Below are positions 1-39,268 of a DNA stretch of 39,268 nucleotides, piece by piece. Origin of the DNA: a virus; IMG/VR virus record IMGVR_UViG_3300046005_000297, positions 1 to 39,268 of that record; one strand, written 5' to 3'. The translations under genes and the position numbers were made by a program. The stretch's first letter is position 1. Each line of letters opens with the position of its first letter. Under the pieces are notes generated by a model that had not been told where the DNA came from, made no database searches, and saw only the letters and a program-made list of their open reading frames with translations.

Positions 1-3
1 GGG

Positions 4-129
4 CGCATCCAGCTAATAGTGTTACCAAACATTACGATTACTCCTAAGTTAATGTAACACCATTGTATCACGGTTGTTTAACGAATATGCCTTCTTTTGT
101 CAAATAACCTTTACGATTTTTAATCTCGT
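4..129. repeat. Left copy of 126-bp terminal direct repeat
   Basis: Bases 4-129 are identical to 39143-39268, so the two ends of the window overlap and the molecule closes into a circle of about 39,139 bp. The first three bases (ggg) do not match the bases before the right copy (cta) and are probably an end artefact. The copy holds the start (base 32 leftward) of the gene that is complete at 38965-39171, its AGGAG ribosome site, and the end of the MazG gene. A genuine short terminal redundancy cannot be excluded, but an assembly overlap is the simpler explanation. Confidence 0.9.
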
Positions 130-373
130 CATACGCTCCAGCTAGGCACTGTGTCAGGTCTAGGTCTAGTACTGAGCAAACCATGATTAGCGTTACTACA
201 ATGTCTCCAATTGCATCCTTGGTTGCTTCTCTGTCACCCTTGTTTAGTGCATCAAACAACTCTGTCACTTCCTCCAGTGTCTTGATAGCCTGTGAATGTG
301 CTGTAGCGTTTTGCACAATACCTCGTGCTTCACCCCACTGAACCACTTTCATCTCGTATTCTGCGTAACTCAT
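68..373 (-). CDS. MazG-like nucleotide pyrophosphohydrolase
   Basis: A 101-residue all-alpha protein of the MazG/dUTPase-like NTP pyrophosphohydrolase superfamily, which hydrolyses (d)NTPs to the monophosphate and PPi in the cytoplasm. The metal-binding pattern is visible: EEVTE at residues 34-38 and DAIGD at 53-57, followed by AYDEIKNRKG, typical of phage MazG proteins. The length suits a single MazG domain. It overlaps the upstream gene by four bases (ATGA), so translation is probably coupled. In phages such enzymes clean nucleotide pools or lower ppGpp; the substrate here cannot be read from sequence. Confidence 0.85.
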   Translation of the reverse strand: MSYAEYEMKVVQWGEARGIVQNATAHSQAIKTLEEVTELFDALNKGDREATKDAIGDIVVTLIMVCSVLDLDLTQCLAGAYDEIKNRKGYLTKEGIFVKQP

Positions 374-576
374 TTTGTTTCCTTTTTAAATGTTGGCAAT
401 GGGTGCCAGTGTGTGTAATGCTTCTCATTTGCCATACAAATTGTTACGTGCGCAACACCGTACACCTTGCTAACAAGTAACAATTTAACTCCGCGCGGTG
501 TGCTCTTATCAATAGGTATCCAATGTGTATCCGAAGTAACAACAGCGGCACCATCGCTGCTAATTTTATAAGTCAT
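370..576 (-). CDS. DUF551-like small protein
   Basis: A 68-residue protein matching the DUF551 pattern: HWIPID near residue 18, a central LLLVS strand, and a C-terminal THWHPLP signature. DUF551 proteins are common in phage early regions and have no assigned function. The start has an AGGAG site five bases upstream that lies over the end of the helicase gene, and the gene overlaps MazG by ATGA, so it is part of the leftward operon. Confidence 0.75.
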   Translation of the reverse strand: MTYKISSDGAAVVTSDTHWIPIDKSTPRGVKLLLVSKVYGVAHVTICMANEKHYTHWHPLPTFKKETK

Positions 577-1983
577 TCATGCTCCTTTTGACTGACGATA
601 CTGTTTAACTGCTGTTCGCAGTCCTGACTGTGTTGTAGCTTTTTCATCCAAGGCTAATGACTGTGCCTGGTCTAATGTGTTCTGCATCAAAATCCTATGG
701 CACATTACTGGTGCACCTTGACCTTGGCGGCGTACTCGTGCATTGAATTGTTCATACAGATCAAGACTCCAGTTCAACCCATACCAGACAAGGATGTGCC
801 CATTCTTTTGCAGTCCATCAATACCATGTCCCATGCTGGCAGGATGACCAATCATCAACTGGCAGTCGTTAGTTTTCCATCGGTGCATGGCATCAACTAG
901 GGCTGCTTCACTTTTGCACTCAGTTAGGTTAATAGGACGGATAGCTTTGAATCGCTCCATGATTCGCTGTGCATCACTTCGGTATGCGTAACTGCACAAC
1001 ACTGGCGAACCCTGCGCTTCGTCTAGTATTTCCTCCAATGCTTCCAGCTTCAGGTCATGCACTGCTTCCCATAGTGGCATACCTGCCACTGGATACATTG
1101 CACCATTGCTGAATTGCAAGCATTTGTTGGTCAGTGCAGCAGCATTAAACGCTTCAACCTCTTTGCCACTGTCCAGCACCATGAAGAACTCTTTTTCCAA
1201 TCGGTCGTACTTGGTGCGTAACTCATCGGGCATCTCAATCTCGATGTTGTTAACGATCAAATCTGGTAACGGGTTGTAGTCCTCTGCACTCATCTCTAGC
1301 GTTATGTCACCAATCAGTTTCTTAATGGTGTCCTCTGTATCATCATAAGGTACCTCTTTATATGGTCCTACTTTGCGGTAGAACCTAGTGCGGAATGAGG
1401 TCTTGCTGGTACCTAAACGTTCGCCACGGTCTACCACCAAGAACTGACCATGTAGGTCTTTGTAACCATTGCTGGCAGGTGTACCTGTCAGTCCTGTAGT
1501 CCAGTCGAAGTAACTGGCAATCTTCTTGTACGACTTCACCCGTTCTGTTGCACTGTTCTTCATCTTGCTGATTTCATCCCACACAATGCCATTGAACGGC
1601 ATAGGCTTGGACTTCTTAATGAAGTACGTTTGCAGCGTTTCGGCAAGCCAGCCAAGGTTCTCATAGTTGATCATGTAAATGTCAGCAGGACGCAGTAAGG
1701 CGCGTGTTCGCTGGTCTTTGGTACCTGCAACCATGCTAAACTTTAAATGCTTCGTATGTTCCCATTTGGTAGCTTCTTGTCGCCATACCAAACGGATAAC
1801 CCGTATAGGCGCAACGATAATTACACCACGTAGAAACTGAGTTTTAATCAGGTGCGCTAATGCGGTAAGCGTAACAACAGTCTTTCCCAATCCCATGTCT
1901 AACCAGAGCATAGAGTTGGGATGGGTGCATTGGAAGTTAACCGCTTTCTTCTGGTAGTCGTGGAGTAGGTCAGGGGTTAGCAT
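577..1983 (-). CDS. SNF2-type superfamily 2 DNA helicase
   Basis: A 468-residue ATP-dependent helicase/translocase. Residues 8-15 (HDYQKKAV) form the Q-like motif, DMGLGKT (29-35) is Walker A, WDEISKMKN is motif II, GLTGTPASNG is motif III, and QFNARVRRQGQ near the C-terminus is the motif VI arginine finger. This is the compact phage form of SNF2 helicase, normally found with VRR-NUC and a DNA polymerase, as here. It is inferred to act in replication or recombination of phage DNA. Its ATG overlaps the stop of the alternative-frame gene 1983-2870 by one base (TAATG) and lies three bases after the cytosine methylase stop. Confidence 0.92.
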   Translation of the reverse strand: MLTPDLLHDYQKKAVNFQCTHPNSMLWLDMGLGKTVVTLTALAHLIKTQFLRGVIIVAPIRVIRLVWRQEATKWEHTKHLKFSMVAGTKDQRTRALLRPADIYMINYENLGWLAETLQTYFIKKSKPMPFNGIVWDEISKMKNSATERVKSYKKIASYFDWTTGLTGTPASNGYKDLHGQFLVVDRGERLGTSKTSFRTRFYRKVGPYKEVPYDDTEDTIKKLIGDITLEMSAEDYNPLPDLIVNNIEIEMPDELRTKYDRLEKEFFMVLDSGKEVEAFNAAALTNKCLQFSNGAMYPVAGMPLWEAVHDLKLEALEEILDEAQGSPVLCSYAYRSDAQRIMERFKAIRPINLTECKSEAALVDAMHRWKTNDCQLMIGHPASMGHGIDGLQKNGHILVWYGLNWSLDLYEQFNARVRRQGQGAPVMCHRILMQNTLDQAQSLALDEKATTQSGLRTAVKQYRQSKGA

Positions 1984-2870
1984 TACTTACTCCGAAGCCA
2001 AGATGGTAAACGCTGTTGCGACTTGGAGGGGGACTTGCCCGTTACCAATTGCTTTAAGTTTGTCCACCCTAGCGGCCACCCCATCAACCACTCGACCCAC
2101 GTTGGGTTCAGTTTGCCACCAGCTTGCGCTGTCAATGTTGGTGTGTTGCGCGTAGATTCGCTTGGTGCGTTTGTCTCTTTCGCAAGGTGCGCTGTCGGTG
2201 TCGGCCACATTGTCTGTTTTTTCATATCCACACAAGGAATCTTTCCCGATACCATTACTTGTTCCGCTAAATTGCCAGGTGGAACTGTTTTTCTCCCTGA
2301 ACTTTCCCTCCACTTGATTCGATGTTGCATTGATTCTTGACTTCTGATTGAGATGTTTGTGACTGTTGGAGTAAGCCAATGCAAACCATCTGTCGCGGTG
2401 ATGCGGTGCCCCGACATCGGATGCTCGTATGCACAACCATCTACTGTCATACCCCATGATGGCCAAGTCTTTGACAACTTGTTCAAGACCGTTGCTTTTA
2501 ATAGCGGCGACATTTTCCAAGAAGATGTATTGGGGTCTAATTGCGCCAGCAATACGCAAGACTTCTCTGTAAAGCCCACTGCGGGTTCCTTCCCCAACAC
2601 CTGCTTGCTTTCCAGCGACACTAATATCTTGGCAAGGGAATCCCGCATGGATGCAATCCACTCTATCGGCGTATTCGGATGGGTCAAAGTTTCTAACATC
2701 TCCTTCCCAGACAACCAATTCGGGAAACCATCCTTCTGCTGCTCGTTCTCTAAGGACTTGACATGGGTAGGGTTCCCATTCGACTGCAACCACTGGGGTA
2801 TGTCCAAGGATAAGGTCTGCAAGGAGTCCTCCACCGGCTCCTGCAAAGAGGTGCATTGTTCGCATTTCAT
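1983..2870 (-). CDS. Overlapping-frame protein within the cytosine methylase (WPTP/WVEWLMGWP family)
   Basis: A second open frame of 295 residues runs the full length of the methylase gene on the same strand. It is not a random shadow: it carries LAQLDPNTSSWKM (about 108-120), WPTPTA near 222 and NPTWVEWLMGWPLGWTNL near 255-272, a pattern I recognise from many phage and prophage proteins of unknown role. Its ATG overlaps the VRR-NUC stop (ATGA) and its stop overlaps the helicase start (TAATG), exactly the spacing of its neighbours. GGGAG is only one base from this ATG, so initiation would rely on coupling or a later start. It could be a genuine dual-coded protein, or a by-product of strong conservation in the methylase frame. 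Confidence 0.5.
   Translation of the reverse strand: MKCEQCTSLQEPVEDSLQTLSLDIPQWLQSNGNPTHVKSLENEQQKDGFPNWLSGKEMLETLTHPNTPIEWIASMRDSLAKILVSLESKQVLGKEPAVGFTEKSCVLLAQLDPNTSSWKMSPLLKATVLNKLSKTWPSWGMTVDGCAYEHPMSGHRITATDGLHWLTPTVTNISIRSQESMQHRIKWRESSGRKTVPPGNLAEQVMVSGKIPCVDMKKQTMWPTPTAHLAKETNAPSESTRNTPTLTAQAGGKLNPTWVEWLMGWPLGWTNLKQLVTGKSPSKSQQRLPSWLRSK
1987..2865 (-). CDS. DNA (cytosine-5) methyltransferase
   Basis: A 292-residue C5 methylase that transfers a methyl group from SAM to cytosine in DNA. Motif I FAGAGGG is at 7-13, motif IV GFPCQDIS carries catalytic Cys78, motif VI ENV is at 117-119, motif VIII-like RDRWFALA at 157-164, a variable target-recognition region runs from about 165 to 255, and motif X AIGNGQVP is at 272-279. 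All catalytic motifs are intact. The ATG is preceded by GGGAG with six-base spacing, an ideal ribosome site. In phages such enzymes protect DNA from host restriction; the target site cannot be read. The whole gene is overlapped in another frame by 1983-2870. Confidence 0.93.
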   Translation of the reverse strand: MRTMHLFAGAGGGLLADLILGHTPVVAVEWEPYPCQVLRERAAEGWFPELVVWEGDVRNFDPSEYADRVDCIHAGFPCQDISVAGKQAGVGEGTRSGLYREVLRIAGAIRPQYIFLENVAAIKSNGLEQVVKDLAIMGYDSRWLCIRASDVGAPHHRDRWFALAYSNSHKHLNQKSRINATSNQVEGKFREKNSSTWQFSGTSNGIGKDSLCGYEKTDNVADTDSAPCERDKRTKRIYAQHTNIDSASWWQTEPNVGRVVDGVAARVDKLKAIGNGQVPLQVATAFTILASE

Positions 2871-3151
2871 ACTCCCATCACCATAAAATCAATCATAGTC
2901 TTACCTTCTTCCACGTTGTCAATCACAAACACGTTTACCTTGTGTTGCCGTAGTCGATGGTGTTCGCGCTCCTGTGCTTCGGTAGGCTTTGCACCTTGAC
3001 GCTTGAACTCTACAAACCAGATACGCCCGTCAGGTCGGATAAACATACGGTCAGGTACAGCAGCTCGTGCGGGACTGGTGAACTTGTACACCAATATATT
3101 CTTGGTTTTTGCGTACTCGCACACCTTGGATTCAATCTGTTTTTCTAACAT
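2867..3151 (-). CDS. VRR-NUC domain nuclease
   Basis: A 94-residue stand-alone VRR-NUC protein of the PD-(D/E)XK nuclease fold. The core is visible: an E-rich N-terminal helix (EKQIESKV), SPARAAVPDRMFIRPDG containing the catalytic Asp, WFVEFKRQG with the E-x-K pair, PTEAQEREH and a terminal VFVIDN strand. Single-domain viral VRR-NUC proteins are thought to be structure-specific nucleases acting on branched DNA, and usually sit beside SNF2 helicases in phages, as here. It overlaps the gene before it by 20 bases and the alternative-frame gene after it by ATGA. Confidence 0.9.
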   Translation of the reverse strand: MLEKQIESKVCEYAKTKNILVYKFTSPARAAVPDRMFIRPDGRIWFVEFKRQGAKPTEAQEREHHRLRQHKVNVFVIDNVEEGKTMIDFMVMGV

Positions 3152-3338
3152 TTCTGTTCTCCATTCTTATTGATAACTCCGCTATACGTGGTTCACGCAA
3201 TGGTTCACGTTTATGGTTCAATGCTTTACGCAATTCAAAAATCAAGTCAGTACTGTGTGCAAACTTATCTGTACCAATGTTGTAATGGTTGTATGTTTCC
3301 AACGCAGTCAGTGCTTCAGCGGTTAATTTCTCTAGCAT
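3132..3338 (-). CDS. Small hypothetical protein
   Basis: A 68-residue charged protein with no family I recognise. It starts MLEKLTAEAL and ends with MENRNVR, the same words that begin the VRR-NUC gene and end the DUF3310 gene, because both gene junctions are copies of one 33-bp sequence. It overlaps both neighbours by about 20 bases and has a GGAG-type ribosome site inside the upstream gene. It is likely a translated operon member. Confidence 0.65.
   Translation of the reverse strand: MLEKLTAEALTALETYNHYNIGTDKFAHSTDLIFELRKALNHKREPLREPRIAELSIRMENRNVRKTD
3144..3176. repeat. Duplicated gene-junction sequence, copy 1
   Basis: About 33 bases at 3144-3176 resemble 3331-3363, including an identical 16-base core (catttctgttctccat). 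Each copy spans the end of one leftward gene (MENRN) and the ribosome site and start of the next (MLEK). The pattern suggests tandem duplication of a translation-reinitiation junction 187 bp apart. Confidence 0.75.
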
Positions 3339-3549
3339 TTCTGTTCTCCATCTCTATCAATAATTCAATGTAGTGCTTGGCTTTTTCCAAGTCTGCTATG
3401 CCGTTCTTTGCTCTCCAGCGGCTCACGTATTTGATTACGTTACCCTCAAAGTACCCTATGCCGTTAGCATGGATGTACTCTACGGGTTGAATAGGCAGGT
3501 CTTTGTAGTGGGTTCCCGAAACCTGTTTGGTTAGGCTAGACTCAGACAT
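3316..3549 (-). CDS. DUF3310 protein
   Basis: A 77-residue protein with the classic DUF3310 arrangement: GTHYKDLPIQPVEYI, GIGYFEGNVIKYVSRW and NGIADLEKAKHYIELLIE. DUF3310 is the domain found in T7 gp1.7-type nucleotide kinase proteins and in many phage early genes, so a role in nucleotide metabolism is plausible but not proven for this short form. It overlaps the polymerase stop by 19 bases and the next gene by 23. Confidence 0.88.
   Translation of the reverse strand: MSESSLTKQVSGTHYKDLPIQPVEYIHANGIGYFEGNVIKYVSRWRAKNGIADLEKAKHYIELLIEMENRNAREINR
3331..3363. repeat. Duplicated gene-junction sequence, copy 2
   Basis: Partner of 3144-3176. It spans the 3' end of the DUF3310 gene and the start of the 68-residue gene at 3338. 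Differences between copies concentrate at the outer edge, while the ribosome-site/start core is unchanged. Confidence 0.75.
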
Positions 3550-5366
3550 AACTTCTCCACTTCATTGATGTAGTATTCGTAGTCAATTGGTAACGTGGCA
3601 TCGGCAATGTTGTTACATACCTGTACGTTCCAACCACTCTCTACGCATATCTTGCGCAACACTGTAGGCTTCTTGGCTAACGGTGGCATCCACTTGTTCA
3701 ATGGCTTACCGCCCTTGGATATGTAGTACCTAGTGGTGTTCTGTACTTGACTTTCACCCCATACCAAGTGACTACTGCGTGGTACTTTGGTGCGTAGCAT
3801 GAAGTCCATTTTGTCTTGCCACTGTTCTATGGTTTGACGAATAGGTGCACCATCTACCAACACCTTCTCTGCTACCTTTGGTACCACTAATGCACCTGCG
3901 TTCTGGTGCCATTCGGTTTTCCACTCGTAGGCACCTTTACGTTTAGTGCTACCGTCCTCATAGACTGCAATGTAGTTGTTCACATCACGAATCATCATGG
4001 ACTTGTAAACGGCTTCTTCAAGGTTTAACCCTGTGCGCTCTTGCCATGATGCCCTTGCCAAGTCCACCAATACCTTGTAACTACGTGGTACCTTAACTGT
4101 CAGACCATCGGTGTTCACTTGGATTAGCTGCAAGCCTGGTATCGCCATTAAACCCTCTGCCAACAGGCACAGCAGCAACTGACCATTAAGCGTAATGCTC
4201 ATGGTAAACAATGGGTCATAAAACACACTGAACTGGTTGTTGCTATCGCCATACACACCATTCAATGCCAGCTTCAACATGGCGCTTTCAGCAGACTTTT
4301 TGGAGTATCCTTTACGTTGTTCAAATAAATGCTTGTAGATTGCGACAAATTGCTTACCCAAGTGGGCTGGATAAAACCCATTGGTGATTGCAAGGTTTGG
4401 GTAGTAGCTGGTAACGTCCAGATCAACGATGACATTTTCGTCATCGGATTCGACCACAACTGATTCCATTGAGCCATGAATACCTCCAAGACCAAACACA
4501 AAAGTAAAACCATTAATAACAGCAGTCAAGTCTTCAAACACACCTTTAGTTTCTGTAATCGACTGACCTTTAAGCCAGTTCAACACACGATTGAACTCAG
4601 GTTGATCAAACTTTATCCACGGCAGGATAGCGTCCTTCAGATGTATTACTGGTCGCTTGGTCTGTCGTGGTGTACGTCCTTTACTGGAAAAGTCGTAACA
4701 GGCAACCCCTGATTCCTCCAGCTTCATGATAAAGAACTCTTTACCAATCTTGGTATCGTTAAAGTTAAGCCAGTCTTTACCAGGGTACAACGTGCACAAA
4801 TTTTCCCGAAAACTTAACATATCAAGTGTGACGTGCATAAATTTCTTCGTTTGTTTAACATCATGCTGGTTATATCGCTTCAGCACTTCCGCCTGATCAC
4901 GAGTTAACATGGTGCCTACCTTATATGGCAAGTCCTCGATGGTGTCAGAGCGCATATTGAACTCTAACGACTTCAGACTGGTAGAACGTGCCTTGTTGTC
5001 AAAATGGTGTATCTTGAACAGGTCAATCTGCACTACCATGCGGTCACTTGGATTGACCATGTGCGCCCACTTATCGCTGTCCTGCGCGTCAATGATGGCT
5101 TGCGCCTTTTGGTACAGGGTGTATGCGTCAGACTTACCCATGCGTATTAGTGTGTGCAGTACAGGGTAATCAAATCCGGTGTTATTGAACCCGACCATGC
5201 GTGCATCGGTGTCTTTCAGGTACTGTAAAAACGATACGATTTCCCGTGAGTCGTTACGCCAGTCACTAATCTCAAACAGCCATGATAAGGGTGATTCTGC
5301 GTGCTCTACTGCCAGTGTGAATACGTTTGGAAACGTTTCAATGTCATAGATGTAGTCGTTACTCAT
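3531..5366 (-). CDS. Family B DNA polymerase with 3'-5' exonuclease
   Basis: A 611-residue replicative polymerase. The N-terminal exonuclease has ExoI YDIETFP (7-13), ExoII NNTGFDYP and ExoIII YNQHDVKQT. The polymerase part has motif A DLDVTSYYPNL, motif B KLALNGVYG and motif C VNTDGLTV. Motif C reads NTDG rather than the usual DTDS: the second aspartate, the essential metal ligand in well-studied family B enzymes, is kept, while the first is Asn. The protein is short for the family and I see no protein-primed TPR insertions. It overlaps the methylase before it by ATGA. It replaces the family A polymerase more usual in this gene cassette. Confidence 0.9.
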   Translation of the reverse strand: MSNDYIYDIETFPNVFTLAVEHAESPLSWLFEISDWRNDSREIVSFLQYLKDTDARMVGFNNTGFDYPVLHTLIRMGKSDAYTLYQKAQAIIDAQDSDKWAHMVNPSDRMVVQIDLFKIHHFDNKARSTSLKSLEFNMRSDTIEDLPYKVGTMLTRDQAEVLKRYNQHDVKQTKKFMHVTLDMLSFRENLCTLYPGKDWLNFNDTKIGKEFFIMKLEESGVACYDFSSKGRTPRQTKRPVIHLKDAILPWIKFDQPEFNRVLNWLKGQSITETKGVFEDLTAVINGFTFVFGLGGIHGSMESVVVESDDENVIVDLDVTSYYPNLAITNGFYPAHLGKQFVAIYKHLFEQRKGYSKKSAESAMLKLALNGVYGDSNNQFSVFYDPLFTMSITLNGQLLLCLLAEGLMAIPGLQLIQVNTDGLTVKVPRSYKVLVDLARASWQERTGLNLEEAVYKSMMIRDVNNYIAVYEDGSTKRKGAYEWKTEWHQNAGALVVPKVAEKVLVDGAPIRQTIEQWQDKMDFMLRTKVPRSSHLVWGESQVQNTTRYYISKGGKPLNKWMPPLAKKPTVLRKICVESGWNVQVCNNIADATLPIDYEYYINEVEKLCLSLA

Positions 5367-5845
5367 TTTAATAACACCAGCTTTCCAGTGAACTCAGAAT
5401 TTTGTAGTTTGTCCACACTCGATTTACCATAAGCAATTAAACAGCTTGGTGCATTGGCAACATCGGCTTCGCTACCGTTAACATAGCAAAACTTCAATCT
5501 ACCTTTAAAGAAAAATACAGCATCTGCGCGTTGCCAAACTTGTTCATGAAAACCTATGGTTTCAGTTCTGGCAAACACCAATGCAATACCGTTACCGTGA
5601 TCTGCTAGTTTCGACAACCACTTGAATGTTTCTTTGCCGTATGGTGGATTGCACCACACTGAACCAAACCAAGGTGCTCTTAAACCGTCATGTGTTTTAT
5701 CAAAATGGTGTGCGGCAGTGTCCCAAGGGCGACAAATAGGACTGCATGGGTCAAGATCAAACGGACCAAGCGTATCGGTAATATGCTTTGGAGTTAACCA
5801 TTCATCATGTCCATCTGTAACCGTGTTAAAGTTTCTCTTACTCAT
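5363..5845 (-). CDS. Phage Dam-like DNA N6-adenine methyltransferase
   Basis: A 160-residue protein of the phage DNA N-6-adenine-methyltransferase (Dam) family. Visible signatures are DEWLTPKHI (14-22), FDLDPCSP, DGLRAPW and the catalytic CNPPYG motif (about 65-70), followed by ALVFARTET. The order suits this short amino-methylase family. It would methylate adenine, protecting phage DNA against restriction; the target sequence is unknown. Together with the C5 methylase the phage carries two DNA modification activities. It overlaps the polymerase start by four bases and is separated from DUF2815 by a UUCG hairpin. Confidence 0.87.
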   Translation of the reverse strand: MSKRNFNTVTDGHDEWLTPKHITDTLGPFDLDPCSPICRPWDTAAHHFDKTHDGLRAPWFGSVWCNPPYGKETFKWLSKLADHGNGIALVFARTETIGFHEQVWQRADAVFFFKGRLKFCYVNGSEADVANAPSCLIAYGKSSVDKLQNSEFTGKLVLLK

Positions 5846-5864
5846 TACAGATTACCTTTACAGA

Positions 5865-5882
5865 CGGGGGCCGAAGCCCCCG
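5865..5882 (-). terminator. Strong UUCG-loop hairpin after DUF2815
   Basis: In the leftward transcript the sequence CGGGGGC-TTCG-GCCCCCG forms a 7-bp GC stem with a UUCG tetraloop. It lies just after the DUF2815 stop and before the Dam-like gene. No long U tract follows, so it is more likely a partial terminator or mRNA-stabilising structure than a full stop, allowing more DUF2815 than polymerase to be made. Confidence 0.6.
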
Positions 5883-5891
5883 ATTTAACTA

Positions 5892-6560
5892 TTAACCAAA
5901 AAACGATGGCAGACCAGCAGGTGCACCGAATGGTGCAGCAGGCATAGCAGGTGCCACAGGTGCAAAGCCTGGTACAGTAGTTACTGCGCCAAACAATGCA
6001 GAAGCATCTGCACTACCTTCACCAAACGCTGTATCGTCAGCGGCAAACTGAACAGCTATCAGGTCACAACGGATACCGCGACCATGCTTGTTATCCTGCA
6101 CCCAAGGCTTGACGGCAGCGTTTACACGGCAACCACCATACATCTTACGTGCGAGTGCTTGGTACGCCATTGTGTTAGCAGGGTCAACAGCTTGACCATT
6201 ATCTTGAATCATCTGTGGTGCGCTATCACGACCACCAGTGATAAACATATTGCCAGCGTAACCGTCATACGTTTGGAAGTTCTTACGATTAACCTTTTCT
6301 TCACCTTTGCCAAAGCAACGGGTTTTACGGTCAGCAAGAATCATAGCCATTACGGGCTGCGCGTGCTCTTTCCACTTCTCTAATGCCAGTGCGCCATAAC
6401 GTGCCATGAACTGCTGAAAACCAGCATGTTCTTGCGGCATGATGAACTCGCAGTTGTAAGAGATGCGGGTTGCACCTGTTTGCTCGTTAACCTGCTTTTG
6501 TGGTTCAGCAAGGTGTGGGAAAGACAAACGTACATTAGACAAAAAGATAATATCGGACAT
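5892..6560 (-). CDS. DUF2815 single-stranded DNA-binding-like protein
   Basis: A 222-residue DUF2815 protein, a family regarded as OB-fold, SSB-like. The signatures are LSNVRLSFPHLAEP (8-21), YGGCRVNAAVKPW and NKHGRGIRCDLIAVQF. After about residue 180 comes an Ala/Pro-rich linker with ALFGAVT, ending LPSFFG (217-222). The layout of OB fold, flexible linker and hydrophobic tip is like bacterial SSB, but the tip is not acidic. The tail resembles the end of the DUF2800 protein encoded next to it. It is inferred to coat ssDNA during phage replication and to recruit partners through its tail. Confidence 0.85.
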   Translation of the reverse strand: MSDIIFLSNVRLSFPHLAEPQKQVNEQTGATRISYNCEFIMPQEHAGFQQFMARYGALALEKWKEHAQPVMAMILADRKTRCFGKGEEKVNRKNFQTYDGYAGNMFITGGRDSAPQMIQDNGQAVDPANTMAYQALARKMYGGCRVNAAVKPWVQDNKHGRGIRCDLIAVQFAADDTAFGEGSADASALFGAVTTVPGFAPVAPAMPAAPFGAPAGLPSFFG

Positions 6561-6575
6561 TACAATTACTCCAGT

Positions 6576-7880
6576 TTAAGAAAGCCAAGATGGCAGGGAT
6601 TCGGCAGCGGGTGCTGCTGTAACTACACCAAACAAAGGTGCAGCATTGGTTACGATAGCGGGGCGGCTATCAGATTCGGATACGACTGTAGGTTTACCAG
6701 CGAGTTTAGACACATACTCTTGGTCTAGTCGTTTGAGTTGTAGGTCAGACAATGTGACCTTGGAACCATCACGCTTTTCCCATGTTAGCTTTTCAGCCTT
6801 AGCAGGGGACACAAGTTTGGTTTCATAGATGGCACTTTTAGGTATGCCCATTTTGATTAGCTTCTCAGCTATTTCATCTTCAGACAAATTCCATGCACGA
6901 CTACCACGACCATTGACCAGCTTCAATCCTAATATTGATTTGCCAGATTGCAGTCTGCGTAATGCTTCCTTCTCCACGCCTTCGAGTAACTGGCGCATGA
7001 GTGGTGCTGCTTCCATGATCTGTACGATCTGGGCATCATCCATAGTAGTTGGGTCTTTGTCTGCGCTTTGTTGCGCCACGTCAAGCGTTTGATTTACGAT
7101 TGGTTGAAACATGATTCCTACCTCTTTCATTACATTACTTGCCAGTGCAGAGCATGAACCCTTAGCACGACAATATTTACATTGACTCTCACCAGGCACT
7201 AGCGGTGCATCGGGTGAGTCGGTGTTTCTTGCTTCGCTGGTTAGCGTTGCAATACGTCCGAGCAGATATGATACAGGAACAACCCAACTGGTTATTGGCA
7301 ACATATTGCGCAATGCCATTTTGGGCTGAATTATGGTCATAGCCACCATCTTGAATGGATACTGATTGTCAGCGTTCCAACCCAACTTGTACTCAGCCAG
7401 TTTACCAATGGCGTACTGTTCGAGTTGCAAGTTGTTCTCAGCGTCTACAGGTGCCATACCATCCTTGTAGTCGATAATCTCCAACGTATCGCCACTAATG
7501 ATCTGCACGTCTACGGTACCGCCTAAGTCTTTACGACCAGTGAACCATTCAGGGTCAACCCGTGTTTCAGCAAACACTTTAGCATTAGGTGATTCGCTCA
7601 TGCGCTGCTTGATGTAGTCCATCGCAACAACTACGCGAACAGCACGATCACGGTCAACTATGAAAGTACCATCATCATCTTCAAACGTTTCACCGATTTC
7701 GTCCATCGGATCAGATAGTCCATGTTTGATACAGTGCTCTAACAGCGTGTGGGTATGTGTACCATCAACAGCAGCACCACCGCTACGCTCATCAAGATAC
7801 TTCGCTTCTTCACGCACGCTGCCAGGGCATAACGCCCATCGGCTGCGCTTGGAAGGTGACAACTTAGCGTGCGTGCTCAT
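6576..7880 (-). CDS. DUF2800 PD-(D/E)XK nuclease (Cas4/RecB-like)
   Basis: A 434-residue DUF2800 protein. Nuclease core motifs are GGTVDVQI, LEIIDYKDG (Asp and the D-x-K pair) and the Q-motif NLQLEQYAIG. Cysteines in ALCPGS (about 17-22) and CKYCRAKGSC (about 235) are placed as in Cas4/AddB-type nucleases, where four Cys bind an Fe-S cluster. It probably resects or processes DNA ends in phage recombination, with DUF2815 as the ssDNA partner. The C-terminus has APLFGVVT and ends ESLPSWLS (427-434), echoed in DUF2815 and in the terminase small subunit. Its start overlaps the preceding stop by one base. Confidence 0.88.
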   Translation of the reverse strand: MSTHAKLSPSKRSRWALCPGSVREEAKYLDERSGGAAVDGTHTHTLLEHCIKHGLSDPMDEIGETFEDDDGTFIVDRDRAVRVVVAMDYIKQRMSESPNAKVFAETRVDPEWFTGRKDLGGTVDVQIISGDTLEIIDYKDGMAPVDAENNLQLEQYAIGKLAEYKLGWNADNQYPFKMVAMTIIQPKMALRNMLPITSWVVPVSYLLGRIATLTSEARNTDSPDAPLVPGESQCKYCRAKGSCSALASNVMKEVGIMFQPIVNQTLDVAQQSADKDPTTMDDAQIVQIMEAAPLMRQLLEGVEKEALRRLQSGKSILGLKLVNGRGSRAWNLSEDEIAEKLIKMGIPKSAIYETKLVSPAKAEKLTWEKRDGSKVTLSDLQLKRLDQEYVSKLAGKPTVVSESDSRPAIVTNAAPLFGVVTAAPAAESLPSWLS

Positions 7881-8317
7881 TACGATACCTTGAGTGCTTC
7901 AATACCTGCAAACAATGCGCCGTAGTGCTCAGGCTTCACATCGTTAATGTTCTGGTACCCAAGACCAGTTAACACGGTTTGAATCATTGCGCCTTTAGCT
8001 GCGCCCATTGCCTTGTATGCACTCATTACATAGTCAATCAATCCCTTACCATCGGTGAATGGTGCAGCGGATACGGGTGCTGGCGCTGCTACAGGTGCAA
8101 ATACTGGCGGTGCAGGCATAACATTAGAAGGGGACACCATAACAGGAGCGGGTGCTACAGCTACCACTGGAGCCGCTACGGGAGCAACAGGGGTAGGTAC
8201 AACCAAAGGGATTGGTTGCGCAACAGGTGCAGGTGCAGTTACATTACCAGACTTGATAACATTGGTCAGTTCGATTACGGCAGCGGTTAAAGCGGCGATT
8301 TGGTTTTCAATTGACAT
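7880..8317 (-). CDS. Pro/Ala-rich linker protein with conserved C-terminal domain
   Basis: A 145-residue protein in three parts: an N-terminal helix (IENQIAALTAAVIELTNVIK) likely to form a coiled coil, a Val/Pro/Ala-rich stretch of about 60 residues with repeated APVA-like words, and a C-terminal globular region (GKGLIDYVMSAYKAMG to YGALFAGIEALKVS). I have seen the C-terminal pattern in phage hypothetical proteins but know no function. ATG 8317 is chosen because a TTG four codons earlier is weaker and the ATG follows a GAAAG site. It overlaps the RHH gene by 11 bases. It may be a tethering accessory factor for the nuclease/SSB pair; that is inference from position. Confidence 0.7.
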   Translation of the reverse strand: MSIENQIAALTAAVIELTNVIKSGNVTAPAPVAQPIPLVVPTPVAPVAAPVVAVAPAPVMVSPSNVMPAPPVFAPVAAPAPVSAAPFTDGKGLIDYVMSAYKAMGAAKGAMIQTVLTGLGYQNINDVKPEHYGALFAGIEALKVS

Positions 8318-8501
8318 AAAGACTTTCAAGATTACGGTTTACAGGAGGGGTGATTTTGATACGATCATCTATGAACGCATCTACGATTTCGCGCAAGACT
8401 TCAGATGGTTGACCATACTGTTTAGCCTTGTCGCAAAACTTGGTACGAGTCTGATCAGTCACACGGACTGTCAGAAACGATGTTTTGGATTTAGGAGTCA
8501 T
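8307..8501 (-). CDS. Ribbon-helix-helix (Arc/CopG-like) DNA-binding protein
   Basis: A 64-residue protein with the RHH layout: a basic lead, the DNA-contacting strand SFLTVRVTD (8-16), helix 1 TRTKFCDKAKQYG and helix 2 PSEVLREIVDAFIDD. Such proteins bind as dimers to short palindromes and often repress their own promoter. It is the first gene of the long leftward operon, and an 11-bp perfect palindrome overlaps the -10 of its promoter, with a near copy in the promoter at 13817-13844. Autoregulation and control of the early array are inferred. Confidence 0.72.
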   Translation of the reverse strand: MTPKSKTSFLTVRVTDQTRTKFCDKAKQYGQPSEVLREIVDAFIDDRIKITPPVNRNLESLYVN

Positions 8502-8529
8502 TTGTAAATTTCCTTGCTTGTTGGTTGCT

Positions 8530-8559
8530 ATTGTGCCACAAGTGAATTACAATTGTCAA
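8530..8559 (-). promoter_or_regulatory. Leftward sigma70-like promoter of the replication operon
   Basis: Leftward -35 TTGACA (8559-8554) and -10 CACAAT (8535-8530) with an 18-base spacer sit just upstream of the RHH gene, giving a predicted start near 8523 and a leader of about 22 bases. The -35 is a consensus match. Confidence 0.6.
8531..8541. promoter_or_regulatory. Palindromic operator candidate TTGTGCCACAA
   Basis: This is a perfect inverted repeat, TTGTG-C-CACAA, over the -10 region of the leftward promoter. A near copy (TTGTGGCACAC) lies at 13829-13839 inside the other leftward early promoter. Position and symmetry suit a repressor dimer such as the RHH protein encoded immediately downstream. 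Confidence 0.5.
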
Positions 8560-8587
8560 ACAATATTTGAATTTATTTTGTACGAAA

Positions 8588-8614
8588 AAAAACCACGGGG
8601 TTAGCGTGGTTTTT
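8588..8614. terminator. Bidirectional rho-independent terminator in a divergent promoter region
   Basis: A 10-bp stem AAAAACCACG / CGTGGTTTTT (8588-8597 and 8605-8614) with loop GGGTTAG has a T run on both strands, longest on the leftward one. It lies between the leftward promoter and the prim-pol start. It would insulate the two operons, or attenuate prim-pol if its promoter lies upstream. I cannot place a convincing rightward promoter downstream of it. Confidence 0.65.
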
Positions 8615-8655
8615 AAGAGATGACAGTCAACAGAGCAAGTTAACAAGGTAATTAT

Positions 8656-11163
8656 ATGGCAGTTTTACAAACAGTTCAATCCCATCCCGCGTCCGTTGAT
8701 GCCTACATCCGTCATGGTTGGAGTCTAGTCCCTATCCCAATGGGTACCAAAGGACCACGTACATCAGGATGGAACCTTAAAGAGAACGCCCTAAAGTCGC
8801 AAGCAGACTTACCAGCGGGTTACGGTATCGGTCTAGCACATGCCTACAGCGGTACTATGGCATTGGACATTGACAACTGGTTGATGGCTACTACTGTATT
8901 AGCAGACCACGGGGTAGACCTGCAAGCACTCTACGATGCACCCGATGCAGTAGGTATCAACTCAGGCAAACAAGGCCATAGCAAGCTGCTGTATGCGATG
9001 CCCTTCGGTGCAGTGTTACCTACAAAGAAGATCATGCACAACAATGTCACGGTGTATGAGTTACGCTGTGCCACTGCTAACGGGTTGACGGTGCAGGATG
9101 TACTGCCACCATCTATACACCCTGAAACTCAGCAGTCCTATACATGGGTTGGTAACGGACACTGGACACGCTTACCAGTTATCCCCCAGGCCTTGTTAGA
9201 TGTATGGCAGGGTTTGCTATCCCAAGACAAAGAGCGCACCATCGAGACTACGGGCACGATTGATACATCATGGGATGAGATACGCCAAGCGGTAGAGTCT
9301 ATCCCTCCAGACTGTGCGTATGATGAATGGGTTAACGTTGGCATGGCGTTGCATTGGGCAGGCATACAGACAGACCAAGCAGACCAGGGGTTGATACTCT
9401 GGCGCGATTGGAGCGCCACGGCTCAGACCAAGTATGCAGGCGACCATGCAATTATGGTTAAGTGGAGCAGTTTTAGCACCACCAAGTCAACCGCGATTAC
9501 CCTTGGAACGTTATTCCACCTTGCCCGTCAGCATGGATGGACTCGTCCAATGCCAGACGCATCCGAGTTGTTCAACAAGGTAGAAAATCAATCCAAAATA
9601 TCACCCCTTGACGTGCTTGACGGTATGCGCCCCAAACGTCCAGATATGGAGATGGCAATCTGGCCTAGCGTGTTATCGACTCGTGCCAATGAAATATCGG
9701 AAAGCGTGGGCTGTGACCCTTTGGTGCCTTTGTACGCTGGTCTGGCTGCTGTATGCGGCGTGATTGATGCCCGTATGCGCTTGGAACTCATGCCAGGTTT
9801 TCAAGTACCGCCCGTGTTATGGTTGATGACTGTAGGCGATCCAGCGGATAAGAAGTCCCCTGGTAGTCGCCCCATGCTCTCACCATTGCGAGACATCGAG
9901 GCGGAAGACCGTCCTAGATTTGGCAAAGAGTTACTAGACTGGGAAGGTAAAGAGGCCGCGTATGCTGGCGCTAAAAAGTCATTTCTTGAATGGTCAGCGT
10001 CATCCGAAGCACTCCTGAGCGCAGATCAAGCGCCCCATGTGCCAGATATGCCACCTCAGCCCGTACCATTGAAGATAACTGTATCAGACATTACCAGTCA
10101 GAAGTTAGTACGTAGTGCAGCCGACCGTCCAAGAGGTTTATTGTGCCATCTGGATGAGATGAATTCATGGGTGCGTAAACTCACCGACAAGACCAGCGGC
10201 GAAGATCGTTCGGCATGGGTTGTGTCGTATGAGTCCGAGCACTATGAGATGGATCGTGTGGGGGCAGGTTCCATTCATGCTGAAAACCTTGCAGTGTCCA
10301 TTTATGGCAATATTCAACCTACTGTATTGAAAGCAGCAGCATCATCCCTCTCTGCCGATGGTCTATTACAGCGTTTTATACCTGCGTTACTGCGCCCACG
10401 TAAAACTAAACTAGGTCAACCAGTACCCGAATACTTGACTAGCTCGACCGTATGGGAAAACACCCTGCGCATGGTGTATGCGTTACCTCCGCAGACCTAC
10501 AAACTAAGCCCTGAAGCGTTTGAGGCATATCGTGAATTTCAGGCATGGTACGAAGACGCCAAACAAGACGAGCGCCTATTGGCTAGTGGTGTAGAGTACA
10601 TGACTGCGTTCGGTAAACTCGAAGGTTTGACGGGCAGGATGTGCCTGATTTGGCATACCATAGAAGCCCCATTCAATCCTACTGTATCAGTCGATCTCAT
10701 GCATCGCGTTATTGACCTGATACGCGGATATATCATCCCCGCCTATCGCTATATGTATGGTGAGATTGCCAGTAAAAACACATTCGATGAGTGGGTTATC
10801 GAATACATCATCCAGAACAGTGCGGATACTACAACCGTCGATCTGCGAAGCCTTAAACGCTCAGCCAGGCGCGTTTACGAAAAGACGCCCAACCTATCCG
10901 AACATCAAAAAAACCAGCTTGTACTGGATGCAATGGATGTATTGGAGGTGTCTAAGTGGGTCATTAAGGTAGATGACCAATTACAAAAAGGACAAGTAAT
11001 CTGGGCTATCAATCCCAATCTGCCAGCATTGTTTAAGGACTATCGATTAGAGGTGATTAAGGCTAAGCAACGCCATGCAGACTACATTTATAGACTGGCC
11101 TACGATAAAGGTTATGAGCGTAAATTTGTAAAGGGTTACACCCCCGACATGGATTCACTTTAG
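8656..11163 (+). CDS. Primase-polymerase / DUF3987 replication protein
   Basis: An 835-residue multidomain protein. Residues about 15-180 are a bifunctional primase-polymerase (Prim-Pol) domain: GWSLVPIPMGTKGPR, metal-binding DID (71-73), GHSK with His108, and VLPPSIH. Residues about 205-285 match PriCT-2 (SIPPDCAYDEWVNVGMALHW). From about 335 it is DUF3987, a helicase-like domain, with a Walker A-like loop GDPADKKSP (394-402) that lacks the usual GK(S/T), and a Walker B-like LLCHLDEM (495-502). It would prime replication and possibly unwind the origin. AAGGTAATTAT precedes the start. The gene stands alone rightward and converges with 11155-11367 by nine bases. Confidence 0.88.
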   Translation: MAVLQTVQSHPASVDAYIRHGWSLVPIPMGTKGPRTSGWNLKENALKSQADLPAGYGIGLAHAYSGTMALDIDNWLMATTVLADHGVDLQALYDAPDAVGINSGKQGHSKLLYAMPFGAVLPTKKIMHNNVTVYELRCATANGLTVQDVLPPSIHPETQQSYTWVGNGHWTRLPVIPQALLDVWQGLLSQDKERTIETTGTIDTSWDEIRQAVESIPPDCAYDEWVNVGMALHWAGIQTDQADQGLILWRDWSATAQTKYAGDHAIMVKWSSFSTTKSTAITLGTLFHLARQHGWTRPMPDASELFNKVENQSKISPLDVLDGMRPKRPDMEMAIWPSVLSTRANEISESVGCDPLVPLYAGLAAVCGVIDARMRLELMPGFQVPPVLWLMTVGDPADKKSPGSRPMLSPLRDIEAEDRPRFGKELLDWEGKEAAYAGAKKSFLEWSASSEALLSADQAPHVPDMPPQPVPLKITVSDITSQKLVRSAADRPRGLLCHLDEMNSWVRKLTDKTSGEDRSAWVVSYESEHYEMDRVGAGSIHAENLAVSIYGNIQPTVLKAAASSLSADGLLQRFIPALLRPRKTKLGQPVPEYLTSSTVWENTLRMVYALPPQTYKLSPEAFEAYREFQAWYEDAKQDERLLASGVEYMTAFGKLEGLTGRMCLIWHTIEAPFNPTVSVDLMHRVIDLIRGYIIPAYRYMYGEIASKNTFDEWVIEYIIQNSADTTTVDLRSLKRSARRVYEKTPNLSEHQKNQLVLDAMDVLEVSKWVIKVDDQLQKGQVIWAINPNLPALFKDYRLEVIKAKQRHADYIYRLAYDKGYERKFVKGYTPDMDSL

Positions 11164-11367
11164 ATCATGCGGGTCTAGTTGCATCATGTTCTGCATGTAG
11201 ACCTGAAATGATGATCTTGTATCCTTTTCTATTGGCATTGTGTAGAGTCGTTCCATTAGCTCACATAGCGCACTATTCCAGCCTGACAAAAAGATGCGCT
11301 TGGCTGTATCGTTTTCGGATAAGTCCATCGCACCATACAAGTTTTTGAAGTGTTCAACTGCATTCAT
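11155..11367 (-). CDS. Small hypothetical protein
   Basis: A 70-residue protein with no recognised family (MNAVEHFKNLYGAMDL to LDPHDLK), apparently helical. It has a strong AGGAGGG ribosome site and lies downstream of the terminator at 11424-11446, so it probably has its own weak promoter in 11370-11425. Its end overlaps the prim-pol end tail to tail. Confidence 0.6.
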   Translation of the reverse strand: MNAVEHFKNLYGAMDLSENDTAKRIFLSGWNSALCELMERLYTMPIEKDTRSSFQVYMQNMMQLDPHDLK

Positions 11368-11423
11368 TTAAAGCCCTCCTGAGCGGTTTAATTTATTAGC
11401 GCATAGTAGCGCATGGATAGGCC

Positions 11424-11446
11424 AAAAAAAAGCCCCTGACGGGGCT
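11424..11446 (-). terminator. Rho-independent terminator of the small-gene array
   Basis: The leftward RNA has stem AGCCCC-GTCA-GGGGCT followed by seven or more U residues (bases 11430-11424). It follows the 24-residue membrane-peptide gene and is the natural end of the leftward array that starts near 13810. Confidence 0.8.
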
Positions 11447-11465
11447 GTAGTGGGTTTAATGGTTG

Positions 11466-11540
11466 TCAATTGTCATTGTGCCAATGCTCGACTAGTCCGA
11501 CAACCAACGCAACGATTACCATCACGACCAAAGGGATCAT
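11466..11540 (-). CDS. 24-residue membrane peptide
   Basis: A 24-residue frame, MIPLVVMVIVALVVGLVEHW plus NDN, preceded by GGAG eight bases upstream and overlapping the previous gene by ATGA. Residues 2-17 form one hydrophobic helix long enough to enter a membrane. Gene spacing and the following terminator argue it is real. Its function is unknown; a small inner-membrane or host-targeting peptide is possible. Confidence 0.55.
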   Translation of the reverse strand: MIPLVVMVIVALVVGLVEHWHNDN

Positions 11541-11713
11541 AAGGTTCGCTCCTTGGCGTATCTGATGGCGCGGATTAAATCCATATAGGGCTCGTGTGGA
11601 TAGTTTCGCGGTACGCTTTCAAGCGCCCTGATAAGCACCTCCGCTGCGTGTATCACGCTGGACAGTTCATCTTCCAGCGTTTCAATTCGTTTCGTTTCAT
11701 GCTTAGTTATCAT
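11537..11713 (-). CDS. Small helical hypothetical protein
   Basis: A 58-residue frame (MITKHETKRIETLEDELSSV to AIRYAKERTL) with heptad-like leucines in the first half, suggesting a short coiled coil. It overlaps both the gene before (ATGA at 11710-11713) and the membrane peptide after (ATGA at 11537-11540). There is no recognised family. Confidence 0.6.
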   Translation of the reverse strand: MITKHETKRIETLEDELSSVIHAAEVLIRALESVPRNYPHEPYMDLIRAIRYAKERTL

Positions 11714-11892
11714 GTTTGCACCATTTTAAAATATTCGGTATATGTAAACTCAGCATCTTCCAATGTGTCGCAGATCATTTTAAAAAGTGTGCCTGAACCA
11801 TTGGAAAACGTTACAAGATACATCCCATTCACTTGCAATTGTTCCATGCGTACCATTGCATCGTTTTCGGGGTTATAGTCGTATTTCAGCAT
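11710..11892 (-). CDS. Small hypothetical protein
   Basis: A 60-residue acidic protein (MLKYDYNPENDAMVRMEQLQ to TEYFKMVQT), probably alpha/beta, with a central strand-turn MYLVTFSNGSGTLF. It starts three bases after the previous stop and overlaps the next gene by ATGA. No family is recognised. Confidence 0.6.
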   Translation of the reverse strand: MLKYDYNPENDAMVRMEQLQVNGMYLVTFSNGSGTLFKMICDTLEDAEFTYTEYFKMVQT

Positions 11893-11895
11893 GGC

Positions 11896-12147
11896 TTATC
11901 CCATGGTATAGGTTAGGTAAATGGTACCCGCAACGCGGTTTATATGCGTGATAAGGTGGTCGAGACTGTACGATTGAAACACCAAGCCGCCCCCATATTG
12001 CTTATTGTTGTATTTGCGCCCCCCGATAGAGTTTGCAAGTTTAACGGCTGCATCGTATGTCGGTGCCATTGTTAAAAAGTGGCATACATAACGAGGGTTG
12101 CCGTTGACGTCGTTATTGACGCGCGTGAATTGGATTGACGTGTTCAT
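11896..12147 (-). CDS. Small early hypothetical protein behind leader copy A
   Basis: An 83-residue protein starting MNTSIQFTRVNND. ATG 12147 is chosen over an in-frame ATG at 12189 because the upstream bases belong to a repeated leader and AAGGAC lies at suitable distance. The protein shows two strands, a helix with DAAVKLANSIGG, and a Gly/Tyr-rich turn; it may be a distant relative of the 73-residue protein at 12751-12972, which has the same leader. Function unknown. Confidence 0.6.
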   Translation of the reverse strand: MNTSIQFTRVNNDVNGNPRYVCHFLTMAPTYDAAVKLANSIGGRKYNNKQYGGGLVFQSYSLDHLITHINRVAGTIYLTYTMG

Positions 12148-12228
12148 GGTAGTTTGTCCTTTACTGTTACGGGTTACGGGTTGATGCAAAGCGCATCCAA
12201 TAGGCCACGGGTTAGCATGGCCTATTAG
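12145..12228 (-). repeat. Structured leader repeat, copy A (84 bp)
   Basis: Identical over 84 bases to 12970-13053. Read leftward it forms hairpin 1 (stem AATAGGCCA/TGGCCTATT, 12199-12226), hairpin 2 (GATGC/GCATC, 12183-12197), then AACCCGTAACCCGTAACAGT and an AAGGA ribosome site ending at the ATG of 11896-12147. This looks like a 5' leader RNA or intercistronic processing/attenuation element. Confidence 0.75.
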
Positions 12229-12237
12229 GGCAGTCTT

Positions 12238-12420
12238 TTAATTTAATATAAATTCATTGCCATATTTTTTTTGATGTAAAAAAATATAATCATCAAAAAA
12301 ATCTTGATCCGTTTCATAATAATATTTCTCATGTAAATTATTTACAATTTCTTCATCCATTATCATTCTTGCTGATGCAAGGTTGATATGTTTATCATCA
12401 TGCACTACAGTTTTTGTCAT
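12238..12420 (-). CDS. Small acidic hypothetical protein
   Basis: A 60-residue protein rich in Asp, Tyr and Phe (for example YYYETDQDFFDDYIF) with no recognised family. It has an AGGAG site nine bases before the ATG. The coding sequence is markedly AT-rich compared with neighbours, which suggests separate acquisition. A small acidic DNA-mimic or anti-host protein is conceivable but only a guess. Confidence 0.55.
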   Translation of the reverse strand: MTKTVVHDDKHINLASARMIMDEEIVNNLHEKYYYETDQDFFDDYIFLHQKKYGNEFILN

Positions 12421-12444
12421 TTTAATAACTCCTGAAAGTTAACG

Positions 12445-12732
12445 TTAATTTCCACCCCGATAGTCCCGCATGCCTTTAGTGTATGCATCTATCAACTCCG
12501 ACAATTGACGCGCTGGAACATGACCCACGCTAAACACGTCGGATTCTCCGGTTGATTTGTGCATCTTGTGCAAAGCAAAGCCGCCATATGCACCATCGAT
12601 GAGGTAAACGCCCTCAACCCCTCTGGTAATTCCATCCTCATTCTCATAATAAACCTCATTGCCTAAGCCTAGCATGCGGTTTAGGTTGCTTACCTGAATG
12701 AGTAAAAATGCTTTAGTGATACGTGGTGGCAT
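12445..12732 (-). CDS. Small hypothetical protein
   Basis: A 95-residue protein (MPPRITKAFLLIQVSNLNRM to GMRDYRGGN). It has a central beta-rich part (EVYYENEDG, GVEGVYLIDGAYGGFALHKM) and a C-terminal helix RQLSELIDAYTKGM. An AAGGA ribosome site precedes the start. No family is recognised. Confidence 0.6.
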   Translation of the reverse strand: MPPRITKAFLLIQVSNLNRMLGLGNEVYYENEDGITRGVEGVYLIDGAYGGFALHKMHKSTGESDVFSVGHVPARQLSELIDAYTKGMRDYRGGN

Positions 12733-12750
12733 GATAATTTTCCTTTACTG

Positions 12751-12972
12751 TTACGGGTTACGGGTTATGAAAAGGCATATCGCAGCATTTTTAAGGTTGT
12801 AGCGTGCCATGTCCCCAGTGTCAAAATCCATCTTCCACCCGCTACCATATTGTCGGGCCAACTTACAGATTGCACCGCGCATGGTGTTTGCTTGTATGGT
12901 GTAACGCTTAACCCACGAATAATTAGCCTCATGGCCATATGTGTCGGTTATTTCAATTTCATAATTTGGCAT
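12751..12972 (-). CDS. Small early hypothetical protein behind leader copy B
   Basis: A 73-residue protein starting MPNYEIEITDTYGHE, with ATG 12972 chosen because the upstream sequence is the 84-bp leader repeat shared with 12145-12228. The fold looks beta-beta-helix (KRYTIQANTMRGAICKLARQ), loosely like the protein at 11896-12147. No function is recognised. Confidence 0.6.
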   Translation of the reverse strand: MPNYEIEITDTYGHEANYSWVKRYTIQANTMRGAICKLARQYGSGWKMDFDTGDMARYNLKNAAICLFITRNP

Positions 12973-13053
12973 GGTAGTTTGTCCTTTACTGTTACGGGTT
13001 ACGGGTTGATGCAAAGCGCATCCAATAGGCCACGGGTTAGCATGGCCTATTAG
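12970..13053 (-). repeat. Structured leader repeat, copy B (84 bp)
   Basis: Exact copy of 12145-12228, 825 bp away, also ending at an ATG. Hairpin 1 is at 13024-13051 and hairpin 2 at 13008-13022. It lies just after the clamp-like gene stop, so it could end or process that transcript as well as lead the next gene. Identity between copies implies recent duplication or gene conversion. Confidence 0.75.
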
Positions 13054-13061
13054 CTAAGCTC

Positions 13062-13622
13062 TTACCATTTGGGACTACTTATAACGTCCTTGTCATAGTC
13101 GTGCCGTAGTGGCATGACGTATGCATATATCGTGCTAGCCAGGTCTGCATAACCCACGCTGTTTCCATTTTGCTGGATCAAGTATGCGAACTTAGTTGGT
13201 CTTATCAACTGCCCGGCTTTATCTACCATTGCATGATAATCCGGATGATAGTAAGATTTTTCGCCGGTTTGTTGTGGCGTGACAACCCGGCGCCAGTCGG
13301 GAAACTTGCCATCCAATAGTGGTACGGTTATCCGGCCATTGGAGCTGATCAAGGTGCACTGCGCAGCATCCACCTGCACAATATCAACTCCACCCTTAGC
13401 ACCCTTGACAACGTTGTCCAAGTGCTCGCGTGGTACGGTAAAGCTAGCAGGCTCTGCAGCATCACGGTCTAAGCGTGCCACGGCCAAGCAATGGCCATTA
13501 GTTGCCACGGCTACGGTTCCAGTCGCAGACCTTTCAAAGTGCACGCCATTAAGATAGTAGCGGATGTCCTTCTTGCCAGCGAAGAGCAAGAGGGCTTTTA
13601 GTGTGGTTACATTGATCAACAT
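13062..13622 (-). CDS. Shortened DnaN-like sliding-clamp homologue
   Basis: A 186-residue protein resembling domain II of the bacterial DNA polymerase III beta clamp: KDIRYYLNGVHFE (18-30), VATNGHCLAV (39-48; compare VATDGHRLAV in E. coli), TVPREHLDNVV, and LLDGKFPDWRRVVTP (102-116; compare FPDYRRVLP). The C-terminal 70 residues are too short for a full domain III but include IYAYVMPLR (165-173), like the AYVVMPMRL end of E. coli DnaN. Domain I is absent. Both surfaces that form the clamp peptide-binding cleft seem present. It could be a processivity factor, an adaptor, or a decoy for clamp-binding proteins. An AAGGA site precedes the ATG, behind leader copy C. Confidence 0.75.
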   Translation of the reverse strand: MLINVTTLKALLLFAGKKDIRYYLNGVHFERSATGTVAVATNGHCLAVARLDRDAAEPASFTVPREHLDNVVKGAKGGVDIVQVDAAQCTLISSNGRITVPLLDGKFPDWRRVVTPQQTGEKSYYHPDYHAMVDKAGQLIRPTKFAYLIQQNGNSVGYADLASTIYAYVMPLRHDYDKDVISSPKW

Positions 13623-13654
13623 GGTTTTTCCTTACATTTACAAGTTACAGTTAC

Positions 13655-13695
13655 GATGCTAAGACAGCATCCACAAGGCCACACAATGGCCTTGT
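13655..13695 (-). promoter_or_regulatory. Structured leader element, diverged copy C
   Basis: This has the same two-hairpin layout as the 84-bp leaders but a different sequence: hairpin 1 ACAAGGCCA/TGGCCTTGT (13673-13695) and hairpin 2 GATGCT/AGCATC (13655-13671), followed by GTAACTGTAAC and the clamp-gene ribosome site. Stem positions 2 and 3 differ from copies A and B on both sides, keeping pairing. Confidence 0.65.
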
Positions 13696-13704
13696 AGGGT
13701 TGTC

Positions 13705-13785
13705 TCACATGGTGGCAAAGTACAAGGCCATGGGCAGGCCAACAATTGCTGCAATTACAACCGCTTCGAGTAGTTGCTGGATCAT
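13705..13785 (-). CDS. 26-residue membrane peptide
   Basis: A 26-residue frame (MIQQLLEAVVIAAIVGLPMA then LYFATM) with a GGAG site eight bases before the ATG, placed first after the leftward promoter. Residues 5-23 are hydrophobic and could span a membrane. It is similar in style, not sequence, to the peptide at 11466-11540. Function unknown. Confidence 0.5.
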   Translation of the reverse strand: MIQQLLEAVVIAAIVGLPMALYFATM

Positions 13786-13816
13786 TTCAATTTCTCCGGT
13801 TTGTTAAGATGTCTCT

Positions 13817-13844
13817 ATTGTAGCACGTTTGTGGCACACGTCAA
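13817..13844 (-). promoter_or_regulatory. Leftward promoter of the small-gene array
   Basis: -35 TTGACG (13844-13839), 16-base spacer, -10 TACAAT (13822-13817), predicting a start near 13810 and a leader of about 25 bases before the 26-residue peptide. The spacer contains TGTGCCACA, a near match to the palindrome over the promoter at 8530-8559. Confidence 0.65.
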
Positions 13845-13848
13845 GCAG

Positions 13849-14218
13849 AACATCAAAAAAAACATCTTTTTTTAAGCCATGTTTTACAGTCGTTTTACAG
13901 TTGTCCTTTTTTGTGACAATTGTTCCTTTTATCCCAGACCTCCGAATCAAGGAAAAAAAATAAAAAAGACGTTTTAAAAAATGGTAATTTTAAAGGGTCG
14001 CCCGCGCGTAAGGAACAATTGTCACAACGTGCCTGCACTGCGGTTACATGGTTACAAACTGGCATGAAACATGGTCAATTAGTCGATGTTCTGAATGCAC
14101 TGGCATAAAACATCGGTCAAATCCTGATGTTCTTAACCAGAGGCAATGGCACCCAGCAACACGCCAAACATCAAAATAAAAACCTAGTTTTTCTATTTAT
14201 CGACGAAAATCGGATGTT
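13849..14218. repeat. Cluster of seven AACATC hexamers
   Basis: AACATC occurs at 13849, 13861, 14109 and 14167, and its complement GATGTT at 14085, 14126 and 14213. By simple expectation a given hexamer would occur about 0.2 times on both strands in this length. They may be iterons for a replication initiator or operator sites. Confidence 0.5.
13911..14027. repeat. 16-bp perfect inverted repeat
   Basis: TTGTGACAATTGTTCC at 13911-13926 is the exact reverse complement of GGAACAATTGTCACAA at 14012-14027, with 85 bases between. Each arm contains the small palindrome ACAATTGT. It could be a pair of protein sites or the arms of a large stem. Confidence 0.7.
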
Positions 14219-14322
14219 TTCGGCTCTGGTTTGCCGCGGTTGCCAGCTCTGGCCGGTGTCGCCGGTGCCGCGACCCCCTCCCCCAGGGGCCGAGCGCTAG
14301 CAGGTCTAGCGTAGGCAGGCAT

Positions 14323-14422
14323 CACAAAAACTGTAAAAATTTTTCTAAAAAGGTAACGTGTAACAATTGACACACAAAAACTGTGAAAATTTTTTAAAAA
14401 AGATACCGTATAACAAACGTGC
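14323..14422. repeat. Two imperfect 50-bp tandem repeats
   Basis: Two units beginning cacaaaaactgt at 14323 and 14373 are roughly 80 percent alike, each with an A/T-rich centre and ending near gtataaca/gtgtaaca. They lie directly upstream of the terminase promoter and may be binding sites for a late activator or part of an origin unwinding element. Confidence 0.65.
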
Positions 14423-14439
14423 AACATGGTCATAGGTAT

Positions 14440-14467
14440 TTGAAAAACATTGGTAATGTGATACGAT
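14440..14467 (+). promoter_or_regulatory. Rightward promoter of the late block
   Basis: TTGAAA (14440-14445), 16-base spacer and TACGAT (14462-14467), with a TG one base before it as in extended -10 promoters. The predicted start is near 14474, only a few bases before the TerS ATG, so this transcript would be almost leaderless. A TATAAC further upstream (14409) may mark a second promoter. Confidence 0.5.
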
Positions 14468-14476
14468 GGAATTACT

Positions 14477-15040
14477 ATGGAACAAACAAACATTCATTCT
14501 GTAGGCACAACTGTCACAAGTGGTGAGAGCTTACCCAATTGGCTATCTGTGCCTGACCCAAAACCCATCAGGCTATCCAAGTCTGCAAAAGAACTGTTGC
14601 ACTTGGAATATGAGCAAATCTTTGAACGTGTGGTCGAAGATATTTACCGTGGTCGATCACTTCAGTCCTTGATCAAGGATGACCACCGAGCTATCTCGTA
14701 TGAAGATTTCTTGCAATGGATTAAACGTGAGCCGCAACGCTACGAACGATTCAAGGAAGCGCAAGAAATGCGTACTGAATTTATTGCAAGCGAAATCTTG
14801 GAGATTTCCGATGGTATAGATTCAATTGACCCAACATCCAACGATACGGTTAATCGGGACAAGCTGCGGATTGATACGCGCAAATGGCTAATGAGTGCGC
14901 ACAATAAGAAACGCTATGGTGAGGTTAAGCAGGTTGAGATTGGTGGGTCTATCAGCATCACCGAAGCGTTACAGCAGGCACAGATGCGATTGATTGAAGC
15001 TGAAGTAATGGACGTGACACCAAGATTGGAGCAGAGTTAA
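14477..15040 (+). CDS. Terminase small subunit
   Basis: A 187-residue protein matching phage small terminase subunits: a helical DNA-binding region (GRSLQSLIKDDHRAISYEDF, then LQWIKREPQRYERF), then EFIASEILEISDGIDS, NDTVNRDKLRIDTRKWLMS and KKRYGE, a well-known TerS pattern. TerS recognises viral DNA and feeds it to the large subunit for packaging. The N-terminus carries ESLPNWLS (17-24), nearly identical to the end of the DUF2800 protein, with different codons. The stop overlaps the large-subunit start (TAATG), and the position directly before TerL confirms the call. Confidence 0.88.
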   Translation: MEQTNIHSVGTTVTSGESLPNWLSVPDPKPIRLSKSAKELLHLEYEQIFERVVEDIYRGRSLQSLIKDDHRAISYEDFLQWIKREPQRYERFKEAQEMRTEFIASEILEISDGIDSIDPTSNDTVNRDKLRIDTRKWLMSAHNKKRYGEVKQVEIGGSISITEALQQAQMRLIEAEVMDVTPRLEQS

Positions 15041-16581
15041 TGCAGAAGATTCGATACTCACCAGAAGATGAACAGTTGCTAATGAGTCAGCTATGGTCGC
15101 CACAGTTAAAGGATGACCCTGAAGCGTTTGTACTGTTTGCGTTTCCTTGGGGGCAAAAGAATACACCCTTGGAGCACTTCAAGTCACCTCGGAAGTGGCA
15201 GAGGGAGGTGTTGCGTGAGATTCGGGAGTTTATTAAAACTAACCGCAACAACATTAGCAATGATCAGTTGATTGATGCGATGCGCCAGGCTACGTCCTCT
15301 GGTCGTGGTGTGGGGAAGTCAGCACTGGTGTCGTGGTTGATTGTATGGATGCTGACTACGCGCATAGGTAGTTCGGTCATTGTGTCGGCTAACAGTGAAA
15401 CGCAGTTGCGCAAGGTTACGTGGGGTGAGTTAACCAAGTGGGTAACGATGAGCATTAATGCGCACTGGTGGGAACCAACGGCTACAAGCCTGAACCCTGC
15501 ACAGTGGTTAACTGAACTGGTACAGCGTGATCTACGTAAGGGTACACGTTATTGGGGTGCAGAGGGTAAGCTGTGGAGTGAAGAAACGCCAGATGCGTAT
15601 GCGGGTGTGCACAACATGGACGGCATGATGGTGATATTCGACGAAGCATCGGGTATACCTGACAGCATATGGTCGGTAGCAGCGGGGTTCTTTACAGAGA
15701 ACATACTGGATAGGTACTGGTTAGCGTTTAGCAATGGTCGGCGCAACACAGGGTACTTTTATGAAGCAGTAGATGGTTCTAAGCGAGACTTTTGGCGTAG
15801 TCGGAAGATTGACGCTAGGGACGTAGAGGGTACCGATAAAGCCATTTATCAACAGATTATTAATGAGTATGGTGAGGACTCGGACGAAGCGCGGGTTGAG
15901 GTGTATGGAGACTTTCCGAAGTCGGGACAAGACCAGTTTATTGCACCAACCGTGGTGGATGATGCGATGAAACGGGTTAAGTACAAGGACATGACTGCGC
16001 CAATAGTTATCGGTGTTGACCCCGCGCGCGGGGGTATGGACAGTACCGTGATTGCGGTACGTCAGGGTCGGGACATCATTGCCATAAAACGGTTTAAGGG
16101 TGACGACACCATGACCACGGTGGGTAATGTGATTGATGCCATTATGGAATATCAACCAGTGTTAACCGTGATTGACGAAGGTGGTTTAGGTTATGGGGTG
16201 CTTGACAGGTTAACTGAGCAGAAGTATAAAGTGCGGGGGGTTAACTTTGGCTGGAAAGCAAAGAACCCGATAATGTGGGGTAATAAACGCGCTGAGATGT
16301 GGGGTGCGATGCGGGACTGGCTGAAAACAGCGTCTATTCCCACGGATAGATTGCTGAAAAGTGACTTAGTTGGTCCAATGAAGAAACCTAACTCGGCAGG
16401 TACTATCTTTTTAGAGGGTAAAAAGGAAATGAAAGCGAGAGGTGTGGCATCTCCCGATGCGGCTGATGCGATTGCTGTAACGTTTGCGTTTCCTGTAGCA
16501 CATCGTGAGTATAATCCACGGGCGGTTACTCGTATCAATAGTCAAGGTAGCGGTGTCGCTACTTCTTGGATGGGTGCATAA
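15040..16581 (+). CDS. Terminase large subunit
   Basis: A 513-residue packaging motor. The ATPase has Walker A GRGVGKS (88-94), Walker B VIFDEA (198-203) and a coupling-motif region after it (WLAFSNG, 227-233). The C-terminal RNase H-like nuclease has VIGVDPARGG with Asp327, TVIDEGG with Asp379, and ASPDAADAI near the end. It cuts and pumps DNA through the portal into the prohead. The length is normal for the family. The stop overlaps the next small gene by one base. Confidence 0.95.
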   Translation: MQKIRYSPEDEQLLMSQLWSPQLKDDPEAFVLFAFPWGQKNTPLEHFKSPRKWQREVLREIREFIKTNRNNISNDQLIDAMRQATSSGRGVGKSALVSWLIVWMLTTRIGSSVIVSANSETQLRKVTWGELTKWVTMSINAHWWEPTATSLNPAQWLTELVQRDLRKGTRYWGAEGKLWSEETPDAYAGVHNMDGMMVIFDEASGIPDSIWSVAAGFFTENILDRYWLAFSNGRRNTGYFYEAVDGSKRDFWRSRKIDARDVEGTDKAIYQQIINEYGEDSDEARVEVYGDFPKSGQDQFIAPTVVDDAMKRVKYKDMTAPIVIGVDPARGGMDSTVIAVRQGRDIIAIKRFKGDDTMTTVGNVIDAIMEYQPVLTVIDEGGLGYGVLDRLTEQKYKVRGVNFGWKAKNPIMWGNKRAEMWGAMRDWLKTASIPTDRLLKSDLVGPMKKPNSAGTIFLEGKKEMKARGVASPDAADAIAVTFAFPVAHREYNPRAVTRINSQGSGVATSWMGA

Positions 16582-16688
16582 TGGCAACAAAAAAAAGTGT
16601 ATCATTAAGCGTAGGTCGCGGCGAAAAGTTACCCGTGTCAAAAGGCGTTGGTTTAACGGCTAAAGCAGCCAAGAAATCCGCAAAGTAA
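16581..16688 (+). CDS. 35-residue basic protein, possibly truncated
   Basis: A 35-residue lysine-rich frame (SLSVGRGEKLPVSKGVGLT then AKAAKKSAK). The words EKLPVSKG-GLTAKG occur near the start of a longer phage protein family that continues with KYN and Cys-containing motifs, so this looks like a shortened member. It starts in the TerL stop (TAATG), which suggests real, coupled translation. Function unknown. Confidence 0.55.
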   Translation: MATKKSVSLSVGRGEKLPVSKGVGLTAKAAKKSAK

Positions 16689-16704
16689 TACTAGAAAGCC
16701 ATGA

Positions 16705-18018
16705 ATGAGTTTTTTATCAAATCGTAACGGATTGTCAGTGGGTGTTTCACCGTATGTCACTTTAGGTGGCCCTTCGGCGTTGTATAAATTTGCTCCTAGT
16801 TTGCTTTTGGATTTTACGAACACTGGAACACTAGACCCGCGTATTACGTTTACTCGCGCCAGCAGTGGTACGTTTACTGGCTCAAATGGGCTGATCCAAT
16901 CGGCGGCGATTGACGCGCCACGATTTGACTACAACCCTGTAACGTTGGCTTCAAATGGATTGTTGATTGAAGAACAGCGGACGAATTTGGTGACGTATTC
17001 GGAGCAGTTTGATAATGCGGCTTGGGGTAAGGGGAATAGCAGTATTACTGCAAATACGATTGTGTCACCTGATGGAACTTTAGACGCTGACAAAGTTGTA
17101 GAGGATACGGCTAACAACACCCACAGAGTTTCCGTTTCAAACGTATCCGTCACGTCTGGTACTGCTTATACGTTTTCTATTTTTGCTAAAGCAGCAGAAA
17201 GATCAGCAGTACAGTTGTCGTTTGGTTCTGACGCATCAGCATTTCCGATAACGCAGGCGATCTTTTCGCTTACAGGCTCAGGCTCTTTTGTTAATAACGG
17301 CGGCACCCCAAACGCCGTCATAACGAATTTAGGAAACGGGTGGTATAGATGCTCAGTAACAGCCACTGCATCGTCCACCACATCGTCAGGTGTGCTACGG
17401 ATTTTCGTTTGTAATGGTACAACTGCTGGAAGTGATAGCTATACAGGCAACGGTACCAGCGGCCTCTACATCTGGGGCGCACAACTCGAAGCAGGCGCAT
17501 TTCCGACAAGCTACATTCCGACCGTAGCAGCGCAAGTCACCCGCAGCGCAGATGTGGCTGTGATGACGGGGACTAACTTTAGCTCTTGGTATAACCAGAC
17601 GGAGGGGACGGTTTATGCAGAATACGTAAAATATGCGAACGTCGGAAGCCGTATTGTGGCTATTAGCAACAGCACCATTAATGCCCAAATTAGATTGACT
17701 GGCTCTGTTGCAGTAAACATACGTCCAGACTGGCAAATAATTGACGGTGGCACGGTTCAAGCGAACGTGCTTGCTGTTAACACAATTGCGCCAAATATTT
17801 TTGCCAAAAGTGCGGGTGCGTATGCTGTTAACAGTTTTAACCAAGCAACAAACGCAGTGTTAGGGGTAGAAGACACAAGCGGTACAGTTCCCCCTGTCAG
17901 CCAAATGAATATTGGCGCAAACGAAGTTGGTATTGCGAACCTAAACGGCTACATCCGCAAGATCGCCTACTACCCGCAGCGTTTACCTAACGCACAATTA
18001 CAGGCTTTAACAGTATGA
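16705..18018 (+). CDS. Lectin/CBM-like virion protein, probable receptor-binding or decoration protein
   Basis: A 437-residue beta-rich protein. The N-terminal part (LLLDFTNTGTLDPRITFTRA, GTF, IEEQRTNL) is a widespread phage module, followed by a carbohydrate-binding-like jelly roll (DADKVVEDT, FSIFAKA, WYRCSVT, LYIWGAQLEAG, TSYIPT) and a concanavalin/LamG-like domain ending YYPQRLPNAQLQALTV. It likely binds glycan on the virion surface. It sits between terminase and portal, an unusual place for a tail or decoration gene, and overlaps the next gene by ATGA. No catalytic motif is visible. Confidence 0.7.
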   Translation: MSFLSNRNGLSVGVSPYVTLGGPSALYKFAPSLLLDFTNTGTLDPRITFTRASSGTFTGSNGLIQSAAIDAPRFDYNPVTLASNGLLIEEQRTNLVTYSEQFDNAAWGKGNSSITANTIVSPDGTLDADKVVEDTANNTHRVSVSNVSVTSGTAYTFSIFAKAAERSAVQLSFGSDASAFPITQAIFSLTGSGSFVNNGGTPNAVITNLGNGWYRCSVTATASSTTSSGVLRIFVCNGTTAGSDSYTGNGTSGLYIWGAQLEAGAFPTSYIPTVAAQVTRSADVAVMTGTNFSSWYNQTEGTVYAEYVKYANVGSRIVAISNSTINAQIRLTGSVAVNIRPDWQIIDGGTVQANVLAVNTIAPNIFAKSAGAYAVNSFNQATNAVLGVEDTSGTVPPVSQMNIGANEVGIANLNGYIRKIAYYPQRLPNAQLQALTV

Positions 18019-18335
18019 CCGATTACTATTTAAAATTTAACTCCGAAACCGAAGCCAAAGCAATTTTATACCGCATTGAGGGCGCTGTAGAAGCAGACCC
18101 TGAGAATGGTATTGAAGCCCAAGATGGCTACGAGATGCCAAACTACGCTAACATTGACACCATTGGCATTATCTACAAGCCAACGGGCGAGACGCTGCAA
18201 GGTGAAGATGGCACGTATCCAGCCATGGCACCGCTTGAAGGCTGGCATGTGAATGTACGTGTTGTCGCAGAAGATGCAACTGCATTAGAACCGTTTAAAA
18301 TTACACCTACCGCACCTATGCGAATTTGGGGATAA
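18015..18335 (+). CDS. Hypothetical protein following the lectin-like gene
   Basis: A 106-residue protein with the pattern YYLKFNSETEAKAIL, DTIGIIYKPTGE and MAPLEGWHVNVR ending in PMRIWG. Similar proteins follow tail or receptor-binding genes in other phages; the role is unknown, perhaps assembly or chaperone. It overlaps the lectin-like gene by four bases, supporting a functional pair. Confidence 0.65.
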   Translation: MTDYYLKFNSETEAKAILYRIEGAVEADPENGIEAQDGYEMPNYANIDTIGIIYKPTGETLQGEDGTYPAMAPLEGWHVNVRVVAEDATALEPFKITPTAPMRIWG

Positions 18336-18336
18336 T

Positions 18337-18474
18337 ATGCCACTTGTTAAATCTTCATCCAAAGATGCGTTTCGCAAAAACGTTAAAGCCGAAGTATCGG
18401 CTGGCAAACCCGTTAAGCAAGCTGTTGCAATAGCTTATTCAGTTAAACGTGAAACTGCAAAAAAGAAAAAATAA
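18337..18474 (+). CDS. 45-residue basic phage protein
   Basis: A 45-residue frame (MPLVKSSSKDAFRKNVKAEV then SAGKPVKQAVAIAYSVKRE). This pattern, SxKxxFxxNVKxE-xxGKPxKQAVAIAYxV, is a small protein common in phage structural regions, of unknown role and possibly DNA-associated because of its basic C-terminus. It starts one base after the previous stop and ends one base before the portal ATG, so it is tightly coupled. Confidence 0.65.
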   Translation: MPLVKSSSKDAFRKNVKAEVSAGKPVKQAVAIAYSVKRETAKKKK

Positions 18475-18475
18475 C

Positions 18476-20659
18476 ATGGCAAATCAATCAGGCATTGTTG
18501 CTGCTGCTAATGTTGCAGCAGGTGGTGGTAAAAAGAATAGTGACTCTGATGTATTGTCTACAGCTAGAGCACGTCTTGATTTGGCAATGTCTGCATTGTC
18601 TGAATCTCGTGAAGATGAGATAGATGACTTAAAGTTTTACGCTGGTTCACCTGACAACCATTGGCAATGGCCTGCTGACGTATTGGCTACCCGTGGTGCA
18701 GTGCAGGGTCAAACTATTAATGCGCGTCCTTGTTTAACCATTAACAAACTGCCGCAACACGTTCGTCAAGTTACAAACGATCAGCGTCAAAACCGCCCAG
18801 GTGCTAAAGTTATACCTGTTGACGATAAAGCCGATGTGCAAGTGGCTGAGATATTCAATGGCATGATTCGACACATTGAGTACATCTCCGATGCAGACGT
18901 AGCCTACGATACCGCTTGCGAAAACCAAGTGTCGTATGGTGAAGGTTACTTGCGCTTGCTGACTGAGTACTGTGATGACAACACTTTTGACCAAGACATT
19001 AAGATTGGTCGAGTGCGTAACAGTTTTAGCGTGTACATGGACCCAACAATCCAAGACCCAACTGGTGCAGATGCGCAGTGGTGCTTCATAACCGAAGACA
19101 TAACCAAAGCTGAATACGCTCGGATGTATCCAGACGCTGCACCGATTACCACGTTACAGTCTCTTGGTGTAGGTGATCAGTCTATTAGCAACTGGTTAAA
19201 CGAAGACACTATTCGGATTGCCGATTACTACTACGTTGACTATGACCGCGCTACGTTAAACCTGTACCCCGACAACATTACAGCGTTTGCTAATAGCTTA
19301 GAGGACAAACAGCTTAAAGCCATTTATGGCAAACCGTTGAAGTCGCGTGAGTCTGACCGCCGCAAGGTCAAGTATTGCAAGATCAACGGCTACGAGATTC
19401 TTGAAGAACGTGAATGGGCTGGTAAGTGGATTCCAGTAATTCGCATTGTTGGTAATGAATTTGAAGTTGATGGTCGGTTGTACGTATCGGGCTTAGTGCG
19501 AAACGCTAAAGATGCCCAACGTATGTACAACTATTGGGTTTCACAAGAAGCCGAAATGCTGGCCTTAGCGCCAAAAGCGCCTTTTATTGGTTACGGTGGA
19601 CAGTTTGAGGGTTACGAAACCCAATGGAAAACCGCTAACACTCAAAACTGGCCTTACTTAGAGGTCAATCCAGACGTTACAGACGGTCAAGGTGCAGTTC
19701 TGCCACTACCACAGCGGGCACAGCCTCCAATGGCCTCTAGTGGGCTTTTACAGGCTAAGGCGGGTGCTTCTGAAGACATTAAATCCACCACTGGTCAATA
19801 CAACGCCAGTTTGGGTATGGGTAGCAATGAACGGTCGGGAAAAGCTATTCTTGCTCGTCAGCGTGAAGGTGATGTAGGCACATACCATTATGGTGATAAC
19901 TTGGCTCGTGGTGTGCGGCACATTGCGCGTCAACTGATTGACCTAATTCCTAAGATTTACGATACACAGCGTATTGCTCGAATCATTGGTGAAGATGGTG
20001 AAACCAAAATGGTTAAGATTAACCCTGACCAAGAACAACCAGTTAACAAAATTGTTGACCAGCAGGGTATTGTGATGGAAAAAATCTACAACCCTAGTGT
20101 TGGTAAATACGATGTAGTGGCAACCACTGGCCCTGGTTATGCAACCAAGCGCCAAGAGGCTCTTGAAGCTATGGCTCAACTGTTGCAAGGTAATCCGCAG
20201 TTGTGGGCAGTAGCTGGCGATCTGTTTGTTAAGAACATGGATTGGCCTGGTGCGCAAGAAATGGCTAAACGTTTTGCCAAAACCATTGATCCTAAACTCA
20301 TGAGTGATGCTGACGAAAACCCAGAGTTGCAGGCTGCACAGCAACAGATGCAGGCTATGGGTCAAGAAATGGAGCAGATGCACCAGATGATTCAGAATGT
20401 CGGTAAGTCAATTGAAGTGCAAGAACAACGCCGTAAAGATTACGAAGCTGAGATTAAAGCGTACCAAGCAGAAACACAACGCATTAGCGCAGTGCAAGCG
20501 GGTATGACTGAGCAACAGATTCAAGATATTGCTATGGGTGTGGTTGCAGCAGCTATGGAGCAAGGCGGTATTCCTGAGATGCGTGAGATGCCGCCTGAGC
20601 AACCAGAAATGCCACAACAAATGCAACCAGAAATGCCAATGGAAGGAATGCCACAATGA
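18476..20659 (+). CDS. P22-type portal protein
   Basis: A 727-residue portal, the dodecameric ring through which DNA is packaged and ejected. The N-terminal part (DDLKFYAGSPDNHWQWP, RPCLTINKLPQHVRQVTNDQ) and the middle (YGEGYLRLLTEY, SVYMDPTIQDPTGADAQW) match P22-like portals. The C-terminus is a Gln/Met/Pro/Glu-rich coiled coil from about 620, like the P22 barrel region. ATG 18476 (MANQSG) is preferred over an upstream in-frame GTG inside the preceding gene because it lies one base after that gene's stop. Confidence 0.92.
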   Translation: MANQSGIVAAANVAAGGGKKNSDSDVLSTARARLDLAMSALSESREDEIDDLKFYAGSPDNHWQWPADVLATRGAVQGQTINARPCLTINKLPQHVRQVTNDQRQNRPGAKVIPVDDKADVQVAEIFNGMIRHIEYISDADVAYDTACENQVSYGEGYLRLLTEYCDDNTFDQDIKIGRVRNSFSVYMDPTIQDPTGADAQWCFITEDITKAEYARMYPDAAPITTLQSLGVGDQSISNWLNEDTIRIADYYYVDYDRATLNLYPDNITAFANSLEDKQLKAIYGKPLKSRESDRRKVKYCKINGYEILEEREWAGKWIPVIRIVGNEFEVDGRLYVSGLVRNAKDAQRMYNYWVSQEAEMLALAPKAPFIGYGGQFEGYETQWKTANTQNWPYLEVNPDVTDGQGAVLPLPQRAQPPMASSGLLQAKAGASEDIKSTTGQYNASLGMGSNERSGKAILARQREGDVGTYHYGDNLARGVRHIARQLIDLIPKIYDTQRIARIIGEDGETKMVKINPDQEQPVNKIVDQQGIVMEKIYNPSVGKYDVVATTGPGYATKRQEALEAMAQLLQGNPQLWAVAGDLFVKNMDWPGAQEMAKRFAKTIDPKLMSDADENPELQAAQQQMQAMGQEMEQMHQMIQNVGKSIEVQEQRRKDYEAEIKAYQAETQRISAVQAGMTEQQIQDIAMGVVAAAMEQGGIPEMREMPPEQPEMPQQMQPEMPMEGMPQ

Positions 20660-21018
20660 AACCAGCCGATTTTGTAGGCACACTGTTTTTAGCCCGTGAT
20701 GTGGCTCATTCGGTGCACTTGAACACCCGTTCGTATTCAAAACACAAAGCCTTGCGTCATTTTTACGAAAATATTGTAGAATTGGCTGATAAGTTTTCTG
20801 AAGCGTATCAAGGTAGACATGGTTTAATAGGACCGATTGGTTTAATGAGTGCCAAAAAGACCAACAACATTACCGAGTTTCTTCAAGAGTCAATGACTGA
20901 ACTTGAAGGTTGCCGATACGAAATGTGCGATAAAACAGATACCCCAATTCAAAACATCATTGATGAAATTATCGGACTGTACTTATCCACTTTATATAAG
21001 TTAAAATTCCTCGCATAG
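20656..21018 (+). CDS. DUF5856-like, ferritin/Dps-like helical protein
   Basis: A 120-residue mostly helical protein (FVGTLFLARDVAHSVHLNTR, HFYENIVELADKFSEAYQGR, ITEFLQESMTELEGCRYEM). The helical histidine/glutamate pattern resembles phage proteins annotated DUF5856 with a Dps-like fold. Whether it binds metal or DNA is not known. It overlaps the portal stop by ATGA. Confidence 0.6.
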   Translation: MKPADFVGTLFLARDVAHSVHLNTRSYSKHKALRHFYENIVELADKFSEAYQGRHGLIGPIGLMSAKKTNNITEFLQESMTELEGCRYEMCDKTDTPIQNIIDEIIGLYLSTLYKLKFLA

Positions 21019-21027
21019 GAGCTACAC

Positions 21028-21330
21028 ATGGAACTTTTGAATCCTTTGTCCAAAACGGACTACCCTGCCAGATTAATTACTTACACTGGTACTGCTGGCA
21101 ACACTAGCACTTGGAACGCAGGTCCCCAAGGTGTAGTTGTTTGGTCAGACCAAGCCTGTTACATTGAGGTTGGTGAAGGTGCTGTAGCAACTACTGCTAG
21201 TACACCTATACCGCCTTTTACACCAATTCCTTTTAAAGTACCTCAAGGCAACGGTGGACAATGGCGCGTAAGTGCTATTCAAGTGTCTAATGGTGGTACG
21301 ATTTACTGCAAACCGATTAATTTACAATAA
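21028..21330 (+). CDS. Small beta-rich virion-type protein
   Basis: A 100-residue beta-rich protein (YPARLITYTGTAGNTSTW, VVVWSDQACYIEVG, IPFKVPQGNGGQWRVSAIQV). The style is that of small phage head or tail decoration proteins placed between portal and coat genes. No family name can be given. It has an AGGAGCTACAC ribosome site. Confidence 0.6.
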   Translation: MELLNPLSKTDYPARLITYTGTAGNTSTWNAGPQGVVVWSDQACYIEVGEGAVATTASTPIPPFTPIPFKVPQGNGGQWRVSAIQVSNGGTIYCKPINLQ

Positions 21331-21368
21331 GTTAACCATTGGTTACTATCTGTAAAAAAGGATTATAA

Positions 21369-21866
21369 ATGGCTGTTTTTCTTTCTCCCGTAGGTGGCGC
21401 AGCCGCGCAGTTCTTTGACAATAGCGGCAACCCGTTAATGGGCGGCAAGCTGTACAGTTATGCAGCAGGCACCACAACACCATTGGTAACTTACACTAGC
21501 ATTAGTGGTGTTACACCGCACACTAACCCCATTGTGTTAGATTCTGCTGGACGGGTGCCTGGGGGTGAAGTATGGTTAACTAGTGTTCCATACAAATTTG
21601 TACTTAGAACCTCTGCTGATGTTTTAATTGCTACCTATGACAACATCATTGGTATTGGTGCTGCATCATACCAAGTGCAGAATTTTACGGGTGACGGGGT
21701 TGCTGTAGCGTTTACATTGGCTACTGCACCATTGGGTGAAAATTACACGTTTGTGTACATTAACGGTGTGTACCAACAGAAAAACACATACACCATATCT
21801 GGTACAACACTTACATTTTCCGAAGCCCCACCTATTACTTCGTCTATTGAAGTAATGTACAACTGA
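21369..21866 (+). CDS. Tail fibre/tailspike N-terminal head-binding protein
   Basis: A 165-residue protein beginning FLSPVGGAAAQFFDNSGNPL, GGKLYSYAAGTTTP, TNPIVLDSAGRVPGGEVWLT, the common phage tailspike head-binding module that anchors fibres to the tail. The C-terminal half (FTGDGVAVAFTL to GTTLTFSEAPP) is a beta-sandwich repeat seen in fibres. It is a stand-alone adaptor here, so separate spike proteins probably attach to it. Confidence 0.8.
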   Translation: MAVFLSPVGGAAAQFFDNSGNPLMGGKLYSYAAGTTTPLVTYTSISGVTPHTNPIVLDSAGRVPGGEVWLTSVPYKFVLRTSADVLIATYDNIIGIGAASYQVQNFTGDGVAVAFTLATAPLGENYTFVYINGVYQQKNTYTISGTTLTFSEAPPITSSIEVMYN

Positions 21867-21877
21867 TAGGAACAATC

Positions 21878-22693
21878 ATGGCTGATAAAAAGATTTCCGC
21901 GCTTACTGGTGCAACTACTCCGCTTGCAGGCACTGAAGTTTTACCAATTGTTCAAAGTGGTTCTACGGTAAAAGTATCTGTTGCTAATTTAACCGCTGGA
22001 CGTGCACTAGATGCAACCAGCGTTAACAAAGTAGCAATTACGGCACCGGCCACTGGTGCAACGTTAACCATTGTTGAAGGTAAAACTTTAACAGCAAGTA
22101 ATAGCCTAACTCTTGCAGGTACTGACGCTACAACCATGACGTTTCCCACAACGTCTGCTACTGTAGCAAGAACAGATGCTGCTAACAGTTTTACAGGCGA
22201 TCAGACATTGACCACAGGGAACCTGATTGTTTCTGACGGCAAAGGCATCGACTTTTCTGTTGATCCCTCTGCTGCGGGCATGACCAGCGAATTGCTTGAC
22301 GATTACGAGGAAGGCACATTTACTCCATCGTTTGCAGGGTTAACCATTGGTGATGGTTCTGTTTTTGGACGGTACACAAAAACAGGAAGAATGGTTAATG
22401 TGGAGTTTGGTTTTATCTATGGGTCTACATCATCAATTAGTGGGAGTATTGGAGACATTACAGGACTTCCCTTTACAGTGGTCAACATTACATCTAATGT
22501 GTATCAATTGGTCGTGGGTGTAATTTTCAAACCCGGAACGGGTTGGTTTAGTGTCATGTCGAATCTCCAAAGCAATACATCACAACTGCTTGTGACAACA
22601 ACTCTATCAGGAGTTGCTATTACATCTACCACACCCACGGTATTTGCATCTGGTACTACTTTGACGCTTTCCGTAACATACGAAGCAGCGTAA
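21878..22693 (+). CDS. Tail fibre protein
   Basis: A 271-residue protein with the standard fibre N-terminus KKISALTGATTPLAGTEVLP and VKVSVANLTAGRALD, then GTDATTMTFPTTSATVA, and a distal part containing DDYEEGTFTPSFAG and GRYTKTGRMVNVEFGF, a widespread phage fibre module. It is likely part of the host-recognition apparatus. No chaperone or catalytic motif is visible. Confidence 0.8.
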   Translation: MADKKISALTGATTPLAGTEVLPIVQSGSTVKVSVANLTAGRALDATSVNKVAITAPATGATLTIVEGKTLTASNSLTLAGTDATTMTFPTTSATVARTDAANSFTGDQTLTTGNLIVSDGKGIDFSVDPSAAGMTSELLDDYEEGTFTPSFAGLTIGDGSVFGRYTKTGRMVNVEFGFIYGSTSSISGSIGDITGLPFTVVNITSNVYQLVVGVIFKPGTGWFSVMSNLQSNTSQLLVTTTLSGVAITSTTPTVFASGTTLTLSVTYEAA

Positions 22694-22702
22694 GGATTAA
22701 AA

Positions 22703-24187
22703 ATGTCTTTGACCAAAGTCACCTATTCCATGATTTCGGGTGCGCCGATCAATGTCATGGACTACATTCCGCAAGCAGAACATGCTGCAATCTATAATTA
22801 CACGTCAACCTATGACGCGGGGCAAGACATTCAGGACGCTATTGATGCAGCTTCTGCAAAAGAAGGCGCGACTGTAATTCTTCCCGCTGGTTTGTTCAAC
22901 ACAAGTCAGACAATCGACATTCGTTCGTACCTCAATATTCAGGGTGAGTATGGTGAAGATGGCACATATGGCGTGCAAGATTTCCAGCGTGGAACGCAAA
23001 TCAAGTGGATTGGTGCAAACGTCGCAGTTCCCGTTTTGCGTGCGTTCAATGCCCGTCTGTTCCAAATCTCTGGTTTCAACATTGACGGCGACAACAAGAA
23101 CGTTGCTGGATTTTTGTTGGACAGCGATAACACACCATCTGGCTCACAAAACGAAATCAGTCGCTTCTCAATTCGTCGATGCTTGATTGGCGTTGAGTGG
23201 GGCACAGGTGGTTTGGCGACGCCATTCGCCAACGATGGCACACGCTTCAGCACGTTCACCATCTGGTCGCAGATTTCTGGCTCGATTGGCTATCGCATCA
23301 ACTCCGGCAATGCTGGACAAATGTCCACAATCGAAAGCGGTGGCGTGCAGGTTGACAGCATCGGTATTGATCTGATTTGCGCAAACTTGTTGCAAATTCG
23401 CAGAGTGTTCTGCGGTGGCCAGGTTCGCAACTCGTTCATCCGCGCTCAGCTGCCGATTGACGTGTTGGTTGAAGGCTCATCATCTGAAAACTGGGGTGAC
23501 CGCACTGATGGCAAGATTTCATCGACAGCACCATTTTTGCTGGTCATTCCTTCCGTTGAGCAGCCATCGTTTGCTTTGCGTGATTTCACAATGACGCTGA
23601 TGAACAACCAGTGCAATAACCCGATTCTCATCCAGTCCCCAATTCGCATCGTTGACATTGGCAGCAATTATGGGTACTGCTTTAATCCATCAAACGTGGC
23701 TGTTGCAGCTACGGCGGATGTGGCTGTTGGTGGAAATGGCTCTATTGTTTCAGTAATGAACAGCGGAACTCAAACATGGGCTGCTGGATTCCCATACCCA
23801 AGTGGATGGCAGCCTAGTGATTATGTCCGTTTGACAAATATGAAGCCTGAGAGCACATCTCTTTTTTGGGGTGTTGGGGCTGGTGTTTTTCCGTTAGAGG
23901 TAAGCGGAAATGACCGTGGTTATTCCACAACGCTTAGAAATGGTTCTGGCGGATATGTACACTATTTCACCGTTGGTGTATCAAACGTCGGAGGCATTTT
24001 ATGCACTTCCACTGCAACTCGGTATTACACAACCGCAACGGTATTTTTTGGCTCTGGTGCCGGTTCTCCTGAAGGCAGCATTACTGCACCAATTGGTTCA
24101 ACGTGGACTAGAACAGACGGCGGCGCAGGAACGACGCTGTATGTCAAAGAATCTGGAACCGGCAACACAGGATGGGCAGCAAAATGA
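22703..24187 (+). CDS. Tailspike, beta-helix pectate-lyase-like
   Basis: A 494-residue protein with a pectate-lyase-like right-handed beta-helix start (NVMDYIPQAEHAAIYNYTST, IQDAIDAASAKEGATVILPA, GLFNTSQTIDIRS, LNIQGEY), then helix rungs, and a C-terminal beta domain (WTRTDGGAGTTLYVKESGTG). Phage spikes of this type usually bind or cleave surface polysaccharide. The active site cannot be read with confidence. Codon use is visibly richer in C/G at third positions than in adjacent virion genes, suggesting exchange of this host-range gene. Confidence 0.8.
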   Translation: MSLTKVTYSMISGAPINVMDYIPQAEHAAIYNYTSTYDAGQDIQDAIDAASAKEGATVILPAGLFNTSQTIDIRSYLNIQGEYGEDGTYGVQDFQRGTQIKWIGANVAVPVLRAFNARLFQISGFNIDGDNKNVAGFLLDSDNTPSGSQNEISRFSIRRCLIGVEWGTGGLATPFANDGTRFSTFTIWSQISGSIGYRINSGNAGQMSTIESGGVQVDSIGIDLICANLLQIRRVFCGGQVRNSFIRAQLPIDVLVEGSSSENWGDRTDGKISSTAPFLLVIPSVEQPSFALRDFTMTLMNNQCNNPILIQSPIRIVDIGSNYGYCFNPSNVAVAATADVAVGGNGSIVSVMNSGTQTWAAGFPYPSGWQPSDYVRLTNMKPESTSLFWGVGAGVFPLEVSGNDRGYSTTLRNGSGGYVHYFTVGVSNVGGILCTSTATRYYTTATVFFGSGAGSPEGSITAPIGSTWTRTDGGAGTTLYVKESGTGNTGWAAK

Positions 24188-24456
24188 AAACCATGAAAGT
24201 CATTAAAAATGCAGACGGTCAAGTAATCAACATTGGAGAATGGGATTACATGTACCAAGAGCAAATCGTGCAAAAAACCATGAACTTGTCAGAGTTGACT
24301 ACCGAGACAAATATTGACGACTACAAGCCAAAAAATTTACTGGTCGCAAGAAACCAAATGCCTGAAGGTGCCTTTGAAGACGAGGCCGATGTGGTTGTTG
24401 GTGCTGATGGTGGGTTATATTTGGCAAACGATCCCCGTGTAAGTCAGGTCGGATGA
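24184..24456 (+). CDS. Hypothetical protein after tailspike
   Basis: A 90-residue protein. ATG 24184 is chosen because it overlaps the tailspike stop as ATGA; another ATG lies 12 bases earlier. It shows an N-terminal strand (MKVIKNADGQVINIGEWDY) and a C-terminal GADGGLYLANDPR. It may be a tailspike accessory or assembly factor by position; no family is recognised. Confidence 0.6.
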   Translation: MKTMKVIKNADGQVINIGEWDYMYQEQIVQKTMNLSELTTETNIDDYKPKNLLVARNQMPEGAFEDEADVVVGADGGLYLANDPRVSQVG

Positions 24457-24485
24457 TCTGATTGGAATAACTGAAAGGAAAGAAA

Positions 24486-24743
24486 ATGTCTCTCGAAAAA
24501 ATCTCTGTAGTTGACCGCATTGAAGTGCTTGAAAACGGATGCGTCAATGTGCGAACACGCACCTCTATTTTGGAGGATGGAAAGCAAATCAGCGGCTCAT
24601 TCCATCGGCATGTTGTTGCCCCTGGTTCCGATTACAGTGGCGAAGATGCAAGAGTAAAGACTATTTGCAAGGCAACGCATACAAAAGATGTAATCGCAGC
24701 CTATGAATTGTCTGTTGCACAATCTAAAAAATCTGTTGCATAA
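24486..24743 (+). CDS. Small conserved phage protein
   Basis: An 85-residue protein with the pattern ISVVDRIEVLENGCVNVRTR, LEDGKQISGSFHRHVVAPG and DYSGEDARVKTICKATHT, recurrent in phage tail-fibre regions. The function is unknown. A GGAAAG-type site precedes the ATG. Confidence 0.65.
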   Translation: MSLEKISVVDRIEVLENGCVNVRTRTSILEDGKQISGSFHRHVVAPGSDYSGEDARVKTICKATHTKDVIAAYELSVAQSKKSVA

Positions 24744-24796
24744 TAGCAGCACAAACCGTATCGGCGAGGTTCACCGAGGAATCGAAGGATTCATGA

Positions 24797-25588
24797 ATGA
24801 CTGAAGAAGTCCAAACCTTAGCGGAAGTTGACTCCGCGCCAGCATCGGAAGTGACGGCCACTCCTGAAAATGCGATGAACGCGCCGGAAGTAGTCGAGAA
24901 TCAAAACGATTCAGCAACAGAGGAAAAAAAATACTCTCAGTCTGACATTGATGCGATGATTGGCAAACGCCTTGCAAGAGAGCAGCGTAAGTGGGAACGA
25001 GAGCAAGCACAACGGGCTGCGGAAACGCAAATCGTTAGAGCTGCACCAACGGCAACCGTTGATCAATACGAGTCTCCTGAAGCCTATGCGGAAGCACTGG
25101 CATACCAGAGAGCGGAGGAATTGATTGCTAAACGTGAAGCCGCTAAGCAGCACTCGCAAGTTCTTGAAAGCTATCAGGAGCGTGAAGAATCGGCAAGAGA
25201 TAAGTATGATGATTTTGAACAAGTCGCATACAATCCCAAGCTGTCAATTACAAACGTGATGGCTGAAACAATCCAGTCTTCAGATATTGGACCAGAGTTA
25301 GCTTATTATCTCGGTTCAAATCCAAAAGATGCGGAACGTATCTCGCGCATGACGCCACTCAGTCAGGCAAAGGAGATTGGGAAGATTGAGGCTAAATTAG
25401 CTTCGTCACCCCCAGTTAAGAAAACAACATCTGCGCCAGCGCCGATTTCGCCAGTAACTGCACGATCCTCTGGGTCGCCAGCTTTTGACACTACTGATCC
25501 ACGGTCTACCAAGGCTATGACGGATTCACAGTGGATTGAAGCTGAACGTGCAAGACAGCGGAAGAAGTGGGAAGCACAGAATCGCTAA
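24797..25588 (+). CDS. Scaffolding protein
   Basis: A 263-residue acidic, helical, charged protein immediately before the coat region, the usual place of a P22-like scaffold. The N-terminus is acidic (TEEVQTLAEVDSAPA), the centre is a Glu/Arg/Ala coiled coil (KRLAREQRKWEREQAQRAAE, AYQRAEELIAKREAAKQHSQ), and the end is basic (SQWIEAERARQRKKWEAQNR), like scaffolds whose C-terminus binds coat. It would guide prohead assembly and leave before packaging. A GAAGGA site lies in a small hairpin (24779-24792) just before the ATG. Confidence 0.8.
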   Translation: MTEEVQTLAEVDSAPASEVTATPENAMNAPEVVENQNDSATEEKKYSQSDIDAMIGKRLAREQRKWEREQAQRAAETQIVRAAPTATVDQYESPEAYAEALAYQRAEELIAKREAAKQHSQVLESYQEREESARDKYDDFEQVAYNPKLSITNVMAETIQSSDIGPELAYYLGSNPKDAERISRMTPLSQAKEIGKIEAKLASSPPVKKTTSAPAPISPVTARSSGSPAFDTTDPRSTKAMTDSQWIEAERARQRKKWEAQNR

Positions 25589-25600
25589 GTCTCTTGAAAT

Positions 25601-25619
25601 CAGGTACAATTATTACCTG
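25601..25619 (+). promoter_or_regulatory. Hairpin in front of the HNH gene
   Basis: Stem CAGGTA/TACCTG with loop CAATTAT, flanked by two direct copies of GAAATCAGG (25596-25604 and 25619-25627). The AGGAG ribosome site follows directly (25625-25629). The structure may limit translation of the endonuclease within the late transcript. Confidence 0.45.
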
Positions 25620-25635
25620 AAATCAGGAGAACAAG

Positions 25636-26169
25636 ATGGTAAGTGACAATTTAGATTTAACGCCAGAACAGTTGAAACGGCAACGCAACAACGAAGCAGG
25701 CGCTAGGTATAGAGAACGAAATCGGGAAAAGTTTAATCAACGTATGCGGGACTGGCGTGAGGCAAATCGGAGTAAAGACCGAGAGCATAAACGTGAACAC
25801 CGTAATCGGAAGATTGCAAACGGAACACCAGAAGAAGTTGCTGCATTGCGAGCTGCTGAATCTGCCAAAACCAAGCGCAATCAAGACCGATGCAGAGATC
25901 AAGTTTATAACGCTTATGGTGGTTATAGATGCAATTGCTGCAACGAGACTGAACGAATGTTTTTATCAATTGACCACATGGACAACAATGGTGCTGAAGA
26001 AAGAAAATCGGGCAAATACAATGGTGGAGGGTCAGCCTTCTACAATTGGCTTCGCAAGAATAACTTTCCGGTTGGTTATCAAGTGTTGTGTATGAATTGT
26101 CAAGTTGGTAAACACAAGAACGGCGGCGTTTGTCCTCACCAAACAACTTTGAACTTAAAGGAAATTTAG
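25636..26169 (+). CDS. HNH endonuclease-like, probable homing endonuclease
   Basis: A 177-residue protein. The first 95 residues are very basic and charged (RQRNNEAGARYRERNREKFN, EHKREHRNRK), likely DNA-binding. The C-terminal part has the zinc/HNH pattern CNCCNE, LSIDHMDNNGAEER, YQVLCMNCQVGKH and CPHQ, typical of phage free-standing HNH enzymes. It would nick or cut a phage or rival genome. The gene sits between scaffold and coat, ends one base before the coat ATG, and is not part of the standard virion set, so it looks like an inserted selfish gene. No intron is seen. Confidence 0.8.
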   Translation: MVSDNLDLTPEQLKRQRNNEAGARYRERNREKFNQRMRDWREANRSKDREHKREHRNRKIANGTPEEVAALRAAESAKTKRNQDRCRDQVYNAYGGYRCNCCNETERMFLSIDHMDNNGAEERKSGKYNGGGSAFYNWLRKNNFPVGYQVLCMNCQVGKHKNGGVCPHQTTLNLKEI

Positions 26170-26170
26170 T

Positions 26171-27382
26171 ATGTCTAATTCGATTCTCACCATTGATATG
26201 ATAACAAGGAAGGCTTTGGAGATCCTTGAAAATAACCTTGTATTGACCCGTAACGTGAACCGTCAGTATGACGACTCTTTCGCTGTTGAAGGCGCTAAGA
26301 TTGGTTCTACCCTGCGTATCCGTTTACCCGACCGCGCTCTGGTAACTGATGGTGCAGCATTGCAAGTTCAGGACGACAACGAACAGTTCACCACTTTGTC
26401 CGTAGCTAATCAAAAGCACATTGGTGTTAACTTCACCTCTGCTGAATTGACTATGCAGTTGGACGACTTTGCAGAACGTGTACTTAAACCACGTATTAGC
26501 CAATTGGCATCCAGCATTGACGCTGACGTTGCTAACGCTTACAAAACCATCGGTAACACTGTTGGTACTCCTGGTACTACTCCTTCAACTTCTTTGGTGC
26601 TGTTGCAAGCCCAACAAAAGCTGAACGAAAACGCTGCTGTAATGTCTCCACGTTACGCTACCGTAAACCCTGCTGCTAACGCTGGCTTGGTTGAAGGTAT
26701 GAAGGGTCTGTTTAATCCTACAGACACTATCAGCAAACAGTTCCGCAATGGCATGATGGGCACTGGCGTGTTGGGCTTTGATGAGATTAATATGTCTCAG
26801 TCTATCAAGCAACACACCACTGGTTCACGCAGTGCTTCGGCTTCTACTTTGGTTAAAACCCCTGGTGTTACTGCCGAAGGTGCTTCAACTATTTTGTTGG
26901 AACAAGGTTCTGTGTCCACCACCATTAAAGCTGGTGATGTGTTTACAGTCAGCGGTTGCAATGCTGTTAACCCACAAACTCGTGAATCCACTGGTTCGTT
27001 GTTCCAGTTTGTTGCCTTGGCTGATGCTACCGCATCGTCTGGTACTTGGACTGTAACCGTTGCTCCCATGTACTCGGCTAACCATGCTTTAGCTACTGTG
27101 GATGTTTTGCCTGCAACTGGTGGTGTTGTAACCTTTGTTGGTGCTGCTTCTAGCCAATACGCTCAGAACTTGGTTTACCACAAGGATGCTATTACCTTTG
27201 CAACTGCTGACTTGTTGTTGCCCCAAGGTGTAGACATGGCTGCTCGTGCTGTCCATAACGGTATTAGCTTGCGCGTTGTTCGTCAGTATGACATCAACAA
27301 CGACCGTATGCCTTGCCGTATTGACGTACTGTACGGTTACAGCACCATTCGTCCACAGATGGCTTGTCGTATCTGGGGCTAA
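26171..27382 (+). CDS. Major capsid protein, P22 coat type
   Basis: A 403-residue coat protein of the P22 gp5 family: SILTIDMITRKALEILENNL, VNRQYDDSFAVEGAKIGSTL, IRLPDRALVTDG, IGVNFTSAELTMQLDDFAER, VLKPRISQLASSIDADVA and a C-terminal PCRIDVLYGYSTIRPQMACR. It has an HK97 fold and forms the head shell around the scaffold. The codon pattern is biased to abundant codons, as expected for the most expressed late protein, and a UUCG hairpin follows. Confidence 0.93.
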   Translation: MSNSILTIDMITRKALEILENNLVLTRNVNRQYDDSFAVEGAKIGSTLRIRLPDRALVTDGAALQVQDDNEQFTTLSVANQKHIGVNFTSAELTMQLDDFAERVLKPRISQLASSIDADVANAYKTIGNTVGTPGTTPSTSLVLLQAQQKLNENAAVMSPRYATVNPAANAGLVEGMKGLFNPTDTISKQFRNGMMGTGVLGFDEINMSQSIKQHTTGSRSASASTLVKTPGVTAEGASTILLEQGSVSTTIKAGDVFTVSGCNAVNPQTRESTGSLFQFVALADATASSGTWTVTVAPMYSANHALATVDVLPATGGVVTFVGAASSQYAQNLVYHKDAITFATADLLLPQGVDMAARAVHNGISLRVVRQYDINNDRMPCRIDVLYGYSTIRPQMACRIWG

Positions 27383-27389
27383 ACCTAAT

Positions 27390-27403
27390 GCCCCTTCGGG
27401 GGC
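27390..27403 (+). terminator. UUCG hairpin after the coat gene
   Basis: GCCCC-TTCG-GGGGC (27390-27403), eight bases after the coat stop. No proper T run follows, so partial termination or 3' mRNA stabilisation is more likely than a full stop, since the late operon must continue. Confidence 0.6.
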
Positions 27404-27435
27404 GTTAATTTACATCTTATTTAAAGGAATTTATC

Positions 27436-27846
27436 ATGGCATTACCTAATGGCGGCGGCGGTTATCAACTTGGTGACGGCAATCTGAATGAAGTTATTCT
27501 GGGCTACGCTCCAGCACCTGCGGTTTATACAGCTAACGCAACTGCCGCTTTGACAGTTGCTGATCTGGAAGGCGGCATAATTGTTTATACGCAAACCAAT
27601 GCTAACAACCTTCAACTTCCTACTGTAACTGGTGTTACTGGTGTGGATGCTGAAATCAGCAGTGCTAAAGTTGGTAGTACATTTGACTTTGTTGTTATAT
27701 CTACCAGCACTGGCGTTGCTACACTAACTGTCAATACTGGTTGGACTTTGGTTGGCTCTGGCTTGACCACTGCGTCCGGTTTTGGTGCTATTTTCCGCGC
27801 TCGTAAAACCGGCGACGGTACTTACACCTGCTATCGCATTGGTTAA
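27436..27846 (+). CDS. Beta-rich virion protein, possible head decoration protein
   Basis: A 136-residue beta-rich protein (GGYQLGDGNLNEVILGYAPA, TVADLEGGIIVYTQTNANNL, then SGFGAIFRARKTGDGTYTCY). It sits right after the coat gene and is bracketed by UUCG hairpins, suggesting high, separate expression, as for head decoration or head-fibre proteins. No family is recognised with certainty. Confidence 0.6.
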   Translation: MALPNGGGGYQLGDGNLNEVILGYAPAPAVYTANATAALTVADLEGGIIVYTQTNANNLQLPTVTGVTGVDAEISSAKVGSTFDFVVISTSTGVATLTVNTGWTLVGSGLTTASGFGAIFRARKTGDGTYTCYRIG

Positions 27847-27853
27847 ATTTAAT

Positions 27854-27873
27854 GGGGCTTCGGCCCCTGTTTT
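27854..27873 (+). terminator. UUCG hairpin with T tract
   Basis: GGGGC-TTCG-GCCCC (27854-27867) followed by tgtttt, a fair rho-independent terminator directly after the 136-residue gene. It is likely leaky because late genes lie downstream. Confidence 0.65.
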
Positions 27874-27884
27874 AAGGATGACTC

Positions 27885-28163
27885 ATGCCTAATACAAAAG
27901 CAATTGGTGTTGCGTTTGCCGATCCATTGTTGGAAAGCGTAACCGTTACTGGTGCTGCCACTGCTGCTAGTTTTACTAGTTCTGGTGATGCTGCTGCTAG
28001 CAACGCTGTAGCTGGATCGTACTTTTACTCTACTGCAATTACTGCTAACACCACTACAACTACTGCACCTAAAGGATCATTTGGCTTTACAAGTAACGCC
28101 ACTGGTCTAGGTAAAGTGTTTTATTCGGATGGTAGTAAATGGCAAGTGGGTAACGTTACTTAA
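27885..28163 (+). CDS. Small Ala/Thr-rich virion-type protein
   Basis: A 92-residue low-complexity protein rich in Ala, Ser and Thr (VTVTGAATAASFTSSGDAAA, TTTTTAPKGSFGFTSN, KVFYSDGSKWQVG). The C-terminal words are common in phage fibre and head-appendage proteins. It lies between two hairpins. Function unknown. Confidence 0.55.
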   Translation: MPNTKAIGVAFADPLLESVTVTGAATAASFTSSGDAAASNAVAGSYFYSTAITANTTTTTAPKGSFGFTSNATGLGKVFYSDGSKWQVGNVT

Positions 28164-28169
28164 TCCAGT

Positions 28170-28192
28170 CGGGGGCTAACCACCCCCGTTTT
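28170..28192 (+). terminator. Rho-independent terminator-like hairpin
   Basis: Stem CGGGGG/CCCCCG (28170-28175 and 28183-28188) with a seven-base loop, then TTTT. It is the third hairpin in 800 bp behind the coat gene and probably tunes the amount of downstream mRNA. Confidence 0.65.
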
Positions 28193-28195
28193 AAT

Positions 28196-28399
28196 ATGCA
28201 CATTTATCTTAGTCACCCCATTCACGGCACCAAAGTTGCAATTTCAGATTTAGAAGTTGAATGTGATGTGGAAAACGGTTGGACGATATACAATCCATCT
28301 ACGCCTTCGATTGTCGAAGAAACGGTTAACCTGCTTGCCGTGAAGCGCAAATACACCCGTAAAGTCGCAGAGACTGAGGCGACAAACGAAGGAAACTAA
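28196..28399 (+). CDS. Small hypothetical protein
   Basis: A 67-residue protein (MHIYLSHPIHGTKVAISDLE, ECDVENGWTIYNP) with a charged C-terminal tail. It starts four bases after the T tract of the hairpin at 28170-28192, with no clear ribosome site, and ends one base before the gp4-like ATG. Position suggests a head or tail accessory; no family is recognised. Confidence 0.55.
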   Translation: MHIYLSHPIHGTKVAISDLEVECDVENGWTIYNPSTPSIVEETVNLLAVKRKYTRKVAETEATNEGN

Positions 28400-28400
28400 A

Positions 28401-29117
28401 ATGGCTGTTTATACTGCTGGCGATCAGATTAACCGAGCATTGCGGTTGATTGGTGTATTGGCTGAAGGCGAAACTACATCTGCGGCTGTTATGCAAGACA
28501 GTCTGATGGCGCTTAACCAAATGATCGACAGTTGGAATACTGAACGGTTGTCTGTTTTCTGCACGCAAGACCAAGTTTTCACATGGCCTGCTGGTGAATA
28601 CATTCGTACACTTGGTCCATCTGGTAACTTTGTTGGCTTGCGGCCTGTGCTGCTTGACGATGCTACATACTTTCGTGACCCCGGCACTAACGTATCTTTT
28701 GGTATAAAGTTTATCAATCAGCAACAGTACGATGGTATTGCAGTTAAAACTGTAACATCCACCTACCCGCAAGTATGTTTTGTAAACATGGGATTTCCTG
28801 ACATTACACTGTCAATTTACCCACGTCCAACTCGTGACCTAGAGTGGCATTTTGTATCGGTGCAAGAACTAAGTAATCCTGCTACTTTGGCAACTGATTT
28901 GTTCTTTCCACCAGGTTATCTACGGGCGTTTACCTACAACTTGGCTATGGAGATCGCACCCGAGTTTGGTGTAGAACCAAGCCCGCAAGTACAGCGTATT
29001 GCCATGACAAGCAAGCGTAACCTAAAACGCATTAACAACCCTGATGATGTAATGTCCATGCCATACGCTATTGTGGCAAATCGTCAACGGTTTAACATCT
29101 ACGCTGGTAACTATTAA
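28401..29117 (+). CDS. P22 gp4-like tail accessory factor
   Basis: A 238-residue protein matching the P22 tail accessory factor gp4 family: YTAGDQINRALRLIGVLAEG, SLMALNQMIDSWNTERLSVF, then YPRPTRDLEWHF and LRAFTYNLAMEIAPEFGVEP. In P22, gp4 binds under the portal and closes the packaged head. Order before the gp10-like gene confirms the call. Stop and next start overlap (TAATG). Confidence 0.9.
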   Translation: MAVYTAGDQINRALRLIGVLAEGETTSAAVMQDSLMALNQMIDSWNTERLSVFCTQDQVFTWPAGEYIRTLGPSGNFVGLRPVLLDDATYFRDPGTNVSFGIKFINQQQYDGIAVKTVTSTYPQVCFVNMGFPDITLSIYPRPTRDLEWHFVSVQELSNPATLATDLFFPPGYLRAFTYNLAMEIAPEFGVEPSPQVQRIAMTSKRNLKRINNPDDVMSMPYAIVANRQRFNIYAGNY

Positions 29118-30556
29118 TGAGGACACCCATTCTTGGCTCAACTTACGTTACCCGTAGCGTTAATGCTGCGGATGCTCGTATGGTGAACCTGTTTCCAGAA
29201 ATAATACCTGAAGCAGGAAAAGAACCTGCGTTTCTGCAACGCGCACCAGGTTTGAAGTTTACTCAAACAATTGGATTAGGTCCCATTCGTGGACTATGGA
29301 CATTCTCTAATGCAAGCGCAGTTGCGTTTGTTGTATCGGGTACCGAACTGTACAAAATCAATACGTCTTACGTTGCTACTAAAGTTGGCAATGTTAGCGG
29401 CACTGGTCCAGTTAGTATTGCCGACAATGGTACCCAAGTGTTCATAGCTTGCAATGGTCCAAGTTTTATCTACAACAACACAACCAATGTGTTTCAGCAG
29501 ATTACCGACCCTGACTTCCCAGGTGCTGTAACCGTTGGATACCTTGATGGTTACTTTGTATTTAATGAACCAAACAGCCAGCGCATATGGGTTACAAGCC
29601 TGTTGAATGGTACTGATATTGACCCATTGGATTTTGCCAGTGCAGAAGGCGCACCTGATGGTGTAGCAGGCTTAATCATTGATCATCGTGAAGCATGGGT
29701 ATTTGGTACCAACTCAGTTGAGGTTTGGTACGATGCTGGTGCTGCTGATTTTCCATTACAGCGCATCCAAGGCGCTTTTAACGAAATTGGTTGTGTAGCC
29801 CCATACTCGATTGCAAAACTTGATAACGGCTTGTTTTGGCTAGGTGCTGACGCTCGTGGACAAGGTATTGTATATCGCGCTAATGGATACACTGGTCAAC
29901 GTATCAGTACCCACGCTGTTGAATGGCAAATTCAGCAATACTCTAATTTGTCAGATGCCATTGCGTACACATACCAGCAAGACGGTCATGCGTTTTATGT
30001 GCTGATTTTTCCATCGGCTAACACTACATGGGTGTATGACGTATCTACCCAAGCATGGCATGAACGTGCAGGGTTTGAGAATGGTGCATTTACTCGGCAC
30101 CGTAGCAACTGCCAAATGGCATTCAATGGTGATGTGATCGTAGGTGATTTTGAGTCTGGCAACATATACGCTCTTGACCTTGACACCTATGCTGATAACA
30201 GTCAAATTCAAAAATGGTTGCGGTCATGGAGAGCGTTACCCACTGGTCAAAACAACCTCAAACGTACTGCACAACATAGCCTTCAACTCGATTGCGAATC
30301 AGGTGTAGGTTTAAATTTAGGTCAGGGTAGTGACCCCGAGGTTATGCTGCGCTGGTCAGATGATGGTGGTCACACTTGGTCTAATGAGCATTGGGCTTCT
30401 ATTGGTAAAATTGGTCAGTTTTATCGCCGTGTGTTTTGGCGTAGGTTGGGTATGACGCTTAAACTGCGTGACCGTGTGTATGAAATATCTGGTACCGATC
30501 CTGTGAAGATTGCTATTGTGGGTGCTGAACTACAACTCAGTGGAACCAATGCCTAG
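29117..30556 (+). CDS. P22 gp10-like packaged-DNA stabilisation protein
   Basis: A 479-residue protein of the phage stabilisation family (P22 gp10): RTPILGSTYVTRSVNAADAR, MVNLFPEIIPEAGKEPAFLQ, RAPGL, with a beta-propeller-like middle and C-terminal VMLRWSDDGGHTWSNEHW and FYRRVFWRRLG. In P22, gp10 forms the hexameric plug onto which the tail needle assembles. Length and neighbours agree. Confidence 0.9.
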   Translation: MRTPILGSTYVTRSVNAADARMVNLFPEIIPEAGKEPAFLQRAPGLKFTQTIGLGPIRGLWTFSNASAVAFVVSGTELYKINTSYVATKVGNVSGTGPVSIADNGTQVFIACNGPSFIYNNTTNVFQQITDPDFPGAVTVGYLDGYFVFNEPNSQRIWVTSLLNGTDIDPLDFASAEGAPDGVAGLIIDHREAWVFGTNSVEVWYDAGAADFPLQRIQGAFNEIGCVAPYSIAKLDNGLFWLGADARGQGIVYRANGYTGQRISTHAVEWQIQQYSNLSDAIAYTYQQDGHAFYVLIFPSANTTWVYDVSTQAWHERAGFENGAFTRHRSNCQMAFNGDVIVGDFESGNIYALDLDTYADNSQIQKWLRSWRALPTGQNNLKRTAQHSLQLDCESGVGLNLGQGSDPEVMLRWSDDGGHTWSNEHWASIGKIGQFYRRVFWRRLGMTLKLRDRVYEISGTDPVKIAIVGAELQLSGTNA

Positions 30557-31847
30557 TCCACTAAACGAAACAAATATTATTGCACCACGGGTACCGCTTA
30601 TTGATGAGCGTTCGGGGTTAATCTCGCGTGAATGGTATCGGTTCTTTTTGAACTTGTTTGTGTTAACGGGTGGTGGAAAAAACGATACATCGTTGTTAGA
30701 CTTGCAAGTTGGTCCACCTACTCAACCTTACATCGACATACACAGCATTGACCCTACACCATCTAGTTTTGCTGCATACGCTGCTGGGTCAACCCAAGAG
30801 TCGCAGATAGCAGAGTTGCAGAAACAGTTACAAGAACTGGAAACAACACCACCACGGCTTAACAGCAACACGTTAAACACCAACTATCTTGACTTTGAGG
30901 TTGATGCACCACACACTACCCAAATGGGGCGCATGGGTTGGAACCAAGCAGACCAAACGCTTAACCTTGGCATGGAGTACGATGTAGTTCAGCAAATTGG
31001 TTTAGAGACTTACGCCCGTGTAGCTAACTTCACAGGTGTTACCATTCCCAATGGTACCGTAGTAGGGTTTACAGGGGCTGTGCCAGACAGCGCATTGTCA
31101 GTAGCACCTTACCTAGCTGATGGTGCAACAAACACGCTGTACATCGTTGGTGTAATGACACACGATCTGCCCGATACAGGCACCAAAGGTTATTGCACCA
31201 CTTGGGGGTTTGTCCGTGATGTAGATACCAGTGCGTTTACCCTTGGTGACATTTTGTATGCTTCACCTACCGTAGCGGGTGCGTTTACCAATGTCAAACC
31301 TACTGCACCAAACAACGTGGTACCAGTTGCTGCCGTGTTGCAAGTGGGTACAACAGACGGTGTTATTTTTGTACGGCCTACTATTGAGCAACAGATTTAC
31401 TATGGTGAGTTTACTAAAACCAATAGTCAAAGTCCCGTAGCTGCTAACACTGCGTACCCGTTACTGTTTACCAATACTGAGGTTGCTAACGGTGTTTCAA
31501 TTGGTACAACAACCTCAGAAATTTACGTAGCGCAAGCTGGCCTATACAATATCGCTTGTTCGGTGCAGATTACATCGGGTAACTCATCCCAAAAAGCAAT
31601 ATGGGTTTGGTTGCGGCTCAATGGGACTACAGACTTTCCCAACTCGGCGCGTATTGCATCTATTACGTTGAACAATGGATACGTTGTAGTGACGCTGAAT
31701 GAAGTGTGTTCGTTGATGGCTGGTGATTTTATCGAGGTAATGTATGCAGCAGATAGTACCAACGTCAGCATTGCCACTGTTGCAGCTACCGCCTTTGCAC
31801 CCGCAGCACCCGCAGTCATTCTTGCGGTGACTCAAACTGAACAATAG
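30549..31847 (+). CDS. Tail/needle-region structural protein with C1q-like C-terminus
   Basis: A 432-residue protein. The N-terminus (NIIAPRVPLIDERSGLISRE, WYRFFLNLFVLTGGG) is a common phage module, followed by a short coiled coil (ESQIAELQKQLQELE) and beta repeats, and ending in a jelly-roll like C1q/TNF (NIACSVQITSGNSSQKAIWV, GDFIEVMYAADSTNVSIATV). Coming after gp10-like, it is a candidate for the tail-needle position or a fibre; no direct similarity to P22 gp26 is visible. ATG 30549 is chosen over an upstream GTG; it overlaps gp10-like by eight bases. Confidence 0.7.
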   Translation: MPSPLNETNIIAPRVPLIDERSGLISREWYRFFLNLFVLTGGGKNDTSLLDLQVGPPTQPYIDIHSIDPTPSSFAAYAAGSTQESQIAELQKQLQELETTPPRLNSNTLNTNYLDFEVDAPHTTQMGRMGWNQADQTLNLGMEYDVVQQIGLETYARVANFTGVTIPNGTVVGFTGAVPDSALSVAPYLADGATNTLYIVGVMTHDLPDTGTKGYCTTWGFVRDVDTSAFTLGDILYASPTVAGAFTNVKPTAPNNVVPVAAVLQVGTTDGVIFVRPTIEQQIYYGEFTKTNSQSPVAANTAYPLLFTNTEVANGVSIGTTTSEIYVAQAGLYNIACSVQITSGNSSQKAIWVWLRLNGTTDFPNSARIASITLNNGYVVVTLNEVCSLMAGDFIEVMYAADSTNVSIATVAATAFAPAAPAVILAVTQTEQ

Positions 31848-31855
31848 GAGTTTAT

Positions 31856-32191
31856 ATGACCGTTACCGTTAAGGTTCTAGTACCCGCTAAGATAGTGGAA
31901 GCTACACAAACAACACAGTACACAGCCAATGGGCTAACTGCCATTATTGACAAGTTTACTGCTACTAATTACAGCGCCAGTGCTGCAACAATCAGTGTAA
32001 ACTTGGTCACTACTTCGGGTAGTGCTGGTAATGCTAATTTGATTACCAAGACCAAAACGTTGCAACCAACAGAGGTTTACACGTTTCCTGAGCTAGTGGG
32101 TCAGGTGTTAAACCCTGGTGATTTTATCAGTACCATTGCGGGTACTGCTACGGCAATCAATATGCGAGTCAGTGGACGTGAAGTAACATAA
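31856..32191 (+). CDS. Small beta-sandwich virion-type protein
   Basis: A 111-residue beta-rich protein (MTVTVKVLVPAKIVEATQTT, LTAIIDKFTATNYSASAATI, VYTFPELVGQVLNPGDFIST). The pattern is common in phage tail or neck accessory proteins of unknown role. An AGGAG site precedes the ATG. Confidence 0.6.
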   Translation: MTVTVKVLVPAKIVEATQTTQYTANGLTAIIDKFTATNYSASAATISVNLVTTSGSAGNANLITKTKTLQPTEVYTFPELVGQVLNPGDFISTIAGTATAINMRVSGREVT

Positions 32192-32201
32192 GGAGAATAT
32201 C

Positions 32202-33182
32202 ATGGGATGGTTTCAAGATCTTGTATCAAATCCTGTAGGTACTTTAGTTGGTACAGCAAAAGATGTTGTATCAAACCCATTGGGTTCCGTTAATCAATTG
32301 TGGAATACTGGTGGGCGTGACGCTGCTACATTAGCAGCGTTAGGATATGGTGGTTATCAATTGGGTATGAACGCATTAGCTGGTGGTGCTAGTGGTGCTG
32401 CTGGTGCTGCTGCTAACGCAGGAGCTGCAGGTGCTACAGGAGCTGCTGCAGGTGCTACAGGTGCTGCAGCAGGTGCTGCCGGTGCAGGTTTACTTTCAGG
32501 TAGCAGTTGGATGACACCTGCTGCAATATTAGGCAGTAGTTTACTTGGTGGATATTCGTCAGGTAAAGCAGCAGATGTTCAAGCTGCGGCTGCTGATCGA
32601 GCTGCAGCTTTACAAGCATACCAATTTGAACGTCAAACCGAACTACAAGCACCATTTCGTGAAGCGGGGTTGCGAGCACTTGGCAAACTAGAAGGTGCAT
32701 CTGAATACACACCATTTGGCATGGGTCAGTTTCAACAAGACCCTGGCTATGCGTTTCGACTTGGTGAAGGTCAGAAAGCACTTGATCGACAAGCCGCTGC
32801 CCGTGGTGGGTTAATATCCGGTGGTGCACTTAAAGCCGCGCAACGATACGGTCAAGAGATGGGTTCGCAAGAATACCAGAATGCGTTTAATCGTTACCAA
32901 ACGGAACGGCAAGCTAAACTTGGACCATTGCAGTCTTTAGCGGGTGTTGGTCAAACTAGCGCACAAGCCATAGGTCAAGCTGGTCAACAATATGCTACCA
33001 GTGCAGGGGAAGCCATTGGTGCTGGTGCTCAGGCTAGAGCATCGGGATACATGGGGCAAGCTGGTGCACTTGGTGGTGGATTAAACCAATACTTAAATTA
33101 TCAAAACCAACAGTCACAGAACGCATTGCTTCAACAAGCACTTGGTCGAAATCAACCTACATACGGTTACAGCGGAGATTAA
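32202..33182 (+). CDS. DNA ejection/injection protein with Ala-Gly repeat
   Basis: A 326-residue protein in the P22 ejection-protein position (gp7/gp20/gp16). It has an amphipathic N-terminus (MGWFQDLVSNPVGTLVGTAK), an Ala/Gly/Thr repeat at about 62-97 (GAAAGATGAAAGAAGAG), which may insert in or cross membranes, then a conserved part (PFREAGLRALGKLEGASEYT, AARGGLISGGALKAAQRYGQ). It is inferred to leave the virion with DNA and help form a channel. The repeat is also visible in DNA as copies of ggtgctacaggagctgct-like units. Confidence 0.75.
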   Translation: MGWFQDLVSNPVGTLVGTAKDVVSNPLGSVNQLWNTGGRDAATLAALGYGGYQLGMNALAGGASGAAGAAANAGAAGATGAAAGATGAAAGAAGAGLLSGSSWMTPAAILGSSLLGGYSSGKAADVQAAAADRAAALQAYQFERQTELQAPFREAGLRALGKLEGASEYTPFGMGQFQQDPGYAFRLGEGQKALDRQAAARGGLISGGALKAAQRYGQEMGSQEYQNAFNRYQTERQAKLGPLQSLAGVGQTSAQAIGQAGQQYATSAGEAIGAGAQARASGYMGQAGALGGGLNQYLNYQNQQSQNALLQQALGRNQPTYGYSGD

Positions 33183-33184
33183 TC

Positions 33185-34648
33185 ATGGCATTAGTTAATC
33201 CAAACATTGCAATGTCGTTTAAACCCACGACTGAATACCAACCTAGAAACGTGTTAGCTGAATACGCACAACTTCAGCAGATTCAGGGTGGGCAAATGCA
33301 GATGGCTAAACTTAAACGTGATGAAGACGCACTTGATACCATGATGCAAAACATTACGGCCAACGGTGGACCAGAAGACCCAATGAAAGCAGCAGAGTTC
33401 ATGATTAAATCACGCAATCCTGACTTCATGGCAGCAGGGCTTAAAATACAGCAAACATATAGGGAAACGCAACAGACACGTGCTGCTTTAGGATTGCCGT
33501 TTTTGCCGAGTACTGGTGCACCTGCTGCTACATCTACTGCACAACCTACTAACGCATTAGCACCTACACCTCCCATATCTGGTGCGTTAGGTTCGGGCAC
33601 GTTTGATCCTATGGCACCTGCTGCACAACCTACTAATGCAATGGTTCCTGCTGCTGCACCAGTTGCACCTGTTAATGCGTTAGCACCCACTGCTGCACCC
33701 GCTGGTGGTATGTCACCAGAATTAAGGGCTATATATGAAAAAATAGCTTCACCGAGTGCTGCTGCTCAAGCCATAGGTAAAATGGAGCTTGAGGAATTAA
33801 CAAAATCACAAGTGGTTGCTCCTGGTGGTACGATATATCAAGGTGGTAAAGCGGTTTACACAGCGCCTGCTGCACTTGGTACACCATCAACACTTGCTCG
33901 TTTAATGAGTGAAATGAATGCGTTACCCACTGGTGATCCAAGACGTGCAATGTACCAATCACAAATCAATAAAGAAATAACACACGCTCCACGGGCTGTA
34001 ACCACTGTTCATGTCGGCACTGAAAAGAAATTTGGTGAAGCGTTTGCAGGTAAAATGGCCGAAGCTGACATTAACAAAATGACTGCTGCTGAAAATGCTC
34101 CGAAACTGGCAGATAGTGCCAATCGCATTATTGATATTGTCAACAAAGGTGATGTATTTACTGGTCCTGCTGCTGACATTAAGTTAAATATTGCTCGTGC
34201 GTTAAATGTAGCAGGTGCTGACAATGCAGAAAAAATTGCCAATACTGAAATATTAATTGCAGCGGCTGGACAAAGCACTCTTGATGTAATTAAAACCGCG
34301 GGACTAGGCACTGGACAAGGATTTACAGACAAGGACCTTATATTCCTACAAGGAATTGCGGGTGGTACTGCTAATCTTACTCCAAAAACGCTTACGGAAT
34401 TGGCAAGATTGCAACATCTTGCAGCAACACGTTCGGCTGATTCTTGGAATAAGCGAGTTAAACAAATACCAAAAAGTGCAATTGAAGGTACTGGACTTTC
34501 CATGGAACCAATTACAGTTCCTCCGTTGTCAAGTGGTAAACGTGCGGCACCTAGTGCACCTGTTGTACCAGCAGTAGGTACTGTTCAAGAAGGTTATCGC
34601 TACATGGGTGGTAATCCAGCAGACTCATCAAGTTGGAGAAAACAATAA
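33185..34648 (+). CDS. DNA ejection/injection protein, Pro/Ala-rich
   Basis: A 487-residue protein with an N-terminal helical part (YQPRNVLAEYAQLQQIQGGQ), an Ala/Pro linker at about 110-180 containing repeats of TNALAPT/TNAMVPA/VNALAPT, and a helical C-terminal domain (SANRIIDIVNKGDVFTGPAA, DIKLNIARALNVAG, ILIAAAGQSTLDVI). Similar helical proteins lie at this position in P22-like genomes and are packed for ejection. It overlaps the next gene by one base. The exact role is inferred from context. Confidence 0.7.
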   Translation: MALVNPNIAMSFKPTTEYQPRNVLAEYAQLQQIQGGQMQMAKLKRDEDALDTMMQNITANGGPEDPMKAAEFMIKSRNPDFMAAGLKIQQTYRETQQTRAALGLPFLPSTGAPAATSTAQPTNALAPTPPISGALGSGTFDPMAPAAQPTNAMVPAAAPVAPVNALAPTAAPAGGMSPELRAIYEKIASPSAAAQAIGKMELEELTKSQVVAPGGTIYQGGKAVYTAPAALGTPSTLARLMSEMNALPTGDPRRAMYQSQINKEITHAPRAVTTVHVGTEKKFGEAFAGKMAEADINKMTAAENAPKLADSANRIIDIVNKGDVFTGPAADIKLNIARALNVAGADNAEKIANTEILIAAAGQSTLDVIKTAGLGTGQGFTDKDLIFLQGIAGGTANLTPKTLTELARLQHLAATRSADSWNKRVKQIPKSAIEGTGLSMEPITVPPLSSGKRAAPSAPVVPAVGTVQEGYRYMGGNPADSSSWRKQ

Positions 34649-36876
34649 TGGCTGCACCTTGGGAAAAATATCAACAACCTGTTGCTGCACCAGCAGCAGA
34701 AACAGGCCCTTGGTCACAATACGGTGGTACTACTACTGCTGAACAACCTAGTGAAATACCTGGCGCTAGAACACGCCGTTGGTCAGAAGTACCAGTCGAA
34801 GCATTGATGAATTTACCATCAAGTGCTGGTAAGTTTGTTGGTGATTTATATCAAGCCATAACAAGTCCTGTGGAAACTGCTAAAGGTGTGTTAGACCTTG
34901 GCGCAGGAGCATTGCAAAACATTACACCAAAGGGTGTTAAAGATTTTGTTAACAGGTTTGAAACAAATCCAGAAGCAGCACAACGAGCAGTAGGTGTAGC
35001 AAATGCTGTAGGTGGTGAATATGCTAAACGGTATGGTTCTGTTGAAGGATTTAAAGAAGTATTAGCTACTGATCCAGTAGCTGTTATTTCTGACTTTTCC
35101 ACGTTACTAAGCGGTGGAGCAGCAGCAACAGGAAAAATTGCACCCGGTGTTTCTAAAGCATTGGGTACTGCCGCTGCTTATACTAATCCAATGGCACCAA
35201 TTGCCAAAGGTGCTGAGTATGGTTTAGGACTTGGTGCAAAAACAATCGGTGGTGCTATTGATAGTTTTCAAGGACAAGGTGCATCTGGTCGTGCATCTCG
35301 TATTATTAAAAATGCGTTAACCGAAGAAGGTCGAACACCTACAAACATGTTAGCTGCACAGCAAGCACTTCAAAACGCACCAGAAGGCGCAACGGTACGT
35401 CAAGCATTGGCACCAAATGTTATATCACCACAAGTTCAATACTTGGGTGAGTACATTGAATCTAAAACTGCACCTGGTCGTGCAATGGCTATTCAAGAAG
35501 CACAAAAAACTGCAAGACAAACTAAACTAAAATCGGTAACACCTGATTTAGACGCAGCAGAAGCAATACGTTCAAGCACGTCTGCGCAACTTTATGGTAT
35601 TTCAGACGAAACTTTACTACCTGGTCGTGAACGTCAATTTAAACCTGTTCAAGTAGGTGAAACCGCGCAAAATGTACCACGAGTTGATCCAATAACAGGT
35701 CAACCTGTGATGGTGCCTGTTACACCAAGTGATGTTGCAACTACTATACCTAAATCAACCACTCAACGCGCAATCCAAGTTGAAGTGGGTAGAGACTCAT
35801 TTAATAAACCGATTTACGAAACTCGTGCTGTTTCCGATAATCAACCTAAAGTAACACAAACCGTTACAAGAGACACGATAACAAACACGCCTATTTTGAA
35901 ACAAGATGTTTCCATAGGTGGGCAACCAATATATAAACACGCATTAGATGGTTACAAATACGATCCACAATTAGCAAAACTAATGGAACGTCCTGCGGTG
36001 CAAGCTGCATTTGACCAAGCTGCAATTATTGCAGCAAACAAAGGCGTGTCGATGTTTACACCATCGGGTGAACTTACAGGTAGAGGTGCGCATTTGGTTA
36101 AATTGGCAATTGATGACGCAATCAATCCAACACCCGGTACACCAATTGCCAAAAACACAGCATCTGCGTTACAAAGTGCAAAATCACAATATTTAAATTG
36201 GGTTGAAAGTAAAGTTCCGGCATACAAAGAAGCACGCGAAACTTACAAACTGCAAAGTGAACCTGTAAACCAAGCTAAAGTGTTGCAGGAAATGCAAAAA
36301 GTTCTCGAATCACCTTTAGATGTAGGTGAAAGAACAACAGCATTTGCCAATGTTTTAGGTAAAGGTGAAAAAGCATTACTTAAAAAATCTACAGGTGAAG
36401 CACGCTATACCGAATTAAGCGATGTGCTTACACCACTGCAAATAAAAGCAACAGACGATGTGTTAAAAGAATTAGCAACAAATGCTAAAGTAGTACAGCA
36501 AACAAGAGCTGGCGAACAAGCAATGAAAGCAATTTTAGATGCAAGTTCGCCAAAAAAAGGATTACCGCAATTTCTTGATGCTAAAGTAACATTGACCAAT
36601 GAGATGTTAAAAATTCTCAGAGGTCGTATGAATGATAAAGTTTTAAAAGAACTTGAAAAAGGATTTGCATCAACTGCTAATTTTAACGACTTGATGAAAA
36701 AAGTTCCAGCAGCAGACCGTATAAAAGTGTTACAAGCAATGGGTCAAGCAAAAGGGCAACTTAGCCCAACCAAATTAAACATATTAGCGCAAACAGAAAA
36801 CGCTCTTGAATCTACACCTACGCCAAGTAACAATCTTGCGCCTCAGCAAGAAAATCGAAACAATTTAGCGAGGTAA
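34648..36876 (+). CDS. Large DNA ejection/injection protein
   Basis: A 742-residue protein, the third ejection-type gene, in the P22 gp16-like position. The N-terminus holds two Trp-Tyr peptides, APWEKYQQP and GPWSQYGG, a word repeated in many phage virion proteins, followed by ALMNLPSSAGKFVGDLYQAI and long helices. The C-terminus is Lys/Asn/Gln rich. ATG 34648 follows GGAG nine bases upstream; the in-frame upstream start at 34633 is non-ATG. No lytic or peptidase motif is visible. Confidence 0.72.
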   Translation: MAAPWEKYQQPVAAPAAETGPWSQYGGTTTAEQPSEIPGARTRRWSEVPVEALMNLPSSAGKFVGDLYQAITSPVETAKGVLDLGAGALQNITPKGVKDFVNRFETNPEAAQRAVGVANAVGGEYAKRYGSVEGFKEVLATDPVAVISDFSTLLSGGAAATGKIAPGVSKALGTAAAYTNPMAPIAKGAEYGLGLGAKTIGGAIDSFQGQGASGRASRIIKNALTEEGRTPTNMLAAQQALQNAPEGATVRQALAPNVISPQVQYLGEYIESKTAPGRAMAIQEAQKTARQTKLKSVTPDLDAAEAIRSSTSAQLYGISDETLLPGRERQFKPVQVGETAQNVPRVDPITGQPVMVPVTPSDVATTIPKSTTQRAIQVEVGRDSFNKPIYETRAVSDNQPKVTQTVTRDTITNTPILKQDVSIGGQPIYKHALDGYKYDPQLAKLMERPAVQAAFDQAAIIAANKGVSMFTPSGELTGRGAHLVKLAIDDAINPTPGTPIAKNTASALQSAKSQYLNWVESKVPAYKEARETYKLQSEPVNQAKVLQEMQKVLESPLDVGERTTAFANVLGKGEKALLKKSTGEARYTELSDVLTPLQIKATDDVLKELATNAKVVQQTRAGEQAMKAILDASSPKKGLPQFLDAKVTLTNEMLKILRGRMNDKVLKELEKGFASTANFNDLMKKVPAADRIKVLQAMGQAKGQLSPTKLNILAQTENALESTPTPSNNLAPQQENRNNLAR

Positions 36877-36878
36877 TC

Positions 36879-37097
36879 ATGGCTTTTGAAGATGGTCAAA
36901 TAGACCCTGTTAAATATGGTGTGCTTTGGGAAAGAGTGCAGGCTATGGATAAGAAAGTAGACAAGATGGAACGCCAGATGGAAGAACTGCTGGCGCTTGC
37001 AAACAAGGGTAAGGGTGGACTATGGTTTGGTATGACCGTGGTTTCTACCATATCTGCGTTTGTCGGATTTATTCTTAGTCATATCAAAGGTGGATAA
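36879..37097 (+). CDS. Holin-associated / XhlA-like membrane protein
   Basis: A 72-residue protein with a charged coiled coil (VQAMDKKVDKMERQMEELLA) and one C-terminal membrane helix (LWFGMTVVSTISAFVGFIL). The layout is that of haemolysin XhlA-type or small holin accessory proteins, directly before the endolysin. Its stop overlaps the endolysin ATG by one base. Confidence 0.65.
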   Translation: MAFEDGQIDPVKYGVLWERVQAMDKKVDKMERQMEELLALANKGKGGLWFGMTVVSTISAFVGFILSHIKGG

Positions 37098-37477
37098 TGT
37101 ATACACTTAGCACTCGTTCTCTTGACCGCCTCAATGGTGTGCATCCTGACTTAGTGCGCGTGGTTAAACTTGCCATTCAGTTATCTGAAATAGACTTTGT
37201 GGTACTTGAAGGTGTGCGCACCAAAGAACGCCAAGCATTGCTTAAAACCATTGGTGCAAGCCAAACCATGAACAGTAGACACTTAACTGGTCATGCTGTA
37301 GATCTTGGCGCACTACTTAATAAAGAAGTAAGATGGGACTGGCCTCTGTACCATAAGATAGCCAAAGCCATGAAGCAAGCAGCAACTGATTTAAACGTGC
37401 AGATTGTGTGGGGTGGGGACTGGCGCACTTTTAAAGATGGTCCACACTTTGAATTAAACAAAAAGGTATACTCATGA
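37097..37477 (+). CDS. Endolysin, M15 peptidase (L-alanyl-D-glutamate type)
   Basis: A 126-residue M15 (VanY/CwlK-like) zinc peptidase: EGVRTKERQ (38-46), NSRHLTGHAVDLGA with zinc ligands His62 and Asp69, and DGPHFEL with His117. It cleaves peptide bonds in peptidoglycan stem peptides at lysis. No signal peptide is visible, so export needs the neighbouring holin. The size is normal for the short phage form. It overlaps the next gene by ATGA. Confidence 0.9.
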   Translation: MYTLSTRSLDRLNGVHPDLVRVVKLAIQLSEIDFVVLEGVRTKERQALLKTIGASQTMNSRHLTGHAVDLGALLNKEVRWDWPLYHKIAKAMKQAATDLNVQIVWGGDWRTFKDGPHFELNKKVYS

Positions 37478-37656
37478 ACCCAGTACTTATACAAGCCTTA
37501 GTAAGGCACTTGTTAACCGCTCTAGGCGGCGGTTTTTTTGCAAGCTATGGTATTAGCGGCGAAGGGTTGGAAGCTGCTGCTGGGGCTGTAGCAACCCTTG
37601 CCGGTGTAGCTTGGTCAGTTTACGACAAACGCCAAAATACCGATAAACCCGAATAG
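37474..37656 (+). CDS. Putative holin
   Basis: A 60-residue protein with hydrophobic segments (LLTALGGGFFASYGI and AAAGAVATLAGVAWSVY) ending in a charged tail (DKRQNTDKPE). This Gly/Ala-rich layout matches small phage holin families that lie beside M15 endolysins. It would form pores releasing the endolysin. Its 3' end overlaps the leftward gene 37615-37821 by 42 bases, where the late block meets the leftward operon. Confidence 0.65.
   Translation: MNPVLIQALVRHLLTALGGGFFASYGISGEGLEAAAGAVATLAGVAWSVYDKRQNTDKPE
37515..37539 (+). terminator. Terminator-like hairpin inside the holin gene
   Basis: Stem AACCGC/GCGGTT (37515-37520 and 37529-37534) with an eight-base loop and seven T bases. It lies inside the coding region, so it may be accidental or may reduce late transcription running into the leftward operon. 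No other terminator is seen at this convergent junction. Confidence 0.35.
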
Positions 37657-37821
37657 CATTATTGCAATCATAGCCACTAAACCCTTGGCTATGATTCGTA
37701 AGTCTTCACGCCACATTGTGCTGTAGTCATCCTCGTATCTGGGATAACTTAGTTTAACGGGTGCAACTTTAGATGGGCAGTCACGCCCTTGGTTGCATTT
37801 GTTGTCGCAGCATTCATTCAT
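37615..37821 (-). CDS. Small Cys-rich membrane protein
   Basis: A 68-residue protein with four Cys at the N-terminus (ECCDNKCNQGRDCPSK) and one C-terminal membrane helix (LVAMIAIMLFGFIGILAFVV). The CNQGRDCP word recurs in phage small membrane proteins; function unknown. It is the last gene of the leftward operon and overlaps the holin gene tail to tail. Confidence 0.65.
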   Translation of the reverse strand: MNECCDNKCNQGRDCPSKVAPVKLSYPRYEDDYSTMWREDLRIIAKGLVAMIAIMLFGFIGILAFVVN

Positions 37822-37994
37822 TTTGATCTTCTTCTAATGGTGTTAGGAATAACGGGTGGTGTGTCGGGTATTTCTTCAACGCTTGTAAAGTTCCACAAGC
37901 ATTTGGGACACCGCTTATATCGATAGGTTTTATTGTCGCTTTGCATGGTCTGCTTAGTCAATAAGGTTGGGTGATCGCAGTTAGGACACTTCAT
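37818..37994 (-). CDS. Zinc-ribbon protein, NrdR-like zinc domain
   Basis: A 58-residue protein starting MKCPNCDHP, with YRYKRCPKCLWNFTSVEE, a two-CxxC zinc ribbon resembling the N-terminal domain of NrdR but without the ATP-cone. It may bind nucleic acid or a protein. ATG 37994 is chosen over an upstream GTG because it begins exactly at the CxxC domain. It overlaps the next gene by ATGA. Confidence 0.65.
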   Translation of the reverse strand: MKCPNCDHPTLLTKQTMQSDNKTYRYKRCPKCLWNFTSVEEIPDTPPVIPNTIRRRSK

Positions 37995-38121
37995 GTTTTC
38001 TTTTTTTCCAGCAGGTCGCACACATCCATTTCAAAGGTGCCATGTAAATACCGCCTTCTGGTATTCTTTTTGTCTCGCACTTGTAACAGTGTCTCCAAAG
38101 TAAATTGGATTTATCAGTCAT
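37981..38121 (-). CDS. 46-residue double-CxxC zinc-finger protein
   Basis: A short frame (MTDKSNLLWRHCYKCETKRI, then MCATCWKKRKHEVS) with two CxxC pairs, likely binding one zinc. It overlaps the ThyX stop by eight bases and the following zinc-ribbon gene by 14, typical of this operon, so it is probably real. Function unknown. Confidence 0.6.
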   Translation of the reverse strand: MTDKSNLLWRHCYKCETKRIPEGGIYMAPLKWMCATCWKKRKHEVS

Positions 38122-38749
38122 TGAAAAAAGCAGCCATAGTTATAGGCGCAACATCACTCAAAATACTCAATATTTGCACAGCAATATCTCGATGTTCTTT
38201 TTGAGTTGACTTATGCAGTCTGCTTTGTAGGTAGTGAATCCAACTCCGCAAATTACCATTCATGTAAAGCCGAGAAGTAGTCAAGCCTTCGGGTAGTAAC
38301 GCCCTTGCTTGTTCTTTGGCAATGCCATTTTGCAATGCCCACTCGTAAACTAGATTGGCACGATTAAGTAGTTCTTTTTGACTATCTGCCCACTGTGTTG
38401 CCAGTTGGGTATTGGTAGTTGCAATGCTATTTTGACGGTTTTTAGTATCTTGCAATCGACACTCGCGTAACGGCGCATCAGGCAACTTGTCATACGACTG
38501 GTATCTTCCACTAAACTCCTGGAAATTGAATGACCTATGGCGCAAAATCTGTCGGCCAATGTCACGAGTAGTCGTAATCTCGACGCAAACGTTAACCATT
38601 TCAAAAGGTGATACGTGTCCTTCCCGCATCATGTACTTTAACAAGCCTTCAATGTTGGGGTTTTTTTGATTGTCGGGATTGGATACTCGTGCAATCTCTG
38701 CAATCATTTTGTCTGCGTTGGGCGTAGCCCATATTAATTTAACGTTCAT
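38114..38749 (-). CDS. thyX: Flavin-dependent thymidylate synthase
   Basis: A 211-residue ThyX, which makes dTMP from dUMP using FAD and methylene-tetrahydrofolate. The signature RHR-x7-S is present as RHRSFNFQEFS, followed by GRYQ, with SPFEMVNVCVEI before it and LPEGLTTSRLYMNGNLRSW after it carrying the dUMP/FAD contacts. The length is typical. Phage ThyX supplies thymidylate for genome synthesis and fits with MazG and DUF3310 in the same operon. Confidence 0.95.
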   Translation of the reverse strand: MNVKLIWATPNADKMIAEIARVSNPDNQKNPNIEGLLKYMMREGHVSPFEMVNVCVEITTTRDIGRQILRHRSFNFQEFSGRYQSYDKLPDAPLRECRLQDTKNRQNSIATTNTQLATQWADSQKELLNRANLVYEWALQNGIAKEQARALLPEGLTTSRLYMNGNLRSWIHYLQSRLHKSTQKEHRDIAVQILSILSDVAPITMAAFFND

Positions 38750-38767
38750 ATGTTTACTTTTGCTAAC

Positions 38768-38968
38768 TTAAATAACTCGATCTTTGTAAGTGTTGTAACG
38801 CCATGACGTTGCTTCAGAATCAATGCGTTGCCATATGACTTGTTTTTCAACATCACTCATTGAATTCCATTGAGCAACTTCAATATAGGTTCTGCCACAC
38901 CCTTTACAAACTTCATCGTATAAAGTGGTGCAGACTGCAATACATGGACTATCGTTTGTACTGGTCAT
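38768..38968 (-). CDS. DUF1289 protein
   Basis: A 66-residue protein with the DUF1289 signature: SPCIAVCT, EVCKGCGRTYIEVAQWNSMS and DVEKQVIW. Four Cys suit zinc binding. The family is common in proteobacteria and phages, with no settled role. It overlaps the gene upstream by four bases (ATGA). Confidence 0.88.
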   Translation of the reverse strand: MTSTNDSPCIAVCTTLYDEVCKGCGRTYIEVAQWNSMSDVEKQVIWQRIDSEATSWRYNTYKDRVI

Positions 38969-39171
38969 GTGTTCTCGGTAGACTTGTGTAAATAAGCGTT
39001 AAGGCGCGTGATTTTGGTCTGGTAGTACTCAGACATAGCATGAGCGTATTCACGGCTGCTATGGGCGTTTAACAGCTCTCTCTTGCATTCTTCAAGCTCA
39101 CGCAATGCAATAGACTCTGTACTTGGTGGCTGGAATACGCTACGCATCCAGCTAATAGTGTTACCAAACAT
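38965..39171 (-). CDS. Small hypothetical membrane-associated protein
   Basis: A 68-residue protein (MFGNTISWMRSVFQPP, then ALRELEECKRELLNAHSSRE, YAHAMSEYYQTKITRLNAYL). It has an amphipathic N-terminus and a long helix, a pattern I know from phage small proteins of unknown role. ATG 39171 is chosen because AGGAG lies upstream at the right distance; an in-frame start at 39210 would read through the intergenic part. On the closed circle it follows MazG by 36 bases, so it belongs to the long leftward operon. Confidence 0.65.
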   Translation of the reverse strand: MFGNTISWMRSVFQPPSTESIALRELEECKRELLNAHSSREYAHAMSEYYQTKITRLNAYLHKSTENT

Positions 39172-39268
39172 TACGATTACTCCTAAGTTAATGTAACACC
39201 ATTGTATCACGGTTGTTTAACGAATATGCCTTCTTTTGTCAAATAACCTTTACGATTTTTAATCTCGT
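39143..39268. repeat. Right copy of 126-bp terminal direct repeat
   Basis: Identical to 4-129. It contains the complete start of the gene at 38965-39171 and the last 23 codons or so of the MazG gene, cut by the window end. It shows that the window is a full circle plus overlap. Confidence 0.9.

Follow-up and report, generated by a model that had tools for sequence, protein, structure and literature searches.

A phage locus with two overlapping frames probably encodes both subunits of a C5 cytosine DNA methylase

Can one stretch of phage DNA be read as two proteins in two frames of the same strand, and if so, what does the second protein contribute? The question arises at a cytosine methylase locus in the virus record IMGVR_UViG_3300046005_000297, which was analysed over its 39,268 nucleotides (the window). 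The original prediction of two full-length ORFs in different frames holds: both are complete and lie on the minus strand, alpha at 1987-2865 (292 aa) and beta at 1983-2870 (295 aa). Beta is in the +1 frame relative to alpha and encloses it fully, overhanging it by 5 nt ahead of the alpha start and by 4 nt beyond the alpha stop. The tandem start ATGAAATG (2863-2870, minus strand) contains the beta ATG at 2870 and the alpha ATG at 2865, and at the other end (1981-1989, minus strand) the alpha stop TAA (1987-1989) is followed by the beta stop TAA (1983-1985). Two overlaps with neighbouring genes, which had been noted for the second frame, are present and belong to the beta frame: the beta ATG overlaps the stop of an upstream nuclease ORF (2867-3151) in an ATGA junction, and the beta stop overlaps the ATG (1981-1983) of a downstream SNF2 helicase ORF (577-1983) in a TAATG junction. 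The proposed membership of the second frame in a widespread phage family was borne out as well, with a match of beta to phrog_1008 (E=7e-17) and matches for all 92 aligned members.

Alpha alone is readily classified as a C5 cytosine DNA methylase, matching PF00145 (E=1.3e-35, residues 1-227) and phrog_363. Its motifs I (FAGAGGG), IV (FPCQ), VI (ENV) and VIII (PHHRDRW) at 2386-2847 (minus strand) aligned to M.HhaI 15-176 (profile E=4e-25). Motif X (KLKAIGNGQVP; 2029-2061, minus strand), with G274, N275 and Q277 invariant in an alignment of 83 sequences, is in the alpha frame in loci built like the window (type 1, see below). The conserved columns of that alignment, in motifs I, IV (PCQ), VI (ENV), VIII (RxR) and X (GNG), are all present in alpha. 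The AF2 model has pLDDT values mostly >90 over residues 1-150, is well ordered to about residue 170 (motif VIII) and again at the motif X helices, and drops to a pLDDT of about 40 over residues 183-265. It shares the large-domain fold of M.HhaI (Z 23.4 over 190 of 327 residues) and M.HaeIII (Z 20.6). In contrast to these enzymes, where the small domain and motif IX are part of the same chain, neither was recognised in the alpha chain, and the profile match to M.HhaI stops at motif VIII. Based on this early end and the low-confidence residues 183-265, alpha seems to be missing its small domain, together with motif IX.

Before a function is sought for beta, it has to be asked whether its frame is selected at all. 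Selection might act on the methylase frame only, whose conservation or codon bias would then mimic a second family; in line with such a shadow, all members overlap a methylase and deposited annotation often omits the second frame. The distribution of stop codons speaks against it. When alpha was recoded with the codon usage of neighbouring genes, the beta frame acquired 8.2 stops on average and was stop-free in about 1 of 3000 trials; after shuffling of alpha's own codons it was stop-free in 0.9% of trials. For the relatives we used 160 phage-contig loci, 80 found by alpha query and 80 by beta query, with a clean set of 117 sequences; positions are given in the residue numbering of the alpha (methylase) frame. 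In this sample, half of which was retrieved with beta patterns and whose loci share ancestry, 24 beta-frame stops were observed over residues 8-270 in the methylase-query set (299 expected) and 9 in the beta-query set (369 expected). Second-frame homologues are therefore seldom broken by stops, the frame being stop-free in 45 of 51 methylase-query sequences over residues 8-270, with 0.13 expected. The +2 frame, which served as control, behaved normally, with stops at or above the expected number over most of the gene and no avoidance. Over residues 8-105 we counted 24 beta-frame stops vs 209 expected. The corresponding beta residues 1-100 (2571-2870, minus strand) are open in nearly all relatives, yet show little amino-acid constraint; their openness is accounted for only as a route from the conserved start to the downstream part.

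The second line of evidence comes from silent sites. In this arrangement, each third codon position of alpha coincides with a second codon position of beta, and nearly any silent third-base change in alpha therefore alters beta, whereas the first codon position of alpha is mostly silent in beta. The check for synonymous-site constraint that had been suggested gave a clear outcome: in pairwise counts on related sequences, made without tree correction, third-position differences in alpha amounted to 0.058 vs 0.206 in neighbouring genes at 90-100% amino-acid identity, and to 0.407 vs 0.553 at 60-70%. The constraint is regional and concentrated in alpha residues 106-150 and 211-270. Fourfold-site identity was overall near control over residues 8-105, despite the stop avoidance there, rose to 0.71-0.80 over residues 106-150 (control 0.59), and reached 0.97 over residues 256-270 around the WVEWLMGW motif, compared with 0.59 in neighbouring control genes. 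Over the last alpha residues, which lie past the end of beta in most loci, it was at control level again. Within the segment between alpha motifs VIII and X (2071-2386, minus strand), which includes the poorly modelled residues, differences over residues 217-264 are more frequent at first than at third codon positions (m1/m3 1.3-3.7 vs 0.46 in the control), which indicates that beta is the more conserved frame there. The 3' part of this segment is dominated by beta (WPTPTA...GGKLNPTW), and the VADTDS-like residues of alpha look, from the sequence comparison, like a by-product of constraint on beta.

The start codons provided further evidence. In 79 of the 117 relatives, the beta ATG follows the alpha start position at +4 (AATG), and in at least 22 of the 117 (about a fifth) it is located 5 nt before this position, as in the window. 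Wherever alpha starts with ATG in the +4 class, its second codon is AAT (40/40), while Asn codons elsewhere in alpha are AAC in 794 and AAT in 472 cases. Fourteen loci have no start codon at the usual alpha position and possible alpha starts upstream; the beta ATG is kept in them. A Shine-Dalgarno-like string of >=4 bases occurs shortly ahead of the beta ATG in 61 of the 79 loci of the +4 class. Together, the conserved ATG and these strings point to separate initiation of beta and argue against a frameshift product. Programmed +1 frameshifting, in which ribosomes would start alpha and shift to the beta frame after motif VIII to yield a fused chain with motif IX, has some appeal through the actinophage forms of the locus, which resemble two ORFs in frames 0 and +1 and could be fused. 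It needs neither the kept beta ATG nor an open beta frame upstream, where stops are avoided over residues 8-105, and motif X remains in frame 0 in type 1 loci; we consider it very improbable. As for the methylase-conservation shadow, which the original prediction had itself named as its alternative, it fails with the stop counts, the silent sites, the region-wise rates and the start codons, and its probability is close to negligible. All four agree with the conserved double-coding gene that had been proposed, and from the sequences, dual coding at this locus is as good as certain.

What, then, does beta encode? Sequence searches against Pfam, NCBIfam and PDB gave no match, and the AF2 prediction for beta is of low quality (mean pLDDT 59, pTM 0.26), too weak for a structure search against the small domain of M.HhaI. 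Comparative evidence was more informative. The block LNPTWVEWLMGWPLGWT (2061-2111, minus strand) combines a fourfold identity of 97% vs 59% with m1/m3 values of up to 3.7 vs 0.46 and was assigned as the equivalent of motif IX. The near-invariant block GGKLNPTWVEWLMGWPLGWT is similar to the part of C5 methylases that contains motif IX and is what we take to be motif IX, a likeness that was tested comparatively. In three loci (L070, L171 and L172), the LNPTWVEWLMGWPLGWT block occurs in one chain with the catalytic domain. A second block in the middle of beta (2355-2657, minus strand; helix 68-89, strands 107-120, ...SWKMS...TWPSWGM...) shows clear silent-site constraint from about alpha residue 106 onward, and an HMM built from it also matches the +1 frame of the actinophage forms; no counterpart of this block was found among solved methylases.

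To see how the parts are laid out in other loci, we searched with HMMs of the catalytic part, the middle block of beta, and motifs IX and X. Type 1, the layout of the window, has motif IX in the +1 frame but motif X in frame 0; it was counted at 217 places, a number that includes some repeat retrievals of the same contig. Both motifs are in the +1 frame in type 2, which comprises actinophages such as Streptomyces phage Heather; independently of the HMMs, phrog_116 links two proteins of this phage, with gp36 matching its C-terminal part (E=1e-8) and the catalytic domain of gp35 an earlier part. In type 3 (L070, L171, L172), IX and X are in frame 0 as one chain with the catalytic domain, as exemplified by L070 (RLNVALAEWMMGLPPGWV...LIGNGVVPQQA), although the motif IX HMM matches are short and low here (12-27 bits). 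The layouts can be read as a natural series in which the other frame has neither motif (a single chain), only motif IX, or both IX and X. Six loci (L030-032, L035, L108, L217) have swapped frames, which look like single indels and may be sequencing errors. In L030, L031 and L032, the swap near the segment between motifs VIII and X makes alpha continue into motif IX and leaves motif X in the +2 frame; these may be real variants or indel errors.

About 200 loci, drawn from phages, prophages and bacterial contigs, show the overlap. Type 1 was found in IMG/VR contigs, in the isolated phages Acinetobacter ABMM1, Stenotrophomonas SOVA965, C72C1 and Paenibacillus Bloom, in E. coli prophage regions and in many bacterial and archaeal contigs, and a beta search of plasmids returned one Leptospira plasmid with the same layout. 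In the syntenic relative DSL-LC05, a phage (L168, ~2152-4209), the nuclease ORF is immediately followed by the SNF2 helicase ORF without an alpha/beta pair; this natural pair-free site retains the flanking nuclease, helicase and polymerase genes, and the pair thus behaves as one cassette.

With these data, the place of beta relative to the methylase could be assessed. No beta without alpha in the -1 frame was found wherever upstream DNA sufficed, and the search for second-frame members away from a methylase, which had been proposed as a check, came back empty for all members with enough upstream DNA. Five candidates first looked free of a catalytic domain. In L244 and L263, a methylase is present in the -1 frame below the search threshold; L258 consists of two tandem places with methylase-like sequence in a neighbouring frame, as judged by eye; L088 and L093 are contig ends. 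An independent protein, anti-restriction or regulatory, that is merely encoded within the methylase gene could account for the own start of beta, for the middle block without a counterpart found in solved methylases and for the phage setting, but not for the fact that, where enough upstream DNA is available, it is never found away from alpha, that its most conserved block is motif IX, absent from alpha and joined to the catalytic domain in the three type 3 loci, or that motif X moves between both ORFs. It is improbable, if less so than frameshifting. A family whose members with enough upstream DNA all overlap a C5 methylase, and whose hallmark is the very motif that alpha lacks, looks like a second subunit of the same enzyme. 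We put a probability of roughly 85% on this reading, in which beta would supply motif IX and the assembly and activity of the two chains are inferred from the sequences. The single chain of a C5 methylase with large domain, small domain and motif IX would thus be matched only by alpha and beta jointly. Of the anti-restriction partner suggested originally, the idea of a separate protein is not supported, since beta overlaps the methylase wherever enough upstream DNA is available and carries its motif IX; protection of the phage may still be a role of the whole enzyme.

The locus would accordingly be a two-polypeptide C5 cytosine DNA methylase encoded by one DNA stretch that is read in two frames. 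The catalytic large domain would come from alpha, which carries motifs I-VIII and, near its C-terminus, motif X. Beta, presumably initiated at a separate ATG only a few bases away from that of alpha, would contribute motif IX and probably the small domain for DNA recognition. The two chains are predicted to bind into an active enzyme that needs both of them, and this enzyme would most likely methylate the phage's own DNA, for example against host restriction.

The closest known case appears to be M.EcoHK31I, a comparison made by motif layout. Its two polypeptides are reportedly both needed, and the smaller ORF is said to lie inside the larger one in another frame. In both systems, motifs I-VIII and X belong to the large subunit and motif IX to a second polypeptide, which in the window, and reportedly in EcoHK31I, is read from the shared DNA in another frame. 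Read from the sequence alone, the identical motif split suggests that the window pair works like M.EcoHK31I. According to the literature, the larger polypeptide of this enzyme (YGGCCR) also contains the predicted recognition domain, and the smaller one has motif IX only (PMC3404938, citing Lee 1995). In the window, by contrast, the recognition domain is probably on beta, which equals alpha in length, spans it entirely and starts a few bases from its start, and the pair is part of a phage gene cluster; next to it, no endonuclease that would complete a restriction system was recognised. M.AquI (CYCGRG) is split between motifs VIII and IX into two polypeptides, the small one carrying both IX and X (PMC3404938), unlike the window, where motif X is on alpha; gp35/gp36 of Streptomyces phage Heather are AquI-like. 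A search of open-access papers for phage C5 methylase genes with such an overlap gave none. New here are the complete overlap from start to stop, its wide distribution and the mostly unannotated beta. More tentatively, and with the odds somewhat against the full picture, the loci may form a widespread phage/prophage class with both subunits overprinted from start to stop, whose near-adjacent starts may couple synthesis and assembly. Beta would then be a composite, with N-terminal and middle parts that arose by overprinting and are joined to an older motif IX domain, motif X could be in either frame, and the split forms would belong to one evolutionary series.

Complete same-strand overlap with measurable selection on both frames is uncommon, and such a pair is easily missed. 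Among the type 1 phage records examined, only Paenibacillus phage Bloom has both ORFs annotated, both named methyltransferase, and the others list alpha only. Cloning the annotated gene with recoded codons would therefore lose beta and probably yield a dead enzyme. PHROG 1008 and PHROG 363, matched by beta and alpha, respectively, are both labelled just 'DNA methyltransferase' with the overlap not stated; such a family label can conceal two proteins in different frames.

Three further loci stand out. In Mycobacterium phage Llama (L163, gp74/gp75), a frameshifted locus annotated as two methylases, alpha is split over two frames and a beta-like IX block is in the third. The alpha/beta locus in the prophage region of E. 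coli PCP07014 (L269, 3374-4135) is annotated as a pseudogene and has a stop in both frames at about the same place. The prophage region of E. coli PT62 (L268, 435-1421 and 3393-4130) encodes two distinct C5 methylases separated by about 2 kb; the second shows the alpha/beta layout, and so, as judged by eye, does apparently the first.

In the window itself, the minus-strand gene cluster of the pair also includes a MazG-like gene (68-373), a DUF3310 gene (3316-3549) and an Enc34-type ssDNA-binding gene (5892-6560). Near the C5 methylase, a Dam-like N6-adenine methylase is encoded at 5363-5845 (minus strand; PF05869, E=3.5e-10), so the phage carries two DNA methylases.
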